Source: Prolixibacteraceae bacterium
GTDB taxonomy: Bacteria > Bacteroidota > Bacteroidia > Bacteroidales > Prolixibacteraceae
Direction: 5' to 3'
NCBI GenBank assembly: GCA_028683385.1
Contig: JAQUIJ010000008.1
Location: forward strand, 1-64,000
Length of the DNA: 64,000 nt
Shown here: positions 1-64,000 of the stretch, one piece after another
Numbering within the stretch: position 1 is the stretch's first letter
Layout of the letters: every line of letters starts with the position of its first letter
Notes under the pieces: model-generated
What the model saw: only the letters and a program-made list of their open reading frames with translations
Databases searched by the model: none
Told to the model about the DNA's origin: nothing
Made by a program: the position numbers and the translations under genes

Positions 1-1
1 G

Positions 2-103
2 ATTTTGAGCATCTCAGCTTTCGATAAAACCACTATCGCTGAACTCCTTACCGAAATTCATTCAAATCAAAATGTCAAAGAACAGCCTACACTATTTGAT
101 TAA
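2..103 (+). CDS. C-terminal tail of an unrecognised protein (5' end outside window)
   Basis: An open frame enters from the left edge and reads 33 codons to a TAA at 101-103, ending in the residues EQPTLFD. The tail is polar with one amphipathic stretch (TTIAELLTEI). No catalytic motif lies in the visible part, so I do not assign a function. It is followed by about 110 bases of AT-rich spacer before ExbB. The acidic, phenylalanine-containing end resembles tails of several DNA-metabolism proteins, but that is too weak for a call. Confidence 0.5.
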   Translation: MLSISAFDKTTIAELLTEIHSNQNVKEQPTLFD

Positions 104-212
104 AAAATTAACGCACCAGTACTAATTGTCAATATAAAAAGTCAACTTCAAATTATACCAAGTAAGCTATTAATCCGTTAAATACCTGAAATTAATTAAT
201 AATCACTAAAAA

Positions 213-857
213 ATGCTTTCTATGATATTCTTATTAGAAACCGCTGCTGAAGTCTCATACATGGACTTAATAATGAAGGGCGGAATAATGATGATCCCTT
301 TATTCTTGCTGTCGGTGTTTGCCGTTTTTATATTTTTCGATCGATTTTTTTATTTGAGAGGACAGAAGCGACTTGAACCTGTTTTCTTTGAGAAACTGAA
401 CGAACTGATCAGATCGGGAAAAGTTGAAGCTGCTATTAGTTTATGCGAGTCGGCCAATAGTTCCGAATCGCGAATTCTGATGAAAGGATTACAAAATCTG
501 GGTAGACCGATCCGCGACATTCAGGATCAGATGGAAATGGAAGGCAAATTAGAGGTGTATAATTACGAGGGCAACCTATATTATTTGGGTGTTATTGCCA
601 GTATTGCTCCAATGATGGGATTTATTGGTACAATTATCGGGGTAATAAAGATCTTTTACAATATCTCTCTTGCCGACAATATCAGTATTTCATTGATATC
701 TGGCGGTTTGTACGAGAAGCTTATTGCTTCGGGAGTTGGACTTACGATTGGTATTATTTCATATGCTGCTTATCACTTTTTAAATAATAGAATTAATAAA
801 TTGGTACAAAACTGGGAATTTCGTTCTGTTCGGTTTATTGATTTGATTAATAAATAA
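213..857 (+). CDS. exbB: MotA/TolQ/ExbB proton channel family protein
   Basis: 214 aa inner-membrane protein of the ExbB/TolQ family, which forms the proton-driven stator that energises TonB-dependent outer-membrane transport or Tol-Pal. A hydrophobic segment lies near residues 20-45, followed by a cytoplasmic loop. Two more membrane segments (about 122-148 and 163-190) contain the family pattern GVIASIAPMMGFIGTIIGV, the glycine-rich helix that lines the channel. It is followed immediately by an ExbD gene, the usual partner. The genome evidently depends on TonB, since two SusC receptors occur later in the window. No TonB gene follows; the next gene after ExbD is convergent. ExbB versus TolQ cannot be decided from sequence alone. 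Confidence 0.9.
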   Translation: MLSMIFLLETAAEVSYMDLIMKGGIMMIPLFLLSVFAVFIFFDRFFYLRGQKRLEPVFFEKLNELIRSGKVEAAISLCESANSSESRILMKGLQNLGRPIRDIQDQMEMEGKLEVYNYEGNLYYLGVIASIAPMMGFIGTIIGVIKIFYNISLADNISISLISGGLYEKLIASGVGLTIGIISYAAYHFLNNRINKLVQNWEFRSVRFIDLINK

Positions 858-863
858 TTGGCC

Positions 864-1277
864 ATGAATTTCAGAGGTACACGAAAGCAGGAATTTGAGG
901 TCTTTACAGGCTCCTTCAGCGACATCATGTTTTTCCTGATGTTGTTTTTCCTTATTGTTTCGACGATGATCACTCCGGGAGCGATCAAGCTTGCCCTTCC
1001 GCAGGCGGATAAATCTCCGTCGATGGATAAACAGACTGAGAAAATTGCAATTTCTATTACAAAAGATTTGAAATATTTCATCAACGATAGGGAACTTCAG
1101 TTTGCTCAGATTGAACCTGAATTGCTAAAGATTAAAAAGGGAAACGATAACGCATTTGCTATTGTCAGATGTGACAACACCATTGCGGTTCAATCGATGG
1201 TAGATGTTTTACAGTTGGGAAATAAAGTTGGAGTTAAGATGGTTCTGGCCACAACCCGAAAAGATGCTTCAAAATAA
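864..1277 (+). CDS. exbD: ExbD/TolR family biopolymer transport protein
   Basis: About 137 aa. A short cytoplasmic N-terminus is followed by a single membrane helix (SDIMFFLMLFFLIVSTMI) that carries the conserved aspartate near its start, then a periplasmic domain. This is the ExbD/TolR architecture; the Asp is the residue thought to be protonated in the ExbB-ExbD motor. The frame is open from a TTG at 858 directly after the exbB stop, but the ATG at 864 is the more likely start. The pair is almost certainly co-transcribed. The gene ends convergent to the histidine kinase gene with about 50 bases between. Confidence 0.88.
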   Translation: MNFRGTRKQEFEVFTGSFSDIMFFLMLFFLIVSTMITPGAIKLALPQADKSPSMDKQTEKIAISITKDLKYFINDRELQFAQIEPELLKIKKGNDNAFAIVRCDNTIAVQSMVDVLQLGNKVGVKMVLATTRKDASK

Positions 1278-1326
1278 AGTTGAAATTGAAAATTAGAAAC
1301 GAATAAGGTTTCTGAGACATTGTTGC

Positions 1327-2697
1327 CTAAGCCTCAATGTTCTTTGTCGTTTGTTTCCCAAATAAAAGTTCGAATTGGGTACCTTGATTAATCGTACTGT
1401 GTACTTTTATTTCAACAGCATGTAGTTTCATGATTCTTGCCACAATCGAAAGTCCGATACCAAAACCACCAATGTATTTTACGTTGGTCGAGCGGTTAAA
1501 AGCATTGAAAATATTGCCAATCTGATCTTCCGGGATACCAACACCATGATCGGAAATTAGTACTGAAATCGCTTCTTCGATCATCGAAATTTTAACTTCA
1601 ACATCTCCGGAAGAAAATTTACATGCATTTTCGAATAGATTTTTTAACGCGATGTCGAGTAAACCCTGATTGCCAAAGATAATGAGATCGTTTTCATTGT
1701 CAGAATATTCAATTTTAGGCATAATCTTTCGGCCAGGGTATTTCGACTTGGTTGATTGAATAGCATTAAAAATTAACTCGTCAATACGCAAATTTGTCAT
1801 CTGGATATTTTCGTGCCCACTCAAATGTGCCAGTTCAAGTAAACTGTTGATGAGGGTATTCATTTTCCGCAAATCCTCAACCAGCCCGGAAATATGGCTT
1901 GTATATTCTTCTGTATTTCTGGTTCGGCTAAGAATGTAATCCGATTCAGCAATCATAATTGCTAATGGCGTTCTTAATTCATGAGAGGCATTTGATACAA
2001 ATTCATCCTGACTTTTAAATGCTTTTTCCAGATCGGACAGCATTCGGTTGAATGTAATTGCCAACTGTTCAATTTCATCCTGACGCTTGCCCTCGTCTAA
2101 TCGATCACTAAGTCTGGACGAATTGATCTCTTTTACTTTCGTGATAATATTCGAAATAGGTTTGATCGCCGACTTAGAAAAGAAGTAAGCTGCTGTTACT
2201 GATAATATTACGCTAATGAGGATGCTCCAAAGCAGAATCGTCTTTAATTCATGAACGTTCTCGGCACGATACCTGTCGTGTGCCAGCACAAAAACATGGT
2301 AAGATTGATTGTTTGCCTCATGTTTGTAACTGACACCATCTTTGTCGCCAATCGAAAAATAAGCAATTTTTGAATTGTAGGTATGGCTGATTATTTTGTC
2401 TGCCGATAGTAACTCTGTTTTATTGCTGTAAAGCAGTTTGTTCGACTCATTGGTAATCGCAATTTCTTCTTTTTCAAGTGACCGGGTGGTCTGATGTATT
2501 TTTTTTAACAGTGTTGAGTCGATTTCCTGAATGTTGATGGAGAGGATGGCTGTATTTTGCGCTTTCTCCAGAAGATTATCTCTAAACTTTGAACGTTGAC
2601 TGGTAAACGAGAAGTAATAAACCAGTACCGAAAAGAAAATAAGAATTCCAAATACGATACTTGTAAATTGAAGAGATAATCGCGTTATAATGTTCAT
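1327..2697 (-). CDS. Sensor histidine kinase (HAMP/HisKA/HATPase)
   Basis: 456 aa membrane kinase of a two-component system. An N-terminal membrane helix (about 10-32) and a second one (about 152-174) bracket a periplasmic sensor region of roughly 120 residues. A HAMP linker follows, then a HisKA box with the phospho-acceptor His239 in SNASHELRTPLA, and a HATPase domain with the N-box (LFENACKFS) and glycine boxes (DHGVGIP, GGFGIGLSI). It lies downstream of the OmpR-type regulator on the same strand with a 139-base gap, so the two form a cognate pair. The sensor region has no recognisable ligand motif and the stimulus is unknown. The layout resembles BaeS/CusS-type kinases. Confidence 0.92.
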   Translation of the reverse strand: MNIITRLSLQFTSIVFGILIFFSVLVYYFSFTSQRSKFRDNLLEKAQNTAILSINIQEIDSTLLKKIHQTTRSLEKEEIAITNESNKLLYSNKTELLSADKIISHTYNSKIAYFSIGDKDGVSYKHEANNQSYHVFVLAHDRYRAENVHELKTILLWSILISVILSVTAAYFFSKSAIKPISNIITKVKEINSSRLSDRLDEGKRQDEIEQLAITFNRMLSDLEKAFKSQDEFVSNASHELRTPLAIMIAESDYILSRTRNTEEYTSHISGLVEDLRKMNTLINSLLELAHLSGHENIQMTNLRIDELIFNAIQSTKSKYPGRKIMPKIEYSDNENDLIIFGNQGLLDIALKNLFENACKFSSGDVEVKISMIEEAISVLISDHGVGIPEDQIGNIFNAFNRSTNVKYIGGFGIGLSIVARIMKLHAVEIKVHSTINQGTQFELLFGKQTTKNIEA

Positions 2698-2836
2698 TCG
2701 AAAATGTCGTATTAATGTATTTGAACACCTGTCAGTACTTCTGGAATTGGTATGCCGGAAAAGTCGAATTTGAACTGCGTTTTATCGCTTTTCGAGCAGA
2801 CCCTTAACGAAAAATCAAAGGACTGCTTGTTGCAAT

Positions 2837-3535
2837 TTACAATTCTTTTTCGCTGCAATAAAAGCCAAACCCAAATTTAGTATGGATTATTTTGGGTTCA
2901 AAGTTTTTATCGATTTTCTTTCGTAAGTAATTCACGTACACATCAATAATATTCGTTCCGGTTTCGAAATCAAGATCCCAGACTTTCTCGATAATAAATT
3001 CGCGCGATAGAAGTTTGTTCTTGTTCAGAAGGAAGGTTTCCATCAAAGCAAACTCTTTCGAGGTTAAATCAATTTTCTGGCCGGCACGTGTAGCTGTTTT
3101 TCGATCCAGATCCATTTCAAAGTCGGCAATGCTTAATTTCCTTGACTCTGGAATCGTAACATTTTTTCGCTTCAGGAAAACATTGATTCTGGCAAGTAAC
3201 TCTCTGAAATCGAATGGTTTCAGTACATAATCGTCGGCGCCGGCTTCAAACCCAATCAGTTTATTCTCAGAAGTGCCAAGAGCAGTTAGCATTATGATTG
3301 GAACCTTGCTGTTATTTTTTCTGATTTCCTTGCACAGTTCGTAGCCATTCATGAGTGGCAAATTGATGTCGAGAATAACGAGATCGTATTCGGAGTTTTC
3401 CATCATTCTTTTCCCAACATACCCATCATTGGCCACATCTGCTTTAAAACCTGATTCTTGCAATTGTTTCTGAATGATCTCTGCCAGTCGTAATTCGTCT
3501 TCTACAATCAATATATGAGTTTCAACCATTTTCAC
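2837..3535 (-). CDS. OmpR/PhoB-family response regulator
   Basis: 232 aa. The receiver domain (about 6-120) has the acidic pocket VEDE and the phospho-accepting Asp56 in DLVILDINLP, with the conserved Lys in LKPFDF. A winged-helix DNA-binding domain follows (about 130-228), ending in the typical IIHTKFGFGFY wing. It partners the histidine kinase directly downstream. Two ATG starts are possible (3535 and 3529). Forty-eight to 87 bases upstream of the start lie four direct repeats spaced exactly 11 bp, the geometry known for OmpR/PhoB-family binding sites, so autoregulation is likely. Confidence 0.93.
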   Translation of the reverse strand: MKMVETHILIVEDELRLAEIIQKQLQESGFKADVANDGYVGKRMMENSEYDLVILDINLPLMNGYELCKEIRKNNSKVPIIMLTALGTSENKLIGFEAGADDYVLKPFDFRELLARINVFLKRKNVTIPESRKLSIADFEMDLDRKTATRAGQKIDLTSKEFALMETFLLNKNKLLSREFIIEKVWDLDFETGTNIIDVYVNYLRKKIDKNFEPKIIHTKFGFGFYCSEKEL

Positions 3536-3582
3536 TGTATAATTTGACGCAAAACTAAGACACTATTAGCAATAAATAACAA

Positions 3583-3622
3583 TTCTAATGAATTTCTAAT
3601 AACTTTCTAACTGCCCTCTAAC
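3583..3622 (-). promoter_or_regulatory. Four direct repeats with exact 11-bp period, candidate response-regulator box
   Basis: The plus strand reads TTCTAAT at 3583, TTCTAAT at 3594, TTCTAAC at 3605 and CTCTAAC at 3616, each exactly 11 bases from the last with unrelated four-base spacers between. Tandem direct repeats one helical turn apart are the typical binding geometry of OmpR/PhoB-type regulators, and such a regulator starts at 3535. Function as its own operator is inference. Confidence 0.6.
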
Positions 3623-3825
3623 TGACTTAACGCGAATACAATGCTAGATTTGTTTCATCAAAATAATATCCAGATAAAGATTGACGAATAGAAGTCTGGT
3701 AATGGTTTTTGAGATTAATTGTTGTTTTGATGTTTGTTTTCTCTATATAACTCAATTTGATCGATTTGTAGGATTTTCTCTAAAATGATTCTGTAAGGAA
3801 AGTTGCAGATGTCACTAAAAACTTC

Positions 3826-3858
3826 AAAAATACCGTGAGCTTAGCTTACGGTATTTTT
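3826..3858 (-). terminator. Intrinsic terminator after the membrane-protein gene
   Basis: A 33-base palindrome, AAAAATACCGTGAGCT then its near-perfect reverse complement ending GGTATTTTT, with one G-T wobble. It has A and T runs on both sides, so it could work in either direction. It lies 40 bases past the stop of the 3899-4324 gene. Confidence 0.7.
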
Positions 3859-3898
3859 GTTTTATAGAGTGGCTAATTTGTAAGCTTTTGGATTTACT

Positions 3899-4324
3899 TT
3901 AGTTTGGCGTTTGCAAAATACCAAACACCATGAAGAATAACGTTAAACCGATGAAGACAACCAGATAGAGACTGAACTTATGATAGCGGACTTTAAAAAG
4001 ATTAAGTAGAAGAGAAATCAGGTTAAATCCGGAAAAAAAGGCAACTAATTTGAAATAGCTAAGAATTTTCACTTCTTTCGGAATTGTATTTCCAATAACT
4101 TCAGGAATAACAATTGAGTTTGTAAGTAAAACCCACAACGAAATCAATCCCAAAACAATAAAGATAACTTGCCCGGCTAGTGCTAGCTTTTCCTTTTTCT
4201 CAATCCAGCTAAAAAAGATTAATCCAATACCGAGAAAAAGAGTCCATTGTGAGATACTTGCCACACCAGATAAGGAATTTGAAACCATACTGAGAAATTT
4301 TTGTTGTTTGACAAAAGTGATCAT
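3899..4324 (-). CDS. Hypothetical four-helix membrane protein
   Basis: 141 aa. I do not recognise the family. Hydropathy by eye shows four membrane segments: about 22-42 (SQWTLFLGIGLIFFSWI), 47-67, 89-110 and 117-137. A short basic N-terminus and the basic loops suggest an inner-membrane location. No conserved catalytic or metal-binding motif is visible. It is a single-gene unit followed by a strong hairpin terminator and divergent from the HAD phosphatase gene, with about 80 bases between. It is real by its length, codon use and bounded position. Confidence 0.6.
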   Translation of the reverse strand: MITFVKQQKFLSMVSNSLSGVASISQWTLFLGIGLIFFSWIEKKEKLALAGQVIFIVLGLISLWVLLTNSIVIPEVIGNTIPKEVKILSYFKLVAFFSGFNLISLLLNLFKVRYHKFSLYLVVFIGLTLFFMVFGILQTPN

Positions 4325-4373
4325 TTTTGACCAAACAAAAAATATTTAATCCCTACCGAATACTTTTATTGGT

Positions 4374-4381
4374 TATTTTTG
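4374..4381 (+). promoter_or_regulatory. Candidate -7 promoter box for the HAD/EEP operon
   Basis: TATTTTTG is an exact match to the Bacteroidota housekeeping -7 consensus TAnnTTTG and lies 22 bases before the ATG of the phosphatase gene. No clear TTTG -33 element at the usual spacing is visible. Confidence 0.4.
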
Positions 4382-4403
4382 GCGAAACTCAGAATTGTAA
4401 TCG

Positions 4404-5012
4404 ATGATAAAGAAAAATCTCGCCATCAATCCGAAAGCGAAGGGATTGATATTTGATCTTGACGGCACTCTCGCTGACACAATGCCCATTCATTATATTG
4501 CATGGAAAAATGCCGCATCTAAATACGGGATCAATTACACGCCCGAATTGTTTATTCAGATGGCAGGTATTCCGGTTTATCCTTCTGTTGAAAAAATTAA
4601 TGAGATTTTTGGAACAAACATCGATCCAAAGGAGATGGGCGATTCCAAAGAAGCAGAATTTGAGAAAAATATGCACCTTACTCCTGAAATTAAAGTTGTG
4701 ACAGATTTGGTGCGGGAATACCACGGGAAGATACCTATGGCTGTTGGTACTGGCGGATCAAGGCGATTGTCGTTAAAAACGCTGGAGATTATCGGGCTTA
4801 AAGGTTATTTTGATATTTTGGTAACCAGCGAAGATGTTGCCAACTTCAAGCCTCATCCCGAAACTTTTTTAAAATGTGCCGAACTGATGGGAGTTGATCC
4901 CTCAGACTGCGAAGTTTTTGAAGATGGAATTCTGGGCATGCAAGCAGCCCAAACTGCCGGAATGATGGTTGTTGATGTAACTGAATATTATAAAGTAACA
5001 ATTGGACAATGA
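4404..5012 (+). CDS. HAD-superfamily phosphatase, beta-phosphoglucomutase/YqaB-like
   Basis: 202 aa cytosolic HAD subfamily I enzyme with a helical cap. Motif I is FDLDGTLAD with the nucleophile Asp18 and Asp20. The cap runs from about residue 28. Motif II is VGTGGS, motif III is the Lys in FKPHPETF, and motif IV is FEDGILGMQAA. The FEDxxxGxQAAxxAGM pattern resembles YqaB-type fructose-1-phosphate phosphatases at least as much as beta-phosphoglucomutase. The substrate is probably a small sugar phosphate. Its stop overlaps the start of the next gene by four bases (ATGA), so the two are translationally coupled. Confidence 0.85.
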   Translation: MIKKNLAINPKAKGLIFDLDGTLADTMPIHYIAWKNAASKYGINYTPELFIQMAGIPVYPSVEKINEIFGTNIDPKEMGDSKEAEFEKNMHLTPEIKVVTDLVREYHGKIPMAVGTGGSRRLSLKTLEIIGLKGYFDILVTSEDVANFKPHPETFLKCAELMGVDPSDCEVFEDGILGMQAAQTAGMMVVDVTEYYKVTIGQ

Positions 5013-6025
5013 AGGTAAAAATTGGAATTTTAGTTATTTCGGGAGTTGTTTTATTCTCCTGTACTTCCGTTAAAAAGTCTCTTCGTCAGGAATATACGGT
5101 AGTCTCGTATAATGTTGAAAATTTATTTGATACGGTTGACGACCCAAAAATTCCGGATGAGGAATTTCTTCCTACAAGTGAAAAGAAGTGGGATAATGAG
5201 CGATATGAGAAGAAGTTGACCGATATTGCTGAAGTAATTTCGGAAGTAAATCAGAAGGAATTACCCGAAGTGGTTGGTTTGGTTGAAATAGAGAATCAAA
5301 CGGTGCTGGAAGATCTGATTAAAACTGGCAAGTTGAATGGTCAGAATTATGCCATTATTCACGAAGAAAGTCCTGATTACCGCGGAATTGATGTGGCATT
5401 AATTTACCGTAAAGATGCGTTTAAAGAAATCACACACGAAGTGTTGCCTGTGACTTTTCCTGACGATCCGGAGTTTAAAACACGTGACATTTTACACGTG
5501 ACCGGTAAAATGAGAAATAAAACCGTTCATGTTTTTGTGAATCACTGGCCTTCGCGCATTGGTGGTGAGGATAAAACTGAACCTAAACGGGTTTTGGCGG
5601 CTTCAGTTCTGAAAAAGAGAGTTGACCAGATTTTTGTACAAGATCCGAAAGCACGCATTATCATTATGGGTGACATGAATGATGAACCTGCCAACAAAAG
5701 TTTACAGGAAACGCTTGGCGCCACAGCACCTGGTTCAGGAGCACCGCTTGTAAACCTGATGATGCCTGATGATGTTGCCGGAAAAGGAACCTATTTTTAT
5801 AGCGGCAACTGGAATATGCTGGATAATCTGGTCGTTTCGGAAACCGTTCTGAAGGGAAAAGGGATGACGGTTGAAGGCGGAAAAGGAAACATTTTTAGTA
5901 ATGACTGGATGATTTACACCAATAAAAATGGTGATAAAACTCCAAACCGCTCGTATGTGGGTAACAAATATGTTGGTGGTGTTAGCGACCATTTCCCTGT
6001 TTATTTTAAAATGATCGTCAAATAG
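5009..6025 (+). CDS. Endonuclease/exonuclease/phosphatase family lipoprotein
   Basis: 338 aa. A signal peptide with a lipobox (VVLFSC, Cys18) predicts a lipoprotein exported to the periplasm or outer membrane. The catalytic EEP domain follows with the family signatures in order: SYNVENLFD (metal-binding Asn), LVEIEN (metal-binding Glu), NHWPSR, GDMND and the C-terminal SDHFPV (catalytic Asp-His). This fold is shared by DNase I, secreted nucleases and phosphodiesterases; the actual substrate cannot be told. It is coupled to the HAD gene by a 4-base overlap and closed by a strong terminator at 6044. Confidence 0.88.
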   Translation: MKVKIGILVISGVVLFSCTSVKKSLRQEYTVVSYNVENLFDTVDDPKIPDEEFLPTSEKKWDNERYEKKLTDIAEVISEVNQKELPEVVGLVEIENQTVLEDLIKTGKLNGQNYAIIHEESPDYRGIDVALIYRKDAFKEITHEVLPVTFPDDPEFKTRDILHVTGKMRNKTVHVFVNHWPSRIGGEDKTEPKRVLAASVLKKRVDQIFVQDPKARIIIMGDMNDEPANKSLQETLGATAPGSGAPLVNLMMPDDVAGKGTYFYSGNWNMLDNLVVSETVLKGKGMTVEGGKGNIFSNDWMIYTNKNGDKTPNRSYVGNKYVGGVSDHFPVYFKMIVK

Positions 6026-6043
6026 AGTTTGCAGATTCAAATG

Positions 6044-6081
6044 AAAGGGCCCTTTGCATGATATTGCAGAGGGCTCTTTTT
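6044..6081 (+). terminator. Intrinsic terminator of the HAD/EEP operon
   Basis: A 15-bp stem (AAAGGGCCCTTTGCA pairing with TGCAGAGGGCTCTTT, two G-T wobbles) with a six-base loop and a T run, 18 bases past the stop codon. The A-rich left flank may let it also serve the convergent dlgD transcript. Confidence 0.85.
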
Positions 6082-6120
6082 GATTAAACAAAACTACTCA
6101 GGGTTAATTATCCGAATAAA

Positions 6121-7140
6121 CTAACTTTTGTTGGCTAACGCTTTTACGTTTGCCCAAATACCATCGTCAACAGGAATACCCAATTCCATATTTTCTTGCC
6201 GTGTTTTTAGCGATTGTTCACCCGGATAAAATATTTCACCGTTTTCATCAGCAGGAACCGACGATTTGAGTTGTTCGATGGTTTCTTGCAATGCCTGATC
6301 GATGAATTCCTGTGTGTTAATTTTCCTAGGGTCTATTGCAATAAAAATCTGGCAACAGCTTCCGCAACTTCCTTTGCCTGCTTTATCAATTCCGGCAGTG
6401 GTGAGTCCTCCTGAAAGTAATGCTGAAATCAGGTCGAGCATAACGGCAAATCCTGAACCTTTCCAGAATCCCATTGGTAAAATCCGTCGGGTTTCCTCAA
6501 TTTCGCCGGGATTGTCGGTGAGCTTTCCTTCCTGATCAAATCCGCCGGGGTAAGGGAGTTTTTGATCTTTTAGGCGGGTTGTTTGCAGCTTTCCATACGA
6601 ATATTGCGACATGGCCATATCGAGCACAACATGCCCTTCTTTTCGCGGTACAGCCATGATAAATGGGTTGTTTCCAATTCCGCACGATTTTGCACCCCAG
6701 GCCGGCATGCACGATTCAGTATTGGTCCAGCAAATGCCAATAAATCCTTTTTCGGCAGCCTGCCATCCATAAGCACCACCGCGCATCCAGTGAGTAGTAT
6801 TGTTAAGACTTACCATGCCCAATCCGTTCTGTGCTGCAATTTCGGTTGCCCGATTCATTGCAAACAGGGCATTTAAAATTCCGGGACCAAGGTTGCCATT
6901 GTAGATTTCCATCGAACCGAGATTCAACTCCAGCGTTGGTACAGCATTCCCATCGACCCAGCCTTTCCCCAAATAATCGACAAACCGTTCAACGCGGTTC
7001 AGTCCATGAGAATAAACACCATCTCTGCTCGATTCGGTATGAATCTGGGCACAAGCATCAGCTTTGTCTTCGGGCATTCCGGCGTTCATAAAAGCTGACT
7101 TTATGGTGGCTTTCATTTCGTCAAATGGGATTCGTGTCAT
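6121..7140 (-). CDS. dlgD: 2,3-diketo-L-gulonate reductase / 3-dehydro-L-gulonate dehydrogenase (YiaK/DlgD type)
   Basis: 339 aa NAD(P)H-dependent oxidoreductase of the malate/L-lactate dehydrogenase (LDH2) family. Long stretches match what I know of the E. coli YiaK subgroup: GVYSHGLNR with the proposed catalytic His45, THWMRGGAYGWQAAEKGFIGICWTN, PAWGAK, IGNNPF and DMAMSQYSYGKL. YiaK reduces 2,3-diketo-L-gulonate in L-ascorbate/pentose breakdown. No partner genes of that pathway are adjacent. The gene lies 79 bases downstream of the aminotransferase on the same strand, so it may be read through from the attenuator-controlled transcript. The exact substrate in this organism is inference. Confidence 0.85.
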   Translation of the reverse strand: MTRIPFDEMKATIKSAFMNAGMPEDKADACAQIHTESSRDGVYSHGLNRVERFVDYLGKGWVDGNAVPTLELNLGSMEIYNGNLGPGILNALFAMNRATEIAAQNGLGMVSLNNTTHWMRGGAYGWQAAEKGFIGICWTNTESCMPAWGAKSCGIGNNPFIMAVPRKEGHVVLDMAMSQYSYGKLQTTRLKDQKLPYPGGFDQEGKLTDNPGEIEETRRILPMGFWKGSGFAVMLDLISALLSGGLTTAGIDKAGKGSCGSCCQIFIAIDPRKINTQEFIDQALQETIEQLKSSVPADENGEIFYPGEQSLKTRQENMELGIPVDDGIWANVKALANKS

Positions 7141-7219
7141 GGTTTCTGAGTTTAAATTTACTGATGGCGCCTCGGTTGAACGAAAGCGACATCAGGTAAA
7201 AGTAATAAGATATTGGCAT

Positions 7220-8443
7220 TTAGCCAGCCATTGATGCACGAATCGAGGTTTTTTTATGTGCCTTTTTTATAATTGTTCCCAACCGTTTAATGCCTTCTTC
7301 AATCATTTCTTCTGACGAATTGGAATAGTTTAGGCGCATGTTTCGTTGTCCTTCATCGGCAGTAAAGAATGATTTTCCGGGGACAAAAACTACTTTTTCC
7401 TGAATCGCTTTTTGGATGAGCGCTTCGGAGTTCATCGATTCAGGTAGTGTTGCCCAAATGAACATTCCTCCTTCAGGATTGGTGTAGCTAATTTCCTCCG
7501 GGAAATGCTTCCTGATCGACTCAATCATACAATCTTTCTGAGCTTTGTAAGCTAATCTGACTTTACAAAGGTGATCTTCCAGATTATTGTCGGTCAGGAA
7601 ACGATAAATGATTCGTTGAACTACATTGTTGGTGTGCAAATCGGTGGCTTGTTTGATGCGTAGCAAATACGGCATCAGTTCTTTGGGAACGCAAATCCAA
7701 CCGGTTCGAAGTCCGGGCGAAATCATTTTCGAGAATGATCCGCACCAAATGGTGTGATCAGGATTTAAGGCAAAAACGGGAGCCTGAAATTTACCTTCGA
7801 AACGGATTTCTCCATACGGATCGTCTTCCACAAACAGGATGTTGTGCCAGTCGAGCAGGATGGCCAGATTCTCACGGGTTTCTGCCGAATACGTAATTCC
7901 TGTCGGGTTCTGGAAATTCGGGATGCCGTAAAGTACCTGCGACTCGGTTTTCAGGATCGTATCTTCCAGTTCGTTCAGATCCAGACCATCTGAATTTAAG
8001 GTGATTTGGTGAAATTCGGGACGGTAGGCCGAAAATGCCTGTATGGCTCCCAGGTAGGATGGTTTTTCCATCATCAGCGGATCGCCCGGATTGATAAGCA
8101 ATTTGCCAATAAGGTCGAGCGCTTGCTGCGAACCATTGGTGATCAGGATGTTTTCAGGAGAAATTGATAGACCGTACTTACTGTTGTATCGGTCGCAGAT
8201 CCATTGCCTAAGCGGCAGATAACCTTGACTTCCGGCATACTGAAGCGTTTCGGCTCCTTCGTTTTCCATAATCTGGATAAAGGCCTGTTTCATTTGTTCA
8301 GCCGGGAAACAGGTTGGATTTGGCAGTCCGCCTGCAAACGAAATCATGTCGGGCTGTTCACATACAGCAAGTATTTCGCGGACAAACGAAGTAGGAATGT
8401 TTTTGCAATTTTTTGAGATCAGACTTTTGTAATTTACTTCCAT
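7220..8443 (-). CDS. PLP-dependent aminotransferase, LysN/ARO8-like (fold type I)
   Basis: 407 aa cytosolic aminotransferase. The PLP-binding lysine is Lys239 in SFSKMISPGLRTGW; upstream are ITNGSQQALD, GIPNFQNPTG and DDPYGEIRF, all typical of the MocR-type/2-aminoadipate aminotransferase group. LysN-type enzymes accept 2-aminoadipate, leucine and aromatic amino acids. The 5' region of this gene carries two Ile/Val/Leu-rich leader ORFs, each with its own terminator (8474-8745). That points to control by charged branched-chain tRNA and suggests the enzyme works on branched-chain amino or keto acids. The dlgD gene follows without an obvious terminator. The class is secure; the substrate is inference. 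Confidence 0.9.
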   Translation of the reverse strand: MEVNYKSLISKNCKNIPTSFVREILAVCEQPDMISFAGGLPNPTCFPAEQMKQAFIQIMENEGAETLQYAGSQGYLPLRQWICDRYNSKYGLSISPENILITNGSQQALDLIGKLLINPGDPLMMEKPSYLGAIQAFSAYRPEFHQITLNSDGLDLNELEDTILKTESQVLYGIPNFQNPTGITYSAETRENLAILLDWHNILFVEDDPYGEIRFEGKFQAPVFALNPDHTIWCGSFSKMISPGLRTGWICVPKELMPYLLRIKQATDLHTNNVVQRIIYRFLTDNNLEDHLCKVRLAYKAQKDCMIESIRKHFPEEISYTNPEGGMFIWATLPESMNSEALIQKAIQEKVVFVPGKSFFTADEGQRNMRLNYSNSSEEMIEEGIKRLGTIIKKAHKKTSIRASMAG

Positions 8444-8473
8444 AGTATTTGATTTTAAGGTGATAAGCGGAGC

Positions 8474-8510
8474 AAAAAAAAGCCTTTCCCATGGATATAG
8501 GGAAAGGCTT
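8474..8510 (-). terminator. Attenuator terminator 2 (leader 2, nearest the aminotransferase)
   Basis: On the minus strand an 11-bp perfect stem (AAGCCTTTCCC with GGGAAAGGCTT, 8480-8510) with a nine-base loop runs into eight T residues. It ends 30 bases before the aminotransferase ATG, so transcription must pass it. Its left arm plus loop (TTTCCCTAT) is exactly complementary to the antiterminator strand at 8531-8539. Confidence 0.85.
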
Positions 8511-8530
8511 TATATCGTTTCTGGCAATAG

Positions 8531-8539
8531 TTTCCCTAT
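8531..8539 (-). promoter_or_regulatory. Antiterminator strand of attenuator 2, overlapping the leader 2 stop codon
   Basis: Minus-strand ATAGGGAAA contains the TAG stop of leader 2 and pairs 9/9 with TTTCCCTAT of terminator 2 (8497-8505). A ribosome that reaches the stop codon would cover it, releasing the terminator; a ribosome stalled earlier would leave it free. Just before it a GTGAAC-GA-GTTCAC palindrome (8540-8553) could form a competing hairpin. Confidence 0.65.
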
Positions 8540-8592
8540 GTGAACTCGTTCACGAAAATGACCACTACCGCTAGAATAAAAAGCTTGTTCAT
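8536..8592 (-). CDS. Leader peptide 2 (18 aa, Val/Ile/Leu-rich)
   Basis: An ATG at 8592 opens an 18-codon frame ending in TAG at 8536: MNKLFILAVVVIFVNEFT. Its core holds a run of three valines and an isoleucine, with Leu, Ile and another Val nearby; eight of 18 residues are branched-chain. The frame begins 15 bases after terminator 1 and stops inside the antiterminator strand of terminator 2, the geometry of a transcription-attenuation leader. It is too short for composition statistics, so reality rests on this geometry and on the parallel design of leader 1. Phenylalanine (three residues) is a less likely control residue. Confidence 0.7.
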   Translation of the reverse strand: MNKLFILAVVVIFVNEFT

Positions 8593-8607
8593 ACTCAATT
8601 GATTCAA

Positions 8608-8642
8608 ATAAAAAAGCCACTCCCTTTTTGAGGGAATGGCTT
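8608..8642 (-). terminator. Attenuator terminator 1 (leader 1)
   Basis: On the minus strand a 12-bp stem (AAGCCATTCCCT with AGGGAGTGGCTT, one T-G wobble, 8614-8642), five-base loop, then a T run. It lies 26 bases beyond the leader 1 stop. The left arm GCCATTCCCTC is complementary at 10 of 11 positions to a strand at the end of leader 1 (8672-8682). Confidence 0.82.
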
Positions 8643-8667
8643 AAATAATCGGATTATATATTGTCGT

Positions 8668-8745
8668 TTATGCCATACCCTCCTTGCCCGAAACCACGAA
8701 TGTGGCCACGATTGCGACTAGGATATGGATAAATTGTTTCTTCAT
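8668..8745 (-). CDS. Leader peptide 1 (25 aa, Ile/Val/Leu-rich)
   Basis: An ATG at 8745 opens 25 codons ending in TAA at 8668. The peptide starts MKKQFIH, continues ILVAIVATFVV and ends SGKEGMA. Eight of 25 residues are Ile, Val or Leu, concentrated in residues 6-18, which resembles ilv-operon leaders. The last codons form the antiterminator strand for terminator 1. The frame could be mistaken for a truncated signal peptide, but the stop, the terminator 26 bases on and a second similar unit directly downstream argue for an attenuator leader. It lies 90 bases after the GH43 stop, so the GH43 transcript may also read into it. Confidence 0.7.
   Translation of the reverse strand: MKKQFIHILVAIVATFVVSGKEGMA
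8672..8682 (-). promoter_or_regulatory. Antiterminator strand of attenuator 1, inside the last codons of leader 1
   Basis: Minus-strand GAGGGTATGGC covers the leader codons for Glu-Gly-Met and part of Ala and pairs with GCCATTCCCTC at 8630-8640 with a single T-T mismatch. A ribosome finishing leader 1 would occlude it and let terminator 1 form. Confidence 0.6.
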
Positions 8746-8835
8746 AATTGTAAGCAAAGGAAAAAATTATTTCCGAATTAAAAACGGTTGCTGTTTTGCT
8801 GTTTTTTATCGTTGATGATTTGGTAACATTTCGAA

Positions 8836-9849
8836 TTACCGTACTTTTCTTTCCGAAACTCCTTCGTTGGTCATTTTTACAGGTTGTATGGTTCCGTCGG
8901 GGTTAAAGTACATGCGGTCAATACAAACCACGCGGTGGTCGCGTCCTTCGTTTGGAATGGGGCGGCGGTGGTAGAAAATATACCAATCGTCGGTTCCGGG
9001 AACATTCACAACCGAATGATGTCCGGCACCCATCGCAATCGATGGATCTGATTTCAAAACCGTATTCAATTTTTTGAACGGACCAAAAGGCGAATCGGCA
9101 ATGGCGTATTCCACTTTATAGGTGTCGTTTGTCCATCCGCCTTCCGACCACATGAGGTAATATTTGCTGTTGCGAATAAACATGAGCGGTCCTTCGACAT
9201 AACCTTCCGGAGTGATTTCCTGAACTATATTTCCATCAGGAAAAGGAACGAGTGCGGTAAAATCGTTGTTGAGTTTGGCAATGTTACAATGTCCCCATCC
9301 ACCATAGATGATGTAATATTGTCCGTCTTTATCCTGAAAAACAAATTGATCGATGGGTTGAGCCTTGTTATAAAATTCCTGAATTAGCGGTTTCCCCAGG
9401 TAATCGAGGAATGGACCTTCGGGTTTTGAGGAAATACCGATACCGATTCCACCAATTTGATTGTCGGCAGCAACATATCCGTCGCGGAATGGAGCCTGAA
9501 TATCGTTAGCCGAGAAAAACAGGTAATAGCTCGTATCTTTTTTAACGATACATGGCGCCCACATGGCTCTTTTAGCCCACTTTACAGCGGCTGTATCGAT
9601 AATGTGCGAGTACTTTTTCCAGTGTACCAGATCTTCAGACGAAATGGCATCGAGAAATGTTTGCTCTTCGTATTTGGCCGAATAAGTTGGATAAACCCAA
9701 AAGGTGTGGTCGAAAATTGCACCTTCCGGATCGGCATACCACCCTTCCATAATTGGGTTTCCGGAGGTTTTTGTTTGTTTAGTCTGTGCTGTGCAGTTTC
9801 CGAAAATCAGTCCGATTGCCAGCATTAAGATGAATTGTTTTTTAGTCAT
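8836..9849 (-). CDS. Glycoside hydrolase family 43 protein (beta-xylosidase/alpha-arabinofuranosidase type)
   Basis: 337 aa exported enzyme with an N-terminal hydrophobic signal ending GNCTAQ (possible lipoprotein, Cys19). GH43 five-bladed propeller motifs are present: WYADPEGAIF with the catalytic base Asp40, WAKRAMWAPCI (pKa-modulator region), and GYVEGPLMF with the general acid Glu219, followed by YYLMWSEGGW and GAGHHSVV. Members release xylose or arabinose from plant polysaccharides. It is co-directional with the SMP-30 gene (10-base gap), so the two form an operon. No terminator separates it from the attenuator region downstream. Confidence 0.88.
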   Translation of the reverse strand: MTKKQFILMLAIGLIFGNCTAQTKQTKTSGNPIMEGWYADPEGAIFDHTFWVYPTYSAKYEEQTFLDAISSEDLVHWKKYSHIIDTAAVKWAKRAMWAPCIVKKDTSYYLFFSANDIQAPFRDGYVAADNQIGGIGIGISSKPEGPFLDYLGKPLIQEFYNKAQPIDQFVFQDKDGQYYIIYGGWGHCNIAKLNNDFTALVPFPDGNIVQEITPEGYVEGPLMFIRNSKYYLMWSEGGWTNDTYKVEYAIADSPFGPFKKLNTVLKSDPSIAMGAGHHSVVNVPGTDDWYIFYHRRPIPNEGRDHRVVCIDRMYFNPDGTIQPVKMTNEGVSERKVR

Positions 9850-9859
9850 TTATATTGAT

Positions 9860-10747
9860 TTAGTTAACTCCTTTGGTGTTCATTTTCAGGGTATATACCG
9901 AAGTGCGTGCCGTAATGAAAAGGATATTCCGCTTTTTACCGCCAAAACATACATTCGAAGGTTGCTCCGGAACTTCAATTCGCGCAATACTTTCACCTTT
10001 TGGATTGAATACCGATACAACATTGTTGGTCAGATATACATTCCCCTGGTTGTCGATGGTCATTCCATCCGAACCTTCAGGAGCAAAAAAGGTCTTGTTG
10101 GCAAGCGATCCATCAGTTTGAATGTCGTATTTCCAGATTTTATGATCCTGAATGTCGCTTACATAAAGCGTTTTTCCATCCGGAGTTCCAATCAGTCCAT
10201 TCGGTTGTTTGTAGTCGTCAATCACGCGAATTACTTTTCCTGCCGGATTTAAATAGTAAACTCCCCGTTTGTCCTGAAGTTCTTTTCTTCCCGGTTCCCA
10301 ATAGTCGCGGGCGTAATATGGATCGGAAAAATAGATTCCGCCGTTGGGTGCAATCCACAGGTCGTTTGGCGCATTTAGTGGTTCACCGTTGTAATTTTCG
10401 GCAATGATTTTCATCTTTCCTTTTTTGTCGAAAATCACTAAGCGGTTATGCAGATCGGCACAGGCAACCAGTTCTCCTTTTTTATTGAAATAGGTTCCGT
10501 TCGACCGTTCGCACGATTGCAAAAAAGTAGTGATTTTATTGCCCTTTTCATCCCAGATAAAAATTTTGTCGTTTGGCTGATCGGTAAAAAATATCCGACC
10601 ATCAGGAGCAACCGAAGGCCCTTCGGTAAAGGCATAACCGCCACCAGCCTTGGTCACTTTTGAATTTTGATCGAATAATTGATTGTTTTGCGATTGTCCG
10701 TAAAGAACTGAGAGAAAAAAAACTCCAAGAAGTAGAAGTTTATTCAT
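9860..10747 (-). CDS. SMP-30/gluconolactonase family protein
   Basis: 295 aa, signal peptide (to about residue 19, YGQSQ), then a six-bladed beta-propeller of the SMP-30/gluconolactonase/LRE family. The metal-binding Glu lies in AFTEGPSVAPDG, with an Asn/Asp pair in NAPNDLW and a later Asp in the TLYVSDIQDHKIW region. Such enzymes hydrolyse sugar lactones. The signal peptide places it in the periplasm, so it may open lactones formed from extracellular sugars. It is the first gene of an operon with GH43 and divergent from the DUF2490-like gene. Confidence 0.87.
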   Translation of the reverse strand: MNKLLLLGVFFLSVLYGQSQNNQLFDQNSKVTKAGGGYAFTEGPSVAPDGRIFFTDQPNDKIFIWDEKGNKITTFLQSCERSNGTYFNKKGELVACADLHNRLVIFDKKGKMKIIAENYNGEPLNAPNDLWIAPNGGIYFSDPYYARDYWEPGRKELQDKRGVYYLNPAGKVIRVIDDYKQPNGLIGTPDGKTLYVSDIQDHKIWKYDIQTDGSLANKTFFAPEGSDGMTIDNQGNVYLTNNVVSVFNPKGESIARIEVPEQPSNVCFGGKKRNILFITARTSVYTLKMNTKGVN

Positions 10748-10857
10748 GGTTATTTTTTTAGTTTGGTTTTTGAATTTTGTGGAAGGAAACTAATAAAATG
10801 TATTTTTATGCCTTCCGAAACGCTAAAGATAAAATTCAGATTTTAAAAACATTGTAA

Positions 10858-11517
10858 ATGAGGGTAAAATTTCCAGGATTACTGCTTTTTCTGACGGTAT
10901 TTGCTTTTCAAGAATGCTTCGCAGGGCCTGGTTCTGATGGTTCCTATCTCTGGAATTCGACAAGTATCACCTATTCATTTAATGATAAAACTGAACTTTC
11001 TTTTGGCAATAAAGAACACTATAGTAATCAGATTGACAGGCTCGAATATTATCATTTTGAACTGATTGGCTATCGCAAGTTGACCAATAAATTTTCACTT
11101 GGACTTGGGTTGCGGCAGACCGAAAGTTACAAGCCGAGCGGCTGGAACCCGGGGCAAACCTATTTGTTCTATGGGATTTTGTTCTTCAATCCTTTTGATA
11201 TGAAGATTAAATTTTCGAACCGACTTACCGCAAAAGTTAGTAAGACAGCCGACACCCAATATGGCTTGGACAATATTTCGAACATCGATTTCTTTACGAA
11301 ATCGAAATGCAAATTTCCCAAGCCTTATCTGATGGATGAACTATTTTCGAATTTAAATTCAGGAAAGGTTCAAACGATTCGAATTTACGGTGGTTTTCAT
11401 ATGTTCAAAAAAGAACATTGGGGAATTGACCTTTACTACTGCAATTGGCAAACCCGATCGACCGCCGATTGGAAAGCTTACAATGTGCTTGGGATAAGTA
11501 CCAAAGTGCGAATTTGA
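10858..11517 (+). CDS. DUF2490-like outer-membrane protein
   Basis: 219 aa with a signal peptide ending near CFAGPG. The mature part has alternating aromatic strands (SYLWNSTSITYSF, LEYYHFELIGYRKL, FSLGLGLRQTESY) and repeated WNPG/NRLTAK-like strands, typical of small beta-barrel proteins of the DUF2490 group. The molecular role is unknown. It is a single gene, divergent from the SMP-30 operon and convergent with the esterase gene at 10 bases. The family call is by resemblance only. Confidence 0.6.
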   Translation: MRVKFPGLLLFLTVFAFQECFAGPGSDGSYLWNSTSITYSFNDKTELSFGNKEHYSNQIDRLEYYHFELIGYRKLTNKFSLGLGLRQTESYKPSGWNPGQTYLFYGILFFNPFDMKIKFSNRLTAKVSKTADTQYGLDNISNIDFFTKSKCKFPKPYLMDELFSNLNSGKVQTIRIYGGFHMFKKEHWGIDLYYCNWQTRSTADWKAYNVLGISTKVRI

Positions 11518-11527
11518 AACTCCATAT

Positions 11528-12433
11528 TTACTTCGTAATTGCGCTCTTCTGCATCCATTCAAACAATGGTCGCATCCATTCGTCGCAGGGTAATTTCAGC
11601 ACAAAACCGTGATTTCCTGAAGGATAAAGGTGCATTTCGGTGGGAATTTTATTTTTAATTAATTGCTGGTAAAAACGAATGCTGTTTTCAACCGGAACAA
11701 CAGTATCGTCACCAGTGTGCGTGATCCAGGTTGGTGGCGTATTCGCTGTGACCTGCAGATCGTTCGAAAAGAGCGTAACCTGTTTTTCTGAAGGTGATTC
11801 CCCCAGTAAATTATTCTTTGATCCGCCGTGTGTTAAACCATCTTGCATGCTTATGACCGGATAAACGAGAATCATAAAATCGGGTCTAAGGTTGATGTTT
11901 TCAGGATTGGGAATGTATGCTTTGTTGAAATGTGTACCAGCAGTTGACGCCAGATGTCCTCCTGCTGAGAATCCCATAATCCCGATTTTAGCTGGGTCCA
12001 CTTTCCAATCAGAAGCGTGCTCTCGAACGCTTTTTATAGCTTGTTGCGCATCCTGCAATGGTCCAATGGATTTGTCTGTCATGATGGAATCGCTGGGCAA
12101 ACGGTACTTTAAGATAAAAGCTGCGACCCCGTTTTTCTGAAATGTTTCAGCAATATTAGTCCCTTCAAGTCGGTAACTTTCCATACCGTAGCCACCTCCC
12201 GGGCAAATAACAACGGCAGCTCCAGTGGCAATTTTTTCATCCGGAAGATAAACGGCTAATGTCGGTTGTGAAATGCTTCGAAACCCCAACAACTGACCGT
12301 CCTTTTCCATTTTTATTTCTTTCATCGGGTAATCCGTACTATTGGGTATGACACTTGGATAAAGCGGAATAATTTGTTGTGCTGAGAGCTGCAACGACAC
12401 AAACAGGATTGAAATAGTGGCAAATCGTTTCAT
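11528..12433 (-). CDS. Secreted alpha/beta hydrolase (acetyl xylan/feruloyl esterase-like)
   Basis: 301 aa with a signal peptide (to about residue 18). Alpha/beta-hydrolase features: oxyanion-hole CPGGGYGMES, nucleophile elbow GFSAGGHLA, an acid residue in THTGDDTVVP and the catalytic His in PSGNHGF. The pattern resembles Bacteroidota BD-FAE-type carbohydrate esterases, which remove acetyl or feruloyl groups from hemicellulose. It lies 4 bases downstream of the polysaccharide deacetylase gene on the same strand, an operon of two ester/amide-removing enzymes. GH43 is nearby, so a xylan-related role is plausible but inferred. Confidence 0.85.
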   Translation of the reverse strand: MKRFATISILFVSLQLSAQQIIPLYPSVIPNSTDYPMKEIKMEKDGQLLGFRSISQPTLAVYLPDEKIATGAAVVICPGGGYGMESYRLEGTNIAETFQKNGVAAFILKYRLPSDSIMTDKSIGPLQDAQQAIKSVREHASDWKVDPAKIGIMGFSAGGHLASTAGTHFNKAYIPNPENINLRPDFMILVYPVISMQDGLTHGGSKNNLLGESPSEKQVTLFSNDLQVTANTPPTWITHTGDDTVVPVENSIRFYQQLIKNKIPTEMHLYPSGNHGFVLKLPCDEWMRPLFEWMQKSAITK

Positions 12434-12437
12434 ATTT

Positions 12438-13226
12438 TTAGTTTTTCAGTTTTTTAGTTAGGTCAGGAACAATTGTTTTCATCGCTTTTTTCGCATTGAT
12501 GTATTTTCCCAGGTCGCGAAAAGCGATTACATTAAAATGATTGTCAGATAGATATTGTAGATATTCTTTAAATAATTCGGGGGTTGTATTTACCCATGGA
12601 TGTTCTGCATCAGGAACTCCGTGAATGGTCAACACCACAATTTTTCCATCGCGAGCATTACTGAAAGCTTCCATGATTTGTGATTTGTTTTCAGAATTCA
12701 TGGCCCAGCTTGGAATCAGAAGTGGATGATCGATTAATGGATCGTATGCCCGGCTTCCACCTGCTCGGGCAAATTGATAACCTTTTCCCTGAAGAACTTT
12801 TAATCCAGGCAAGCTAAGGCTGTAGCCCGGGTAGGCAAAAGTTGTTGGGCGTGCGATTTTCATCGAATCACATTTCCGTTCAATGTAATTAAGTTGCTCT
12901 TCAATTTTCTCTTTGGATAATTTCGCAATAGCCGGATGATTTCGGGTGTGGTTAGCAATCTCAAAACCCATTCGATTAAGTTCACCGATCTGTCGCCAGT
13001 TCATGTATTTGGCAGTGTCGTTGAAGTTGGGTGGAAATTCACAAATGAAAAAAGTGGCTCCAAATCCATATTCTTTCAGGAGTGGAGCAACTACAGAATA
13101 TTGGCTGGCAGTGGCATCGTCGAAAGTTAATACAACTAGTTTGTCCGGAATTGGTTTCTTTACAATTCTTGAAAAGCCTGTAATCGCTGTAAAAAGGATC
13201 AATAGAAGCGTAACTGTTTTCTTCAT
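12438..13226 (-). CDS. Polysaccharide deacetylase (NodB homology)
   Basis: About 262 aa from the ATG at 13226 (signal peptide MKKTVTLLLILFTAITGFS). The frame extends to a GTG at 13247, but this ATG gives a normal signal sequence. NodB motifs: VLTFDDATAS (catalytic and metal Asp), the metal-binding pair in NHTRNHP, and the late LTIHGVP histidine. Enzymes of this carbohydrate-esterase 4 fold remove N- or O-acetyl groups from chitin, peptidoglycan or xylan. It is first in an operon with the esterase. The substrate is not deducible. Confidence 0.87.
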   Translation of the reverse strand: MKKTVTLLLILFTAITGFSRIVKKPIPDKLVVLTFDDATASQYSVVAPLLKEYGFGATFFICEFPPNFNDTAKYMNWRQIGELNRMGFEIANHTRNHPAIAKLSKEKIEEQLNYIERKCDSMKIARPTTFAYPGYSLSLPGLKVLQGKGYQFARAGGSRAYDPLIDHPLLIPSWAMNSENKSQIMEAFSNARDGKIVVLTIHGVPDAEHPWVNTTPELFKEYLQYLSDNHFNVIAFRDLGKYINAKKAMKTIVPDLTKKLKN

Positions 13227-13291
13227 GAGTTGCTTGTTAGTCAACACAAAAATAACAGGCGAAATGTTAAATCCGCAATAACAGACAATAT

Positions 13292-13810
13292 TTAAAATCC
13301 GTTTGAATGAATTTTTCCGAAATTCAGTTCGCTAAATGGTTTGCCTTCGTGAACACGTTGCGCATGGCCAATAGAAACAATGCTTAAAACCCGGAATCCT
13401 TCAGGAATGTGAAGGGTTTCGCATACATAAGCTTCGCTGGTTTTTTCTTCAGAATACTCTCGACCACGAATCTGAATCCAGCAACTGCCTAGCCCGAGCG
13501 AATGCGCAGTTAAATGTGCGATGAAAGCTGCAATCGACGAATCTTCAATCCATGCAACCGTTTTACTTTCATCAACTAAAACAGCAATTGCCAGTTTTGC
13601 TGTTTGCAAAGACGCAGCTCCGTGTGGTTTGCAAAGCGCTAATTTCTGAAGCAATTCAGGTTCGTCGATAAAAATATATTCGCAGGCATTCGAGTTTTTT
13701 GAAGTTGGAGCGCGAAGGATGGCTTCTTTAAGTATGTCAAATTTCACTGGTTCGATATGCTGTTCGGTAAATTTCCGGATACTCCGCCTGGTGCGTAAAA
13801 GATCGATCAT
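13292..13810 (-). CDS. Nitroreductase family protein
   Basis: 172 aa if started at the ATG at 13810 (MIDLLRTRRSIRKF), which places the RTRRSIRKF FMN-binding arm at the N-terminus as in other nitroreductases. The frame is open 48 codons further but that stretch has no family similarity. Other signs: RAPTSKNSNACEYIFI, SIAAFIAHLTAHSLGLGSCW, and a C-terminal GHAQRVHEGKP. These are small FMN-dependent NAD(P)H oxidoreductases of unknown physiological substrate. It is divergent from the lipoprotein gene starting at 13908. Confidence 0.87.
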   Translation of the reverse strand: MIDLLRTRRSIRKFTEQHIEPVKFDILKEAILRAPTSKNSNACEYIFIDEPELLQKLALCKPHGAASLQTAKLAIAVLVDESKTVAWIEDSSIAAFIAHLTAHSLGLGSCWIQIRGREYSEEKTSEAYVCETLHIPEGFRVLSIVSIGHAQRVHEGKPFSELNFGKIHSNGF

Positions 13811-13907
13811 TTTGCGTTTGTTTAATTGTTTGGTACAAAGCAAAAAAAATGCTTGCTTGCGAGCAACTTTTTTAGCGTTTCGTCCATCTGAATTAAAAAG
13901 AATTAAC

Positions 13908-14372
13908 ATGCTCCGGAAATTTCTATTCATATGTGCCGTTTTAACGGTTGTCATTTCTTGTACTTACGATTCGTTGGTCAAGGAAAGCGACAATTCGGAT
14001 TTGATTATAAAAACAGGGACTGTTTGCGGTTGGTGTTCGGTCAACGATACATTAACCATCACCCGAAATGCAATCAGGTATGTGAACTATACGAATTGTA
14101 ATGTAAATAAACCTTCAGTGGAAAAGGCCGGGCAGATAAATGCCACGGAACTTGACGCATTGCTTGCCAAACTTGATTTTGCCGAACTGAAAAAGCTTGA
14201 TCTGAACAGTTCAAATGTTAGTTTTGATGGTTGTGATGATTGGATATATTTCAAAAACGGAACTGAAAATCATTACATTCGTTTCACTAGAAATGATCCC
14301 AAACTTCAGTCCATTCAGGCTTTTGTCGATCAGTTGAATGCCATTAAAACCCAATATACTGTTGCTAAATAA
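13908..14372 (+). CDS. Hypothetical lipoprotein
   Basis: 154 aa from the ATG at 13908. The frame is open from 13719, but this start gives a proper lipoprotein signal: MLRKFLFICAVLTVVISC with Cys18. The mature part contains CGWCSVND, GCDDW and an isolated Cys in NYTNCN, so disulphides are possible. I do not recognise the family. The small globular periplasmic type with a helical C-terminus (LQSIQAFVDQLNAIK) resembles uncharacterised Bacteroidota lipoproteins. It stands alone, divergent from the nitroreductase and 118 bases ahead of the sigma factor. Confidence 0.6.
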   Translation: MLRKFLFICAVLTVVISCTYDSLVKESDNSDLIIKTGTVCGWCSVNDTLTITRNAIRYVNYTNCNVNKPSVEKAGQINATELDALLAKLDFAELKKLDLNSSNVSFDGCDDWIYFKNGTENHYIRFTRNDPKLQSIQAFVDQLNAIKTQYTVAK

Positions 14373-14490
14373 AGTATTGCATTCCAGTCAAATTTAACTC
14401 TTCAACTACTCCCTCCAGATTAAATTCGTATAATTGTTGTGTGAAACATTTGCGAGTCAAATTTTTTTACCTCAAAATTACGAATGAAAA

Positions 14491-15081
14491 GTGGTCAGAG
14501 ATAGAAGCCAGTGGTTAGGTGTATGGAAGCGGTTTCGGTTGGGCGATCGGTATGCATTTAGCGAAATCTATGAAGAGTTTGCCGATGTGTTATTTGCTTA
14601 TGGAAGTAAAATTACAGGCGACCGTGAATTACTTAAAGACTGCATACAAGATTTATTTTATAATCTTTATCGGTATAATATTCAATTGCAAAATCCTGAA
14701 AATCTTGAATTCTATTTATTCCGATCACTCAAAAATGACATTATTCGCAAAATTCGGAAGAATTATCACGAAGCAAGTTTGACTGACGAAGGAATGTTTC
14801 AGTTCGATTTAAAATTTCAGGCAGAGCAGGATATTCATGATGTTGAATCGAATGAATTACGGGTGAATGCTCTTCGAAAAATACTTCAAACTATTGATCC
14901 CCAGAAACGGGAACTACTGTTTCTTAAATTCAGTACCGGATTAAATTATTCTGAAATTGGTGAACTTGTTGGAATGACCTCAGACGCTGTTAAAAAGCAG
15001 GTTTATCGTACCCTTGACAATCTTCGTGATAAATTTGGCGATCAATTACTTTCCTTGTTGATGATCTCCATCAGACGCTAA
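14491..15081 (+). CDS. ECF RNA polymerase sigma factor (Bacteroidota expansion type)
   Basis: 196 aa. Region 2 (about 20-85) contains YAFSEIYEEFADVLFAYGSKIT, DCIQDLFYNLY and YLFRSLKNDIIRKIR. Region 4 (about 125-185) is a helix-turn-helix, LNYSEIGELVGMTSDAVKKQVYRTLDNLR. It uses a GTG start: the nearby ATG at 14484 meets a stop after six codons. It is followed by a FecR anti-sigma factor and an STN-domain SusC, the classical Bacteroidota cell-surface signalling cassette. There, substrate in the receptor signals through FecR to release the sigma factor for the transporter operon. Confidence 0.9.
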   Translation: MVRDRSQWLGVWKRFRLGDRYAFSEIYEEFADVLFAYGSKITGDRELLKDCIQDLFYNLYRYNIQLQNPENLEFYLFRSLKNDIIRKIRKNYHEASLTDEGMFQFDLKFQAEQDIHDVESNELRVNALRKILQTIDPQKRELLFLKFSTGLNYSEIGELVGMTSDAVKKQVYRTLDNLRDKFGDQLLSLLMISIRR

Positions 15082-15149
15082 AAATATTTTTTCAAAAATT
15101 TGTCCCTTTTTTCAATGTCGCTACTCTTTGAGATATAAACATTGAAATA

Positions 15150-16346
15150 ATGACTTTTTCTGATCAAAAATTCATAGAGGATCCAAAGTTCCTGCAATGG
15201 ATATTCCATAACAACCGATTGGTCGATCAATATTGGGAACAATATCTTTTGGAGCATCCAGAAGAAGAAGCACAGATTATTGAGCTTAAAACCCGCCTTT
15301 CGGAATTGAAGTATTCAGATGAAACTATGTTACAGTTTGAAAAAGAGCAAATTGAGCAGCAAGTTATATCGCGAATCAATCTGGATCTTGAAAAGAATAA
15401 GCGGCAATCAATATTCGTTTCTTTCATGAAATATGCTGCTGTTGCTATAGCCTTTGCTGTTATTGGAGGTCTTGCTGTTTATTTAAATTCGGACAATAAG
15501 TCGATTTACCAGCAGCTTGCCGGACAAATGGTGCAGATTCCTTTGACGGGGCAGGGACCATTGCTGATTACTTCAACCGGAGAAAATGTTGATCTTAAAA
15601 AATCAAATTCAAGTGTAGATTATACACGTAACGGAACCATCGTTTTAAACAGTGATTCAGTTATTAAGGCAGCCGATGACATCCCTAACGTGATGAATCA
15701 GTTGGTTATTCCATATGGAAACCAATCTAAACTGATTTTATCCGACAATACTGTTGTTTGGCTGAATGCAGGTAGCCGTTTGGTTTATCCTACTTTTTTT
15801 AGCGGTAAAACACGAGAAGTTCTTCTGTTTGGAGAAGCCTTTTTCGAAGTTTCAAAAAATGCAGAGAAGCCCTTCATTGTTAAAACTTCTGACATTGAAA
15901 TTAAAGTACTTGGAACTCAATTTAATGTGTCGGCCTATACCGAAGACAAGGTGATTCAAACGGTACTGAAAGAAGGAAGTGTTGCGATTCGCCAAAACAA
16001 CTCTACTTTTTTTGATAAAGAGGTTGTTCTAAAGCCAAACCAGATGGCATCATTCTCGAAAGGCTCGAACGAGACTAAGCTTTATGATGTGGATGCCAGT
16101 TATTACACTTTGTGGACCAAAGGATTACTGAGTTTTGATGATGTTGATTTCAACCGCATACTGAAAAAGGTTGAACGCTTCTATAATATTTCTGTAAATT
16201 TTTCGGAGCCAATTCTTGGAACAATTCGTATAAGTGGCAAGCTTGATTTGAAAAAGAGCAAGGACGAAGTGCTTGAATATCTGGAGAAAGTATCGTTGAC
16301 GAATATCAAAAAAGTAAACGAAAACCAATATATGGTGAAAAAATAA
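15150..16346 (+). CDS. FecR family anti-sigma factor
   Basis: 398 aa. A cytoplasmic N-terminal domain (about 1-90) is followed by one membrane helix (YAAVAIAFAVIGGLAVYL, about 95-113) and a periplasmic FecR domain with the hallmark stretches VVWLNAGSRLVYPTFFSG, GEAFFEVSKNAEKPFIVKT and VLGTQFNVSAY. A C-terminal DUF4974-like domain (FDDVDFNRILKKVERFY) is thought to contact the receptor's STN domain. It lies 68 bases after the sigma gene and 84 before SusC. It probably senses the receptor state and controls the sigma factor encoded just upstream. Confidence 0.92.
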   Translation: MTFSDQKFIEDPKFLQWIFHNNRLVDQYWEQYLLEHPEEEAQIIELKTRLSELKYSDETMLQFEKEQIEQQVISRINLDLEKNKRQSIFVSFMKYAAVAIAFAVIGGLAVYLNSDNKSIYQQLAGQMVQIPLTGQGPLLITSTGENVDLKKSNSSVDYTRNGTIVLNSDSVIKAADDIPNVMNQLVIPYGNQSKLILSDNTVVWLNAGSRLVYPTFFSGKTREVLLFGEAFFEVSKNAEKPFIVKTSDIEIKVLGTQFNVSAYTEDKVIQTVLKEGSVAIRQNNSTFFDKEVVLKPNQMASFSKGSNETKLYDVDASYYTLWTKGLLSFDDVDFNRILKKVERFYNISVNFSEPILGTIRISGKLDLKKSKDEVLEYLEKVSLTNIKKVNENQYMVKK

Positions 16347-16430
16347 AAACCGGAAAATGGTGGAACATTTCCCGGTTAAACAAATACGAGTTACTAGTTC
16401 AGTATTTATTATTTAAAACAGTTCAAATCT

Positions 16431-19400
16431 ATGAAAAAAAAGTGGTTAACCGGTCATCCCTATGGGGATAGCCTAAAAAAACTCATGCGAATTATGCGAC
16501 TAACAATCCTGTTGCTGTTTGGATGCATGTTGACTGTTTCTGCAAACAGTTATGCACAGAAAACCCGTCTCGACATTAATCTGTCGAATACTTCAATCCG
16601 CGACCTTTTTGGGTATATCGAAGAGAATTCTGAATTTGTTTTTCTCTATAGGAATGAAGATTTCAATGTAAATAAAAAAGTCGTTGTAAACCTTAAAGAT
16701 GCTACCATCAACCAGATTCTGGATGAGGCACTTCGGGGCGAAAATGTTTCATATGATGTTTATGAGCGGCAGATCGTGATCCGTAAAGCTGGCGATGTCA
16801 TCATCAATTCGCAACAGAAAAGAGATCTTTCGGGAACGGTTAAAGATGTCACCGGAGCTCCAATTCCTGGGGCTACTTTACTTTTGAAAGGTACGACAAT
16901 AGGTGCACTTGCCGATATGGATGGAAAGTTCAAGATTTCGATCCCTGGTGATGCTAAAACGTTAGTTATTTCTTTTGTGGGAATGAAAACTCAGGAAATA
17001 GCAATCGCTGGTTTATCACAGGTGAATGCAGTGTTGGAAGAAGAAACTGTTGGTATTGAGGAGGTTGTTGCTGTTGGTTATGGTAAAAACTCACGAAAAA
17101 ATCTTTCCAGTGCCGTAACTTCAGTTAAATCGGATGAGCTGAATAAGGGTGCTATTAGCGATGTCGGTCAGCTTTTACAAGGAAAAGTTTCGGGATTGAA
17201 TATTTCTTCAAGCGGTGACCCAACTCGTGGAACAACAATTATTATGCGTGGTGCTTCAACCATTAACAGCTCACAGAGCCCGTTCTACGTTATCGATGGT
17301 GTTCCGGGAGCCGATATTTCTTTGGTTACGCCTGACGATATTCTTTCAGTAGATGTTTTGAAAGATGCCGCGGCAACCTCAATTTATGGTAACCGTGCAA
17401 CAAACGGTGTTATCATGATTACTACCAAAAAAGGGAATAAAGACAACGAGCAAATTGCCTATAACGGATATTTTGGTGTTGAAACTGTGTCGAACAATTT
17501 GGACATGATGAATTCGGACCAGTTACGTTCGTTCCTTACTAAAAACAATATGTCATTTTCTCCTGAAGATGATAAGAGCGCTAATACAAACTGGCAAAAG
17601 ACCATTCAACGTTCTGCTGCAATTTCTCAGAGCCACAACGTTTCATACAGTGGAGGTACCAATCGCAGTACTTATATTGCCAGCATAACTTACATCGACA
17701 AACAGGGTGTTTTGATCAGTAGCGGACAGAATCGCCTTGTTGCCCGTATGGCTATCGAACAAAAGGCGTTTAATGATAAAGTTAAGTTTGGCCTGAATGT
17801 TACTAATTCAAATGTTAGAAACACCAAGGTTCCTCAGCGAAATACAGCACTTCTTCAGGCTGCAAAATATCTGCCGGTCAGCAAACCTAAAAATGATGAT
17901 GGAACTTACTTCGAAAACTTCAACCACTCCGGTTATTTTAACCCGCTGGCAATTATTGAACAGGCTGACGATGATTCAAAGGTAAGTACCTTATTAGGCA
18001 ACTTCACTACCGAAGTTACGCTTCCGTTAGGATTAAAATATAACTTAAACATTGCCTACCAGAAAAACACATCGCTGAATGGTGAATATTACAATAGTTA
18101 TTATGCCAAGAATTACAATAGTGCACAGTTCTATAACAATCCTGATCCACCGGCAAACCACTATATTATTAATTTTGGATCAAATGGATTGGCAAGTCGA
18201 AGCACTTATCAAAGCAAAAATGTGATTCTTGAAAATTTTGTTACCTGGAATAAGGTGATTGGAAAACACAGTATAAATGCAGTTCTTGGTTATTCTTGGC
18301 AAGAGGATGAAAAGGGAGATGGATTTTCAGCAAATAACACCAACTTCCCTGTTGATGATGTTAGTTATAGAAACCTTGCACTTGGAAATTACAGTTCAGT
18401 AAATGGGTTTATTGTAAATTTTGGGGATGCTTATGCCTACCAAAAAACACGGTTGATTTCAGACTTTGCACGTTTAAATTACGATTTCAGTAATAAATAC
18501 ATGGTACAAGCGTCGATCCGCAGAGATGGTAGTTCTGTATTTGGTGCAAACAAAGAATGGGGATATTTTCCTTCAGTGAGTTTGGCCTGGAGAATTGATC
18601 AGGAAGGATTTATGAAATCACAAAGTGTATTCAAGGATTTAAAATTACGCGGAAGTTACGGGATAACAGGTAACTCTACCGGGTTTGATGCTTATACTGC
18701 TCAGTTTATTGTTGGTCCACTCGGAACATATTATTATCAGGGAAAACAAATTTATGCCTACGGTCCAAACAAAGCTGCAAACCCTGATTTGGAATGGGAA
18801 AAAACAGCTACAGGAAACCTTGGATTAGATTTCACTGTTTTGAATGGTAAACTAAGTGGTTATGTAGAAGTGTACAATAAGAAAACTACTGGCATGATCT
18901 ACTCTTATTCTGTAAACCCGGTAATGGTTCCAGCTGGCTCGATTACTGCAAACGGTGGCGAAATGTCGAATAAGGGTATCGAAGTAAGCCTCACGGCAAC
19001 TCCGGTAAAGACAAACGATTTCAGTTGGACTACAAACGTCAATCTGTCGCACAACAAAAACGTTATTGAGAAGCTTACAAATAACCTGTTTATAGGTGGA
19101 GACTCAGTTCGTATAACCCAGCCTGATGGCGGAGGTCAAACAGGAAGTACGCTCCAGATTTTAAAAGAAGGCCGACCTATTGGCCAGTTCTTTACACTTG
19201 AATACGCAGGGAAAAACAGCGCTGGAATATCGCAATATGTTGCCAAAGATGGCAGCCTGACAACTAATCCGGAAATCGGAACTGATTACCATTATTTGGG
19301 TTCGCCTCAGCCAAAAGTGTTAATCGGTTGGACCAATGATTTTAAGTATAAAAATTTCGACCTGAATATCTTCATCCGTGGAGTGTTTGGCAATAAAATT

Positions 19401-19760
19401 TTCAATGCAACCCGTGCCGATTTGTTCCGCCCAAGTACAGCCAATACGTCTAATATTCTAGTTGATGTGGCCAATGAATCACCAACAGATATTAATGTTT
19501 ATAAATACTCTTCCCGTTTCATCGAAAATGGTAGTTATGTTCGTTTGGATAATGCAACCTTGGGTTATAATTTTAAAAATCTGGGTAAATCTGTTAAAAA
19601 CTTACGTCTTTATGTTTCTGGAAGCAACCTGTTCATTATTACCAAATACAAAGGTATCGATCCTGAAGTAGAGCAAGGTGGTATTGCACCAGGTGTTGAT
19701 TCAAACAACTTTTATCCTAAAACACGTACGGTGTTGTTTGGCGTAAAAGCATCTTTCTAA
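16431..19760 (+). CDS. SusC/RagA TonB-dependent receptor with N-terminal STN signalling domain
   Basis: 1109 aa outer-membrane transporter. Order: a long signal region (MKKKW to SANSYAQ, about 1-43), STN domain (RLDINLSNTSIRDLFGYIEEN to about 120), carboxypeptidase-regulatory-like domain (LSGTVKDVTGAPIPGATLLL, about 128-205), a TonB-box-like VVAVGYG, plug (LLQGKVSGLNISSS, PFYVIDGVPG, DVLKDAAATSIYGNRATNGVIMITTKKG), then a beta barrel ending in an aromatic residue (VKASF). The STN domain matches the preceding sigma/FecR pair. It is co-directional with its SusD partner. The cargo is likely a glycan cleaved by the GH92/GH89/GH28 enzymes downstream, by position only. Confidence 0.94.
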   Translation: MKKKWLTGHPYGDSLKKLMRIMRLTILLLFGCMLTVSANSYAQKTRLDINLSNTSIRDLFGYIEENSEFVFLYRNEDFNVNKKVVVNLKDATINQILDEALRGENVSYDVYERQIVIRKAGDVIINSQQKRDLSGTVKDVTGAPIPGATLLLKGTTIGALADMDGKFKISIPGDAKTLVISFVGMKTQEIAIAGLSQVNAVLEEETVGIEEVVAVGYGKNSRKNLSSAVTSVKSDELNKGAISDVGQLLQGKVSGLNISSSGDPTRGTTIIMRGASTINSSQSPFYVIDGVPGADISLVTPDDILSVDVLKDAAATSIYGNRATNGVIMITTKKGNKDNEQIAYNGYFGVETVSNNLDMMNSDQLRSFLTKNNMSFSPEDDKSANTNWQKTIQRSAAISQSHNVSYSGGTNRSTYIASITYIDKQGVLISSGQNRLVARMAIEQKAFNDKVKFGLNVTNSNVRNTKVPQRNTALLQAAKYLPVSKPKNDDGTYFENFNHSGYFNPLAIIEQADDDSKVSTLLGNFTTEVTLPLGLKYNLNIAYQKNTSLNGEYYNSYYAKNYNSAQFYNNPDPPANHYIINFGSNGLASRSTYQSKNVILENFVTWNKVIGKHSINAVLGYSWQEDEKGDGFSANNTNFPVDDVSYRNLALGNYSSVNGFIVNFGDAYAYQKTRLISDFARLNYDFSNKYMVQASIRRDGSSVFGANKEWGYFPSVSLAWRIDQEGFMKSQSVFKDLKLRGSYGITGNSTGFDAYTAQFIVGPLGTYYYQGKQIYAYGPNKAANPDLEWEKTATGNLGLDFTVLNGKLSGYVEVYNKKTTGMIYSYSVNPVMVPAGSITANGGEMSNKGIEVSLTATPVKTNDFSWTTNVNLSHNKNVIEKLTNNLFIGGDSVRITQPDGGGQTGSTLQILKEGRPIGQFFTLEYAGKNSAGISQYVAKDGSLTTNPEIGTDYHYLGSPQPKVLIGWTNDFKYKNFDLNIFIRGVFGNKIFNATRADLFRPSTANTSNILVDVANESPTDINVYKYSSRFIENGSYVRLDNATLGYNFKNLGKSVKNLRLYVSGSNLFIITKYKGIDPEVEQGGIAPGVDSNNFYPKTRTVLFGVKASF

Positions 19761-19872
19761 AAAATATAAATTTTGAATACAATGAAAGGAGCCAAGAGAG
19801 ATAGCCTCACACGCAGGAGAGGGATCGTAATGGCGAGTTCCATTTGATAATTAAAAAACAAATTATTTACAG

Positions 19873-21486
19873 ATGAAAAAACTAATAAAATACCTCATAT
19901 TTCCGGCGCTTGTTGGTTTCATAATATCCTGCAATGATATTGATGTGCCAATTACAACGCAAATGACACCGGATGTTTTCCCACAAAACGATGAACAATA
20001 TGCTCAGACTGCCGGAGCTGTTTACTCGGTTTTCAGGGGAGAGTATGCACAAACACTTTTTTTTATGAGTACCATAAGTACTGACGAAGGTATTCTTCCA
20101 GCCAGAGGCGGAAACTGGTACGACAATGCCGGGTACATGAAGATGCATTATCATACATGGGATAAAGATCATGGCGGTACAAACTCGCTTTGGGACTGGC
20201 TTGAAAAAACAATTGGAGTTACGAATCAGGCCTATTATCTTTTGAATACTGTTATGCCTGAAGGTGATAATAAAAAGACCACTTTGTCTGAGCTAAGAAT
20301 GATGAGAGCAATTTCGTACTTTACGATGATGGATTTTTATGGTAATGTGCCATTGGATACATTATATGGAGATTTTACATCGAAACCCAATACCCCAAGA
20401 GCCGAAGTTTTTAAATACATCGAAACTGAAGTTAAAAAATCGATCAACAACCTGAGAGAAGAAACAGGTTCTGCAACTTATGGCCGCCCAACCAAATGGA
20501 CCGCATATGCACTATTAGCCAAAATGTACCTGAATGCAGAATATTATACAGGTACTGCTCGTTGGAACGACTGTATTGCTGCCTGCGATGCAGTAATAAA
20601 CTCAGGTAAATTTGCTGTGGAACCTCGTTCATCCTACCTGAAAATGTTTTATCCGGATAACGGCCCGCAAATGAAAGAATTTATTTTTGCCGTTCCCTTT
20701 GATCCGTCAGGAAACTCTTATCCTGGTACAAACGGTATGATGTATCGTTCACGATATGATGTTCCACGTTCTGAGAGGGCAAAGTTCGGTCTTGCTTTTA
20801 CTCCAAGTGCCCCGATGAGTACTCTTCCTGAATTCTATGCCTATTTTAACGATGCAGGCGATATCCGAAACGACCAATGGCTTACAGGCCTTCAGTTTAT
20901 GAGTGATGGTGTGACGCCGGTTACAGTTACAACGACTAAAAAAGGATATGATCAATTCTATACAGGCGATGATGGTGGTGCTTCATACACCTATCAGGTG
21001 AACCTGACACCTGATATTATTTATCGTCAGAATCCTGAGTTGTTTGATTGCGGTAACGACGAAATTGCATGGAATATGGGATACCGCAACATCAAATTCT
21101 ATCCTGACAAAACATCTACAAGCCGTAATCAGAACAATGATGTTCCATACCTTCGTTATTCCGATGTTATCCTGATGAAAGCCGAAGCTATTCTTCGTGG
21201 TGGTACAGCAACTGGAGGTCAAACTGCTTTATCGCTGGTTAATTTGATCAGGTCGAACCGGTCTACTTCTGACGCATGGACAAGTGTTACTTTGGAAGAT
21301 TTGTACAAAGAGCGTAGCCGCGAATTTGTTTATGAATATTGGCACCGCAACGATATGATTCGTTTTGGAAAATTCGAAGGCAAATGGGGTTTTAAAACCA
21401 ATGCTGATACTTATCGCCGTATTTTACCAATTCCAACGAATGCCACTAAATTAAATCCAAAATTGGTACAGAATCCCGGTTATTAA
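19873..21486 (+). CDS. SusD/RagB nutrient-binding outer-membrane lipoprotein
   Basis: 537 aa. Lipoprotein signal ending VGFIISC (Cys about 20). The SusD fold is seen in LRMMRAISYFTMMDFYGNVPL (TPR-like helices), RPTKWTAYALLAKMYLNAEYYTG, and the C-terminal RYSDVILMKAEAILRGG and LYKERSREFVYEYWHRNDMIRFGKF. It acts as the lid of the SusC transporter upstream (112-base gap, larger than usual, see findings). A strong terminator follows at 21542, so the downstream enzymes must have their own promoter or be read through. Confidence 0.93.
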   Translation: MKKLIKYLIFPALVGFIISCNDIDVPITTQMTPDVFPQNDEQYAQTAGAVYSVFRGEYAQTLFFMSTISTDEGILPARGGNWYDNAGYMKMHYHTWDKDHGGTNSLWDWLEKTIGVTNQAYYLLNTVMPEGDNKKTTLSELRMMRAISYFTMMDFYGNVPLDTLYGDFTSKPNTPRAEVFKYIETEVKKSINNLREETGSATYGRPTKWTAYALLAKMYLNAEYYTGTARWNDCIAACDAVINSGKFAVEPRSSYLKMFYPDNGPQMKEFIFAVPFDPSGNSYPGTNGMMYRSRYDVPRSERAKFGLAFTPSAPMSTLPEFYAYFNDAGDIRNDQWLTGLQFMSDGVTPVTVTTTKKGYDQFYTGDDGGASYTYQVNLTPDIIYRQNPELFDCGNDEIAWNMGYRNIKFYPDKTSTSRNQNNDVPYLRYSDVILMKAEAILRGGTATGGQTALSLVNLIRSNRSTSDAWTSVTLEDLYKERSREFVYEYWHRNDMIRFGKFEGKWGFKTNADTYRRILPIPTNATKLNPKLVQNPGY

Positions 21487-21541
21487 TTTGTGATAATTGC
21501 TTGTAGTGTATTATTGGTTTAGAATACGCTACTATTAAATG

Positions 21542-21576
21542 AAGGAGAGGAAGGGTCAAATCTTCTTCTCCTTTAT
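21542..21576 (+). terminator. Intrinsic terminator after SusD
   Basis: A 12-bp stem (AAGGAGAGGAAG with CTTCTTCTCCTT, one wobble) with an eight-base loop, then a T-rich stretch, 56 bases past the SusD stop. Confidence 0.75.
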
Positions 21577-21686
21577 TGTTGTTTTGAAGTATATTTAATC
21601 TCGTGTATTTTCTAAACCGAAATTAATCGAACTATTTAAAATATAAAAGTGTCCTGACTCTGGTAATACTTTTATAGGTTCAACCT

Positions 21687-22003
21687 ATTTTATCAGGGGC
21701 TCAATACTATCGTTTTGTCGATCCGCAGATCGGGTCAGAAGGCGATAGAAATGTTTTATCCATCAGGAGAACGCAATAGATTTTAAGGTAAGAGCTAAAA
21801 ACCTGTCTGAAAAGAACAAATACATCGTGTCGGCAACTTTAAACGGGAAACCATTTAATAAATCATGGATTGAGCATCAGGATATTGTTGATGGTGGTAC
21901 ACTGGTACTGGAAATGGGCGAATCACCTTCAACAACTTGGGGAACGGCCATTTTGCCACCATCGAAATCGGATGATCGAAATATACTGATGCCCGTTCAC
22001 TAA
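21687..22003 (+). pseudogene. Remnant of a GH92 alpha-mannosidase: N-terminal motif fused to C-terminal end
   Basis: From 21702 one frame reads QYYRFVDPQIGSEGDRNV, the N-terminal signature of GH92 exo-alpha-mannosidases (VDP.IGSEG..NVFI). Around 21760 the frame changes. From about 21779 another frame reads IDFKVRAKNLSEKNKYI, then SATLNGKPFNKSWIEH and DGGTLVLEMGESP, the C-terminal signature of the same family, ending at a TAA at 22001. The central domain (hundreds of residues including the catalytic part) is missing, and the upstream signal sequence is broken by a stop. The locus once held an alpha-mannosidase between SusD and GH89, lost by internal deletion. Palindromic repeats begin exactly at its 3' end. 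Confidence 0.8.
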
Positions 22004-22116
22004 AGTGACGGCAAAGGATAATGCTCTGCTCGGTTAAACTGATCGTTCAAAGTCCAATCCTTTGCCGTCCCGATAGGGACGGACATGAGAATTAAGAAAG
22101 AACTGGGCTTTAGCCC
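21998..22116. repeat. Compound palindromic intergenic repeat
   Basis: A 13-bp inverted repeat (GACGGCAAAGGAT at 22007-22019 and its exact reverse complement at 22057-22069) is flanked by three hairpins: CAC-TAAA-GTG (21998-22007), CCGTCCC-GATA-GGGACGG (22065-22082) and GGGC-TTTA-GCCC (22105-22116). It fills the space between the GH92 remnant and the GH89 start. This resembles REP-like elements scattered in Bacteroidota genomes; that resemblance is from memory. Confidence 0.6.
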
Positions 22117-22130
22117 TAAACAAGATAGTT

Positions 22131-24359
22131 ATGAAGAATTTATTAAAAATCATTTTGTTGTGCGGAATTCTGCTCCTTATTGGATTCCCAAATAATGGCC
22201 GAGCAGCAGATAACCGCCCGGCATCACAAACGTTAATCCAGCGCATCTTGCCTGATTACGCTTCGCACTTTAGTGTTGAAGTGGTTTCATCGGGTGATAC
22301 CGATTGGTTTGAGCTTGAATCGAAAGGCAACAAAATAGTATTGAGGGGAAACAATGGAGTGTCCGTTGCCTCGGCGCTGTATTATTACCTCACCGAGTAT
22401 GCGCATTGCCAAATTACCTGGAATGGTACCAACCTGAAACTTCCGGCGAAACTGCCGTTGGTACCAACACCTATTCATAAGAAAACGCCTTACGAATACC
22501 GCTATTACCTGAACTATTGCACCTTCAACTACAGCATGAGCTGGTGGAACTGGGACCGTTGGGAAAAGGAAATTGACTGGATGGCTCTGCACGGAATCAA
22601 CATGCCGCTGGCCATTACCGGCGAAGAATACATCTGGGACGAAGTTTACCGGTCGTATGGTTTTACGGATGCCGATCTGGACTCGTTTTTCAGTGGACCA
22701 GCCTATTTTTCATGGTTCTGGATGGGAAACCTCGATGGATGGGGTGGTCCGCTGCCCAAAAGCTGGAAGGAAAGCCACCGCAATTTGCAACTGAAAATCC
22801 TGAATCGCGAGCGTGAACTCGGGATGAAACCGGTTTTGCCTGCATTTACAGGGCATGTCCCGGCCTCTTTCAAAAAGTTTTTTCCGGCAGCCAAACTGAA
22901 GCAAACCAACTGGGGAAACGATTTTGGCGATACTTATATTTTGGATGCCAATGATCCATTGTTTGCCGAAATTGGAAAGAAATTTTTGGAAATGCAGTCG
23001 AAAATATACGGAACCAATCACCTGTATTCGGCTGATACGTTCAACGAAAATACACCACCATCCGATGACCCCAAATACTTGTCAGATTTAAGCCGCAATG
23101 TTTTTGAGGGAATGAAGGATGCCGATCCTGATGCCATTTGGGTGATGCAGGGCTGGCTGTTTATTAGTCACCGCGATTTCTGGAAAGCCCCGCAAATAAA
23201 AGGTTTACTCGAAGCCGTTCCAAACGACCGGATGATCATCCTCGATTTGGCTGCCGAAATTGAACCGGTCTGGAAACGCACGGAAGCCTTTTACGGCAAG
23301 CAATGGATCTGGAATATGCTTCATAATTTTGGAGGCAACATCAGTATGTTTGGCCGCATCGAAACCGTTGCCACGCAACCGGCGGCTGCGTTGAACGATC
23401 CGGCTTCAGGAAAATTGAAAGGCATTGGTTTAACGATGGAAGGAATCGAGCAAAATCCGGTTTTGTACGAACTGATGACTGACAATACCTGGCGAAATAC
23501 ACCAATTGAGCTGAACGAATGGCTCAAAAAGTACATGCTGAACCGGTATGGAAAAACAAACGACAGCCTGATAAAAGCATGGGACATCTTGGTGAAAACC
23601 GTTTACAATGGCAAAGTCATCCGCGATGGCGCCGAATCGATCATCGTGTCGCGCCCAACTTTCGAAGGTTTCCGCAGATGGGCCCGTACAAAGCTTAATT
23701 ATGCTCCTGAAGACTTGCTTCCTGCATGGGATCTTTTTGTAAAAACGATACCTGAATGTGGAAAATCCGATGGGTTTCAGTACGATTTGGTCGATGTTAC
23801 CCGTCAGGTGCTGGCGAACTATGCTTTGCCACTTCAACAGGAAATGGCCAACGCATATCGCGAAAACGATCGTGTGAAGTTCGATAAATTGAGTGGTGAA
23901 TTTATTGAATTGATTGACGATATGGATCGTTTGCTGGCCACGCGACAGGATTTTCTGTTGGGAACCTGGATTGCCGATGCACGAAGCTGTGGAACAACCG
24001 AAAGCGAAAAGTCTCTTTATGAGCGGAATGCACGCGATTTGATCACCCTTTGGGGCAATTCCAATAACCGGCTTTTCGAATACTCCTGCCGTCAGTGGAG
24101 CGGACTAATGACCGATTTTTACAAACCGCGCTGGGAACAGTTTTTTAGCGACGTGAAAGCCAACTGGGGCAGTTTTGATCAGTCAGGTTCTGATGAAAAG
24201 ATTAAAAAATGGGAGTGGAATTGGGTAAATTCGCGTAAAGATTATCCGATAAATCCAAAAGGAAGTTCAACTTCAGTAGCCAAAGAATTGTATCAGAAAT
24301 ACAACGGCAAGATTGTGCCATTGACTCAAAAAATGACTCCAATAAAATACGATTACTGA
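22131..24359 (+). CDS. Alpha-N-acetylglucosaminidase (GH89, NAGLU family)
   Basis: 742 aa exported glycoside hydrolase. Signal peptide to about residue 26 (NNGRAAD). Family signatures: YYLNYCTFNYSMSWWNWDRWEKEIDWMALHGINMPLA, ITGEEYIWDEVYRSYG and the two catalytic glutamates. Glu306 in TFNENTPP (cf. TFNEMQPP in human NAGLU) and Glu437 in TMEGIEQNPV (cf. the EGISQN nucleophile loop) are 131 residues apart, close to the spacing I recall for the human enzyme. It removes terminal alpha-linked GlcNAc, as in heparan sulphate or mucin caps. One base separates it from the acyltransferase gene, so they are tightly coupled. Confidence 0.93.
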   Translation: MKNLLKIILLCGILLLIGFPNNGRAADNRPASQTLIQRILPDYASHFSVEVVSSGDTDWFELESKGNKIVLRGNNGVSVASALYYYLTEYAHCQITWNGTNLKLPAKLPLVPTPIHKKTPYEYRYYLNYCTFNYSMSWWNWDRWEKEIDWMALHGINMPLAITGEEYIWDEVYRSYGFTDADLDSFFSGPAYFSWFWMGNLDGWGGPLPKSWKESHRNLQLKILNRERELGMKPVLPAFTGHVPASFKKFFPAAKLKQTNWGNDFGDTYILDANDPLFAEIGKKFLEMQSKIYGTNHLYSADTFNENTPPSDDPKYLSDLSRNVFEGMKDADPDAIWVMQGWLFISHRDFWKAPQIKGLLEAVPNDRMIILDLAAEIEPVWKRTEAFYGKQWIWNMLHNFGGNISMFGRIETVATQPAAALNDPASGKLKGIGLTMEGIEQNPVLYELMTDNTWRNTPIELNEWLKKYMLNRYGKTNDSLIKAWDILVKTVYNGKVIRDGAESIIVSRPTFEGFRRWARTKLNYAPEDLLPAWDLFVKTIPECGKSDGFQYDLVDVTRQVLANYALPLQQEMANAYRENDRVKFDKLSGEFIELIDDMDRLLATRQDFLLGTWIADARSCGTTESEKSLYERNARDLITLWGNSNNRLFEYSCRQWSGLMTDFYKPRWEQFFSDVKANWGSFDQSGSDEKIKKWEWNWVNSRKDYPINPKGSSTSVAKELYQKYNGKIVPLTQKMTPIKYDY

Positions 24360-24360
24360 T

Positions 24361-25503
24361 ATGGAAAAAGCGATTCAAAATAAACCTGAGCGATTTCTTT
24401 CGCTGGATGTGTTCCGGGGATTGACCATCGCATTAATGATCGTGGTAAACACACCGGGAACAGGTGCCAGTTTGTATCCATATTTGGTTCATGCCAAGTG
24501 GTTCGGATTTACGCTGGCCGACCTCGTGTTTCCGTCATTTCTGTTCGCCATGGGGAATGCAATGAGTTTTTCGATGGGTCGGATGAAGAAGGCTCCCGTC
24601 GGCGAAGTCTGGACAAAAATCATTAAACGCACGGTCATCATCTTTTTGTTGGGGTATTTGATGTATTGGTTTCCGTTCTTCAAACTTGGGGCCGATGGTA
24701 GCTGGATGCTGAAACCCTTTGCCGAAACCCGCGTAATGGGCGTTTTGCAGCGAATTGCTTTGTGTTATTTCTTCGCGTCAGTTATCTTTTATTATTTATC
24801 GGAGAAAGCAGCATTGATAATTTCCGGTGTTCTGCTTTTGGGCTACTGGGGAATTCTTTACTTATTTGGTCAACCTGGAGGCGAGTTGGAAATGGCAACC
24901 AATGCAGGCAGTAAATTTGATTTATGGCTACTGGGTATTGGTCACATTTACAAAAAAGATGCAATCCCGTTCGATCCTGAAGGAGTTTTAAGCACGCTGC
25001 CAGCCATTGTCAATGTAATGATGGGTTATTTGGCCGGAATTTTTATTCAGAAAAACGGAAAGTCGTTCGAAGGAATTGCCAAACTGTTGATGGTTGGTTT
25101 TCTGTTGTTTGCAGTCGCTGAATGGTGGAATTTGATTTTCCCGATTTCCAAAAAGCTTTGGACCAGTCCGTTTGTGTTTTTAACCGTTGGGCTTGACCTG
25201 TCGATCATGGCTATTCTGATTTATGCCATTGAATTGCAAAAAGTAAAGTTTGGTGTTAAATTCTTCGATGTCTTTGGCAAGAACCCGCTCTTTATTTACC
25301 TGTTTTCCGAACTCTTTTACGTAGTGCTTCGAATGATTCCTGTGAGCTCCGGAATGGATGTTTTTCAATGGGTAAGCGAACGAATTTTTCAGGCGATTTT
25401 CCCGGGCGCTTTTGGCGTGTTGGCTACAGCCATTGTATTCACATTGCTGTGTTGGTCGCTGGGCTGGTGGCTCGATAAAAAGAAGGTTTACATCAAAATA
25501 TAA
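24361..25503 (+). CDS. Heparan-alpha-glucosaminide N-acetyltransferase-like membrane protein (DUF5009 type)
   Basis: 380 aa multi-pass inner-membrane protein with about ten hydrophobic segments. It starts with the family pattern RFLSLDVFRGLTIALMIVVN, then VHAKWFGFTLADLVFPSFLF with His44 in the position of the active-site His of human HGSNAT, then RVMGVLQRIALCYFFAS and a C-terminal FDVFGKNPLFIYLFSELFY. HGSNAT transfers acetyl from cytosolic acetyl-CoA across the membrane to terminal glucosamine. It directly follows GH89, which cleaves the acetylated product, so the two may cooperate on alpha-glucosaminides. Transport-coupled acetylation in bacteria is inference; some members are involved in sugar uptake. 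Confidence 0.85.
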   Translation: MEKAIQNKPERFLSLDVFRGLTIALMIVVNTPGTGASLYPYLVHAKWFGFTLADLVFPSFLFAMGNAMSFSMGRMKKAPVGEVWTKIIKRTVIIFLLGYLMYWFPFFKLGADGSWMLKPFAETRVMGVLQRIALCYFFASVIFYYLSEKAALIISGVLLLGYWGILYLFGQPGGELEMATNAGSKFDLWLLGIGHIYKKDAIPFDPEGVLSTLPAIVNVMMGYLAGIFIQKNGKSFEGIAKLLMVGFLLFAVAEWWNLIFPISKKLWTSPFVFLTVGLDLSIMAILIYAIELQKVKFGVKFFDVFGKNPLFIYLFSELFYVVLRMIPVSSGMDVFQWVSERIFQAIFPGAFGVLATAIVFTLLCWSLGWWLDKKKVYIKI

Positions 25504-25543
25504 GAATATGGGTGGTGAAAATAGGGCTACTCTGAGATATTTC

Positions 25544-25645
25544 GTGCCTCTGGCACTTCATTCTCCAGAGAAAGAATCCGATCTATAAATATTTTGCGCC
25601 TCTGGCGCACGAGCCAGTTCCGTTAGGAACGAAATATTTATAGAT
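25544..25645. repeat. Cloverleaf-like palindromic intergenic repeat
   Basis: An exact 14-bp inverted repeat (ATCTATAAATATTT at 25581-25594 and its complement at 25632-25645) encloses two perfect hairpins, GCGCC-TCT-GGCGC (25596-25608) and GTTCC-GTTA-GGAAC (25617-25630). A related hairpin GTGCC-TCT-GGCAC (25544-25556) lies just upstream. The whole can fold as a three-way junction on either strand. It sits between the acyltransferase and GH28 genes. It is not a tRNA: there are no conserved arms or CCA context. Confidence 0.7.
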
Positions 25646-25755
25646 AAAAAAGTTTCCTGAAAATGAAGCTCTAGAGGAGCGAAACCTATCAATGAAAAAT
25701 AGGATTGTGATGTATGGACTTTATTAGTTGCAAAGAATAATTTAAATCAAAACTT

Positions 25756-27285
25756 ATGAAATACAAACGAATAACAAAAAACTCATTGCTTTTGCTGATG
25801 TTCCTACCACTGTTTGGCTTTGGTCAGCAAAAGCAAATCAACATCGTTGACCTGGGCGCCAAAGGCGACGGTGTGACCGACAATACCTTGATCATTCAGA
25901 AAGCCATTGACGAGGCTTCAGCCAGCGGCAACGGAAAGGTAATCGTTCCGGCAGGTACTTTCCTGACCGGGGTAATTCACCTTAAATCGAACGTGGAAAT
26001 CAACCTCGCCGAAAATGCAGTTTGGCTGGGAAGTGCAAAACGGATTGATTACGGCCCAAAAGATGCTTCGCCGTTGATTGTGGCTCAAGGTCAGCATAAT
26101 TTTTCGATCACCGGAAAAGGAACCATTGACGGCAACGGCAAGGAATTGATCAAAGATATTTACGTGATGCTGAATGCCGGAATACTGGAAGATACGGAGT
26201 GGCAAACTTACAATCCGTGGCACCAGAAGCGTCCCGAAGAGCGCAACCGGCCCAAGATTATCCTGTTCCAGAATTGCGACTCCATTCAGGTGACTGGCAT
26301 AACCATAAAAAATGGGTTGATGTGGGTTCAGGATTACCGCAGTTGCACCAACGTGACTCTCGACAGCATTAAAGTACGGAGTACAACTTTCCTGAATAAC
26401 GATGGGATTGACATTACCGACAGCAAAAATGTCCGCATCACCAATTGCGACATCGATTGTGCCGATGATGGCATTTGCCTGAAATCGTCGCTCCGGAACG
26501 AAGGCTGCGAAAATGTGTATGTAGCCAATTGCCGGGTTCGTTCGAGCGCCAGCGCATTGAAATTGGGTACAGCTTCATGGGGCGGGTTCAGGAATATTAC
26601 CATTCGCGACATTACGGTTTACGATACTTATCGCTCGGCCATTGCTATTGAAACGGTTGATGGGGGAATTCTGGAGGATGTTGATGTGCAAAATATTACG
26701 GCTACCAATACCGGCAATGCTATTTTCATCCGATTGGGGCACCGCAACAAAGACGAGGTGATCAGCCAATTACGCCGCGTACATATTGCCAATGTCAAGG
26801 TTGAAATTCCGGCGACCAAACCCGACAAAGGTTATCCGGAGGAAGGGCCACTTGTATATTATCCGCACAATGTATTTCCATCGTCAATTTCAGGATTTGA
26901 CGGTCATCCGGTTGAAGATGTGACTCTTGAAAACATAGAGGTTGTTTACGAAGGTGGTGGAAACGTTCAAATTGCCAACTGTCCCATCGACTCGCTTTCA
27001 GAAATTCCGGAACAAATAGCTGAATATCCTGAATTTTCGATGTTTGGTGAATTGCCTGCATGGGCTTTTTATGTTCGCCATGCGATTGGCCTAAAAATGA
27101 AAAACATATCGGTAAAAGCCAAAAACACGGATTACAGGCCCGCCTGTGTTTTTGATGATGTGGCCGGATTGGATATGAGAAAAATCAAAATCGAAGAAAA
27201 TGATTCCAATCCGCAAATTATCCTGAAGGGAGTGGCGGAAAACTCAATAGATGTCGACAAGAGTTTGATTAAATCGGTTCAATAA
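25756..27285 (+). CDS. Glycoside hydrolase family 28 protein (polygalacturonase-like)
   Basis: 509 aa with a signal peptide (to FGFGQQ). The right-handed beta-helix starts with NIVDLGAKGDGVTDNTLIIQKAIDEA, the usual pectate-lyase/GH28 entry. The acid cluster is present as NNDGIDI and CADDGICLKSS. The canonical third motif GHG is replaced by SASALKLGTASWGG, followed by TYRSAIAIETVDGG. This variant occurs in a Bacteroidota subgroup annotated as GH28. Hydrolysis of galacturonan or rhamnogalacturonan is the family role; the altered motif leaves activity open. It follows the GH89/acyltransferase pair after a 250-base repeat-bearing gap. Confidence 0.82.
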   Translation: MKYKRITKNSLLLLMFLPLFGFGQQKQINIVDLGAKGDGVTDNTLIIQKAIDEASASGNGKVIVPAGTFLTGVIHLKSNVEINLAENAVWLGSAKRIDYGPKDASPLIVAQGQHNFSITGKGTIDGNGKELIKDIYVMLNAGILEDTEWQTYNPWHQKRPEERNRPKIILFQNCDSIQVTGITIKNGLMWVQDYRSCTNVTLDSIKVRSTTFLNNDGIDITDSKNVRITNCDIDCADDGICLKSSLRNEGCENVYVANCRVRSSASALKLGTASWGGFRNITIRDITVYDTYRSAIAIETVDGGILEDVDVQNITATNTGNAIFIRLGHRNKDEVISQLRRVHIANVKVEIPATKPDKGYPEEGPLVYYPHNVFPSSISGFDGHPVEDVTLENIEVVYEGGGNVQIANCPIDSLSEIPEQIAEYPEFSMFGELPAWAFYVRHAIGLKMKNISVKAKNTDYRPACVFDDVAGLDMRKIKIEENDSNPQIILKGVAENSIDVDKSLIKSVQ

Positions 27286-27327
27286 GAATTGGTGTTGCTG
27301 GATTAGGAAAGTTTCTTCTAAGTATTG

Positions 27328-27363
27328 AAGTTAGGGTCAGACAAAGTTCTGGCCTTAACTTTT
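27328..27363. terminator. Bidirectional terminator between GH28 and WbqC genes
   Basis: An imperfect stem AAGTTAGGGTCAG pairing with CTGGCCTTAACTT (two wobbles, eight-base loop) followed by TTT on the plus strand, placed between two convergent genes. Confidence 0.65.
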
Positions 27364-27364
27364 A

Positions 27365-28006
27365 TCAAATATATGAGTTTCCCAATATCCCAAGCGCCGA
27401 AGGGCCTTCATTGAAGAGCAAATCCAAAATACTTAAATCGGGAACGAACCCAAATTTTTCGGCGAAAACTTGCGTGTAAGGTTGAGCAATGAAATGCGGA
27501 TCGGGATCAATCAAATGAGTTTTTGGACTGATTTGTTCTCTGAAATTCAGGCAACTTTCAGGAATTTGTTCGAAATCTTTGGTCAGGTTTAAATTGACCG
27601 GAATTTCCAGGATTTCCACTATTGTTTCGGTGATTTGCTGATTGAAATCGAACAAAAACTCATGCTTTTTTCGAAAGAACATTTCAATGTCGTCGGCATA
27701 ATATTCGAAGAAAGGGGAGGAGTTGTAGGCCGAAAAGATGGTTCGCCAGTGGTTTCGCTGCCATTCTTCGTCGTAAGCAATCCGTAAATCTTTGATTCTT
27801 ACTTTTTGCGAACGTCCTTTTTCAACCGGAACAATAAGTGAAATGGGGCCGTTGGCACCCAAAATAACCGTACGGTTTCGGTATGTTTGTTTGACGAAAT
27901 TTTCGTGCTGCTCAATGTAAATTTCAGGATAAACCGCCAGTTTTGAAAAATACCTGACAGGCGCAAAATATGCTGTACTCAGCAGAATTCCGGTATGTTG
28001 TGTCAT
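27365..28006 (-). CDS. WbqC family protein
   Basis: 213 aa. It begins ILLSTAYFAPVRYFSKLAVYPEIYIEQHENFVKQTYRNRTVILGANGPISLIVPVEKG, the pattern of the WbqC/DUF family linked to O-antigen and glycan biosynthesis loci, and continues EEWQRNHWRTIFSAYNSSPFFEYY. The biochemical role is not established. It closes the conserved run dapB-lepB-lepB-LapA-WbqC on the minus strand, two bases after the LapA-like gene. Confidence 0.8.
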   Translation of the reverse strand: MTQHTGILLSTAYFAPVRYFSKLAVYPEIYIEQHENFVKQTYRNRTVILGANGPISLIVPVEKGRSQKVRIKDLRIAYDEEWQRNHWRTIFSAYNSSPFFEYYADDIEMFFRKKHEFLFDFNQQITETIVEILEIPVNLNLTKDFEQIPESCLNFREQISPKTHLIDPDPHFIAQPYTQVFAEKFGFVPDLSILDLLFNEGPSALGILGNSYI

Positions 28007-28008
28007 TT

Positions 28009-28338
28009 TTATTCGTTAAAAAAACCACCTTTGTAGTCGCTGCCCATACTCACATCTTCCGATTCTGCTCCCTCATCCTTAATCGGTTCAATTTTTTCGC
28101 TATCTTCAATCTCATGAACTACTTTACGCAGTTCTCTTCTAAGTTTCATAATGGTTGGTAGCTGTATCATCATGGATAGTAAAAAGCCGAAGATCAGTCC
28201 GAAAAGCAGAACATATACCACCGGAACATCTTCCATTTCCCAATGGATAAATTTGATGTTCAGCAGCAATTGGTTCTGAACGGTAAAGATGACCAACAAA
28301 ACCGTGAGGATAAAAAACACAATAACTTTCCAGGACAT
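28009..28338 (-). CDS. LapA-like (DUF1049) small membrane protein
   Basis: About 109 aa from the ATG at 28338 (MSWKVIVFF); the frame is open 27 codons further upstream without similarity. Two membrane helices (about 2-20 and 38-60) are separated by a short loop containing QNQLLLNIKF, and are followed by an acidic cytoplasmic tail with a basic helix (LRRELRKVVHEIED). This resembles the LapA lipopolysaccharide-assembly/DUF1049 group. It is co-directional with WbqC (2-base gap) and separated from lepB by a terminator at 28426, so it begins a new transcript or is reached by read-through. Confidence 0.7.
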   Translation of the reverse strand: MSWKVIVFFILTVLLVIFTVQNQLLLNIKFIHWEMEDVPVVYVLLFGLIFGFLLSMMIQLPTIMKLRRELRKVVHEIEDSEKIEPIKDEGAESEDVSMGSDYKGGFFNE

Positions 28339-28425
28339 AGGATTTGTATTATTTGCTACAAAAGTAACTAAAAGCCTGATCGATAACAAACGAGATTTTC
28401 CGTGAAAATGAATTACCATATATGC

Positions 28426-28458
28426 AAAAGAGGATAATCTTGCAGATTACCCTCTTTT
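28426..28458 (-). terminator. Terminator downstream of the first lepB copy
   Basis: A 14-bp stem (AAAAGAGGATAATC with GATTACCCTCTTTT, one mismatch), five-base loop, and T-rich exit on the minus strand, 25 bases past the lepB stop. Confidence 0.75.
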
Positions 28459-28482
28459 AGTATTGTTTTTCTATTCGTGTTT

Positions 28483-29826
28483 CTAATGAACGAAGGAGAA
28501 CAGTCGGCTCCAGCGAATCTTGTTGTAGAACGGTTGATCTTTATCCAACGAAAGCCAAATGAATACTGCTTTTCCTACGATATGGTCTTCAGGAACAAAA
28601 CCCCAGTAGCGCGAGTCAGCCGAATTGTTGCGGTTGTCGCCCATCATCCAGTAATAATTCATTTTGAAGGTATAGCTGTCGGCAACCGAGCCGTTAATGT
28701 AAATGGTACTGTCTTTTACTTTGAGGTCGTTTTCTTCGTATAAGTCGATAATGCGCTCATATAATGGTAGATAATCCAAGGTGAGTTTCACCGTTTGACC
28801 TTTTTTCGGAATTTCGAGTGGCCCGAAATTATCCACATTCCAAGGGTATTTGTTGCTGAATGGGAAAATGTTCTGATCCCAGTTTCCGGCAGGTACCACT
28901 GTTGGTTGAAGTGATTTTACATTTCTCATGGCTTTCAGCTTCTGTTCATTTTCCATCGTTAACGGAAACTGATACTGTGTATTTGAGATCACATGACGAT
29001 CATCTTCGGCAATATTCATCTGCTCTAACATTCGTTTGTTCAAACTGGTTCCATCGGTGGTTACTATGCTTTCGCGTTGCATTCCTGGGAAATGAGTTTG
29101 CTCTTTACCATTTACATAAAGCTGACCGCCTTTTAGTTCAATCACGTCGCCCGCAATACCTACGCAACGTTTGATGAGGTTTTCACGTTTATCCACCGGA
29201 CGGGCAATGATTTCGCCAAAGGTTCCCTTTTCGTCCCAAACACGTTTCCGGCCATAATCGCGAATCAACGAATAATAGCTCTGGTTATTCGGAACATTCA
29301 TGGCAACGGAATCACCTTCAGGAAAATTGAAAACTACGACATCGTTGTTTTTAACTTTTCCGAAACCAGCAATACGCTTGTATGGATTTTTGATCCACTC
29401 CACATACGATTTCTGAGTTTTAGAGAAAGGCATGGTGTGATGCACAAACGGAAATGAAAGCGGTGTATTCGGAAGTTTTGGCCCGTACGATAATTTGCTT
29501 ACAAACAGGTAATCGCCAACCAACATCGACTTTTCCATTGAAGATGTTGGGATGGTATAGGCTTCGATGAAAAACATACGGATAAAGGTGGCTGCAACTA
29601 CTGCAAAAATAATGGCATCAACCCATTCAACTACTTTGGTCTGCTTTCCGTCGGGAGTGTTTTTCTTTTTCCAAAATGCCCAATGAACATTTTTCGAGAT
29701 GTAAATATCGAAAATTACGGCAAGACCAATCAGCCACAAAAAGCTTTCAATCCAGATTACCCATAGTAGATAAACAGAACCAACTACTGCAAATTTGAAC
29801 CACTTATTAATAAGAAATGCTTTCAT
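28483..29826 (-). CDS. lepB: Signal peptidase I (first of two tandem copies)
   Basis: 447 aa from the ATG at 29826; the frame opens nine codons upstream. N-terminal membrane helices (about 10-45) are followed by a basic cytoplasmic loop and a third helix ([22 protein letters not shown]). The catalytic Ser lies in [11 protein letters not shown] (family SM motif) and the general-base Lys in [11 protein letters not shown]; the late [12 protein letters not shown] is the box E region. It cleaves Sec/Tat signal peptides on the periplasmic face. It differs from its downstream-coordinate neighbour at only about 25 positions by eye. Each copy has its own terminator. Confidence 0.94.
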
Positions 29827-29940
29827 GTATTTGATAATTTTGCTGATACGCAAATATCATAATCCATTGATGAGCATCCTCATTTTTTCGATAAGCGCAC
29901 TTATTTTTTCGACAAACGCTTATATCTGGGCTAAAAAACA

Positions 29941-29970
29941 AAAAGGATAACTTTTGAGGTTATCCTTTTT
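29941..29970 (-). terminator. Terminator downstream of the second lepB copy
   Basis: A near-perfect stem AAAAGGATAAC with GTTATCCTTTT and a T-rich exit on the minus strand, located between the two lepB genes. Confidence 0.75.
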
Positions 29971-29988
29971 CACGTTATATGATTGATT

Positions 29989-31329
29989 CTAGTGTACAAA
30001 CGAGAACAGTCGGCTCCAGCGAATCTTGTTGTAGAACGGTTGATCTTTATCCAACGAAAGCCAAATGAAAACTGCTTTTCCTACGATATGGTCTTCAGGA
30101 ACAAAACCCCAGTAGCGCGAGTCGGCTGAGTTGTTGCGGTTGTCGCCCATCATCCAGTAGTAATCCATTTTAAAAGTATAGCTGTCGGCAACCGAGCCGT
30201 TAATGTAAATGGTACTGTCTTTTACTTTGAGGTCGTTTTCTTCGTATAAGTCGATAATGCGCTCATACAATGGAAGATTATCCAAGGTGAGTTTCACCGT
30301 TTGACCTTTTTTCGGAATTTCGAGCGGCCCGAAATTATCCACATTCCAAGGGTATTTGTTGCTGAATGGAAAAATGTTCTGATCCCAGTTTCCGGCAGGT
30401 ACCACTGTTGGTTGAAGCGATTTTACATTTTTCAAGGCCTTCAGCTTCTGTTCGTTTTCAAGCGTTAATGGAAACAGATACTGCGTATTTGATATCACAT
30501 GACGATCATCTTCGGCAATATTCATTTGCTCCAACATCCGTTTGTTCAAACCGGTTCCGTCGGTGGTTACAATGCTTTCGCGCTGCATTCCGGGGAAATG
30601 AGTTTGCTCTTTACCATTTACATAAAGCTGTCCGCCTTTCAGCTCAATCACATCGCCGGCAATACCTACGCAACGTTTGATGTAATTTTCGCGTTTATCA
30701 ACCGGACGGGCGATGATGTCGCCAAAAGTTTCCTTTTCGTCCCAAACGCGCTTTCGACCATAATTGCGAACCAACGAATAATAGCTCTGGTTCTGAACAT
30801 TAACGGCGACGGTATCACCTTCAGGAAAATTGAAAACCACCACATCGTTGTTTTTTACTTTTCCAAATCCAGCAATGCGCTTGTATGGATTTTTGATCCA
30901 CTCGACGTACGATTTCTGGGTTTTCGAGAAAGGCATGGTGTGATGCACAAACGGGAATGAAAGCGGCGTATTTGGAAGTTTTGGCCCGTATGACAATTTG
31001 CTTACAAACAAGTAATCGCCAATCAACATCGATTTTTCCATCGAAGAAGTTGGGATTGTATATGCTTCGATGAAAAACATACGGATGAAGGTGGCCGCAA
31101 TTACCGCAAAGATAATGGCATCAACCCATTCAACTACTTTAGTTTGTTTTCCGTCGGGAGTATTTTTCTTTTTCCAGAAAGCCCAGTGAACTTTCTTCGA
31201 GATGTAAATATCGAAAATTACGGCAAGGCCAATCAGCCACAAAAAGCTTTCGATCCAGATTACCCAAAGCAAGTATATAAAACCAACCAAGGCAAATTTG
31301 AACCATTTGTTAGAAAGTAATTCTTTCAT
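29989..31329 (-). CDS. lepB: Signal peptidase I (second tandem copy)
   Basis: 446 aa. Same architecture and active-site motifs as the neighbouring copy: Ser96 in IPTSSMEKS, Lys in [11 protein letters not shown], and [15 protein letters not shown]. Most differences lie in the N-terminal membrane anchor (ELLSNKW.. versus AFLINKW..) and one loop. It is the first copy after dapB (11-base gap), so it is in the dapB transcript. The dapB-lepB-lepB-WbqC order is familiar from Bacteroidales. High identity with retained catalysis in both suggests recent duplication or gene conversion. Confidence 0.94.
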   Translation of the reverse strand: MKELLSNKWFKFALVGFIYLLWVIWIESFLWLIGLAVIFDIYISKKVHWAFWKKKNTPDGKQTKVVEWVDAIIFAVIAATFIRMFFIEAYTIPTSSMEKSMLIGDYLFVSKLSYGPKLPNTPLSFPFVHHTMPFSKTQKSYVEWIKNPYKRIAGFGKVKNNDVVVFNFPEGDTVAVNVQNQSYYSLVRNYGRKRVWDEKETFGDIIARPVDKRENYIKRCVGIAGDVIELKGGQLYVNGKEQTHFPGMQRESIVTTDGTGLNKRMLEQMNIAEDDRHVISNTQYLFPLTLENEQKLKALKNVKSLQPTVVPAGNWDQNIFPFSNKYPWNVDNFGPLEIPKKGQTVKLTLDNLPLYERIIDLYEENDLKVKDSTIYINGSVADSYTFKMDYYWMMGDNRNNSADSRYWGFVPEDHIVGKAVFIWLSLDKDQPFYNKIRWSRLFSFVH

Positions 31330-31340
31330 TTTATTGTATT

Positions 31341-32057
31341 TTAAAGATTTAGCAAATCATTCATCGACAAAATTCCCTTTTTGCCGAAACTGTATTCTGC
31401 AGCTAAAACAGCTCCGAAAGCAAGCCCTTTGCGGTTTTTAGCACAATGGGTTATTTCAATGTAATCAACTTCCGAATCGTAATTGATGATGTGTGTGCCG
31501 GGAACCTGACCTTCGCGCTCCGAAATAATACCAATTTCGTCGGCAAGACCAGTGGTATGATTAACCCATGATTTTTTAGTTGAAATATTTTCGATAATTC
31601 CTTCAGCCAAAGTTATGGCAGTTCCGCTTGGTGCATCCAGCTTTTGGGTATGATGGATTTCCTTCATCTCAACCTTATATTCGCTGTGGTTGGCCATCAA
31701 TTCGGCCAGTCTTTTATTCAGAGCAAAGAAAATATTCACTCCCAGACTAAAATTTGAAGTATAGAAGAACGTTCCATTCAAATCCTTACACAATTGATGT
31801 ATTTCAGCTTGCTTTTCCAACCAACCTGTTGTTCCGCTTACGACCGGAATTCCAGCTTCGAAACATAACTTATAATTAGCTGTGGCCGAAGCAGGCGTAG
31901 TGAATTCAATCGCAACATCTGCTTTTTTCAGATTAGCCAAATTCAAATCATCAGGGTTGGTAATATCAATTTTCAGTACTATTTCGTGTCCGCGGTTAAG
32001 AGCTATTTTTTCAATCTCTTTCCCCATCTTTCCGTAACCGATTAATGCAATCTTCAT
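31341..32057 (-). CDS. dapB: 4-hydroxy-tetrahydrodipicolinate reductase
   Basis: 238 aa cytosolic enzyme of lysine and diaminopimelate synthesis. Rossmann motif GYGKMGKEI at the N-terminus, EFTTPAS, SGTTGW, the catalytic/substrate motif EIHHTQKLDAPSGTA, and the C-terminal AAEYSFGKKGILSMNDLL. Length fits the short Bacteroidota form. It is the first gene of the minus-strand operon with lepB and has an exact -7 box 27 bases upstream. Confidence 0.94.
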   Translation of the reverse strand: MKIALIGYGKMGKEIEKIALNRGHEIVLKIDITNPDDLNLANLKKADVAIEFTTPASATANYKLCFEAGIPVVSGTTGWLEKQAEIHQLCKDLNGTFFYTSNFSLGVNIFFALNKRLAELMANHSEYKVEMKEIHHTQKLDAPSGTAITLAEGIIENISTKKSWVNHTTGLADEIGIISEREGQVPGTHIINYDSEVDYIEITHCAKNRKGLAFGAVLAAEYSFGKKGILSMNDLLNL

Positions 32058-32083
32058 CCTTAGTAGTTCTAATTTTGGGTCAA

Positions 32084-32091
32084 CAAAGATA
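32084..32091 (-). promoter_or_regulatory. Candidate -7 promoter box for dapB
   Basis: The minus strand reads TATCTTTG, an exact match to TAnnTTTG, 27 bases before the dapB ATG. No convincing -33 TTTG at normal spacing. Confidence 0.4.
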
Positions 32092-32290
32092 TAAAATCAA
32101 GGCTAATATAGTGATACATGGAAAAGGAATCTGATTTTTTCGATAAACGCGTTTCCTGCTCCGGTAAACACTACCGTTTGGCTTTTATTCACTTGTTTGA
32201 TAGCGCTTCAAAATTCCATCTTTTTAGGCCTACGGTGTTATTTTCTGATTACATTCGTGATTGAAAATGAAACTGTTTAAAGTTAGTTCA

Positions 32291-32364
32291 TTTTGATTTT
32301 TCGGATTACCCCGAACCCTGAAGGGAGCCCGAAAAATCAAAAAGTCCCCTTTAGTTGGGGTAAT
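32291..32364. repeat. Nested inverted repeat between divergent dapB and HAD genes
   Basis: A 14-bp perfect inverted repeat (TTTTGATTTTTCGG at 32291-32304 and its complement at 32329-32342) is interlocked with an 8-bp one (ATTACCCC at 32305 and GGGGTAAT at 32357). Small CCCT/AGGG and CCCC/GGGG hairpins lie inside, and a T run follows. It resembles C/G-tract repeats common in Bacteroidota intergenic DNA. The rest of the 367-base gap (32058-32424) shows no coding sequence. Confidence 0.6.
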
Positions 32365-32424
32365 TTTTTTGATTTTGGGTAGCTTTTCAAATTTTAAACA
32401 GTTTCTGAAATTGAATGATGATTT

Positions 32425-33249
32425 ATGTTAAAACTTGTTGCAACTGATTTGGACGGAACTTTTTTGAAGAATGACAAGTCAATTTCCAAAGAGAATATTG
32501 ATATGCTTCACTCTTTAGGTAAAAATGGTATTGTGCGGGTAATTGCTACCGGTCGAAACCTTAAAAAGACCATTGAGGTTATTCCTTCGGAAATTCCATT
32601 CGATTACATCGTTTTTTCTTCCGGGGCCGGAGTGTATGATCAAAAAAACAGTAAGCTGTTGTATCGCCAGAATCTGAGTAAAGTAGTTGTCCAGCAGTTG
32701 GTTGATTTTTTTGTTGAAAACGATCTCAATTTTCACCTTTTTAAGCCTGTTCCGGAGAACCATAACTGTTGGTATCATCGCGGAGGTGTTACATGTTCCG
32801 AATTTGAGAGCTATTTCGAATATCTCCGGTCGCATTCAGAACCATTGCCGCACAACAAGCTAATCAATTCAGAAGCTTGTCAGTTTCTGGTTGTTTTCCC
32901 GAACAATTTAGAGCGTTTCTTGTCTCTTAAAAGTGCTATCGAGAATCAGTTTCAGGAGGTGAAAGTGGTTCGGACAAGCTCGCCTCTGGAAACCGGGTAC
33001 ATCTGGATGGAAATTTTTCATCGGTCAGTCTCGAAAGGCAATGGGGTAAAATTTGTTTGCGACACACTGGAAATTGAACATGAATATACATTGGGCATCG
33101 GCAACGATTTCAACGATTTAGATTTGCTGGAGTTTACCAATTATTCGTACATCGTTGAAAATGGGCCTGATGAAATGAAAAATCGCTTTTTGTTGGCCAG
33201 CTCGAACGAAGAAAATGCTTTTGCAAGGGCCATCGAAAAACATTTATAA
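32425..33249 (+). CDS. Cof-type HAD hydrolase
   Basis: 274 aa. Motif I ATDLDGTFLKND near the N-terminus, a cap inserted after IPFDYIVFSSGAGVYD, and the C-terminal motifs in SKGNGVKFV (Lys) and GIGNDFNDLDLLEF (metal Asp). This is the Cof/YidA type (HAD IIB), typically dephosphorylating sugar phosphates or cofactors such as PLP. It precedes the M16 peptidase by 40 bases on the same strand and may be co-transcribed. Confidence 0.88.
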   Translation: MLKLVATDLDGTFLKNDKSISKENIDMLHSLGKNGIVRVIATGRNLKKTIEVIPSEIPFDYIVFSSGAGVYDQKNSKLLYRQNLSKVVVQQLVDFFVENDLNFHLFKPVPENHNCWYHRGGVTCSEFESYFEYLRSHSEPLPHNKLINSEACQFLVVFPNNLERFLSLKSAIENQFQEVKVVRTSSPLETGYIWMEIFHRSVSKGNGVKFVCDTLEIEHEYTLGIGNDFNDLDLLEFTNYSYIVENGPDEMKNRFLLASSNEENAFARAIEKHL

Positions 33250-33289
33250 GAAACAGAAAACAGTTTAGAAACAGTAAAACACATTAAAA

Positions 33290-36097
33290 ATGAGAAAAAC
33301 ACTCACCGTAATTTGGATACTGGCAGCAACGCTTTGCTTTGCTCAGCCGCAGTTTAAACTGAGCGATCCATTACCCACTGATCCAAAAGTAACCAAAGGG
33401 GTTTTAGCAAACGGAATGACTTATTATGTGAGAGCGAACAGTACACCGAAAAATCGGGCCGACCTTTACCTGGTTGTGAAAGCCGGTTCTGTTGAAGAGG
33501 ATGATAATCAATTGGGATTGGCTCACTTTGCTGAACATTTGGCATTTAATGGGACTAAAAATTTTCCGAAGCATGAACTGATCAATTATCTGGAATCAAT
33601 AGGAATGGAATTTGGTCCCGAGATCAATGCTTATACTAGCTTCGATGAAACTGTTTACATGATTAAAGTTCCGCTCGATAGCACAAAGTTCATGGATAAA
33701 GGATTGCAGGTATTGTACGATTGGGCCAGTCAGGTGACCGATGCCGACGATGAAATTGATAAGGAGCGGGGAGTTATTCACGAGGAATGGCGCGGTGGAC
33801 GTGATGCCGATGAACGCATGATGCAAAAATGGCTTCCGGTTTTCCTGCACGATTCGAAATATGCCGATCGGCTTCCGATTGGTAAAATGGAAATCGTCGA
33901 TCATTTCGCACCGGAACTGTTGCGTAAGTTCCGAAAAGATTGGTATCGTCCCGATTTGGAAGCTGTTGTCGTTGTCGGCGATTTCGATCAGCAGGCTATG
34001 GTGAAGCAAATTACCGAAATGTTCTCAAAAATTCCGGCAGTCAAAAATCCAAGAAAGAAAAATGAGTATGATGTCCCCAATCACAAGGAAACTTTAGTTT
34101 CGGTAGTGACCGACAAGGAAGCGCAATATGCCGTTGCGCAGATTTTCTATAAACATCCGCTTGAGAAATCGAAAACCATTGGCGATTATCGTAAGGGGAT
34201 TGTTGAAGGTTTGTACAATGCGATGATTAATGATCGGTTGGCAGAACTAACTCAGAAAGAAAATCCTCCTTTCCTAATGGCCAATTCGGGTTACGGAGCG
34301 CTTTTTGGCCCTAAAAGTGTTTACAATTCTGTCGCAGTTTGTCAAAATGGAAAGATTGAAGAAGGAATTAAGACGGTGCTTACCGAGAATGAACGGGTGT
34401 TGAAGTTTGGGTTTACGCAGAGTGAACTTGATCGGCAGAAGGCTTCTATGATGACATCGATGGAGAATGCGTTTAATGAGCGGGAAAAACAAAAATCGGA
34501 AGCCTATGCTGAAGAATATAAACGAAATTTCCTGACTACGGAAGAACCTTTCCCTGGTATTGAAAATGAATACAAGTATTATCAGGCCTTTATTCCTGAA
34601 ATTAAACTGGAAGAAGTAAATGCTCTGGCTGCAAAATGGATTACCAAAGAAAACCGGGTGGTCATTTTAACTGCGCCTGAAATTGAGGGTGTTGCCGTTC
34701 CAACTGAAGCCGACATCAGGAAATACCTCGATGAAGTCGAAAAGGCACCAATTAAACCTTATGTCGATAATGTTACTGATAAACCACTCATTTCGAAAGA
34801 ACCAACTGCCGGTTCAATTACATCAATCCGGAAAATTGATCAGGTTGATGCCGAAGAATGGACGCTTTCGAACGGTGCAAAAGTGATTGTAAAATCAACC
34901 GATTTTAAAGATGATGAAATCCTTTTCTCGGCATACAGTTTGGGTGGAAGTTCGCTTTACGGGCAGAAAGATGATGTTTCTGCAGAAATGGCTCCATCAA
35001 TTCTTGCTTTGAGTGGCTTGGGCGATTTCGATAAAGTATCGCTGGATAAACTCCTTTCAGGAAAAGCGGTTGCAATAAGTCCGTATATCAGCGATTTGCG
35101 CGAAGGTTTTGGCGGCGGTTCTTCGGTTAAAGATGCTGAAACATTATTTCAGTTAATTTATATGTATTTTGTTGATCAACGCACCGACCAGTCGGCCTTT
35201 AATTCGTTTATGTCGCGAACTTCCGGTGCTTTAGAGAATAAAAAGACATCTCCGGAAGCAGCATTTCAGGATACTTTGCAGGTAGTTTCGGCCAATTACA
35301 GTCCCCGTAAGCGACCGATGACTGCTGAATTGTTGAAGGAAGCAGATTTATCCAGAATAACCGAAATCAATCATGAGCGTTTCAGCGATGCCAGTGACTT
35401 TAAGTTCTTTTTCGTCGGAAAGATTGATAAGGAAGCATTAAAACAACTGGTTGTAAAATATCTGGCCTCCATTCCATCGACTCATAAAAATGAAAATTGG
35501 AAGGATGATGGTATTAATGCGCCTTCCGGAGTTGTAGAGAAAACCGTTTATAAAGGTCAGGATGCCAAAAGTATGCAATACCTGGTTTTTCATGGTAATT
35601 ATGAATACAGCCGAAGAAATAATTTGTTGATCAATGCATTGAGTAAAATCTTGACAACCCGTTTACTGGAAGTCATTCGCGAAGATAAAAGCAGCGTGTA
35701 TTACATTGATGCCAATCCTTCGGTAGAGAAATTTCCTGAAGCGAAATACAGCATTGCCATCAATTATGGCGCTGATCCTGCAAAATTAGCCGAATTGAAA
35801 GAAGCCGTTTTTGCCCAGATCAAAGATATTGCCACCAACGGACCAACGGCAATTGATTTGCAAAAAGCTAAAGAAAAACTGCTCCGTGAGCGCGAAACAA
35901 ACCTGCGCGAAAACCGATATTGGCTGAGTATTTTGAGCAATACCTGGTTTTACAGCGATGCCGATTTTAGCCAGTTTGGAGATTACGATAGTATTGTGAA
36001 TTCGTTTACGGTTGACGATATAAAGGCTGCGGCAAACAAATGGTTCGATTTTAAAAATTATTACGGAGTAGCCTTAAAACCTGAGGCTGCGAAGTAG
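33290..36097 (+). CDS. M16 family zinc peptidase (insulinase/pitrilysin type)
   Basis: 935 aa with a cleavable signal peptide (to FAQPQF). The N-terminal half has the inverted zinc motif HFAEH (His79, Glu82, His83) and the downstream metal Glu in the KERGVIHEEWRGGRD region. The C-terminal half is a second M16-fold repeat without the zinc motif. Two M16 halves of about 450 residues are typical of periplasmic pitrilysin-like peptidases in Bacteroidota, which degrade peptides. It is ended by a strong bidirectional terminator. Confidence 0.92.
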   Translation: MRKTLTVIWILAATLCFAQPQFKLSDPLPTDPKVTKGVLANGMTYYVRANSTPKNRADLYLVVKAGSVEEDDNQLGLAHFAEHLAFNGTKNFPKHELINYLESIGMEFGPEINAYTSFDETVYMIKVPLDSTKFMDKGLQVLYDWASQVTDADDEIDKERGVIHEEWRGGRDADERMMQKWLPVFLHDSKYADRLPIGKMEIVDHFAPELLRKFRKDWYRPDLEAVVVVGDFDQQAMVKQITEMFSKIPAVKNPRKKNEYDVPNHKETLVSVVTDKEAQYAVAQIFYKHPLEKSKTIGDYRKGIVEGLYNAMINDRLAELTQKENPPFLMANSGYGALFGPKSVYNSVAVCQNGKIEEGIKTVLTENERVLKFGFTQSELDRQKASMMTSMENAFNEREKQKSEAYAEEYKRNFLTTEEPFPGIENEYKYYQAFIPEIKLEEVNALAAKWITKENRVVILTAPEIEGVAVPTEADIRKYLDEVEKAPIKPYVDNVTDKPLISKEPTAGSITSIRKIDQVDAEEWTLSNGAKVIVKSTDFKDDEILFSAYSLGGSSLYGQKDDVSAEMAPSILALSGLGDFDKVSLDKLLSGKAVAISPYISDLREGFGGGSSVKDAETLFQLIYMYFVDQRTDQSAFNSFMSRTSGALENKKTSPEAAFQDTLQVVSANYSPRKRPMTAELLKEADLSRITEINHERFSDASDFKFFFVGKIDKEALKQLVVKYLASIPSTHKNENWKDDGINAPSGVVEKTVYKGQDAKSMQYLVFHGNYEYSRRNNLLINALSKILTTRLLEVIREDKSSVYYIDANPSVEKFPEAKYSIAINYGADPAKLAELKEAVFAQIKDIATNGPTAIDLQKAKEKLLRERETNLRENRYWLSILSNTWFYSDADFSQFGDYDSIVNSFTVDDIKAAANKWFDFKNYYGVALKPEAAK

Positions 36098-36118
36098 AAA
36101 AAATAGAGCACATTATTG

Positions 36119-36148
36119 AAAAGCCGTTTCAGTTTTGAAGCGGCTTTT
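36119..36148. terminator. Bidirectional terminator between M16 and nucleotidyltransferase genes
   Basis: AAAAGCCGTTTCA pairs with TGAAGCGGCTTTT (one wobble, four-base loop), with A and T runs on both sides, between convergent genes. Confidence 0.85.
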
Positions 36149-36877
36149 CTATTTTTTACCGAAGAGCTTTTCAGCAGCTAATAACTGTTCAGGTTTTCCC
36201 AAATCCATCCATAGATCCGACCGGTCGATAAAAGCTTTAATGGAATGATTTTTGGCAAGTCGTAAATAAAGATCCATGATCGGGAATTTACCAACTTCGG
36301 TTATTAATTCCAAAAATTCAGGCTGAATGATATGAATTCCACTAAATGCGAATGGATGAGCATTGGCAAATGACTCGGCACGGCTAACAATTGTTTCGAT
36401 ATTGCTGAAGTTTTTCCAACCTGCCAATTGCAGATTTTGGTCAAACATCAAGTAGCGGCTGGTTTCACGCTGTCTGACAACCAAAGTTGCCAATGCTTTT
36501 TGTTCCTGATGGTATTTCAGAAGGGAATTCAGATCCAGATTGCTGATCACATCTACATTGTAGATCAGGATTGGTTCGTTTCCTTTCAGGAAAGTGCCAG
36601 CTTTTTTTAATCCGCCGCCAGTATCCAAAAGTTGATCGCGTTCATCAGAAATGTGCATGTCAATTCCGAATGAGTTATTTTCGTTCACGAAAGAAATGAC
36701 TTGCTCTGCAAAGTGAAAAACGTTAATGGTTATGTCCGAAATTCCGAATTGTTTCAAATGTTCGATGGCATGTTGAAGAAGTGGTTTCCCGGCTACACTA
36801 ACCAGTGCTTTGGGTTTATCCTGAGTGTGCTCTTTTAATCTTGTTCCGAGTCCTGCTGCAAAAAGTAGTGCTTTCAC
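36149..36877 (-). CDS. Sugar-phosphate nucleotidyltransferase (MurU/HddC-like)
   Basis: 242 aa. The NTP-binding signature at the start is LLFAAGLGTRLKEHTQDKPKALVSVAGKPLL, followed by IYNVDVISNLDL (metal Asp). The short length without an acyltransferase domain fits MurNAc-1-phosphate uridylyltransferase or D-glycero-manno-heptose-1-phosphate guanylyltransferase-like enzymes. In MurU systems an AmgK-type kinase is usually adjacent, but none is visible here. A heptose epimerase (hldD) occurs 13 kb away. The nucleotide and sugar are undecided. Confidence 0.82.
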   Translation of the reverse strand: MKALLFAAGLGTRLKEHTQDKPKALVSVAGKPLLQHAIEHLKQFGISDITINVFHFAEQVISFVNENNSFGIDMHISDERDQLLDTGGGLKKAGTFLKGNEPILIYNVDVISNLDLNSLLKYHQEQKALATLVVRQRETSRYLMFDQNLQLAGWKNFSNIETIVSRAESFANAHPFAFSGIHIIQPEFLELITEVGKFPIMDLYLRLAKNHSIKAFIDRSDLWMDLGKPEQLLAAEKLFGKK

Positions 36878-36898
36878 TGTGGCTTATTTGAATTCCTT

Positions 36899-36906
36899 CA
36901 AAAATA
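36899..36906 (-). promoter_or_regulatory. Candidate -7 promoter box for the nucleotidyltransferase gene
   Basis: Minus-strand TATTTTTG, an exact TAnnTTTG match, 22 bases upstream of the ATG. Confidence 0.4.
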
Positions 36907-37037
36907 AACATATTGATTGGTCATTTAGGATTCTTGATACTGAATTTTTTCAAAGAAGTAAAATATGAAGGTTAAACCATTTGCTTGGAATATAGTCTAT
37001 GAAGCTGAAACAGATTTAATCACTTTAAAATAAAATC

Positions 37038-37493
37038 ATGAAAAAGTTAGGCGTATTATTTATGATTCTTTTGTTTGCCTCGGGAATTACTTACGCACAA
37101 AGAGGTAGTGATGAACGACCATCGAAAACAATGGAACAGGGTAGAAGCGGAGCCCGTCCTCAAATGAATCCGGAAGAAATGCTTAAGCGACAAACTCAAC
37201 GTTTGGTCGACGAGCTTAAATTAACCAAAGATCAGGAAGCTAAAGTTACCGCGATCAATAAGAAATACATGGGGAAACAGTCTTTTGACTTCTCAAAGAT
37301 GCGCGATGCCAGTGATGAAGAGCGTGCCAAAATGCGCGAAGAGATGCAAAAAATACAGGCTGAAAAGAACAAGGAAATTAAAGCGCTATTAACCCCTGAG
37401 CAAGTAAAAATTTTCGATGAAAATCAGAAGAAGCGCGAAGAAATGAGAAAAAATGGACAAGGCCGAATGGGTGGATTTGGCGGTCCTCAATAA
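37038..37493 (+). CDS. DUF4890/Spy-like periplasmic helical protein
   Basis: 151 aa with a signal peptide (to ITYAQRG). The mature part is helical and highly charged: MLKRQTQRLVDELKLTKDQEAKVTAINKKY, then a long Glu/Lys/Met helix and IKALLTPEQVKIFDENQKKREEMR, ending in a Gly-rich tail. The paired LTxxQ/LTPEQ signatures resemble Spy/CpxP and the DUF4890 group, linked elsewhere to envelope stress or metal binding. It is a single-gene unit with its own terminator. Confidence 0.7.
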   Translation: MKKLGVLFMILLFASGITYAQRGSDERPSKTMEQGRSGARPQMNPEEMLKRQTQRLVDELKLTKDQEAKVTAINKKYMGKQSFDFSKMRDASDEERAKMREEMQKIQAEKNKEIKALLTPEQVKIFDENQKKREEMRKNGQGRMGGFGGPQ

Positions 37494-37518
37494 ATAGTTT
37501 TTGTTGGTTAAAAGAGAG

Positions 37519-37541
37519 AAAGGGGCATTTTGCCCCTTTTT
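37519..37541. terminator. Terminator between DUF4890-like and M1 peptidase genes
   Basis: AAAGGGGCA-TTT-TGCCCCTTTT, a perfect nine-pair stem with three-base loop and long T run, 26 bases past the stop and between convergent genes. Confidence 0.88.
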
Positions 37542-37562
37542 TATTTTCTATTTGGTTTATAA

Positions 37563-39545
37563 TTAATTAATTGACTGTTGTTTGGATTCGTTAGGCCAGC
37601 GGTTGTTTTTGTCATTTACATCGGGCAATTCTAAATCGGGATCTATAATTACCGATTCAATTTCACTGGTCGATTTATAATTGTACTGAAAGTTGCTTCC
37701 GTTTTGCCATATTTCAACCGGAAGTTTTATGACCTGCTCCAGGCCGTTCTTTTCCTTTATTTTCAGTTTTACCGGCATGGCCATTTGCTGCAAATTACAA
37801 AGTGTAATTTTTGCACCATGAACCGGATCGTTGTCAACATATTTAATTTCTGTGATTCCTTGGTCCAAAGTCCAGGTTTGATAATACCATTCGTTCCAGA
37901 ACCAGTTAAGATCTTCACCTGCAGCATTGTTCATCAGCCTGAAAAAGTCGTTTGGAGACGGATGTTTAAAGGTCCATTTTTTTATGTATTCACGAAATGC
38001 ATAATCGAAACGGTCTGGACCCAGAATATATTCACGGGCAATTACCAATCCCAACGCAGCTTTATAATAACTCAAAGTATGTGTCTGTTCACCTTGAACA
38101 TCGGCTAAATTCATTATGTTTTGAGCTTCAGGACTGATTAAATAAGGAGCCAGGTCACGGGCTGGGTTTTTCCCATTCGGGTCAAATTCGCCATCTCTTT
38201 TTGGACCAAATTCGCCGTTGTTAAAAGCGTCCTGCGCATAAACGTCGATAAATGTGTTGAATCCTTCATCCATAAACGGGAAACGTCGTTCGTCAGAACC
38301 GACTATCATCGGAAACCAGTTGTGCCCGATCTCATGTGCCGTGATAAGATACATGACATGTGAAGTATTGACTTTCCAATCACAGAAACTGAGCCCCGGA
38401 TATTCCATACCATCCACCGATCCGGCAATATTTAAAGCGATTGGGTAGGGGTACATATACCATTTTGAAGAAAAATGTTCGACAGATTGTTTTAAGTACT
38501 CAGTTGAACGGCTCCAGGCAGTATCGCCAATGCTTTCCAAAGGATATGCCGACATTGCTAAAGCTGTTTTTTCATTCGGAAGATTAATCCGGGCAGCATC
38601 CCATACATAAGCTTTTGAGGCGGCCCAGGCAACATCTCTGCTGTTTTTCATTTTAAATTGCCAGGTGAGTGTGCCTGTATTTACAGGTCGGGTTGATGGA
38701 TTTGCAACTTCTTCGGGACTGATAATAAATACTGTTTTGTCGCTGGTGCCAGCCTTCTTTAATCTCAAAATCTCAGTCTTTGTCAGCACTTTATCCGGAT
38801 TAACTAATTCGCCCGAGCCAACAACAATCAGATCCCACGGAACGGTTATCTCGTAGTTGAAATCGCCATATTCACAATAGAATTCTCCGTTTCCCAAATA
38901 TGGAAGTGTGTTCCATCCCCGTAAATCGTCGTATACACAAAGTCGTGGATACCATTGTGCAACATCGTATAAAGTACCCTTTGGGGATGTAACCCTGCCA
39001 GTCCGGAATTGTTTGTCACTAATGATGAACGAATATTCTATTTTAACCTGTATTTTCCCTCCCAAAGCCTGAACAGGCTGATCGAGTCTGATTTGCATTC
39101 GCGTGTCAGTTATAATATATTGTGCGTCTACGGTCGACTGTTCGCTTATAACTTTTACAGATTTCAATTTAAATCCGCAGTTTTCAGTTGGAATATTCCC
39201 AATGCTGCTTCCACGAGAACCCTCCATAAATAAATTTTGACCCAATTCGAACCATAAATACGAAAGGTTATCGGAACTATTGTTTGTATAAGTAACGGTT
39301 TCTCTTCCTGAAATAGTTTGGGACAAAGTGTCGAGTTTAACCGCAATTTCATAGTCGGTTTTATTCTGCCAATACTTTTCTCCCGGAATTCCACCGGCAC
39401 TTCGGATAGACGATTCAGAAAAATTAATCAGGTTGGAATTAAATACAGCATGTTGATCGTATTTACTATTTTCCTGAGATTGAACTTGTTTACATTGAAG
39501 TATCAGCAAAATGATTAATGCTAACAGGAAGCTGTAGTGTTTCAT
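37563..39545 (-). CDS. M1 family metallopeptidase (gluzincin aminopeptidase-like)
   Basis: 660 aa exported protein (signal to about residue 23, CKQVQS). The N-terminal beta-domain is followed by the gluzincin active site HEIGHNWFP (His404, Glu405, His408) and the third zinc ligand Glu427 in MDEGFNTFID, exactly 18 residues after the last His. A GAMEN-like exopeptidase motif appears as GSVDGMEYPGLSF, slightly divergent. A helical C-terminus and a short beta-domain end the protein. It probably trims peptides in the periplasm. It is a single gene, convergent with the DUF4890-like gene. Confidence 0.9.
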   Translation of the reverse strand: MKHYSFLLALIILLILQCKQVQSQENSKYDQHAVFNSNLINFSESSIRSAGGIPGEKYWQNKTDYEIAVKLDTLSQTISGRETVTYTNNSSDNLSYLWFELGQNLFMEGSRGSSIGNIPTENCGFKLKSVKVISEQSTVDAQYIITDTRMQIRLDQPVQALGGKIQVKIEYSFIISDKQFRTGRVTSPKGTLYDVAQWYPRLCVYDDLRGWNTLPYLGNGEFYCEYGDFNYEITVPWDLIVVGSGELVNPDKVLTKTEILRLKKAGTSDKTVFIISPEEVANPSTRPVNTGTLTWQFKMKNSRDVAWAASKAYVWDAARINLPNEKTALAMSAYPLESIGDTAWSRSTEYLKQSVEHFSSKWYMYPYPIALNIAGSVDGMEYPGLSFCDWKVNTSHVMYLITAHEIGHNWFPMIVGSDERRFPFMDEGFNTFIDVYAQDAFNNGEFGPKRDGEFDPNGKNPARDLAPYLISPEAQNIMNLADVQGEQTHTLSYYKAALGLVIAREYILGPDRFDYAFREYIKKWTFKHPSPNDFFRLMNNAAGEDLNWFWNEWYYQTWTLDQGITEIKYVDNDPVHGAKITLCNLQQMAMPVKLKIKEKNGLEQVIKLPVEIWQNGSNFQYNYKSTSEIESVIIDPDLELPDVNDKNNRWPNESKQQSIN

Positions 39546-39648
39546 AAATGCTCTAATTTGAGAGTGCAGAAGATTTTAATCACGAATAAATGAGAAAAGT
39601 TATTCATGAAAGAATTTTAGAACACTTAACAAAACAAAAGCTTTTTTG

Positions 39649-40140
39649 TTACAGCGTTTTCAAATCATTTCTGAGCGAGAGCATCTTAATGGCTGTAACT
39701 GCTGCTTCGTCGCCTTTATTTCCAAGTTTGCCTCCTGCACGGTCGAGTGCTTGTTGTTGGTTGTCGGTGGTGAGAACTCCAAAAATAAAAGGCTTGTTGT
39801 ATTTCATGTTCAGGCTGGTGATCCCCTGGGTAACTCCCTGACAGATAAAGTCGAAATGGCGGGTTTCTCCCTGAATGACGCATCCCAAAACGATTATAGC
39901 ATCAACACCTGCATATTCGGCCAGATATTGGGCTCCAAGAGTCAGCTCGAAAGTCCCCGGAACGTGTTTTATGATGATGTTTTCATCTTTAGCTCCATGT
40001 CTTTTTAAAGTATCGGTAGCTCCTTGTGCCAATGCTCCTGTGATTTCGTAATTCCATTCTGCAACAACAATCCCAAACTTCATTGATGCGGCCGATGGAA
40101 CTGTCGTTAAATCGTATTCTGATAAATTTTTTGTAGCCAT
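39649..40140 (-). CDS. ribH: 6,7-dimethyl-8-ribityllumazine synthase
   Basis: 163 aa from the ATG at 40140 ([10 protein letters not shown]); a longer frame starts 14 codons upstream without similarity. Motifs: [12 protein letters not shown] (first substrate loop), [41 protein letters not shown] with the catalytic His in RHFDF, and [18 protein letters not shown]. It makes lumazine for riboflavin synthesis. It lies downstream of a TPR protein but a terminator-like hairpin separates them. No FMN riboswitch was seen. Confidence 0.95.
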
Positions 40141-40172
40141 TTTTCTGATTTTAAATAGGTAAAAATAAAAAA

Positions 40173-40190
40173 TCCCCTGCAATGAGGGGA
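40173..40190 (-). terminator. Terminator between the TPR gene and ribH
   Basis: On the minus strand TCCCCT-CATTGC-AGGGGA is followed by TTTTTTATTTTT. It lies 32 bases past the TPR stop and 33 before the ribH start, so ribH expression needs its own promoter or read-through. Confidence 0.7.
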
Positions 40191-40221
40191 CCTTTTCATA
40201 TTATTATAATGTAGCTCGCCA

Positions 40222-40908
40222 CTACATTTTAGCCTTAACTCTTGCAATGTATTTATCAATGCTTCTTCCTTCATTACTTTCAGGAAATTTTTGTTTAATC
40301 GTTTCGTAGATTTTCAAAGCTTCGTCTTGTTTGCTTGAACTTTCCAGTAACTCACCTGCTTTTAACATGTAAATAGGCGCTGTTAGTTCATTGTCATTCA
40401 TTTTATAGGCTTCGGTGTATAAATCGAGCGCTTTGTCTGTTTTCCCAAGTTCAAGTTGAGCATCACCCTGAGCTCCAACAGAAATCGGGCCTAACAGAGC
40501 GTCGTCGGTATCGAACTTTTTAAGGTAGTCAATTGCTTTGTCGAACTGACCCATGTTTAAATATGAAACCCCGGCATAATAGTATGAAAGTTTACCAGCT
40601 TTTGTCGATCCAAAATCGTCAATGATATCCAAAAATCCCGGATTGTTACCGTCGCCGTTCAAAGCCAGATTGAAAGAGTCTTTTTCAAAATAATTCTGAG
40701 CCATAAACATTTGTTCCTGGGCTTCTTTTGTCCGTGGTTCAAGGTAAAACTTGTTTAAACCTAGATAACCAACAGCTACAACTACAATTGCACCGACTAC
40801 GATACCAATTAATTTGGAATTTGATTCAAGAAATTGCTCTGTTTTGGTTAATGCACTTTCTACTTCGGTTAGGTTATCCACCTGAGTGTTTTTTTTGTCT
40901 TTTGCCAT
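40222..40908 (-). CDS. Membrane-anchored tetratricopeptide repeat protein (YfgM-like)
   Basis: 228 aa. A charged cytoplasmic N-terminus is followed by one membrane helix (KLIGIVVGAIVVVAVGYLGL, about 37-56) and TPR helices (AGKLSYYYAGVSYLNMGQFDKAIDYLKKF, DAQLELGKTDKALDLYTEAYKM, AGELLESSSKQDEALKIYETIKQKFPESNEG). It resembles YfgM-type ancillary proteins of Sec/BamA-linked complexes. It is encoded divergently from recF with two exact -7 boxes upstream. Confidence 0.75.
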   Translation of the reverse strand: MAKDKKNTQVDNLTEVESALTKTEQFLESNSKLIGIVVGAIVVVAVGYLGLNKFYLEPRTKEAQEQMFMAQNYFEKDSFNLALNGDGNNPGFLDIIDDFGSTKAGKLSYYYAGVSYLNMGQFDKAIDYLKKFDTDDALLGPISVGAQGDAQLELGKTDKALDLYTEAYKMNDNELTAPIYMLKAGELLESSSKQDEALKIYETIKQKFPESNEGRSIDKYIARVKAKM

Positions 40909-40938
40909 CTTTTAAAGTATAGTTCGAAAATCGAGAGG

Positions 40939-40963
40939 CAAAAATATATTATTTTCAAAAATA
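40939..40963 (-). promoter_or_regulatory. Two -7 promoter boxes upstream of the TPR gene
   Basis: The minus strand carries TATTTTTG twice, at 40939-40946 and 40956-40963, both exact TAnnTTTG matches, 31 and 48 bases before the start. Confidence 0.35.
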
Positions 40964-41061
40964 AACGGCAGATTTCTGAGATAAAAATGAATATTAATCA
41001 ACACATTGATGTTATTATCCTGAATAACGATTTTTTTATCCGGTTTCACCGCCGGAATTTG

Positions 41062-41069
41062 TAGTTTTG
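41062..41069 (+). promoter_or_regulatory. Candidate -7 promoter box for recF
   Basis: TAGTTTTG, an exact TAnnTTTG match, 21 bases upstream of the recF ATG, giving a short untranslated leader. Confidence 0.45.
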
Positions 41070-41090
41070 TTGAATTAAACAGGCTTTAAA

Positions 41091-42188
41091 ATGTATATTC
41101 AAGAATTGTCGGTTGTTAATTTCAAGAACTTTGAACATGCTGAATTTAAGTTTTCTGATGGCTTAAATTGTTTCATTGGGAATAATGGTGCAGGTAAAAC
41201 TAACCTGATGGACGCTATTTATTACCTTTCGTTTTGTAAAAGTTTCCTGAATTCAGTCGATGGTCAAAATATCAGGTTCGATCAGGAATTTTTCATGATA
41301 CAGGGGAAATACACCCGGCTCGAATCGGATGAGGTCATTTATTGTGGCCTGAAAAGAAATCAAAAGAAAATCGTCAAGCGAAACCAGAAGGATTACAAAA
41401 AGTTATCGGAGCATATAGGGCTGATCCCATTGATTATTGTTACTCCATCAGACACTAACCTGATTTCAGGAGGCAGTGATGAACGCCGCCGTTTTGTTGA
41501 TGCAGTTATTTCGCAGTACGATGCGGTTTATCTTGAAAATCTGATCCGGTATAACCGGGCTTTGCAGCAACGGAATAACCTTCTTAAGCAGTTTGCGGGA
41601 AGAAATAATTTTCAAATGGAGTCTCTTGAGGTTTGGGATGATCAGCTCGTAAAATATGGACAGCAGATTCACGAGGTTCGTAAGATTTTCATCGAGAATT
41701 TGCAGCCCATTTTCCAGAATTACTATGAACTGATTTCAGGCGGAAAAGAAATTGTTGGCTTGAAGCATCAGTCTGACTTGACCAACAATAGTTTTGAACA
41801 GTTGCTGAAAGATTCAATTGGAAAGGATCGCATGCTTCAATACACAACAACTGGTATTCATAAAGAAGATTTCGAGTTCGAATTGGCTGGTTATCCGATT
41901 CGGAAATTTGGCTCGCAAGGTCAGAAAAAGACTTACCTTGTGGCCCTCAAATTGGCTCAGTTCGATTTTATGAAAGCCATTTCGGGATTGACTCCGATTT
42001 TATTGTTGGATGATATTTTCGATAAACTGGATAAGAACCGTGTGGAACAGATCGTGAAACTGGTTGCTGACGACCATTTTGGACAGATTTTTATTACCGA
42101 CACCAATCGTGAACACCTCGACCAGATTATTGCTGGTTTGGAAACTGAATCACGGATTTTTACCATCAGTGATGGAAATGTAGTTTAA
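41091..42188 (+). CDS. recF: DNA replication and repair protein RecF
   Basis: 365 aa SMC-like ATPase that loads RecA at gaps. Walker A is GNNGAGKTN (residues 30-38), with the N-terminal LSVVNFKNFEHAEFKF strand pattern. The signature is RKFGSQGQKKTYLVALKLAQ and Walker B is PILLLDDIFDKLD, followed by the TDTNREHL switch. Length is normal. It is followed 10 bases later by a DUF721 gene, the typical Bacteroidota recF-DUF721 pair. Confidence 0.96.
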   Translation: MYIQELSVVNFKNFEHAEFKFSDGLNCFIGNNGAGKTNLMDAIYYLSFCKSFLNSVDGQNIRFDQEFFMIQGKYTRLESDEVIYCGLKRNQKKIVKRNQKDYKKLSEHIGLIPLIIVTPSDTNLISGGSDERRRFVDAVISQYDAVYLENLIRYNRALQQRNNLLKQFAGRNNFQMESLEVWDDQLVKYGQQIHEVRKIFIENLQPIFQNYYELISGGKEIVGLKHQSDLTNNSFEQLLKDSIGKDRMLQYTTTGIHKEDFEFELAGYPIRKFGSQGQKKTYLVALKLAQFDFMKAISGLTPILLLDDIFDKLDKNRVEQIVKLVADDHFGQIFITDTNREHLDQIIAGLETESRIFTISDGNVV

Positions 42189-42198
42189 TTAGAATTTA

Positions 42199-42489
42199 AT
42201 GAGAAAAAGTAATACTCAAAGTATAAGTAGTGTGTTGAAAAGCTATGTTCAGGAAAATCACCTTGAACGTAAACTGAATGAACTGGACCTGATTAAATCG
42301 TGGGAATCGGTAATGGGAAAAACGGTATCGCGCTATACTGGAAATTTGTACATTCAAAACAGCACCTTATTTGTTGAAACAACCTCGCCAATTGTTCGGA
42401 ACGAACTGTTGATGATGAAAGAAGAAATCCGCGTTCGCCTGAATGAGGTGGTTGGCGAAGAATTGATTAAGGCTATCATATTTAGGTAA
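42199..42489 (+). CDS. DUF721 (DciA-like) protein
   Basis: 96 aa. Pattern SISSVLKSYVQENHLERKLNELDLIKSWESVMGKTVSRYTGNLYIQNSTLFVETTSPIVRNELLMMKEEI, the DUF721 core with its VxWExxVG-like centre. DciA of this family assists DnaB helicase loading in bacteria lacking DnaC; whether this short form does so is unknown. It is co-transcribed with recF, which fits a replication/repair role. Confidence 0.85.
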   Translation: MRKSNTQSISSVLKSYVQENHLERKLNELDLIKSWESVMGKTVSRYTGNLYIQNSTLFVETTSPIVRNELLMMKEEIRVRLNEVVGEELIKAIIFR

Positions 42490-42494
42490 GATGC

Positions 42495-42522
42495 GTAGAG
42501 ACGTAACATGTTACATCTCTAC
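42495..42522. repeat. Perfect intergenic palindrome (REP-like)
   Basis: GTAGAGACGTAAC-AT-GTTACATCTCTAC, 13-bp arms with one G-T wobble, six bases past the DUF721 stop. No T run follows, so it is not a classical terminator. The GTAGAGACG arm resembles a repeat I recall as common in Bacteroidota intergenic DNA. Confidence 0.6.
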
Positions 42523-42537
42523 AGGTATTTCTGCTAT

Positions 42538-43368
42538 TCATGATCCCGACAAATTAAATATTACTCTTGCTCTTACCATTAGACCCGCTTCCGATGGAAG
42601 CTCACGGATTGCTTCCGGATTTGTAAGTTGGTTTTGTGTCGCATAAAATACAGGTCCGCCTGAAAGAGCAAATGACAGTCTTGATTTTTTTGGTGACAAA
42701 CTTAGAGAAGGACCAATCAGCATCTTAGCTCCACCTTCGGCTTCTTCTTTATCCCAAAAGCCTTCCAAATCTTCACCTACAGCTTCAATTCCACCGTAAA
42801 AATTTTCGGATAAGCGATAGTGAATTCCCAAACTGGTTATAACATCAATTTGATCACGTTTTGAGGCTAGTGCTTTTTCGAGAAGTAGGTTGCCGCTAAA
42901 TTTCCATTGTGGCATTTCGTATGAAAAGGTAATTCTGCTCAGTAACGATTTTACATCACTATAATCTCTTCTGACTCCTAACCCAGCTCCAACTCTCAGT
43001 CCAAGAACTTTTTTGCCTCCCAGAATGTCGCGGATAACCTCTATTTGCTGAGCGCTTGCAATATTGTTTTCAAGAGGAAAACCCAAAGAGGCATTGGCGA
43101 TAAAGGTAAAGCGTTTCCCCAAGTACCCTTTTACTGCAAATTGCTGGTTTATTCCATCATATCCAAATGGGCTGGAAACTCTTTCACCATAACTCCCTGA
43201 ATAATCAAGACTCCATTTTAAATCCTCAGGAGTTAATGTACTTATTGAAAATAAGAATGGCTCAGGAGTTCGTTTTATCGTAAAATTGTCGCTTTCATCG
43301 AAATTTTGTGCCATTGTTGAGGTTCCAATAATGCCAGCTATAAGAAAGGTCAAAAGTCTTTTATTCAT
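42538..43368 (-). CDS. Hypothetical outer-membrane beta-barrel protein
   Basis: About 276 aa from the ATG at 43368, with a signal peptide (LLTFLIAGIIGTSTMAQ). The mature part has many alternating short strands with Gly/aromatic ends (WSLDYSGSYGERVSSPFGYDG, RFTFIANASLGFPL, VLGLRVGAGLGVRRDYS, SGGPVFYATQN). It finishes with a strand ending FNLSGS. I infer an outer-membrane barrel of unknown function. It is a single gene, convergent with the recF operon. Confidence 0.55.
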   Translation of the reverse strand: MNKRLLTFLIAGIIGTSTMAQNFDESDNFTIKRTPEPFLFSISTLTPEDLKWSLDYSGSYGERVSSPFGYDGINQQFAVKGYLGKRFTFIANASLGFPLENNIASAQQIEVIRDILGGKKVLGLRVGAGLGVRRDYSDVKSLLSRITFSYEMPQWKFSGNLLLEKALASKRDQIDVITSLGIHYRLSENFYGGIEAVGEDLEGFWDKEEAEGGAKMLIGPSLSLSPKKSRLSFALSGGPVFYATQNQLTNPEAIRELPSEAGLMVRARVIFNLSGS

Positions 43369-43506
43369 GATTTTCAAATTTATGAACATGCGAATCTTGT
43401 CAGTTATAATTCTCCGTCCCCAAATGTATAATCAAAATGCGGTGGAGTGTAATCGGCAAGTAAAGATTAATCAGAATTTAATTTGGCAGTATCAGGAATA
43501 AAGGAT

Positions 43507-43926
43507 TTAGTATCTTTCAGTTTTTGAGAAAAAGAAATCACTTTCAATAATGGCATTCTCATCGCTATCCGATCCGTGGACTGCATTATGCGACATGGAT
43601 TCGGCATACAATTTTCGGATTGTTCCTTCTTCCGCTTTTGAGGGATCGGTTGCGCCAATCAGATGCCTGTAATCTTCTACGGCATTTTCTTTTTCAAGTA
43701 TTGCTGCAACAATTGGTCCTGAACTCATAAAAGATGTTAAATCTTCAAAAAAGTATTTTCCGGCATGAACGCTGTAGAATTCCATGGCCTGATTCTTAGT
43801 TAAGTGGGTGAATTTCATTGCTTTTACCCTGAATCCAGCCTCGGTGATCATGTGCAGTATTGCTCCGATGTAGTTTTTCTGAACTGCGACTGGTTTAATT
43901 ATCGTAAAGGTTTGATTTCCTGACAT
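43507..43926 (-). CDS. ndk: Nucleoside diphosphate kinase
   Basis: 139 aa. [10 protein letters not shown] at the N-terminus, the helical hairpin [37 protein letters not shown], the [20 protein letters not shown] loop and the active-site His117 in [12 protein letters not shown]. It transfers phosphate between nucleoside tri- and diphosphates in the cytosol. It is divergent from the DHH phosphoesterase gene. The length is typical. Confidence 0.96.
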
Positions 43927-44010
43927 ATCAATCGTGTTTTATGTGTTTTTAAACGGAACCCAATTTAGTGAAAATTCATTTTGTTAACTCAACTCCATCG
44001 GCTTTATTTT

Positions 44011-44018
44011 TATATTTG
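44011..44018 (+). promoter_or_regulatory. Candidate -7 promoter box for the DHH/FKBP operon
   Basis: TATATTTG, an exact TAnnTTTG match, 23 bases before the TTG start of the phosphoesterase gene. Confidence 0.45.
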
Positions 44019-44041
44019 TAACTTATTTTAAAATTGAATAA

Positions 44042-45076
44042 TTGGAAAGAGTTGATATTGAATTAATTAATGGTTTTGGGCAGCTAGTAAGGAATAGTTC
44101 CAAATCGATAGTTTTGATTCCACATACAAATCCGGATGGCGATGCAATGGGCTCTGTTCTTGGTTTATGGCGTGTTCTGAAAAATGCAGGACATAAAGTA
44201 AAAGTTGTTAGTCCAACGAAATACCCCGAATTTTATCACTGGATGGATGGGCATGATGAAGTAATCATTCATAGCCATCATCCCAAACAGTCAGCAAGAG
44301 CCTTGGAAGAGTCGGATCTGTTGATTTGTATGGATTTTAATCAGCTCTCACGACTTGGAGATATGAAATCACTGGTCGAAAATTATGCCGGGAAAAAGAT
44401 TTTGGTCGATCATCATCCATATCCCGGTGATTTTACCGATCTGCTAATTTCTGACATCACCTTTAGTTCTACCGCCGAATTAATATTTTCAGTGCTTCAG
44501 TCTACTGACTTAGCTCAATATATTGACAGGAATGCGGCTACCTCATTTTTTACCGGTATTATGACTGATACCGGATCTTTCGATTTTAATGTATCAAATC
44601 CGAGTACGTTTGAAGTGGTGGCTCAGCTTACCCGCATGGGTATCGATCAACTTGACATTCATTCTAAAGTGTACGATAATTATTCAGCAGATCGGATGCG
44701 CCTGATGGGCTTTTGTCTGAGTAACCGAATGAAAGTTTACCCTGAATATCACTCTGCCTGCATGTTCATTACTCTGGAAGATCAGAAGGCTTTTAATTTT
44801 AAGACAGGTGACAACGAAGGCTTTGTCAACATGCCACTTTCGATAAAAGGAGTTGTATTTAGTGTACTTTTCACTGAGAAGGAAAAATACGTTAAAGCAT
44901 CATTCCGATCAAAAGGAGAATTTGCTGTAAATGAAGTGTCTGAAAAATATTTTAACGGAGGAGGTCATCGCAACGCAGCCGGAGGGGAGCTTTATGCATC
45001 TTTAAGAGAAGCTTTGGATCAATTCGAGAAATTGCTCCCTGAATTTGAAGATCGAATTAAACAATCAATAAAATAA
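44042..45076 (+). CDS. DHH/DHHA1 phosphoesterase (NrnA-like oligoribonuclease/pAp phosphatase)
   Basis: 344 aa. Metal motifs IPHTNPDGDAMGS (His28, Asp32, Asp34), CMDFNQ, and DHHPYPGDF (the DHH motif), with a C-terminal DHHA1 domain ending in the substrate-binding FNGGGHRNAAGG. NrnA-type enzymes degrade nanoRNA and 3'-phosphoadenosine-5'-phosphate. It uses a TTG start (MERVDIEL); no in-frame ATG lies nearby. The FKBP lipoprotein gene follows after six bases. Confidence 0.92.
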   Translation: MERVDIELINGFGQLVRNSSKSIVLIPHTNPDGDAMGSVLGLWRVLKNAGHKVKVVSPTKYPEFYHWMDGHDEVIIHSHHPKQSARALEESDLLICMDFNQLSRLGDMKSLVENYAGKKILVDHHPYPGDFTDLLISDITFSSTAELIFSVLQSTDLAQYIDRNAATSFFTGIMTDTGSFDFNVSNPSTFEVVAQLTRMGIDQLDIHSKVYDNYSADRMRLMGFCLSNRMKVYPEYHSACMFITLEDQKAFNFKTGDNEGFVNMPLSIKGVVFSVLFTEKEKYVKASFRSKGEFAVNEVSEKYFNGGGHRNAAGGELYASLREALDQFEKLLPEFEDRIKQSIK

Positions 45077-45082
45077 TTAACT

Positions 45083-45586
45083 ATGAAAAATTTGAATTTT
45101 GTTTTTAAATATTTTGTACTGCTTTTGTTTTTAGCTGCTTTTGTTTCATCGTGTATGAAATCCAATGATCCAAGTTCAGGCAATACTGCTGAAACCGAAG
45201 CGGCTCAAATTAAATCGTGGAAGACCAAGATGAAAAGCGAGAATATTGCCTACGATTCAACCGCGACCAAGATATTTTATGTTATAGATAAGACGAAAGT
45301 CGGCACTGGTCCAAATGTGACAACAGGAAACACTGTAACTGTTAAATATACTGGTACTTATATGGATGGAACTATTTTCGATTCTTCAGATAACTTTACT
45401 TATGTGCATAAATCCTCCAGTTCGCGAATGATCGCAGGTTGGGAAGAAGGTATTGAATTGTTAAATAAGGGAGCAAAGGGCACTTTTTTGTTTCCATCTT
45501 CTCTGGCTTATGGCCCATATGGATATTATTCAATTCCTGGTTACACTCCGTTATTTTTTGTTATCGAAGTGGTTGATATTAAATAG
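45083..45586 (+). CDS. FKBP-type peptidyl-prolyl isomerase lipoprotein
   Basis: 167 aa. Lipoprotein signal ending FVSSC (about Cys24). The FKBP core follows: GNTVTVKYTGTYMDGTIFDSS, a shortened flap, GWEEGIELLNKGAKGTFLFPSSLAYGPYG and PLFFVIEVVDIK. Key active-site positions (Tyr/Phe-Asp, Trp-like and Tyr) are retained, so isomerase activity is plausible. It is co-transcribed with the DHH gene and followed by a second, more divergent family member. Confidence 0.88.
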   Translation: MKNLNFVFKYFVLLLFLAAFVSSCMKSNDPSSGNTAETEAAQIKSWKTKMKSENIAYDSTATKIFYVIDKTKVGTGPNVTTGNTVTVKYTGTYMDGTIFDSSDNFTYVHKSSSSRMIAGWEEGIELLNKGAKGTFLFPSSLAYGPYGYYSIPGYTPLFFVIEVVDIK

Positions 45587-45603
45587 AAGCTGATTTTAAT
45601 TTG

Positions 45604-45611
45604 TACTTTCG
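45604..45611 (+). promoter_or_regulatory. Candidate -7 promoter box for the second FKBP-like gene
   Basis: TACTTTCG (TAnnTTYG), 18 bases upstream of the ATG, close to the Bacteroidota -7 consensus. It suggests the gene can be transcribed independently of the DHH operon. Confidence 0.3.
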
Positions 45612-45628
45612 CAAAAAAAAAATAATTT

Positions 45629-46177
45629 ATGAGACAATATCTGTACATTCTCGGTTTGATGGCTATGCTCTCCGGAATTTATACTTCGTGTAAAACAAAT
45701 ACTCTGGACGCATTGCATGAAGACGAGGTTACTGCACGCGACAAGTATGTTAAGGATAAGAACCTTGCAGATTTTAAAGATGTTTCTGGAATCTATTTTA
45801 AGGATAGCATAAAAGGAACAGGCGATTCTATAAAATCAGGTTATATCGTAAAGTTGTATTTTAAAATCACATTGCTCGACGGAACAGTTGTTTTTACAAC
45901 CGAGGATAAATATGGTCATAATTACGAAGAGTATACTTTTTATATTGACGCAACGAGTACAACAATTAATCAGGCGTATGTACAGCAAATCGCCGGATTA
46001 CATTCGGGCCTGAAAAAAATGTTGGTTGGAGGAACTGCGTTTATGGTCATTCCTTCGGAACTTGCATTTAAAGCTGTTGAAAACTCAGCTACAATTGGAG
46101 TCCCGCGCTTTTCAACCTTGTTGGCAACTGTTTATGTCAAGAAGGCGATTTCGCCCGAAGAGCAAGCCGCACAATAA
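45629..46177 (+). CDS. Divergent FKBP-like lipoprotein
   Basis: 182 aa. Lipoprotein signal ending SGIYTSC (about Cys21). An FKBP-like fold can be traced: SGYIVKLYFKITLLDGTVVFTTE, YVQQIAGLHSGLKKMLVGGTAFMVIPSELAFKA and RFSTLLATVYVKKA. The usual Asp in the GTxFDSS segment and the tryptophan region are altered, so catalysis is doubtful and a chaperone or binding role is possible. Position 43 bases after the canonical FKBP lipoprotein suggests duplication and divergence. Confidence 0.72.
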   Translation: MRQYLYILGLMAMLSGIYTSCKTNTLDALHEDEVTARDKYVKDKNLADFKDVSGIYFKDSIKGTGDSIKSGYIVKLYFKITLLDGTVVFTTEDKYGHNYEEYTFYIDATSTTINQAYVQQIAGLHSGLKKMLVGGTAFMVIPSELAFKAVENSATIGVPRFSTLLATVYVKKAISPEEQAAQ

Positions 46178-46298
46178 AAAATATAAGCCAGATATTCCCG
46201 CAGTTGACCGAAAGGCTTCCTGCGGGATTTTTATTGCTATTGTTTGTATAAAGATTTAGCTGTATAACTGTGTTTTTTTATCTTTTGCCTTGACATTT

Positions 46299-47378
46299 AT
46301 GAGCAAGTCTGAATTACTTAAGAAACTACTTCCCGGATTCATTCCCTTATTCGTTTTTATTGCGATTGACGAGATTTGGGGAACACGGGCCGGTTTAATT
46401 GCGGCCCTGGTTATTGGCGTTGCCGAGATGATTTGGATATGGATAAAGGAAAAGCGATTCGATAAATTTGTTCTGTTCGATACCGGTTTGCTCGTCGTAT
46501 TAGGTTCTGTTTCATTGATTCTCGATAACGACATCTTTTTTAAGCTGAAGCCCGGATTGGTAGAACTGATTTTGTGTGCAGTTCTGGCTGTTTCAGCTTT
46601 CTCGAAACTAAATATCATCGGAATGATGACTCAGCGCTACATGAAGGACATGGAGCTGAACGACCAGCAAATGGCGCAATTCAGGAAAACCATGCAACTC
46701 ATGTTTTTTGTATTTCTGCTTCACACGGTGTTGGTATTTTATGCCGCATTTTATATGTCCGACGGAGCCTGGGCCTTTATCAGCGGTGGCTTATTTTATA
46801 TTTTGTTTGCGGTTGTTTTTGGATACGAATTTCTGAAGCAAAAACTCAGCCGTAAACCACTGTTAATTCCTGAAGATGAAGAATGGTTGCCAATCGTTGA
46901 CGAATCTGGTCAGGTTATTGGAAAAGCTCCACGCTCAGTTTGTCATTGTGGCGAAAAATTGCTGCATCCGGTCGTGCATTTACACGTTTTGAATAATCAG
47001 AAGCATGTTTATTTACAGAAAAGGCCCTTGAATAAACTGGTTCAGCCCGGGAAGTGGGATACTGCTGTTGGTGGGCATATCTCAGCAGGCGAAACACTCG
47101 AGACTGCTCTGAAACGCGAGGCTTGGGAAGAAATTGGTCTTCAGAATTTTGCCGCACGACTGGTGAAAACTTACCGTTGGGATAGCGAAATCGAATCGGA
47201 GCTGGTTTACGTTTTTGTTAGTCACGACTTTAAATCAATTCATCTGCATTCTGACGAAGTAGAAGAAGGACGGTTTTGGACACAGAAACAAATTGACAGT
47301 AATATTGGCAATGATGTTTTTACTCCGAATTTTGAACATGAATACCAATTACTGAAGAAGGAAATTTTTTCAGTATAA
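46299..47378 (+). CDS. IspZ/YciB-like membrane domain fused to a Nudix hydrolase
   Basis: About 359 aa from the ATG at 46299 (a TTG at 46290 also opens the frame). Residues about 1-190 are an integral membrane domain of five or six helices: LLPGFIPLFVFIAIDEIWG, AALVIGVAEMIWIWIKEKRFD, VLGSVSLILDNDIFFKLKP. They resemble intracellular septation protein A (YciB/IspZ). Residues about 200-355 are a Nudix domain with a full Nudix box from GHISAGETLETALKREAWEEIGL. The Nudix part resembles isopentenyl-diphosphate isomerase-like/YfcD enzymes in the stretch YLQKRPLNKLVQPGKWDTAVGGH. The fusion tethers a cytosolic pyrophosphohydrolase to the membrane. The substrate is unknown. Confidence 0.82.
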   Translation: MSKSELLKKLLPGFIPLFVFIAIDEIWGTRAGLIAALVIGVAEMIWIWIKEKRFDKFVLFDTGLLVVLGSVSLILDNDIFFKLKPGLVELILCAVLAVSAFSKLNIIGMMTQRYMKDMELNDQQMAQFRKTMQLMFFVFLLHTVLVFYAAFYMSDGAWAFISGGLFYILFAVVFGYEFLKQKLSRKPLLIPEDEEWLPIVDESGQVIGKAPRSVCHCGEKLLHPVVHLHVLNNQKHVYLQKRPLNKLVQPGKWDTAVGGHISAGETLETALKREAWEEIGLQNFAARLVKTYRWDSEIESELVYVFVSHDFKSIHLHSDEVEEGRFWTQKQIDSNIGNDVFTPNFEHEYQLLKKEIFSV

Positions 47379-47426
47379 ACAAGATTAGAAATTTTGGCCT
47401 GACTTTCTTCGTCAATACCTTCATTC

Positions 47427-47663
47427 CTAAAGTGTTTTGTGAGTTCCGTCGCAGTAAGGCGGATTTTTGGTTTGTTTACACTGACAAAGCCAGACTTCTT
47501 GTTTTTCTTCAATTTTAAAGAGTACCGGGGTAAATTCACCCCCACGATGCGACCCATTGCAGAAAGGCTGATTGGAGCTTTTACCACATGCACACCAGAA
47601 ATATTGTCCCTGTTCTAGGTTGACATGAGCTGGCATTTTTGCAGCAATTAACGGTTTTCCCAT
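47427..47663 (-). CDS. Tandem CDGSH-type iron-sulphur protein
   Basis: 78 aa with two CDGSH-like 2Fe-2S motifs: CACGKSSNQPFCNGSH (about 24-39) and CQCKQTKNPPYCDGTH (about 60-75). Each holds three Cys and one His, matching CxCx6-8PxCxGxH. Such small proteins hold two labile clusters and may take part in redox or iron handling. It stands alone, convergent with the Nudix gene and divergent from the lactonase gene. Confidence 0.9.
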   Translation of the reverse strand: MGKPLIAAKMPAHVNLEQGQYFWCACGKSSNQPFCNGSHRGGEFTPVLFKIEEKQEVWLCQCKQTKNPPYCDGTHKTL

Positions 47664-47759
47664 GGTTGTCGATTTATAACTTTTAATTTTTAATTTTGGT
47701 TTGCTTTAATCTAAACAGCTTAGATTGAATTTAGTTATACGAACTCAAAAAAATAGATA

Positions 47760-48884
47760 ATGAAGATATTTGCAATCACTTTATTATGTGCGCTTTTCCT
47801 TGGTCAGCAAGTTGAAGCCAAAAAACATCTTTTGTATGTTGGTACTTATACCAAAGGCATGACCAATGGTATTTTTGTTTATTCGTTTAATGATCAGAGC
47901 GGACGTTTGGTCGATTTGAAGAAGCCAGCGATCAGTAATAATCCTTCATTTCTGGCCATCGCTCCAAATAAGAAATTTCTTTATGCAGTGGGTGAACTCG
48001 ATAATCTGGATTCGATTAGCCAAAGTGGAGGTTTGTCTTCTTTCAGAATTGAGTCTGACGGGAAATTGACTTTGATAAACCATGTACTAACACATGGTGC
48101 AAATCCTTGCCATGTAAGCCTTTCGCCTGATGGGAAAAAGTTGGTGGCCTCGAATTATACGGGTGGAAATTTGTCGTTTTTCAATATTTTGCCTGATGGC
48201 AGTTTATCTGAAATGGTGCAGCGAATTCAGCACGAGGGGAGTGGCCCTTTCCCCGGAAGGCAAACCGAACCGCATGCCCATTCGGCTCGCTTTAATGCAA
48301 CCGGAAAGTTATTGTTTGCTGCTGATCTCGGAATTGACGAACTTAAAATATACGATGTTCCTTCAGGAGAAAAGATGGTTACACCTTCAGCACAGCCATA
48401 TGTAAAACTTGAGCCAGGTTCTGGTCCACGCCATATGGATTTTTCAACTGATGGCCGTTTTATATATGTCATTAACGAGTTAAGCTCGTCCATTGACGTT
48501 TTGATGAAATATGGCGGCGAATGGAAGCAGGTTCAGTCGATTAAAACTTTGCCTAAAGATTTTAAAGGTGAAAGTTGGTGCGCGGATATTCATTTGTCGG
48601 CCGATGGACGGTTTGTTTACGGATCAAACCGTGGACACAACAGTATTGCAGTTTTCAAACGCGATCAGAATAATGGTAAGTTAGAAATGATCGAGACCGT
48701 TCCGGTGGAAGGTAATTGGCCGCGTAATTTTGCTATCGATCCGTCGGGCAAGTTTTTGTTGGTTGCCAATCAGAAAAGCAACGACATTACTGTTTTTAAA
48801 ATCGATCAACTCTCGGGAAAGTTAAAATATACTGGCTTTAAGGTTCCGAATGATTCGCCGGTTTGTTTGCAGTTTTTGAAATAA
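47760..48884 (+). CDS. Lactonase family protein (6-phosphogluconolactonase/YbhE-like)
   Basis: 374 aa with a signal peptide (to VEAKKH). Seven-bladed propeller of the YbhE/carboxymuconate-cyclase-like lactonase family: LLYVGTYTKGMTNGIFVYSF, NPSFLAIAPNKKFLYAVGEL, ANPCHVSLSPDGKKLVASNYTGGNLS, GSGPRHMDFSTDGRFIYVINEL, NWPRNFAIDPSGKFLLVANQKSNDITVF. The signal peptide makes a role in the pentose phosphate pathway unlikely and suggests a periplasmic sugar lactone as substrate. It ends convergent with folE. Confidence 0.87.
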   Translation: MKIFAITLLCALFLGQQVEAKKHLLYVGTYTKGMTNGIFVYSFNDQSGRLVDLKKPAISNNPSFLAIAPNKKFLYAVGELDNLDSISQSGGLSSFRIESDGKLTLINHVLTHGANPCHVSLSPDGKKLVASNYTGGNLSFFNILPDGSLSEMVQRIQHEGSGPFPGRQTEPHAHSARFNATGKLLFAADLGIDELKIYDVPSGEKMVTPSAQPYVKLEPGSGPRHMDFSTDGRFIYVINELSSSIDVLMKYGGEWKQVQSIKTLPKDFKGESWCADIHLSADGRFVYGSNRGHNSIAVFKRDQNNGKLEMIETVPVEGNWPRNFAIDPSGKFLLVANQKSNDITVFKIDQLSGKLKYTGFKVPNDSPVCLQFLK

Positions 48885-48940
48885 TAAGTTCGGAATGTCT
48901 GGAGTTGAAAAATTGCTGAATGGTTAAACGGTTAAATTGC

Positions 48941-48970
48941 TAAATGGTTGGGACGACATTTAACCATTTA
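48941..48970. repeat. Palindromic stem in the convergent lactonase/folE spacer
   Basis: TAAATGGTT and AACCATTTA form a nine-pair stem with a 12-base loop. Upstream are further GGTTAAA-type repeats (48919-48936). It may act as a weak bidirectional terminator or be a low-complexity repeat. Confidence 0.45.
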
Positions 48971-49018
48971 ACCTCTTCTACGAATCAACCATTTTTACAA
49001 CCCTAACTTCAACAACAA

Positions 49019-49633
49019 TTACCCCCGAATCAAGCGGATAAATTCTTCCCTTGTGGCAACCCTTTCGAATGCCCCGGTAAAGTCGGAAGTGGTCGTCGTC
49101 GAGCTTTGTTTCTGAATGCCACGCATTTGCATGCAAAGGTGCTGTGCTTCAATAACAACAGCCACGCCAAGCGGATTCAGCGTATTCTGGATACATTCTT
49201 TAATTTGAGTGGTCAGCCGTTCCTGAACCTGCAACCGGCGGGCGTAAGCATCAACTACACGGGCAATTTTGCTGAGGCCGGTAATGTATCCGTTGGGAAT
49301 GTATCCGATGTGTGCCTTGCCAATGAAAGGAAGCATGTGGTGCTCGCACATCGAGTAAATTTCGATGTCCTTGACAATTACCATTTGCCGGTAATCTTCC
49401 TTAAACATGGCCGAACGTAAAATTTCTTCCGGATCTTGCTCGTAACCCTGAAGCAAAAATTGCATAGATTTGGCTACACGCATGGGAGTTTGGAGCAATC
49501 CTTCGCGACTGGAGTCTTCGCCAAGTAATTCAATTATTTTTTTGTAGAGCCCGCCAATTTCGTTAGTCGTTTCCGGATCATATTGCTCAATCTTCCGATA
49601 CTTCCCGTTTTCTCCGTTTAGTGAAAATTCCAT
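49019..49633 (-). CDS. folE: GTP cyclohydrolase I
   Basis: 204 aa. Zinc ligands in [18 protein letters not shown] and [13 protein letters not shown], the [23 protein letters not shown] core and a C-terminal [13 protein letters not shown]. It makes dihydroneopterin triphosphate, the first step of folate (and queuosine) synthesis. This is the classical type I form. It is a single gene with an exact -7 box 44 bases upstream, sharing a 381-base divergent spacer with hldD. Confidence 0.95.
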
Positions 49634-50014
49634 TTTTAATTCCTTTCTGAGATAATTTTGTACAGTGACGCAACCACAAAGGTAGTAAGTTCAGTCTTAC
49701 TCAGGATTCGGGATTAAGATTTTGTCAGAAATGTCACACAAATCGATTAAACTTTAATCTAACGTGAAATCCGTTGGGTTAAAAAGAGGATTGATCTTTT
49801 GAATTTTTTATTTTTGCATCGGTTATTCGATGAGGCTTCAGACAATCCGGAAAATGAGAACGTTTAATTCGAAAAAATACCCGGTTAAGTGTTGTTTGAA
49901 AGTGTAAAAAAAAGTTAATTATTTTTGGTCTTGTGTACAATATATACTTTGAATCGAAGTTATATTTATGAAAACAATGTCTCAGAAATTAACTAACGTT
50001 AATGAACTGTATTT
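49634..50014. other. Divergent spacer folE/hldD with two possible hldD promoters and a short upstream ORF
   Basis: A 381-base AT-rich region. Toward hldD it has an exact -7 box TATTTTTG (49809-49816). A second box, TACTTTG at 49945-49951, is one spacer base short of the consensus; a TTTG lies 17 bases before it at 49924-49927. A 16-codon ORF (49968-50018, MKTMSQKLTNVNELYL) begins near the second box, and its TGA overlaps the hldD ATG in an ATGA arrangement. No other coding sequence is evident. Confidence 0.45.
49677..49684 (-). promoter_or_regulatory. Candidate -7 promoter box for folE
   Basis: Minus-strand TACCTTTG, an exact TAnnTTTG match, 44 bases before the folE ATG. Confidence 0.45.
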
Positions 50015-50980
50015 ATGATTGTAGTTACCGGAGCAGCTGGTTTTATTGGAAGTTATATTGTCGGGAAACTCAACAGAGAAGGATTTAAAGACATTGTTTT
50101 AGTCGATAAATACGATGATCCTTTGAAGTTTCAAAATTACCAGGAGAAGACGTATTCTGAAATCGTTGATCGCGATAATTTCTTTGATTGGCTGGCCGTC
50201 AATGAAAAGTTTGTACAGATCATTATTCATATGGGGGCTCGCACCGATACTGTTGGCCAGGAGCCTGAAATCTACCAAAAACTTAATCTCGATTATTCCC
50301 AAAAAATATGGAATGCCTGCATTCAATATGGTTTGCCATTGATTTATGCTTCGTCGGCATCGACATACGGAGACGGTCATTTGGGTTTTGACGATGATGA
50401 ATCGCTTATTTCACAACTACAGCCCTTAAATTTGTATGCTCAGTCGAAACATGATTTCGATCGTTGGGCACTTGAGCAAAAGGAACAGCCTTATTTTTGG
50501 GCTGGATTGAAGTTCTTTAATGTATTCGGGCCTAATGAATATCATAAAGAGCGAATGGCTTCTGTTATTTTTCAGGCATTTAATACCATTTCAGAAACAG
50601 GGCACATGGGGCTTTTCAGGTCTCACCATCCGGATATCCGGGATGGTGAACAAGCTCGTGATTTTATTTATGTGGAAGATATCGCTAAAGTGATTTTGTT
50701 CTTCATGAATAATCGCAAAAATTCAGGAATTTATAATGTGGGAACAGGTGGGGCGAGGACTTACCTGAGTTTGACCAAAGCCGTTTTTAAGTCGATGAAA
50801 TTGGATGAAAGTATTGGTTTTATTGACACCCCAGAGGATTTGCGCGGTAAATATCAATACTATACTTGTGCTAATATTCAGAAGTTAAGAAAAATAGGTT
50901 ACTCAGAACCGTTTTACTCCTTAGAGGATGGCGTCGATGATTACATCACTAATTATCTGATGCCCGGAGTTCGCTACTAG
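50015..50980 (+). CDS. hldD: ADP-L-glycero-D-manno-heptose-6-epimerase
   Basis: 321 aa short-chain dehydrogenase-like epimerase. Rossmann motif TGAAGFIGSYIV at the N-terminus, the HMGARTDT stretch typical of RfaD/HldD, SSASTYGDG, the catalytic YxxxK as YAQSKHDFD, and FNVFGPNEYHKERMASVI. It makes the ADP-L-heptose donor for lipopolysaccharide core. Start is in an ATGA overlap with a 16-aa upstream ORF. It ends convergent with yaaA across a repeat-rich spacer. Confidence 0.93.
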   Translation: MIVVTGAAGFIGSYIVGKLNREGFKDIVLVDKYDDPLKFQNYQEKTYSEIVDRDNFFDWLAVNEKFVQIIIHMGARTDTVGQEPEIYQKLNLDYSQKIWNACIQYGLPLIYASSASTYGDGHLGFDDDESLISQLQPLNLYAQSKHDFDRWALEQKEQPYFWAGLKFFNVFGPNEYHKERMASVIFQAFNTISETGHMGLFRSHHPDIRDGEQARDFIYVEDIAKVILFFMNNRKNSGIYNVGTGGARTYLSLTKAVFKSMKLDESIGFIDTPEDLRGKYQYYTCANIQKLRKIGYSEPFYSLEDGVDDYITNYLMPGVRY

Positions 50981-50994
50981 CGGGTGAAAATTTT

Positions 50995-51076
50995 CATTCA
51001 TTGTCATTTGCTTCGCGTCATTCGTTGTCATTATTGGTCATAAATGACTACCAATGACTTAATGACCATTAATGAC
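50995..51076. repeat. Array of TGTCATT/AATGAC motifs in the hldD/yaaA spacer
   Basis: Between the two convergent genes the plus strand holds repeated TCATT (forward, 50996-51036) and AATGA (inverted, 51042-51074) units, including two exact TGTCATT. The halves can pair imperfectly as a long stem around 51020-51060. No T run follows. Its role is unknown. Confidence 0.5.
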
Positions 51077-51114
51077 GGCAGCTTTTGACCCTGGAATCTG
51101 GAACTTGAAACTTT

Positions 51115-51879
51115 CTATCGCGTAAATACCCAATCGTTTTCTCCTGAAAGTTGGTTGTTGAAATAATACCCTTCCCAGTCAAATGCTTTCAGTTCCTCCG
51201 GATTGGAAATGTTGTTTTGAATGATAAACCGGCTCATTAGTCCGCGGGCGCGTTTCGCAAAGAACGACACCATTTGATATTTGCCGTCTTTATTTTCTTT
51301 GAACGAAGGCGTAATTATCTGCGCTTTTAATTTTTTCGTATCAATGGCGCTGAAATACTCGTTGGATGCCAGATTGATTAAAATTTTCTGGTCGTTTAAC
51401 GAGAGTTCGTCATTTAGCTTTGCCGTAATTTTTGTTTTCCAGAAATCGTATAAATTTTTCTTTCGGGCAACCGATACGTTGGTTCCCATTTCTAAGCGAT
51501 AGGGCTGAATCAAATCGAGCGGTTTTAGCAATCCGTAAACTCCTGAAAGAATCCGAAGCTTTTGCTTGGCAATTTCAAATTCGCTTTCAGTAAACGTTTC
51601 CGCCTTTAATCCCTGATACACATCACCATTAAACATTAATACCGACTGCCAAGAATTTTCGGGGGTAAAAGTAGGAGACCAAGCCTGAAATCGCTTAAAG
51701 TTCAATTCTGCCAACTTGGGTGAAATACTCATTAGTTTGGCTAGTTGATCTGGCTTTTTCTTTTTCATCACTGAAATAATTTTTTCGGCTTCGGGAAGAA
51801 AATCTATTTCAGTAGACTTTTCAAAATGAATTGGACAATGGTCATATAGCGATTTGGCTGGTGAAATAACGATGATCAT
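51115..51879 (-). CDS. yaaA: Peroxide stress protein YaaA (DUF328)
   Basis: 254 aa. The opening MIIVISPAKSLYD, the middle RFQAWSPTFTPENSWQSVLMFNGDVYQGL and LSGVYGLLKPLDLIQPYRLEMGTNV, and the end NQLSGENDWVFTR are the family signatures. In E. coli YaaA lowers free iron under peroxide stress and binds DNA. It is the downstream-coordinate neighbour of the GH30 gene but in its own unit, since a terminator lies between. Confidence 0.93.
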   Translation of the reverse strand: MIIVISPAKSLYDHCPIHFEKSTEIDFLPEAEKIISVMKKKKPDQLAKLMSISPKLAELNFKRFQAWSPTFTPENSWQSVLMFNGDVYQGLKAETFTESEFEIAKQKLRILSGVYGLLKPLDLIQPYRLEMGTNVSVARKKNLYDFWKTKITAKLNDELSLNDQKILINLASNEYFSAIDTKKLKAQIITPSFKENKDGKYQMVSFFAKRARGLMSRFIIQNNISNPEELKAFDWEGYYFNNQLSGENDWVFTR

Positions 51880-51942
51880 GGTTTTTTATATTGATTTCAG
51901 GAATGAAACAAAGATACAGTATCAAAGTTGATTCGAATAGTG

Positions 51943-52000
51943 TAAAAAAGGAAAAGCGGAAAAAGTGAAAGATTGCTCTTTCCTTTTCCCACTTTTCTGC
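51943..52000 (-). terminator. Terminator of the beta-glucan locus (after GH30)
   Basis: On the minus strand GCAGAAAAGTG pairs with CACTTTTTCCGC with a bulge (51956-52000), followed by a T-rich exit. It lies 32 bases past the GH30 stop. Confidence 0.5.
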
Positions 52001-52031
52001 GGATTTATTCTTGTTTGTGGAATTCGTTTTT

Positions 52032-53474
52032 CTACCACACAAAAGTGCCTACAGCGCCTTGTGCCAGCGATGTAGAGACTGATTTGCCTTTAAAGCTGAT
52101 GTTGAAATTTTGGAGCGATCCGGCGTCATTCAGCACAATCAATACCTTTTTGCCTTCCGGAGTTTTAAATGCAACATTTGGCAAATTAGCTGGCAAATTG
52201 GTGTCGATTCGAACAGAGCCCGGACGAACAAATTTGGATGCGTGAGCCAAAATATAATAAGCCGGATTGCGTGTTACTGCATTACCGTTAATTGTAATGG
52301 TGCCTAAGCACTGATCGCAGCCACCTTCGTTGGTGTGTGGGTCGTTTGACGGATCCGCGGCCATGTTCCATTCCAGTACATTGCGGCACCAGTTGCGCGT
52401 TCCGCCAATAATGAGGGTACGCACATGCCACGCAAGATCGCCTGGCAGATTGCCTGGTGCGCCCACCCATTGCTCTGTGAAATATAGGTTTTTGGCAGGG
52501 AAGGCATTGTGAACCTTGCTCAATTCTTCAATTGTTCCGCCATACAGATGAAAAGCAGACCCATCGACATATTTGGCCGCTTCCGGATTGTTTAAGATTT
52601 GAAGCGGATAATCAATGCGGTCGGCATTATGGTCGTAAACAATAATCTTTGATTTAATTCCAGCGGTAGCGAAAGCTGGTCCAAGGCTTTTCCTGATAAA
52701 ATCGGCTTGATCGGCAGCAGTCATGTACATGCTTGGATTATTTCCCGGATGCAAGGGTTCGTTTTGTATGGTGATGGCATCGATGTCGATTCCTTCAGCC
52801 TTCATTTTCTGAATATACTTCACAAAATATTTGGCATAGGCGTCAAAATATTCTGGTTTCAGACTACCACCTTTGAACGAATTGTTGGTTTTCATCCAGA
52901 TAGGAGCCGTCCATGGTGATCCCATAATTTTGATGTTCGGATTGATCTCCAAAATTTCTTTCAGAACTGGAATCAAATCAGCTTTTTCAGTTTCAAGGCT
53001 GAACTTGTCCATGTTTACGTCGGTTTGTCCCGCTGGCAAATCGTTGTAAGTGAACAAATGGTCGCTTAGGTCAGAAGCTCCAATGCTGATTCGCAGGTAG
53101 CTGATGCCGATATTCTTTGCATCAGTAGCGAAAAGCTCTTTTAAGATTTTATTCCGGCTTGTGTTTTCCATTCGATTGAGCAGTGTTGCACTTCCGCCAG
53201 TGAGGCAATTCCCAAAGCCATCAATCGTCTGGAAAGTTGTTGTTGTGTCAATAGCAATGGTCGGATATTGGTTTACTGAAGTGTTGAAATTCAGGCTTGT
53301 GTTTTGTCTCTCGAAAAGTACATTCGTCAAAGGACTGGTCACCCATGCTTCGACCTCTGTTTTTACGGGATTATCGGTCGGATTTGGCCTATCGGGATAA
53401 TTGTCGTTTTTAGTGCTCTCCGAACAACCAAAAAGCAATATCAGTAAAGTGAAAAGTAAATTCATGTTTCTCAT
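52032..53474 (-). CDS. Glycoside hydrolase family 30 lipoprotein
   Basis: About 480 aa from the ATG at 53474 (53465 also fits); a longer frame upstream lacks a signal. Lipoprotein signal ending LILLFGC. GH30 (beta/alpha)8 barrel: TFQTIDGFGNCLTGGSA, YLRISIGASDLS, MGSPWTAPIWMKTN, the acid/base Glu in ITIQNEPLHPG and the nucleophile Glu in LYFTEQWVG, then a C-terminal beta domain. Family members cleave beta-1,6-glucan, glucosylceramide or xylan. With GH16 and SusC/D upstream, a beta-1,6 branch-cleaving role on beta-glucan is likely. It is the last gene of the operon. Confidence 0.9.
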   Translation of the reverse strand: MRNMNLLFTLLILLFGCSESTKNDNYPDRPNPTDNPVKTEVEAWVTSPLTNVLFERQNTSLNFNTSVNQYPTIAIDTTTTFQTIDGFGNCLTGGSATLLNRMENTSRNKILKELFATDAKNIGISYLRISIGASDLSDHLFTYNDLPAGQTDVNMDKFSLETEKADLIPVLKEILEINPNIKIMGSPWTAPIWMKTNNSFKGGSLKPEYFDAYAKYFVKYIQKMKAEGIDIDAITIQNEPLHPGNNPSMYMTAADQADFIRKSLGPAFATAGIKSKIIVYDHNADRIDYPLQILNNPEAAKYVDGSAFHLYGGTIEELSKVHNAFPAKNLYFTEQWVGAPGNLPGDLAWHVRTLIIGGTRNWCRNVLEWNMAADPSNDPHTNEGGCDQCLGTITINGNAVTRNPAYYILAHASKFVRPGSVRIDTNLPANLPNVAFKTPEGKKVLIVLNDAGSLQNFNISFKGKSVSTSLAQGAVGTFVW

Positions 53475-53591
53475 TTTTAGTTGGCTAAATTGAAATTCCA
53501 CAGAATGAATTAATCCTTTTTTTCTTGTAATCAAATGATTAAAATGGAATTTTTTTGTACTGTTGATGATTCTGATTGACTTTAAGAAATA

Positions 53592-53622
53592 ATCCTGACA
53601 GATATAAAATACCTGTCAGGAT
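53592..53622 (-). terminator. Hairpin between GH16 and GH30
   Basis: ATCCTGACAG and CTGTCAGGAT form a perfect ten-pair stem with an 11-base loop. The minus-strand exit has only a broken T stretch. It may be a partial terminator or an mRNA-stabilising hairpin that lowers GH30 expression. Confidence 0.5.
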
Positions 53623-53655
53623 ATGATATTAATGCCCCTATTTAAATGCCCTATT

Positions 53656-54501
53656 TTATTTTTTTTGATAAACCCTGACATAATCAACCACCATCGAACG
53701 AGGGAAGATGGTGTCGTCGATGCCTTTTTGTCCGCCCCAGTTTCCACCAACAGCTACATTCAGCAACAAGTGAAATCGTTTGTCGAATGGCCAAACCGGA
53801 AAGCCTTTTCCTTCGTTCTTGAAGGTAAAGTATAATTTGTCATCTACATAAACTCTGTATTCGGATGATTCCCATTCCAGAATATAGTTGTGAAATTGAG
53901 TATAGCAGTCGGAAACGGTAGTCGTTGCATTTTTCTGTGTGCCTTGTACGTGATTGTACGATTGGGTATGAGCCGACGCAACAATGACATACGGATCGTA
54001 TCCCACGTTTTCCATGATGTCGATTTCGCCGCTTGCCGGCCAACCGCCATAGGTCCAGTCGGTTGATAACATCCAGATAGCTGGCCACATTCCTTTTCCT
54101 TCCGGAAGTTTGGCCCGAACTTCAACCTTTCCGTACAGCCAATCACCTTTCGATTTGGTAATCAGTCGAGCAGAAGTATATTTTTTGCCTTCAACATCTT
54201 CTTTGATGGCGTTGATATAAAGGTATCCGTCTTTTACTTCCGAGTTTTTCAGTTGACCGCTGGTGTAGTATTGAGCTTCGTTATTTCCCCATCCGTTGGC
54301 ATTTCCATCGGTGTCATAACTCCATTTTTTGCTGTCGGGCAAACCGTTATAGTCAAATTCATCACTCCAAACCAACTCGTAATTGCCGGTTGCGGTGCCG
54401 GTACCTGGCTTTACACCTGTTGGTTCCGATTTGTTGTCTTTGGCGCAACCCCACAGCGAAGTTGAACAAATGAGAATTGTAAAGAAGAACAATTGTTTCA
54501 T
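53656..54501 (-). CDS. Glycoside hydrolase family 16 lipoprotein (laminarinase-like)
   Basis: 281 aa. Lipoprotein signal ending STSLWGC. GH16 jelly-roll: YELVWSDEFDYNGLPDSKKWSYD, WGNNEAQYYTSG, the catalytic GEIDIMENVGYDP (ExDxxE) and WPFDKRFHLLLNVAVGGNWGG. This set matches bacterial endo-beta-1,3-glucanases of the laminarinase subgroup. It probably cleaves the beta-1,3-glucan backbone at the cell surface. It sits between the PKD-domain surface lipoprotein and GH30 in the SusC/D operon. Confidence 0.92.
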   Translation of the reverse strand: MKQLFFFTILICSTSLWGCAKDNKSEPTGVKPGTGTATGNYELVWSDEFDYNGLPDSKKWSYDTDGNANGWGNNEAQYYTSGQLKNSEVKDGYLYINAIKEDVEGKKYTSARLITKSKGDWLYGKVEVRAKLPEGKGMWPAIWMLSTDWTYGGWPASGEIDIMENVGYDPYVIVASAHTQSYNHVQGTQKNATTTVSDCYTQFHNYILEWESSEYRVYVDDKLYFTFKNEGKGFPVWPFDKRFHLLLNVAVGGNWGGQKGIDDTIFPRSMVVDYVRVYQKK

Positions 54502-54528
54502 ATAAGTTGTGTTTTTCAGGGGTAAATT

Positions 54529-54566
54529 AACTCCTGCCCATCTGGCGAGCCAGATAGCCAGGAGTT
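54529..54566. repeat. Double stem-loop between the surface lipoprotein and GH16 genes
   Basis: An outer stem AACTCCTG/CAGGAGTT encloses an inner ATCTGGC/GCCAGAT stem. The T run is on the plus strand (54565-54570), which is antisense to both flanking genes. An operon-internal mRNA processing or stability element is one possibility. Confidence 0.5.
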
Positions 54567-54578
54567 TTTATTGCCAAT

Positions 54579-56039
54579 CTATTTCCCGAAAGTAAAATCG
54601 TCGAAAAAGAAAATACCTGGAGCTGCATGTCCTTCAGCACCAAACTGAATTACGATTTTGTCATAATCCTGCCGATTACTCACAGAACTAAAATCAAAAG
54701 TTAGTTCGATCCATTTGTCTGATTCCAGATTTGCTTTTACCACTTCTGTTTGTGTTGTCCATGCATTTCCACCCAGACTGCTATCCTGCAATTTTACAGC
54801 CACCTGATGCTGAAGCTGATTCACCGAGATCCAACTTCCCGCAACATCGTAGGTTCCAAGATAGTCATTATATGATGGAATAAACACTTTCATTTTCACT
54901 TTATTCTGTTCAGTCAGATCAAACTTATAGGCGTTTGTCGAAAAGTAGATGTTTGAATAGAACGCAGAAGTTTTCTGGTAAAGGAATACTTTTGAAGAGG
55001 TGTTTACCGGTACTGGTGCCGGATTTGAATAACTGGCACTTACCAAAGAACCCATGTCTTCATATTTGAATTCCACCTTACTGGTTGCTCCTTCAAAATC
55101 TTCAGATAAAGGAGTTGCTTTCAGTGGAATGATAACGATCGGCTTCACATTTTTTTCTTTAGGAATCAATCGATACCACCAGCCATTGCCAGGTTCTACG
55201 GTACTTACACATTTAATATACAACTCATCTTCAGTAAGTTTTATAATTTCATAGGTCGATGTACCTGCGTAATGACCGAAGAATGCACCATCACTAAGTG
55301 TTAGAGTTTTTGCCGATTCTTTCAATGTAAAAGTGTAGGAAGATTTTGGAGCATACGCCACGTCAAAATCACCGTCGCCGGGAACCACTGAATTTGGGTA
55401 TCCCAGAGCTGAAAGAGCTACACGGCCATTTTCGTTGGTATAAACTGAACCATTGTTTTTCCAGACCATTTTTATGCCCACTTGGGTAAACGTAAATTCC
55501 TGAGTATAAAGACAGCTTTTAGTTTTTCCTTCGGCAGGGCAGCTCCACCAACTTGGGCTCGATGCATCGGCCGGTCCAACACCAAAATGTCCGTCGTGAT
55601 ATTGATCGAACACCCATGTTTTACCTGCCAAATTGCTTGCACCACCGGTCAGCGCGGTGTACATCGGCGTATTGAGCATCGACATGTCATCATTGGCAAT
55701 TGTAATTGTTTTAGACTTAGATACAGAACCACTTTTCGAATATAAAGTCATAACAACATTGTAAGTCCCTTTAAAAGGATATTCAACGGTTGCCGATTCT
55801 CCTTTGCCTTTTGTATTGTTGCCAAAATCCCAGGTTACAATACCAGCAATCTGCGATGTGTTTTTTATTTCCAGAATGTTCGCCTTTGCAGCTGTTGGTG
55901 TAGCTGTGAAATCAAGCTGATCTTCAGTTGGAGCCTGTCCGATATCGATGGAGCTATCCATTTCAGGTTTACATGCAAACATAACAATTATGAGTGCAGC
56001 CAAACCGGCAAGTTTTTGTATGTATTTTATTCGTTTCAT
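54579..56039 (-). CDS. PKD-domain surface glycan-binding lipoprotein (candidate SGBP)
   Basis: About 486 aa from the ATG at 56039 (a TTG two codons earlier also opens the frame). Lipoprotein signal ending IIVMFAC. A PKD-like domain (about 45-115, IAGIVTWDFGNNTKGKGESATVEYPFKGTYNVVMTLYS) is followed by a middle region with YPNSVVPGDGDFDVAYAPKSSYTF and a C-terminal jelly-roll-like carbohydrate-binding region (about 315-486). No catalytic motif is visible. Position after SusD in a utilisation locus and the modular build fit a surface glycan-binding protein that captures beta-glucan. The call is contextual. Confidence 0.72.
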   Translation of the reverse strand: MKRIKYIQKLAGLAALIIVMFACKPEMDSSIDIGQAPTEDQLDFTATPTAAKANILEIKNTSQIAGIVTWDFGNNTKGKGESATVEYPFKGTYNVVMTLYSKSGSVSKSKTITIANDDMSMLNTPMYTALTGGASNLAGKTWVFDQYHDGHFGVGPADASSPSWWSCPAEGKTKSCLYTQEFTFTQVGIKMVWKNNGSVYTNENGRVALSALGYPNSVVPGDGDFDVAYAPKSSYTFTLKESAKTLTLSDGAFFGHYAGTSTYEIIKLTEDELYIKCVSTVEPGNGWWYRLIPKEKNVKPIVIIPLKATPLSEDFEGATSKVEFKYEDMGSLVSASYSNPAPVPVNTSSKVFLYQKTSAFYSNIYFSTNAYKFDLTEQNKVKMKVFIPSYNDYLGTYDVAGSWISVNQLQHQVAVKLQDSSLGGNAWTTQTEVVKANLESDKWIELTFDFSSVSNRQDYDKIVIQFGAEGHAAPGIFFFDDFTFGK

Positions 56040-56087
56040 TACCAAAAAGTTTTAAATTTTAATTAAAAACAAGATTATAGAACCTGC

Positions 56088-57683
56088 TTATTTATAAGCT
56101 GGCACCATTTGTTTCAACACATCCTTGTTCGTATTTCTGATTTCAGATGCTGGAATTGGGAACATACCCCATGTATTGGGATTATAAGTTCTAACCGTAA
56201 AATCAGATGGATTAGGAATACCTTGAGGTACATTAAAACTGGCGTTGATTTTAGCTGCTGCATAGGCCTGTCCTCTTCTTAAAAGATCCCATTTGCGAAG
56301 ACCTTCGCCTCCAAATTCAACACGTCTTTCATGGTAGATGTTATCGAGTGTAATGCTTGTCAAAGCAGCGCTTGCTCCAAGTGAACGGGTTCTGACCTGA
56401 TTCAGGTAACCGGTAGCTTTTGCCGGATTGTCAGTCAGGAATAATTCGGCAGCCATCAACAACACATCGGCATAACGGATGTCGGTGAAATTGCGTGGGA
56501 AATTGTGACTTGGATCACCACCAACTCCAATGTAAGCGCTGAGAGCCATGTATTTTTTGTTGAAAAAGCCGGTATTCATGTAAGCTTTGTTGTATTTGGT
56601 CATTTTCACATCGGCATTGTACAACGTGGCATCTTTTCTTGGGTCACCAGTTTCAAACTCATCGGCTAAACTCCATGTTGGAACAGCAAACGACCATCCC
56701 GGATAAACAGTATTATCGCCTTCAGGATTACGTACGCTTAACCAAACCGAAGAGAAGTTACCATTGATTCCCCAACCGCCCCAGTCGCCTGATTTAGCTT
56801 TTTCGGAATATTGGATTTCGAGCAATGATTCTTTGTTATTTTGATTAGCCCAATCCCACAAATCGGCATAATTAGGAAGTAGTGAATAGACATTGCTTGA
56901 AATAATCTGCTCTAAAGCGGCTTGTACGTATGCTTTGTCGATAGTTGTTTTTCCATCGCTGAAAGCGGGAACCGACATCACTGGTTTGGCAAAACCTTCG
57001 TGATAAAGGTAAATACGAGCCATTAATGCCTGAGCAGCTCCTTTTGAAATACGTCCTTTTTCGGCTGATGAAACTGAAACTGGCAGCACAGGAATTGCTT
57101 TGAGCAAATCGGATGCTATTTGTGTAAATAATTCAGCAGGTGTATTCTGAGGAATATTTTTGTAGTCCTCAACATTAGGAAGCACTTCTGTAATAAGCGG
57201 TGCATATCCGTAGTGACGAACCAAATCCCAATAGAAATAAGCTCTTAAAAATAAAGCTTCACCTTCGTAACGGCTTTTCAGACCATCGGTTTTCCAATCG
57301 ATATCGGCTTGTTTCTGCAGGTACAGGTTGGCGCGATAAATTCCGGAGTAACAACGGTTCCACAAATCGCTTGACGAATTGTTTTCAGGAGTCATTTTAA
57401 ACATTTCCATTTCCTGCCATTGGCTCATATCCGAGATGTTTGAACCACCGCAGAATGCATCGTCTGAAAAAATATCGGACATGGTCGGAACAAATTGCCA
57501 GTTCTGAACAGAGTAGGCATCGTAAACGGCAGTTAACGCCAGGAAGGCCTGATCTTCTGTTTTGTAATAGTTGGCTTCAACCTGACCTGTTTTGGGTTCC
57601 AGTTCAAGAAATGATTTTGAACAGGAAATGCTACTCAAAGCTAAAGCCAAAAATGAGGTCACATATATTATATTCTTTTTCAT
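56088..57683 (-). CDS. SusD/RagB nutrient-binding lipoprotein
   Basis: 531 aa. Lipoprotein signal ending LALSSISC. SusD fold: AFLALTAVYDAYSVQNW, RYEGEALFLRAYFYWDLVRHYGYAPLITE, AAQALMARIYLYHEGF, and the C-terminal RYADVLLMAAELFLTDNPAKATGYLNQVRTRS and YHERRVEFGGEGLRKWDLLRRGQ. It caps the SusC channel encoded 28 bases upstream. Together they would import beta-glucan oligosaccharides. Confidence 0.94.
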   Translation of the reverse strand: MKKNIIYVTSFLALALSSISCSKSFLELEPKTGQVEANYYKTEDQAFLALTAVYDAYSVQNWQFVPTMSDIFSDDAFCGGSNISDMSQWQEMEMFKMTPENNSSSDLWNRCYSGIYRANLYLQKQADIDWKTDGLKSRYEGEALFLRAYFYWDLVRHYGYAPLITEVLPNVEDYKNIPQNTPAELFTQIASDLLKAIPVLPVSVSSAEKGRISKGAAQALMARIYLYHEGFAKPVMSVPAFSDGKTTIDKAYVQAALEQIISSNVYSLLPNYADLWDWANQNNKESLLEIQYSEKAKSGDWGGWGINGNFSSVWLSVRNPEGDNTVYPGWSFAVPTWSLADEFETGDPRKDATLYNADVKMTKYNKAYMNTGFFNKKYMALSAYIGVGGDPSHNFPRNFTDIRYADVLLMAAELFLTDNPAKATGYLNQVRTRSLGASAALTSITLDNIYHERRVEFGGEGLRKWDLLRRGQAYAAAKINASFNVPQGIPNPSDFTVRTYNPNTWGMFPIPASEIRNTNKDVLKQMVPAYK

Positions 57684-57711
57684 CTTTTTCTATTTTTTAG
57701 TATTGGCTTTA

Positions 57712-60700
57712 TTAAAATGTAATGTTAACACCACCTAAAACGGTGCGGGCTTGTGGATAAATACCATGGTCGATGCCATTGCTGAATACACCTCCACCAA
57801 TTTCAGGATCGTAGCCTTTGTAGCTGGTAAATGTCAACAGGTTTTCTGCAGTTACATAAAAACGCAAGTTTTTAATTTTCAGGTAATCGACAACCGATTT
57901 TGGCAGCGTGTAGCCAAGAGTGATGTTTCTTAGTCGTACATAGCTTCCGTCGTGAATAAAGAAATCGCTTACTGTTTTCATGTTTTGGTTGTCATCAACA
58001 AATGTTACACGTGGGTAATAATTTGATGTGCCTTCGCCTGTCCAACGGTTCAGCCATTCCTGACGATAGTTGGTTCCATTCATGTCGTAACGTCTGGTAG
58101 CGTCATAAACTTCCTGCCCCAAAGCAGCATATACAAACATGTTCATGTCAAAGCCTTTGTATTCAAGGCTCAGATTCAAACCTCCTGTAAATACAGGGTA
58201 TGGCGAGCCCATTTCAACGCGGTCGGCATCCGAAATTTTGCCATCGCCGTTTTCATCAATAAATTTAATGTCGCCAGGTTTCGCACTTGGCTGAATTTTT
58301 CCACCGGTAGAGCTTACGTAGGCATTGATCTCACTTTCATTCTGGAAAATTCCATCGGTTTTAACACCGTAGAAAACTCCCATTGGTGAGCCAACCGAAG
58401 CATATAATACTCCTGATTGTCCGAATCCTCCGTCTCCACCCTGAAGCCTTTTTTCAGCATTCTGAATGTCGAGAACTTCATTTTTATTGTAGGCTCCGTT
58501 GATCGAAGCATTGAAATATAATTTTCCAAATTGTTTCTTGTAGCTTACTTCGCCTTCAAAACCTGAGTTTCTTACCGAGCCCCCGTTGATGATTGGAGCA
58601 GAGTTGCCAACTAACATTGGAACCGGAGCGGTAACCAACCAGTCTTTGGTTGTTTTTACATAGTAATCCAGCGTAACTCTCAGGCTGCTGCCAAGTGTTG
58701 CGAAATCAAGGCCAATATTGGTTTGTTCTGAAGTTTCCCATTTCAGCGATGGATTGGCAATCCGGGTTGGCTGTGTTCCATTGTATTGGGTTTTGCTGTC
58801 GCCAAAATAATAGACGTTTTGATTTCCAATAATTGAAGTGTATCCAAAATCGCCAATGTTTTCGCTTCCGTTTTGACCCCAACTGGCTCTTAATTTCAAC
58901 AAATCAACAGACCCTTTTGCTGCGCTCATGAAATTTTCTCTTGAAATAACCCAGCCAGCGGCAACCGACGGGAAATAACCGTATTTATTTTCAGAACCGA
59001 AGCGCGATGATCCGTCACGACGAATAGTAGCAGTTAACATGTACCGGTCCATCAAATCGTAATTGACACGGCCAAACAATGATGCGACAGTGTGTTCAGA
59101 ATAACCACCACCAGCGCTTGCACTTAACGGATTGGTTGCATTGTCAATGTAGGCATGTCCAAAATCGTCAAAAATCACATCCGATTTTTCGCCTGAAAGG
59201 TTTTGGTACATGTCTTTAAAGGCAGTTGTTCCAGCCATCAAGGTTAAATGATGAATATCGATGGTTTTATCGAAAGTTAAAACATTCTCGAAGTTCCATC
59301 TTGAATATACTTTCATGCCTTGCGATACCTTGTCGGTAGTAGTAAAGTGCATTGCATCAATGTAATAGAACGGATAGTAATTACGTTCGTTCACCAATGC
59401 CATTTCGCCGCTGTATGTTGATTTAAAAGTCAAACCTTTCAATGAGGTATTGATTTTACCAAAGTCAACTTCAGCAAAAAGACCACCAACGATTTTACTC
59501 GTTTTTGTTTGAGAATTCACTTTGTCAAGCAAAGCCATTGGGTTGGTAATTTCCTGTAAGCCGATTCCATAATCTTCAGGAGTAGCCCATGTTCCGTCAG
59601 CATATTTTACGGGAACAATAGGAGGCATATTAATTGCCTGTGCCAACCCGTTTCCGAAATGGCTATTGGTGTCAATACCCTTACTGTTAATGTAAGCCAG
59701 GTTTAAATTGGAGCCAAACTTCATAAAGCCAAATTCGGCAACTGTGTTTAAGTGATATCCGAATTTTTCGAATTGAGATTTCCCTTTGGCAACAATACCG
59801 TCTTGTTTAAAATAGTTAATCGAGGATGAATAACTAACTTTATCATTTCCTCCGTTTAACGAAACAGAATGGTTTTGTTTTGGTGCATCGTAATTGAACA
59901 TTTCATCCTGCCAATCGGTATTAATGGTGTTGTCAGCAATTTCTGCAGCCGAAAATTTAGGACTCAACCCGCCATTCATTGCAGCTTCGTTAGTCAACAT
60001 CATGTATTGCTGACTATCGAGCAAGCGAAGTTTTCTCCATGGATTTTGAACCCCATAATAACCGTCATAGCTAACCGTCATCTTTGAGTCTTTTTTACCA
60101 CTTTTTGTGGTAATGAGGATAACCCCATTGGCACCACGGGCTCCATAAATAGCGCTTGATGCAGCATCTTTCAGAACTTCAATTGATTCAACATCGCTTG
60201 AGTTTAAAAAATCGGTTCCTGAACCACTCATTGGCAAACCGTCAATAATATATAATGGTTCAGCATCGCCGTTTGTTCCAACTCCACGGATGCGGATTGA
60301 AACCTGATCTCCTGGTTGCCCAGAATTACTTGAAATAACCACACCTGCGGTTTTCCCCTGAAGGGCCTGTGTGACTCTCATGTCTGAAGTCTTCTTCAAA
60401 TCGTCGCTGCTAACTTTGCTGATTGCACCAGTCACCAGACTTTTTTTCTGGGTTCCGTAACCAACCACGACAACTTCATCAATGTCGGTATGTTCTGTTG
60501 TTAATGCGATATTGATAACTGTCCGCGTAGAAACAGGAATTTCCTGAGTTTTCATACCAACAAAGGAAAAGACCAGCGTTGCGTTACCGGAAGCATTGAT
60601 GGAATAGTTCCCGTCAATGTCAGTAATTGTACCAGTGGTTGTTCCTTTAACAACAACACTTACCCCAGGGATCGGTTGTCCATCATCAGCCGATGTGACA

Positions 60701-60780
60701 ACTCCCTTTACCTGTAACCCTTGTGCAAATACTGCAAAAGAGCTCATCAAAATTAAAAGAGCTAAAACTGCTTTTTTCAT
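57712..60780 (-). CDS. SusC/RagA TonB-dependent receptor
   Basis: 1022 aa. Signal peptide to FAVFAQG, then a carboxypeptidase-like domain (LQVKGVVTSADDGQPIPGVSVVVKG, about 22-105), TonB box VVVVGYGTQKK, plug (ALQGKTAGVVISSNSGQPGDQVSIRIRG, EPLYIIDGLPMSG, EVLKDAASSAIYGARGANGVILITTKSG), and a barrel ending GGVNITF. It has no STN domain, unlike the first SusC, which fits control by the separate regulator gene upstream rather than by a sigma/anti-sigma pair. It is first gene of the glucan operon. Confidence 0.95.
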   Translation of the reverse strand: MKKAVLALLILMSSFAVFAQGLQVKGVVTSADDGQPIPGVSVVVKGTTTGTITDIDGNYSINASGNATLVFSFVGMKTQEIPVSTRTVINIALTTEHTDIDEVVVVGYGTQKKSLVTGAISKVSSDDLKKTSDMRVTQALQGKTAGVVISSNSGQPGDQVSIRIRGVGTNGDAEPLYIIDGLPMSGSGTDFLNSSDVESIEVLKDAASSAIYGARGANGVILITTKSGKKDSKMTVSYDGYYGVQNPWRKLRLLDSQQYMMLTNEAAMNGGLSPKFSAAEIADNTINTDWQDEMFNYDAPKQNHSVSLNGGNDKVSYSSSINYFKQDGIVAKGKSQFEKFGYHLNTVAEFGFMKFGSNLNLAYINSKGIDTNSHFGNGLAQAINMPPIVPVKYADGTWATPEDYGIGLQEITNPMALLDKVNSQTKTSKIVGGLFAEVDFGKINTSLKGLTFKSTYSGEMALVNERNYYPFYYIDAMHFTTTDKVSQGMKVYSRWNFENVLTFDKTIDIHHLTLMAGTTAFKDMYQNLSGEKSDVIFDDFGHAYIDNATNPLSASAGGGYSEHTVASLFGRVNYDLMDRYMLTATIRRDGSSRFGSENKYGYFPSVAAGWVISRENFMSAAKGSVDLLKLRASWGQNGSENIGDFGYTSIIGNQNVYYFGDSKTQYNGTQPTRIANPSLKWETSEQTNIGLDFATLGSSLRVTLDYYVKTTKDWLVTAPVPMLVGNSAPIINGGSVRNSGFEGEVSYKKQFGKLYFNASINGAYNKNEVLDIQNAEKRLQGGDGGFGQSGVLYASVGSPMGVFYGVKTDGIFQNESEINAYVSSTGGKIQPSAKPGDIKFIDENGDGKISDADRVEMGSPYPVFTGGLNLSLEYKGFDMNMFVYAALGQEVYDATRRYDMNGTNYRQEWLNRWTGEGTSNYYPRVTFVDDNQNMKTVSDFFIHDGSYVRLRNITLGYTLPKSVVDYLKIKNLRFYVTAENLLTFTSYKGYDPEIGGGVFSNGIDHGIYPQARTVLGGVNITF

Positions 60781-60899
60781 AAATAAATAAGTTTTTTAGA
60801 AATGGTTTCTAAAAGAATTAATAGTAAATTGCTTTTGTGAGACAATTTTGAGCACAAAACTATTCTATTATTTACTCTGGAGGAAGCAAAATTCTACTG

Positions 60900-60907
60900 C
60901 AAAAATA
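60900..60907 (-). promoter_or_regulatory. Candidate -7 box of the glucan-locus promoter
   Basis: Minus-strand TATTTTTG, an exact TAnnTTTG match, about 120 bases before the SusC ATG. No -33 TTTG is visible at proper spacing, as expected for an activator-dependent promoter. The TTGTATT cluster lies just upstream. Confidence 0.45.
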
Positions 60908-60921
60908 CGACAGAGGTAAAA

Positions 60922-61010
60922 TTGTATTACATCAATAATACATCAGTTTGTATTTTATATAGTTGTATTTTAGATTGTTGAGTTTATTTAACTGAAATGT
61001 AACAATACAA
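60922..61010. promoter_or_regulatory. Cluster of TTGTATT heptamers, candidate operator
   Basis: TTGTATT occurs at 60922-60928, 60948-60954 and 60963-60969, and its inverse AATACAA at 61004-61010. All four lie within 90 bases directly upstream of the candidate -7 box of SusC. The arrangement suggests binding sites of the LuxR-type regulator encoded next to it. Confidence 0.45.
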
Positions 61011-61048
61011 CATTGGAATCAGAAGAGTACAACACTATAAGTTTGGAA

Positions 61049-63949
61049 CTATAAATCAATAATCATTCTTGTGAGATTTTGATCGCGGTCGATATTGAGC
61101 TTTTTTCGAACCCGGTAGCGGCAGATTTCAACTCCCCGAACTGAGATATTCATCAATGGGGCAATTTCCTTGGTCGAAATATTCATCCGTAAGTAAGCAC
61201 ATAGCTTTAGTTCTTTTGGGGTGAGATTTGGATATTGTTCTTTTAGCCGTCTTAAAAAATCTTCGTGAACTTCGTCGAATGCCGTTTCAAATATTTCCCA
61301 TTGCTTTTTATGGTCAATGTCTTTGTCAATTTTAACAGTCAGTGAAGTAATTTTATCTTTGATCGAATCATCTGAACTGGATTTCTTTACTTTCTCCAAC
61401 TCCTCTTTGATCTTGACCAGAAATTTGTTTTTCCTGATTAAATCCATCGTCTGATTGGCAAGTTCTTTATCACGGTGAATCATTTCACTTTGAAGCTGAT
61501 TGTTTCGAAGTTTAATAATCTCTTTTTCAGAGATCAATGCTTCGCGCTGATACTGCTTAACTTTTTCGCGGTATTCCTGTATATTTTTTAATCTTTCCTT
61601 CCTTTTCGAAACCTGGATCCGATGATATACTACCCATACAATAACTCCGATAATTATTAAAGCGGTTAGCAAATAAATGAAGTATGCCACAGATGACCGG
61701 TACCAAGGAGGACTAATTGAAAATGTAAATCTGGCCTCTTTGCTCTCATTCTGAAATGGATCCATTGCCTTGACCTTGAACGTATAATTACCCTCGTACA
61801 AATTCATAAACTCGCAATTGGGTTTTTCTGACCACGCCGACCATTCTCTGCTATAATTTTCGAGAAAATAGCTGTACTTGATTCGTTCTAAATTTTTGTA
61901 GTCAGGGCTTGAATACCTGAATTCGAGGTTATTTCCCTTATAAGCATATGTTGTAGAATCTCCAGGTAGCATTTGTGGAATCATCGATGGATACAATATT
62001 CGCTGATTTTTAAGGTTTACGACCTCCCTTATATATGGTTCTAGTTCTGTTTTTTTGTTCGCCTGATAATTGGGTGTGTAATGCGCTAGTCCATTTTCGA
62101 GGGCGATAAATGTGTTTTGACGGTCGACTATGTTGATGTTTTCAAATCCGGAGATAATGCGATCCGACAATTTTTCAAATGGTGCGCTTACCTTTTTATA
62201 AGTTCCATCTTCAAGAAAACGGAGTACCCCGAGATTGTTCCCACTGGCATACCAGATGTTGTTGAACTGATCTTCTTTAATGTAGTCAATATTTGTTGGT
62301 TGCTCAAAGATGTGGTTGTAATATGCTGATTGTTCAAAACGGTCGGTAGTTTCATTGTAAGTATAGATACCATTTAATGATGTAAAAATGATATTTTTAC
62401 CAATAGTCATGAGGTTATTGTATAAGTCTGATGGAAGTCCGTTTTTCGAGTTATAAAACGAATAATGAGTGACACTATCCAATTTTTCGTTCAGGGATAT
62501 ACAAAACACACCTTTAAATCCATGGCTCATCCAGATATTTCCCTTTTTATCTTGTGCCAGCAATTTCGATGATTCATTGAATCCTTTTATTTGTTTTACA
62601 AATTGCCAGCGTTTATTGTCTGCCGACTTTTTAAACAGTGTCATGCCCAAATAATTTCCACCAATTAGGTAGTTCTTGTTCTGGATGGGTTCAATATACA
62701 TCCAGGCTCCACTTACATTAGAAATCTGGGAAGCCGTTTCACCTTCAATGATATAAGTGCCATTGTCGTGTCCGCATAACAAGATTCCCTGATGAACTCC
62801 CAAATACCATACTTGCCCAACTGTTTTTTGAATAAGCCTGAATCCTTCGGGGTCAACACTTGAATGCTCAGGCCAGTTTTTTACAAAGAGTCCGTGGTTG
62901 GTTCCGACATACAATTTCCCATTGTAAACTATCGATGAATATGTTGAACCTAATCCTTCCGGGTCGAACATATAGGTGAATGGAGAACCGGTGTCGATGT
63001 AGTCTATCCCGTTATCAAGTCCTAACCAAAGGTTTTCATCGCGATCGGTTCCGATGCTTAATATCGTATTATTCTGAAGTCCTTTCTTTTTGTTGATATG
63101 TTGTATAATTCTTCCCGATTCATCTGTAATGATCATTCCGTTTTGAACCGTTCCCAATGCGTAATGGTTTTCGCTAAATAGAGTTGCTGAAAACAATTGG
63201 TTATTTTTCAGAAAGTCGTTTGCTTCACCCTGCCACGGAGTTAGTGTATTCCCATCGGATATGAATGCTCCATTGCGATCAGTCGCAATTAAGAGGTTTG
63301 TATTGTTGACCGGAAGAATAGCCCATATTTTTTTATCCTTCAGCAAACTATGACCGGGTATTCCGAGCAAACGACCTTGTTTGTATTCCATCAAACCTTC
63401 AACTTCATCCTGAATCAGCAGTTTGTCATTCACGTAAAAGGAAAATATTATTCTGTTCTCTAAATGAATAGAGGCTATCTGTTCATCCTTATAAATAAAT
63501 AAATGAGTGTACGACTGGAATACAACTCCAAAGGTGGTGATGTGAATTTTCCAGATTTCCTTAAAATTCCGGTCATCTTTTGGTACAAGGTTTAATAAGG
63601 AATGATATTTTAATTGACCGGTTACGTCAGGCTCAAAGTATCCAAAGTCATTTTGCTGACCAATATAAATTCGGTCGTTCGAATCAATTTTCAAACAGCG
63701 GATAATCGATGGATTGGGCAATCCATAAAGTTGCCAGTGGGCACCATCAAATTCCAGAAGTCCGTTATTGTTGGCAAAATACATGAAGTTTTTGCTGTTT
63801 CTTTCGATTTGCCAGTTTTGGGTCCCGGCCTTGTATTCACTTTTCAGAAAGTTATGGATATACGGAACCCCGACATTTATTATTTCGGCAGAAGCATCCG
63901 TCGACAATATTAAAACGAATAAGAAAATATAGATTAGCTTTTTACGCAT
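61049..63949 (-). CDS. Beta-propeller/Y_Y_Y-domain membrane regulator with LuxR-type HTH
   Basis: 966 aa single-polypeptide regulator. Order: signal peptide (to DASAEI), two seven-bladed propellers of Reg_prop-like repeats (about 30-640, e.g. LWLGLDNGIDYID, IWYASGNNLGVLRF), a Y_Y_Y domain (LEFRYSSPDYKNLERIKYSYFLENY, about 660-735), one membrane helix (YFIYLLTALIIIGVIVWVVY, about 745-765), a charged coiled coil (about 768-850), and a C-terminal helix-turn-helix (LTPKELKLCAYLRMNISTKEIAPLMNISVRGVEICRYRVRKKL). It has no kinase or receiver, so the sensor connects directly to DNA binding. It sits immediately upstream of the SusC operon and is likely its activator. Confidence 0.9.
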   Translation of the reverse strand: MRKKLIYIFLFVLILSTDASAEIINVGVPYIHNFLKSEYKAGTQNWQIERNSKNFMYFANNNGLLEFDGAHWQLYGLPNPSIIRCLKIDSNDRIYIGQQNDFGYFEPDVTGQLKYHSLLNLVPKDDRNFKEIWKIHITTFGVVFQSYTHLFIYKDEQIASIHLENRIIFSFYVNDKLLIQDEVEGLMEYKQGRLLGIPGHSLLKDKKIWAILPVNNTNLLIATDRNGAFISDGNTLTPWQGEANDFLKNNQLFSATLFSENHYALGTVQNGMIITDESGRIIQHINKKKGLQNNTILSIGTDRDENLWLGLDNGIDYIDTGSPFTYMFDPEGLGSTYSSIVYNGKLYVGTNHGLFVKNWPEHSSVDPEGFRLIQKTVGQVWYLGVHQGILLCGHDNGTYIIEGETASQISNVSGAWMYIEPIQNKNYLIGGNYLGMTLFKKSADNKRWQFVKQIKGFNESSKLLAQDKKGNIWMSHGFKGVFCISLNEKLDSVTHYSFYNSKNGLPSDLYNNLMTIGKNIIFTSLNGIYTYNETTDRFEQSAYYNHIFEQPTNIDYIKEDQFNNIWYASGNNLGVLRFLEDGTYKKVSAPFEKLSDRIISGFENINIVDRQNTFIALENGLAHYTPNYQANKKTELEPYIREVVNLKNQRILYPSMIPQMLPGDSTTYAYKGNNLEFRYSSPDYKNLERIKYSYFLENYSREWSAWSEKPNCEFMNLYEGNYTFKVKAMDPFQNESKEARFTFSISPPWYRSSVAYFIYLLTALIIIGVIVWVVYHRIQVSKRKERLKNIQEYREKVKQYQREALISEKEIIKLRNNQLQSEMIHRDKELANQTMDLIRKNKFLVKIKEELEKVKKSSSDDSIKDKITSLTVKIDKDIDHKKQWEIFETAFDEVHEDFLRRLKEQYPNLTPKELKLCAYLRMNISTKEIAPLMNISVRGVEICRYRVRKKLNIDRDQNLTRMIIDL

Positions 63950-64000
63950 AGGAATGACCTGATTTGGGAATAATTCATTGATTATTCTGCAATTGTAGCG

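Follow-up and report, generated by a model that had tools for sequence, protein, structure and literature searches.

Two predicted ribosome-mediated attenuators in series before an aminotransferase gene of Prolixibacteraceae

Introduction

In the 64-kb stretch of Prolixibacteraceae DNA analyzed here (the window), an aminotransferase gene is preceded by two short hydrophobic ORFs, each followed by a hairpin with a T-run. This raises the question of whether the leader holds two attenuators and, if so, what a pair in series could do before a single gene. Classical attenuators combine a leader ORF carrying product codons, alternative pairings, an intrinsic terminator and a geometry that separates a stalled ribosome from one at the stop codon. 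Ribosome-mediated attenuators of E. coli and Salmonella control trp, his, leu, thr, ilvGMEDA, ilvBN and pheA, as set out in part of a published account (PMC1183508), and leader-peptide attenuation has been suggested from transcriptomes in Bacteroidota, according to sections of two other papers (PMC9723704, PMC7366714). Comparison of the locus with its relatives makes it very likely that the leader transcript carries two ribosome-mediated transcription attenuators of the classical kind, one after the other, before an aminotransferase of the branched-chain amino acid (BCAA) regulon.

Layout of the locus

A first-pass annotation had placed two leader ORFs, two T-run terminators and an aminotransferase ATG on the minus strand, and all of these parts are present. 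Read from the sequence, positions 8745-8474 (minus strand) contain two full units of leader ORF, antiterminator and terminator, followed by the aminotransferase gene; the order is leader ORF 1, terminator 1, leader ORF 2, terminator 2 and the aminotransferase ATG at 8443. The features are as follows.

8755..8762, minus strand: putative -7 promoter element TTCCTTTG, presumed from the consensus; relatives also have a TTTG near the leader 1 ATG
8668..8745, minus strand: leader ORF 1, peptide MKKQFIHILVAIVATFVVSGKEGMA, 25 codons plus stop; kept in 22 of 22 family loci and in the 23rd (L189)
8721..8730, minus strand: unit 1 region 1, protector arm ATCCATATCC, inside leader 1; pairs with region 2
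8672..8683, minus strand: unit 1 region 2, antiterminator left arm GGAGGGTATGGC; conserved, with 0 independent compensatory changes
8606..8642, minus strand: terminator 1; region 3 at 8640-8630, region 4 at 8624-8616, T-run
8536..8592, minus strand: leader ORF 2, peptide MNKLFILAVVVIFVNEFT, 18 codons plus stop; kept in 22 of 22 family loci
8548..8557, minus strand: unit 2 region 1, protector arm TTTCGTGAAC; 84.2% of cells paired
8531..8545, minus strand: unit 2 region 2, antiterminator left arm GTTCACATAGGGAAA, including the leader 2 stop; compensatory changes
8474..8510, minus strand: terminator 2; region 3 with the antiterminator right arm at 8505-8497, region 4 at 8490-8480, T-run
7220..8443, minus strand: regulated gene, class I/II PLP aminotransferase of 407 aa (P0001), Pfam PF00155

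The pairings proposed between leader ends and terminator arms are likewise there: the end of leader 1 (within 8683-8672) pairs with 8640-8630 at 10 of 11 positions, and ATAGGGAAA, nine bases with the leader 2 TAG among them, pairs with TTTCCCTAT at 8505-8497 at 9 of 9. By sequence, an intrinsic terminator stands between leader ORF and gene in both units. When both strands of the 64-kb window were scanned for a short hydrophobic ORF with hairpin and T-run (ATG ORFs of 12-45 codons, a run of at least 9 residues of ILVAFMT, hairpin plus T-run within 130 nt), exactly two matches were obtained, both of them these leaders, under criteria that had been fixed after the two units were seen. No Rfam family, T-box RF00230 included, matched the window at gathering score.

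A TTTG that may be the -7 element of the Bacteroidota promoter consensus precedes the ATG of leader 1 by 5-11 nt in 16 of 22 relatives, the window among them; in the window, the TTTG of TTCCTTTG ends 9 nt before that ATG. If this is the -7 element, leader 1 would be almost leaderless, with a very short 5' UTR or none.

On the same strand, leader 1 is preceded by a GH43 gene, whose end lies 90 nt before it, and an Ldh_2-family dehydrogenase gene (6121-7140, minus strand) follows the aminotransferase. Among 13 family loci (L002 and 12 others, about 1.5 kb downstream), the Ldh_2 gene is found after the aminotransferase only in the window and L003. A neighbor gene as operon clue was rejected, because no downstream gene is common to the 13 loci checked.

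Conservation in the family

An aminotransferase orthologue (E <= 1e-110) is encoded in 23 of 140 Prolixibacteraceae genomes. At all 22 family loci whose upstream sequence reaches far enough, both units precede the gene; in G130, the 23rd genome, unit 2 lies at the start of one contig and unit 1 (L189) at the edge of another. Both units are therefore present in 23 of 23 orthologue-bearing genomes, in G130 on separate contigs. A covariance model of unit 2 (R1) produced 23 strong matches of 73-110 bits, exactly at the 23 aminotransferase loci, the next match scoring 40, and a model of unit 1 (R2) had its 23 top places at 83-111 bits, the next at 60. R1 and R2 were trained on these same loci, and their scores thus speak for specificity rather than independent discovery; unit 1 of G130 was absent from the R2 training set. 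In a tree of 38 sequences, including 11 of 19 order-level loci, the 23 family enzymes form one clade with support of 0.999. Its deepest split separates the window's trio from the other 20, and both units occur on either side.

Several loci were set aside: L016 from the unit 1 alignment, fold model and leader statistics (contig end), L004-L006 as paralogues, L028, L029 and L032 as the same loci as L003, L007 and L009, and L189 from the statistics. Given the family-wide conservation of both units, we regard a chance origin as untenable; since relatives across the family keep both, the doubled design looks real and selected. The L027 aminotransferase (G127) matches the orthologue with one in-frame TAA, yet both leader units are present there.

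Leader frames and codons

The peptide sequences of the leaders vary among relatives, with composition kept. Leader 1 of the aminotransferase contains 19.3% Ile, 19.0% Ala, 13.0% Val and 7.9% Leu (22 leaders), and leader 2 contains 16.1% Ile, 14.8% Ala, 14.2% Val and 8.8% Leu (22 leaders). The leaders had been described as Ile/Val/Leu-rich; across the family they are also rich in Ala, about as much as in Ile, although in the window's own clade (L002, L003, L007) Ala codons are few and Val is dominant. The codons suggest that what is read is how much valine, isoleucine, leucine and alanine is available.

Leader 1 runs through region 2 in four of the 22 loci, the window's included, and elsewhere stops before or at its edge. 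Leader 2 of L009 and L020 has an extra stretch between the common KYA near its start and the hydrophobic core, giving 42 and 38 codons, respectively, with the frame kept in both. These in-frame insertions and the conserved open frames are indirect signs that the leaders may be translated. The leader 2 insertions resemble small repeats (two genomes; records L056 and L057, complement).

Alternative pairings and fold model

Alignment with orthologous loci had been proposed as a check on the first-pass reading of ribosome-stalling attenuation, and it bears that reading out: both leaders are kept in 22 of 22, the alternative pairings are conserved, and 11 compensatory changes fall in the unit 2 antiterminator. 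In this 2:3 pairing, the leader end pairs with the left arm of the terminator in register family-wide (83.3% of cells paired), and in eight of the 15 pairs both partners have changed. Cells changed on both sides number 30, versus 9.9 in shuffled alignments; the covariation score is 0.300, versus 0.196 shuffled (reached in 0 of 500 shuffles), and slid versions give at most 0.124. By parsimony on the enzyme tree, the 11 double changes are independent, versus 0-2 in six slid controls.

The unit 1 antiterminator is mostly invariant, with 0 independent double changes, and does not stand clearly above shuffles, 33 of 500 reaching its score and 79 of 500 its fraction of paired cells. Such invariance is expected, though it is no proof, of a region 2 that has to take part in both the 1:2 and the 2:3 pairing. 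An antiterminator formed from the ORF end and exclusive with the terminator is thus backed in unit 2 by covariation and in unit 1 by conservation alone.

The protector pairing 1:2 of unit 1 is formed in 82.3% of cells and has 2 independent double changes, with 9 cells changed on both sides versus 3.8 shuffled; the unit 1 terminator (3:4) has 5 independent double changes. The protector pairing of unit 2 is formed in 84.2% of cells, its covariation score showing no excess over shuffles (91 of 500). Self-pairing was also compared with permutations that swap energies between species, relatedness being uncorrected. It exceeded all 5000 permutations for 1:2, 2:3 and 3:4 of unit 1 and for 2:3 and 3:4 of unit 2; for 1:2 of unit 2, 74 of 5000 permutations were as strong. 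The protector pairing would accordingly count as well supported in unit 1 and weakly supported in unit 2. With it, the anatomy would be that of a classical 1:2:3:4 attenuator.

To model the ribosome, 22 + 22 units were folded with the bases under it masked, the stall site being placed, independent of codon, as far downstream as keeps region 2 free. With the polymerase just past region 3 and the ribosome stalled upstream, mean P(2:3) was 0.72 in unit 1 and 0.63 in unit 2. With the ribosome at the stop codon it was 0.05 and 0.00, and with no ribosome 0.06 and 0.12, respectively. Without a ribosome, P(2:3) was at least 0.5 in one of 22 copies of unit 1, the window's own (0.55), and in four of 22 copies of unit 2 (L003, L011, L018, L019). 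Once region 4 is present, the terminator is the preferred equilibrium fold of all 22 copies of unit 1 and of 17 of 22 copies of unit 2, even when the ribosome is stalled. The switch must therefore act during transcription, antitermination being kinetic.

Attenuators before leuA and ilvD

Second-tier family matches, mainly of the unit 1 model R2, lead to attenuators before leuA and ilvD. The 39 places hand-picked among the matches listed (36 from R2, 3 from R1) comprise 18 at leuA, 15 at ilvD (L167 cut short) and six unrelated ones; leuA and ilvD were identified from the translated start, and one of each was confirmed with NCBIfam. In the window's genome, one unit stands before leuA (C32) and one before ilvD (C23). 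Single units are the arrangement at 19 of 19 leuA loci and at 14 of 17 ilvD loci (of the 17, L190 comes from a different family; L166 starts where its contig does); two units occur at three ilvD loci, in G127, G130 and G131, all of one genus (g21). The arrangement had been called unusual, a description that holds for the doubling, which recurs at ilvD in that one genus, but not for attenuation itself, to which leuA and ilvD are likewise subject in the same genomes.

The leuA leaders contain 24.8% Leu, 22.8% Ile, 0.7% Val and 1.2% Ala (18 leaders), and the ilvD leaders 18.5% Ile, 16.7% Leu, 17.8% Val and 3.9% Ala (20 leaders from 17 loci); L151, where the script detected no ATG ORF, was left out of these statistics. 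Composition thus appears to differ between leuA, ilvD and the aminotransferase in the expected way, in line with pathway. The same attenuator grammar before leuA and ilvD in these genomes points to the aminotransferase as a further member of a BCAA attenuation regulon.

Beyond the family

An order-level search found the orthologue in 23 of 295 genomes, the window's own included. Recognizable units are absent at 17 of the 19 order-level orthologue loci of other families that we looked at; one of the 19 is tandem (L212) and one has a single unit with an I/V/A-rich leader (L209). L212, from family f140 and with 46% identity, has two units whose leaders are both Ala/Leu-rich and whose leader-terminator pairings are short, about 6 pairs each. 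It falls outside the family clade, in a tree whose deep nodes are weakly supported, and its doubling would therefore be either old or independent. A TACATTTG box stands 7 nt before the first ATG of L212.

A phylum-wide search with R2 gave 14 places in 10 of 395 genomes: the two of the window's genome, one ilvD, four aspartokinase and seven that resemble plain terminators. The aspartokinase genes, identified by the start of their translation, belong to two further Bacteroidota families and are preceded by Ile/Thr-rich leaders with a terminator (L191, L192, L198, L194; match 1501 onward); these may be thr-type attenuators.

A T-box (RF00230) precedes the aminotransferase orthologue in Clostridium oryzae (L033:2616-2890) and in a MAG labeled Bacilli (L030:2649-2900). 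The specifier stretch of the former, GAAGGTAGCC, shares its ten bases with the valS (L065) and ilvB (L073) T-boxes of the same genome. Its specifier codon is GUA (valine), as is that of L030. The rule used (GAA, a gap of 0-2 bases, the codon, then a purine) fits eight of eight C. oryzae T-boxes (valS twice, ilvB, pheS, alaS, ileS, thrS, hisS), whose genes were named by best NCBIfam match, two that are cut by the locus end being below cut-off. The same aminotransferase gene is thus seen under two different tRNA-charging sensors, T-box and leader attenuator.

Identity of the enzyme

The best solved relatives of P0001 are aminotransferases that are uncharacterized or act on multiple substrates, two Pyrococcus-type homologues among them, with alpha-aminoadipate aminotransferase next. 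As for LysN / 2-aminoadipate transaminase, P0001 is related in sequence to 2egy (E 2e-87), with three other chains scoring higher, and it reaches no NCBIfam cut-off among the 25 listed of 66 families. The E. coli-type AvtA sequence family was rejected (NF006967, 125 bits versus a cut-off of 402; NF006964, 113 versus 467). E. coli AvtA is a valine-pyruvate transaminase and one of three major alanine transaminases, as a portion of PMC4094517 describes, and P0001 may work like AvtA while standing outside its sequence family. A role as replacement for IlvE was also rejected, because IlvE (TIGR01123) is above cut-off in 22 of 23 tandem genomes (the exception, G011, is 91% complete); P0001 would therefore be an additional transaminase. 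The codons of the leaders, together with the valine T-box before the Clostridium orthologue, lead us to predict an alanine/valine (branched-chain) aminotransferase rather than LysN. The first-pass label of LysN-like is thus retained as a statement of sequence homology only, whereas regulation points to a branched-chain/alanine transaminase.

Discussion

In the mechanism we propose, RNA polymerase would start just upstream of leader 1. Smooth translation of the Ile/Val/Leu/Ala codons would bring the ribosome to the stop codon, where it covers region 2, so that 3:4 pairs and transcription terminates. When charged tRNA is short, an upstream stall would cover region 1, and the free region 2 would pair with region 3, letting the polymerase continue; without translation, 1:2 pairing would lead to termination. 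Because the polymerase would have to pass both terminators, the serial duplication is probably a double lock, in which basal expression would be lower and the responses of the two units should multiply.

The likeness to the attenuators of E. coli and Salmonella extends to product-codon leader, alternative pairings, intrinsic terminator and stall/stop geometry. The present leader differs in its two units in series, its occurrence in Bacteroidota, its alanine codons and its probably near-leaderless first ORF. The leuA and ilvD attenuators of the family share the same grammar and differ in being mostly single units, without alanine enrichment. The T-box resembles the leader attenuator in its tRNA-charging signal and, in C. 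oryzae (L033) and the L030 genome, in its place before the same gene; a T-box has no leader ORF, and here leader ORFs are present. Salmonella mgtCBR, as described in sections of PMC3641672, has tandem attenuators that respond to different signals (ATP and proline) through stem-loops unlike intrinsic terminators. The two leaders share with it the presence of two leader ORFs in one leader RNA and control of transcription; assignment to the mgtCBR type was rejected, since both units here have intrinsic terminators and similar codons. In mefA/msrD, by the account in part of PMC10314930, two ribosome-stalling macrolide attenuators form a "double-lock" that msrD transcription must pass; mefAL governs mefA and msrD, msrDL only msrD, and both sense the drug. 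Here, in contrast, both units precede one gene, and tRNA charging would be what is sensed. The class of mechanism is classical; new to us are the conserved serial duplication, the fact that it recurs and the alanine component. Among the open-licence PMC papers listed in our searches, we met no description of a single gene with two complete amino-acid attenuators in front of it, whether in Bacteroidota or in other organisms.

Two similar leaders need not read the same signal. A near-leaderless unit 1 and an internally initiated unit 2 could respond to different amino acids, or to how translation initiation fares, and so form an AND gate like that of mgtCBR, which sections of PMC3641672 offer as a two-signal precedent, and the spacing of leader 1 from the TTTG (5-11 nt at 16 of 22 loci) and the position of leader 2 after terminator 1 would suit such a gate. 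Both leaders are nearly equal in composition family-wide (Ile, Ala, Val), however, and the shared Ala/Leu richness of the L212 leaders argues for one common signal; we consider different signals unlikely. It is also conceivable, if quite improbable, that one unit functions, the other being a duplicate that is neutral or in decay. The absence of covariation in the unit 1 antiterminator fits this, as does the fact that most ilvD and leuA loci looked at work with one unit. But both units persist in 23 of 23 genomes across the deepest split of the clade, both leaders remain open with biased codons, and the 1:2 and 3:4 pairings of unit 1 exceed permutation.

Nascent-peptide arrest of the TnaC, SpeFL or macrolide-leader type, in which a hydrophobic peptide stalls the ribosome on binding a ligand, would also call for short hydrophobic peptides, such as the MsrDL described in a section of PMC10314930. 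Yet here the peptide sequences vary while composition is kept, and composition shifts from one regulated pathway to the next (leuA, ilvD), as expected if tRNA is sensed, which makes arrest very improbable. Last, the hydrophobic ORFs could be chance ORFs or small membrane proteins, and the hairpins the terminator of the upstream operon plus a second terminator; with the end of GH43 90 nt upstream on the same strand, terminator 1 could indeed serve GH43 in the window. That account is scarcely credible, as the units remain with the aminotransferase across the family, the same grammar recurs before leuA and ilvD, and plain terminators give no reason for the 2:3 covariation.

We therefore keep to two amino-acid attenuators acting in series. 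Taken further, we lean, with some reserve, toward serial attenuators as a selected Bacteroidales design: an Ala/branched-chain double lock, ancestral in one family, that has arisen more than once and gives a multiplicative response. The case for more than one origin cites ilvD in genus g21 and, perhaps, the orthologue in family f140. If true, a serial double lock would give a multiplicative response beyond the reach of a single attenuator. Stacked switches of the same logic offer a natural test of lower leak versus steeper response versus two inputs, and the comparison is built in: within one family, units are double at the aminotransferase and mostly single at leuA and ilvD. The loci also present a compact BCAA attenuation regulon in Bacteroidota, and a case in which leader codons are used to predict the substrate of an enzyme.

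A TATTGC-like stretch, CTATTGCC, lies at 8530-8523 (minus strand), downstream of the unit 2 antiterminator arm. It is kept in most rows of the unit 2 alignment A2 (at about columns 65-71), where we noticed no pairing partner for it, and could be a polymerase pause site that synchronizes ribosome and polymerase.
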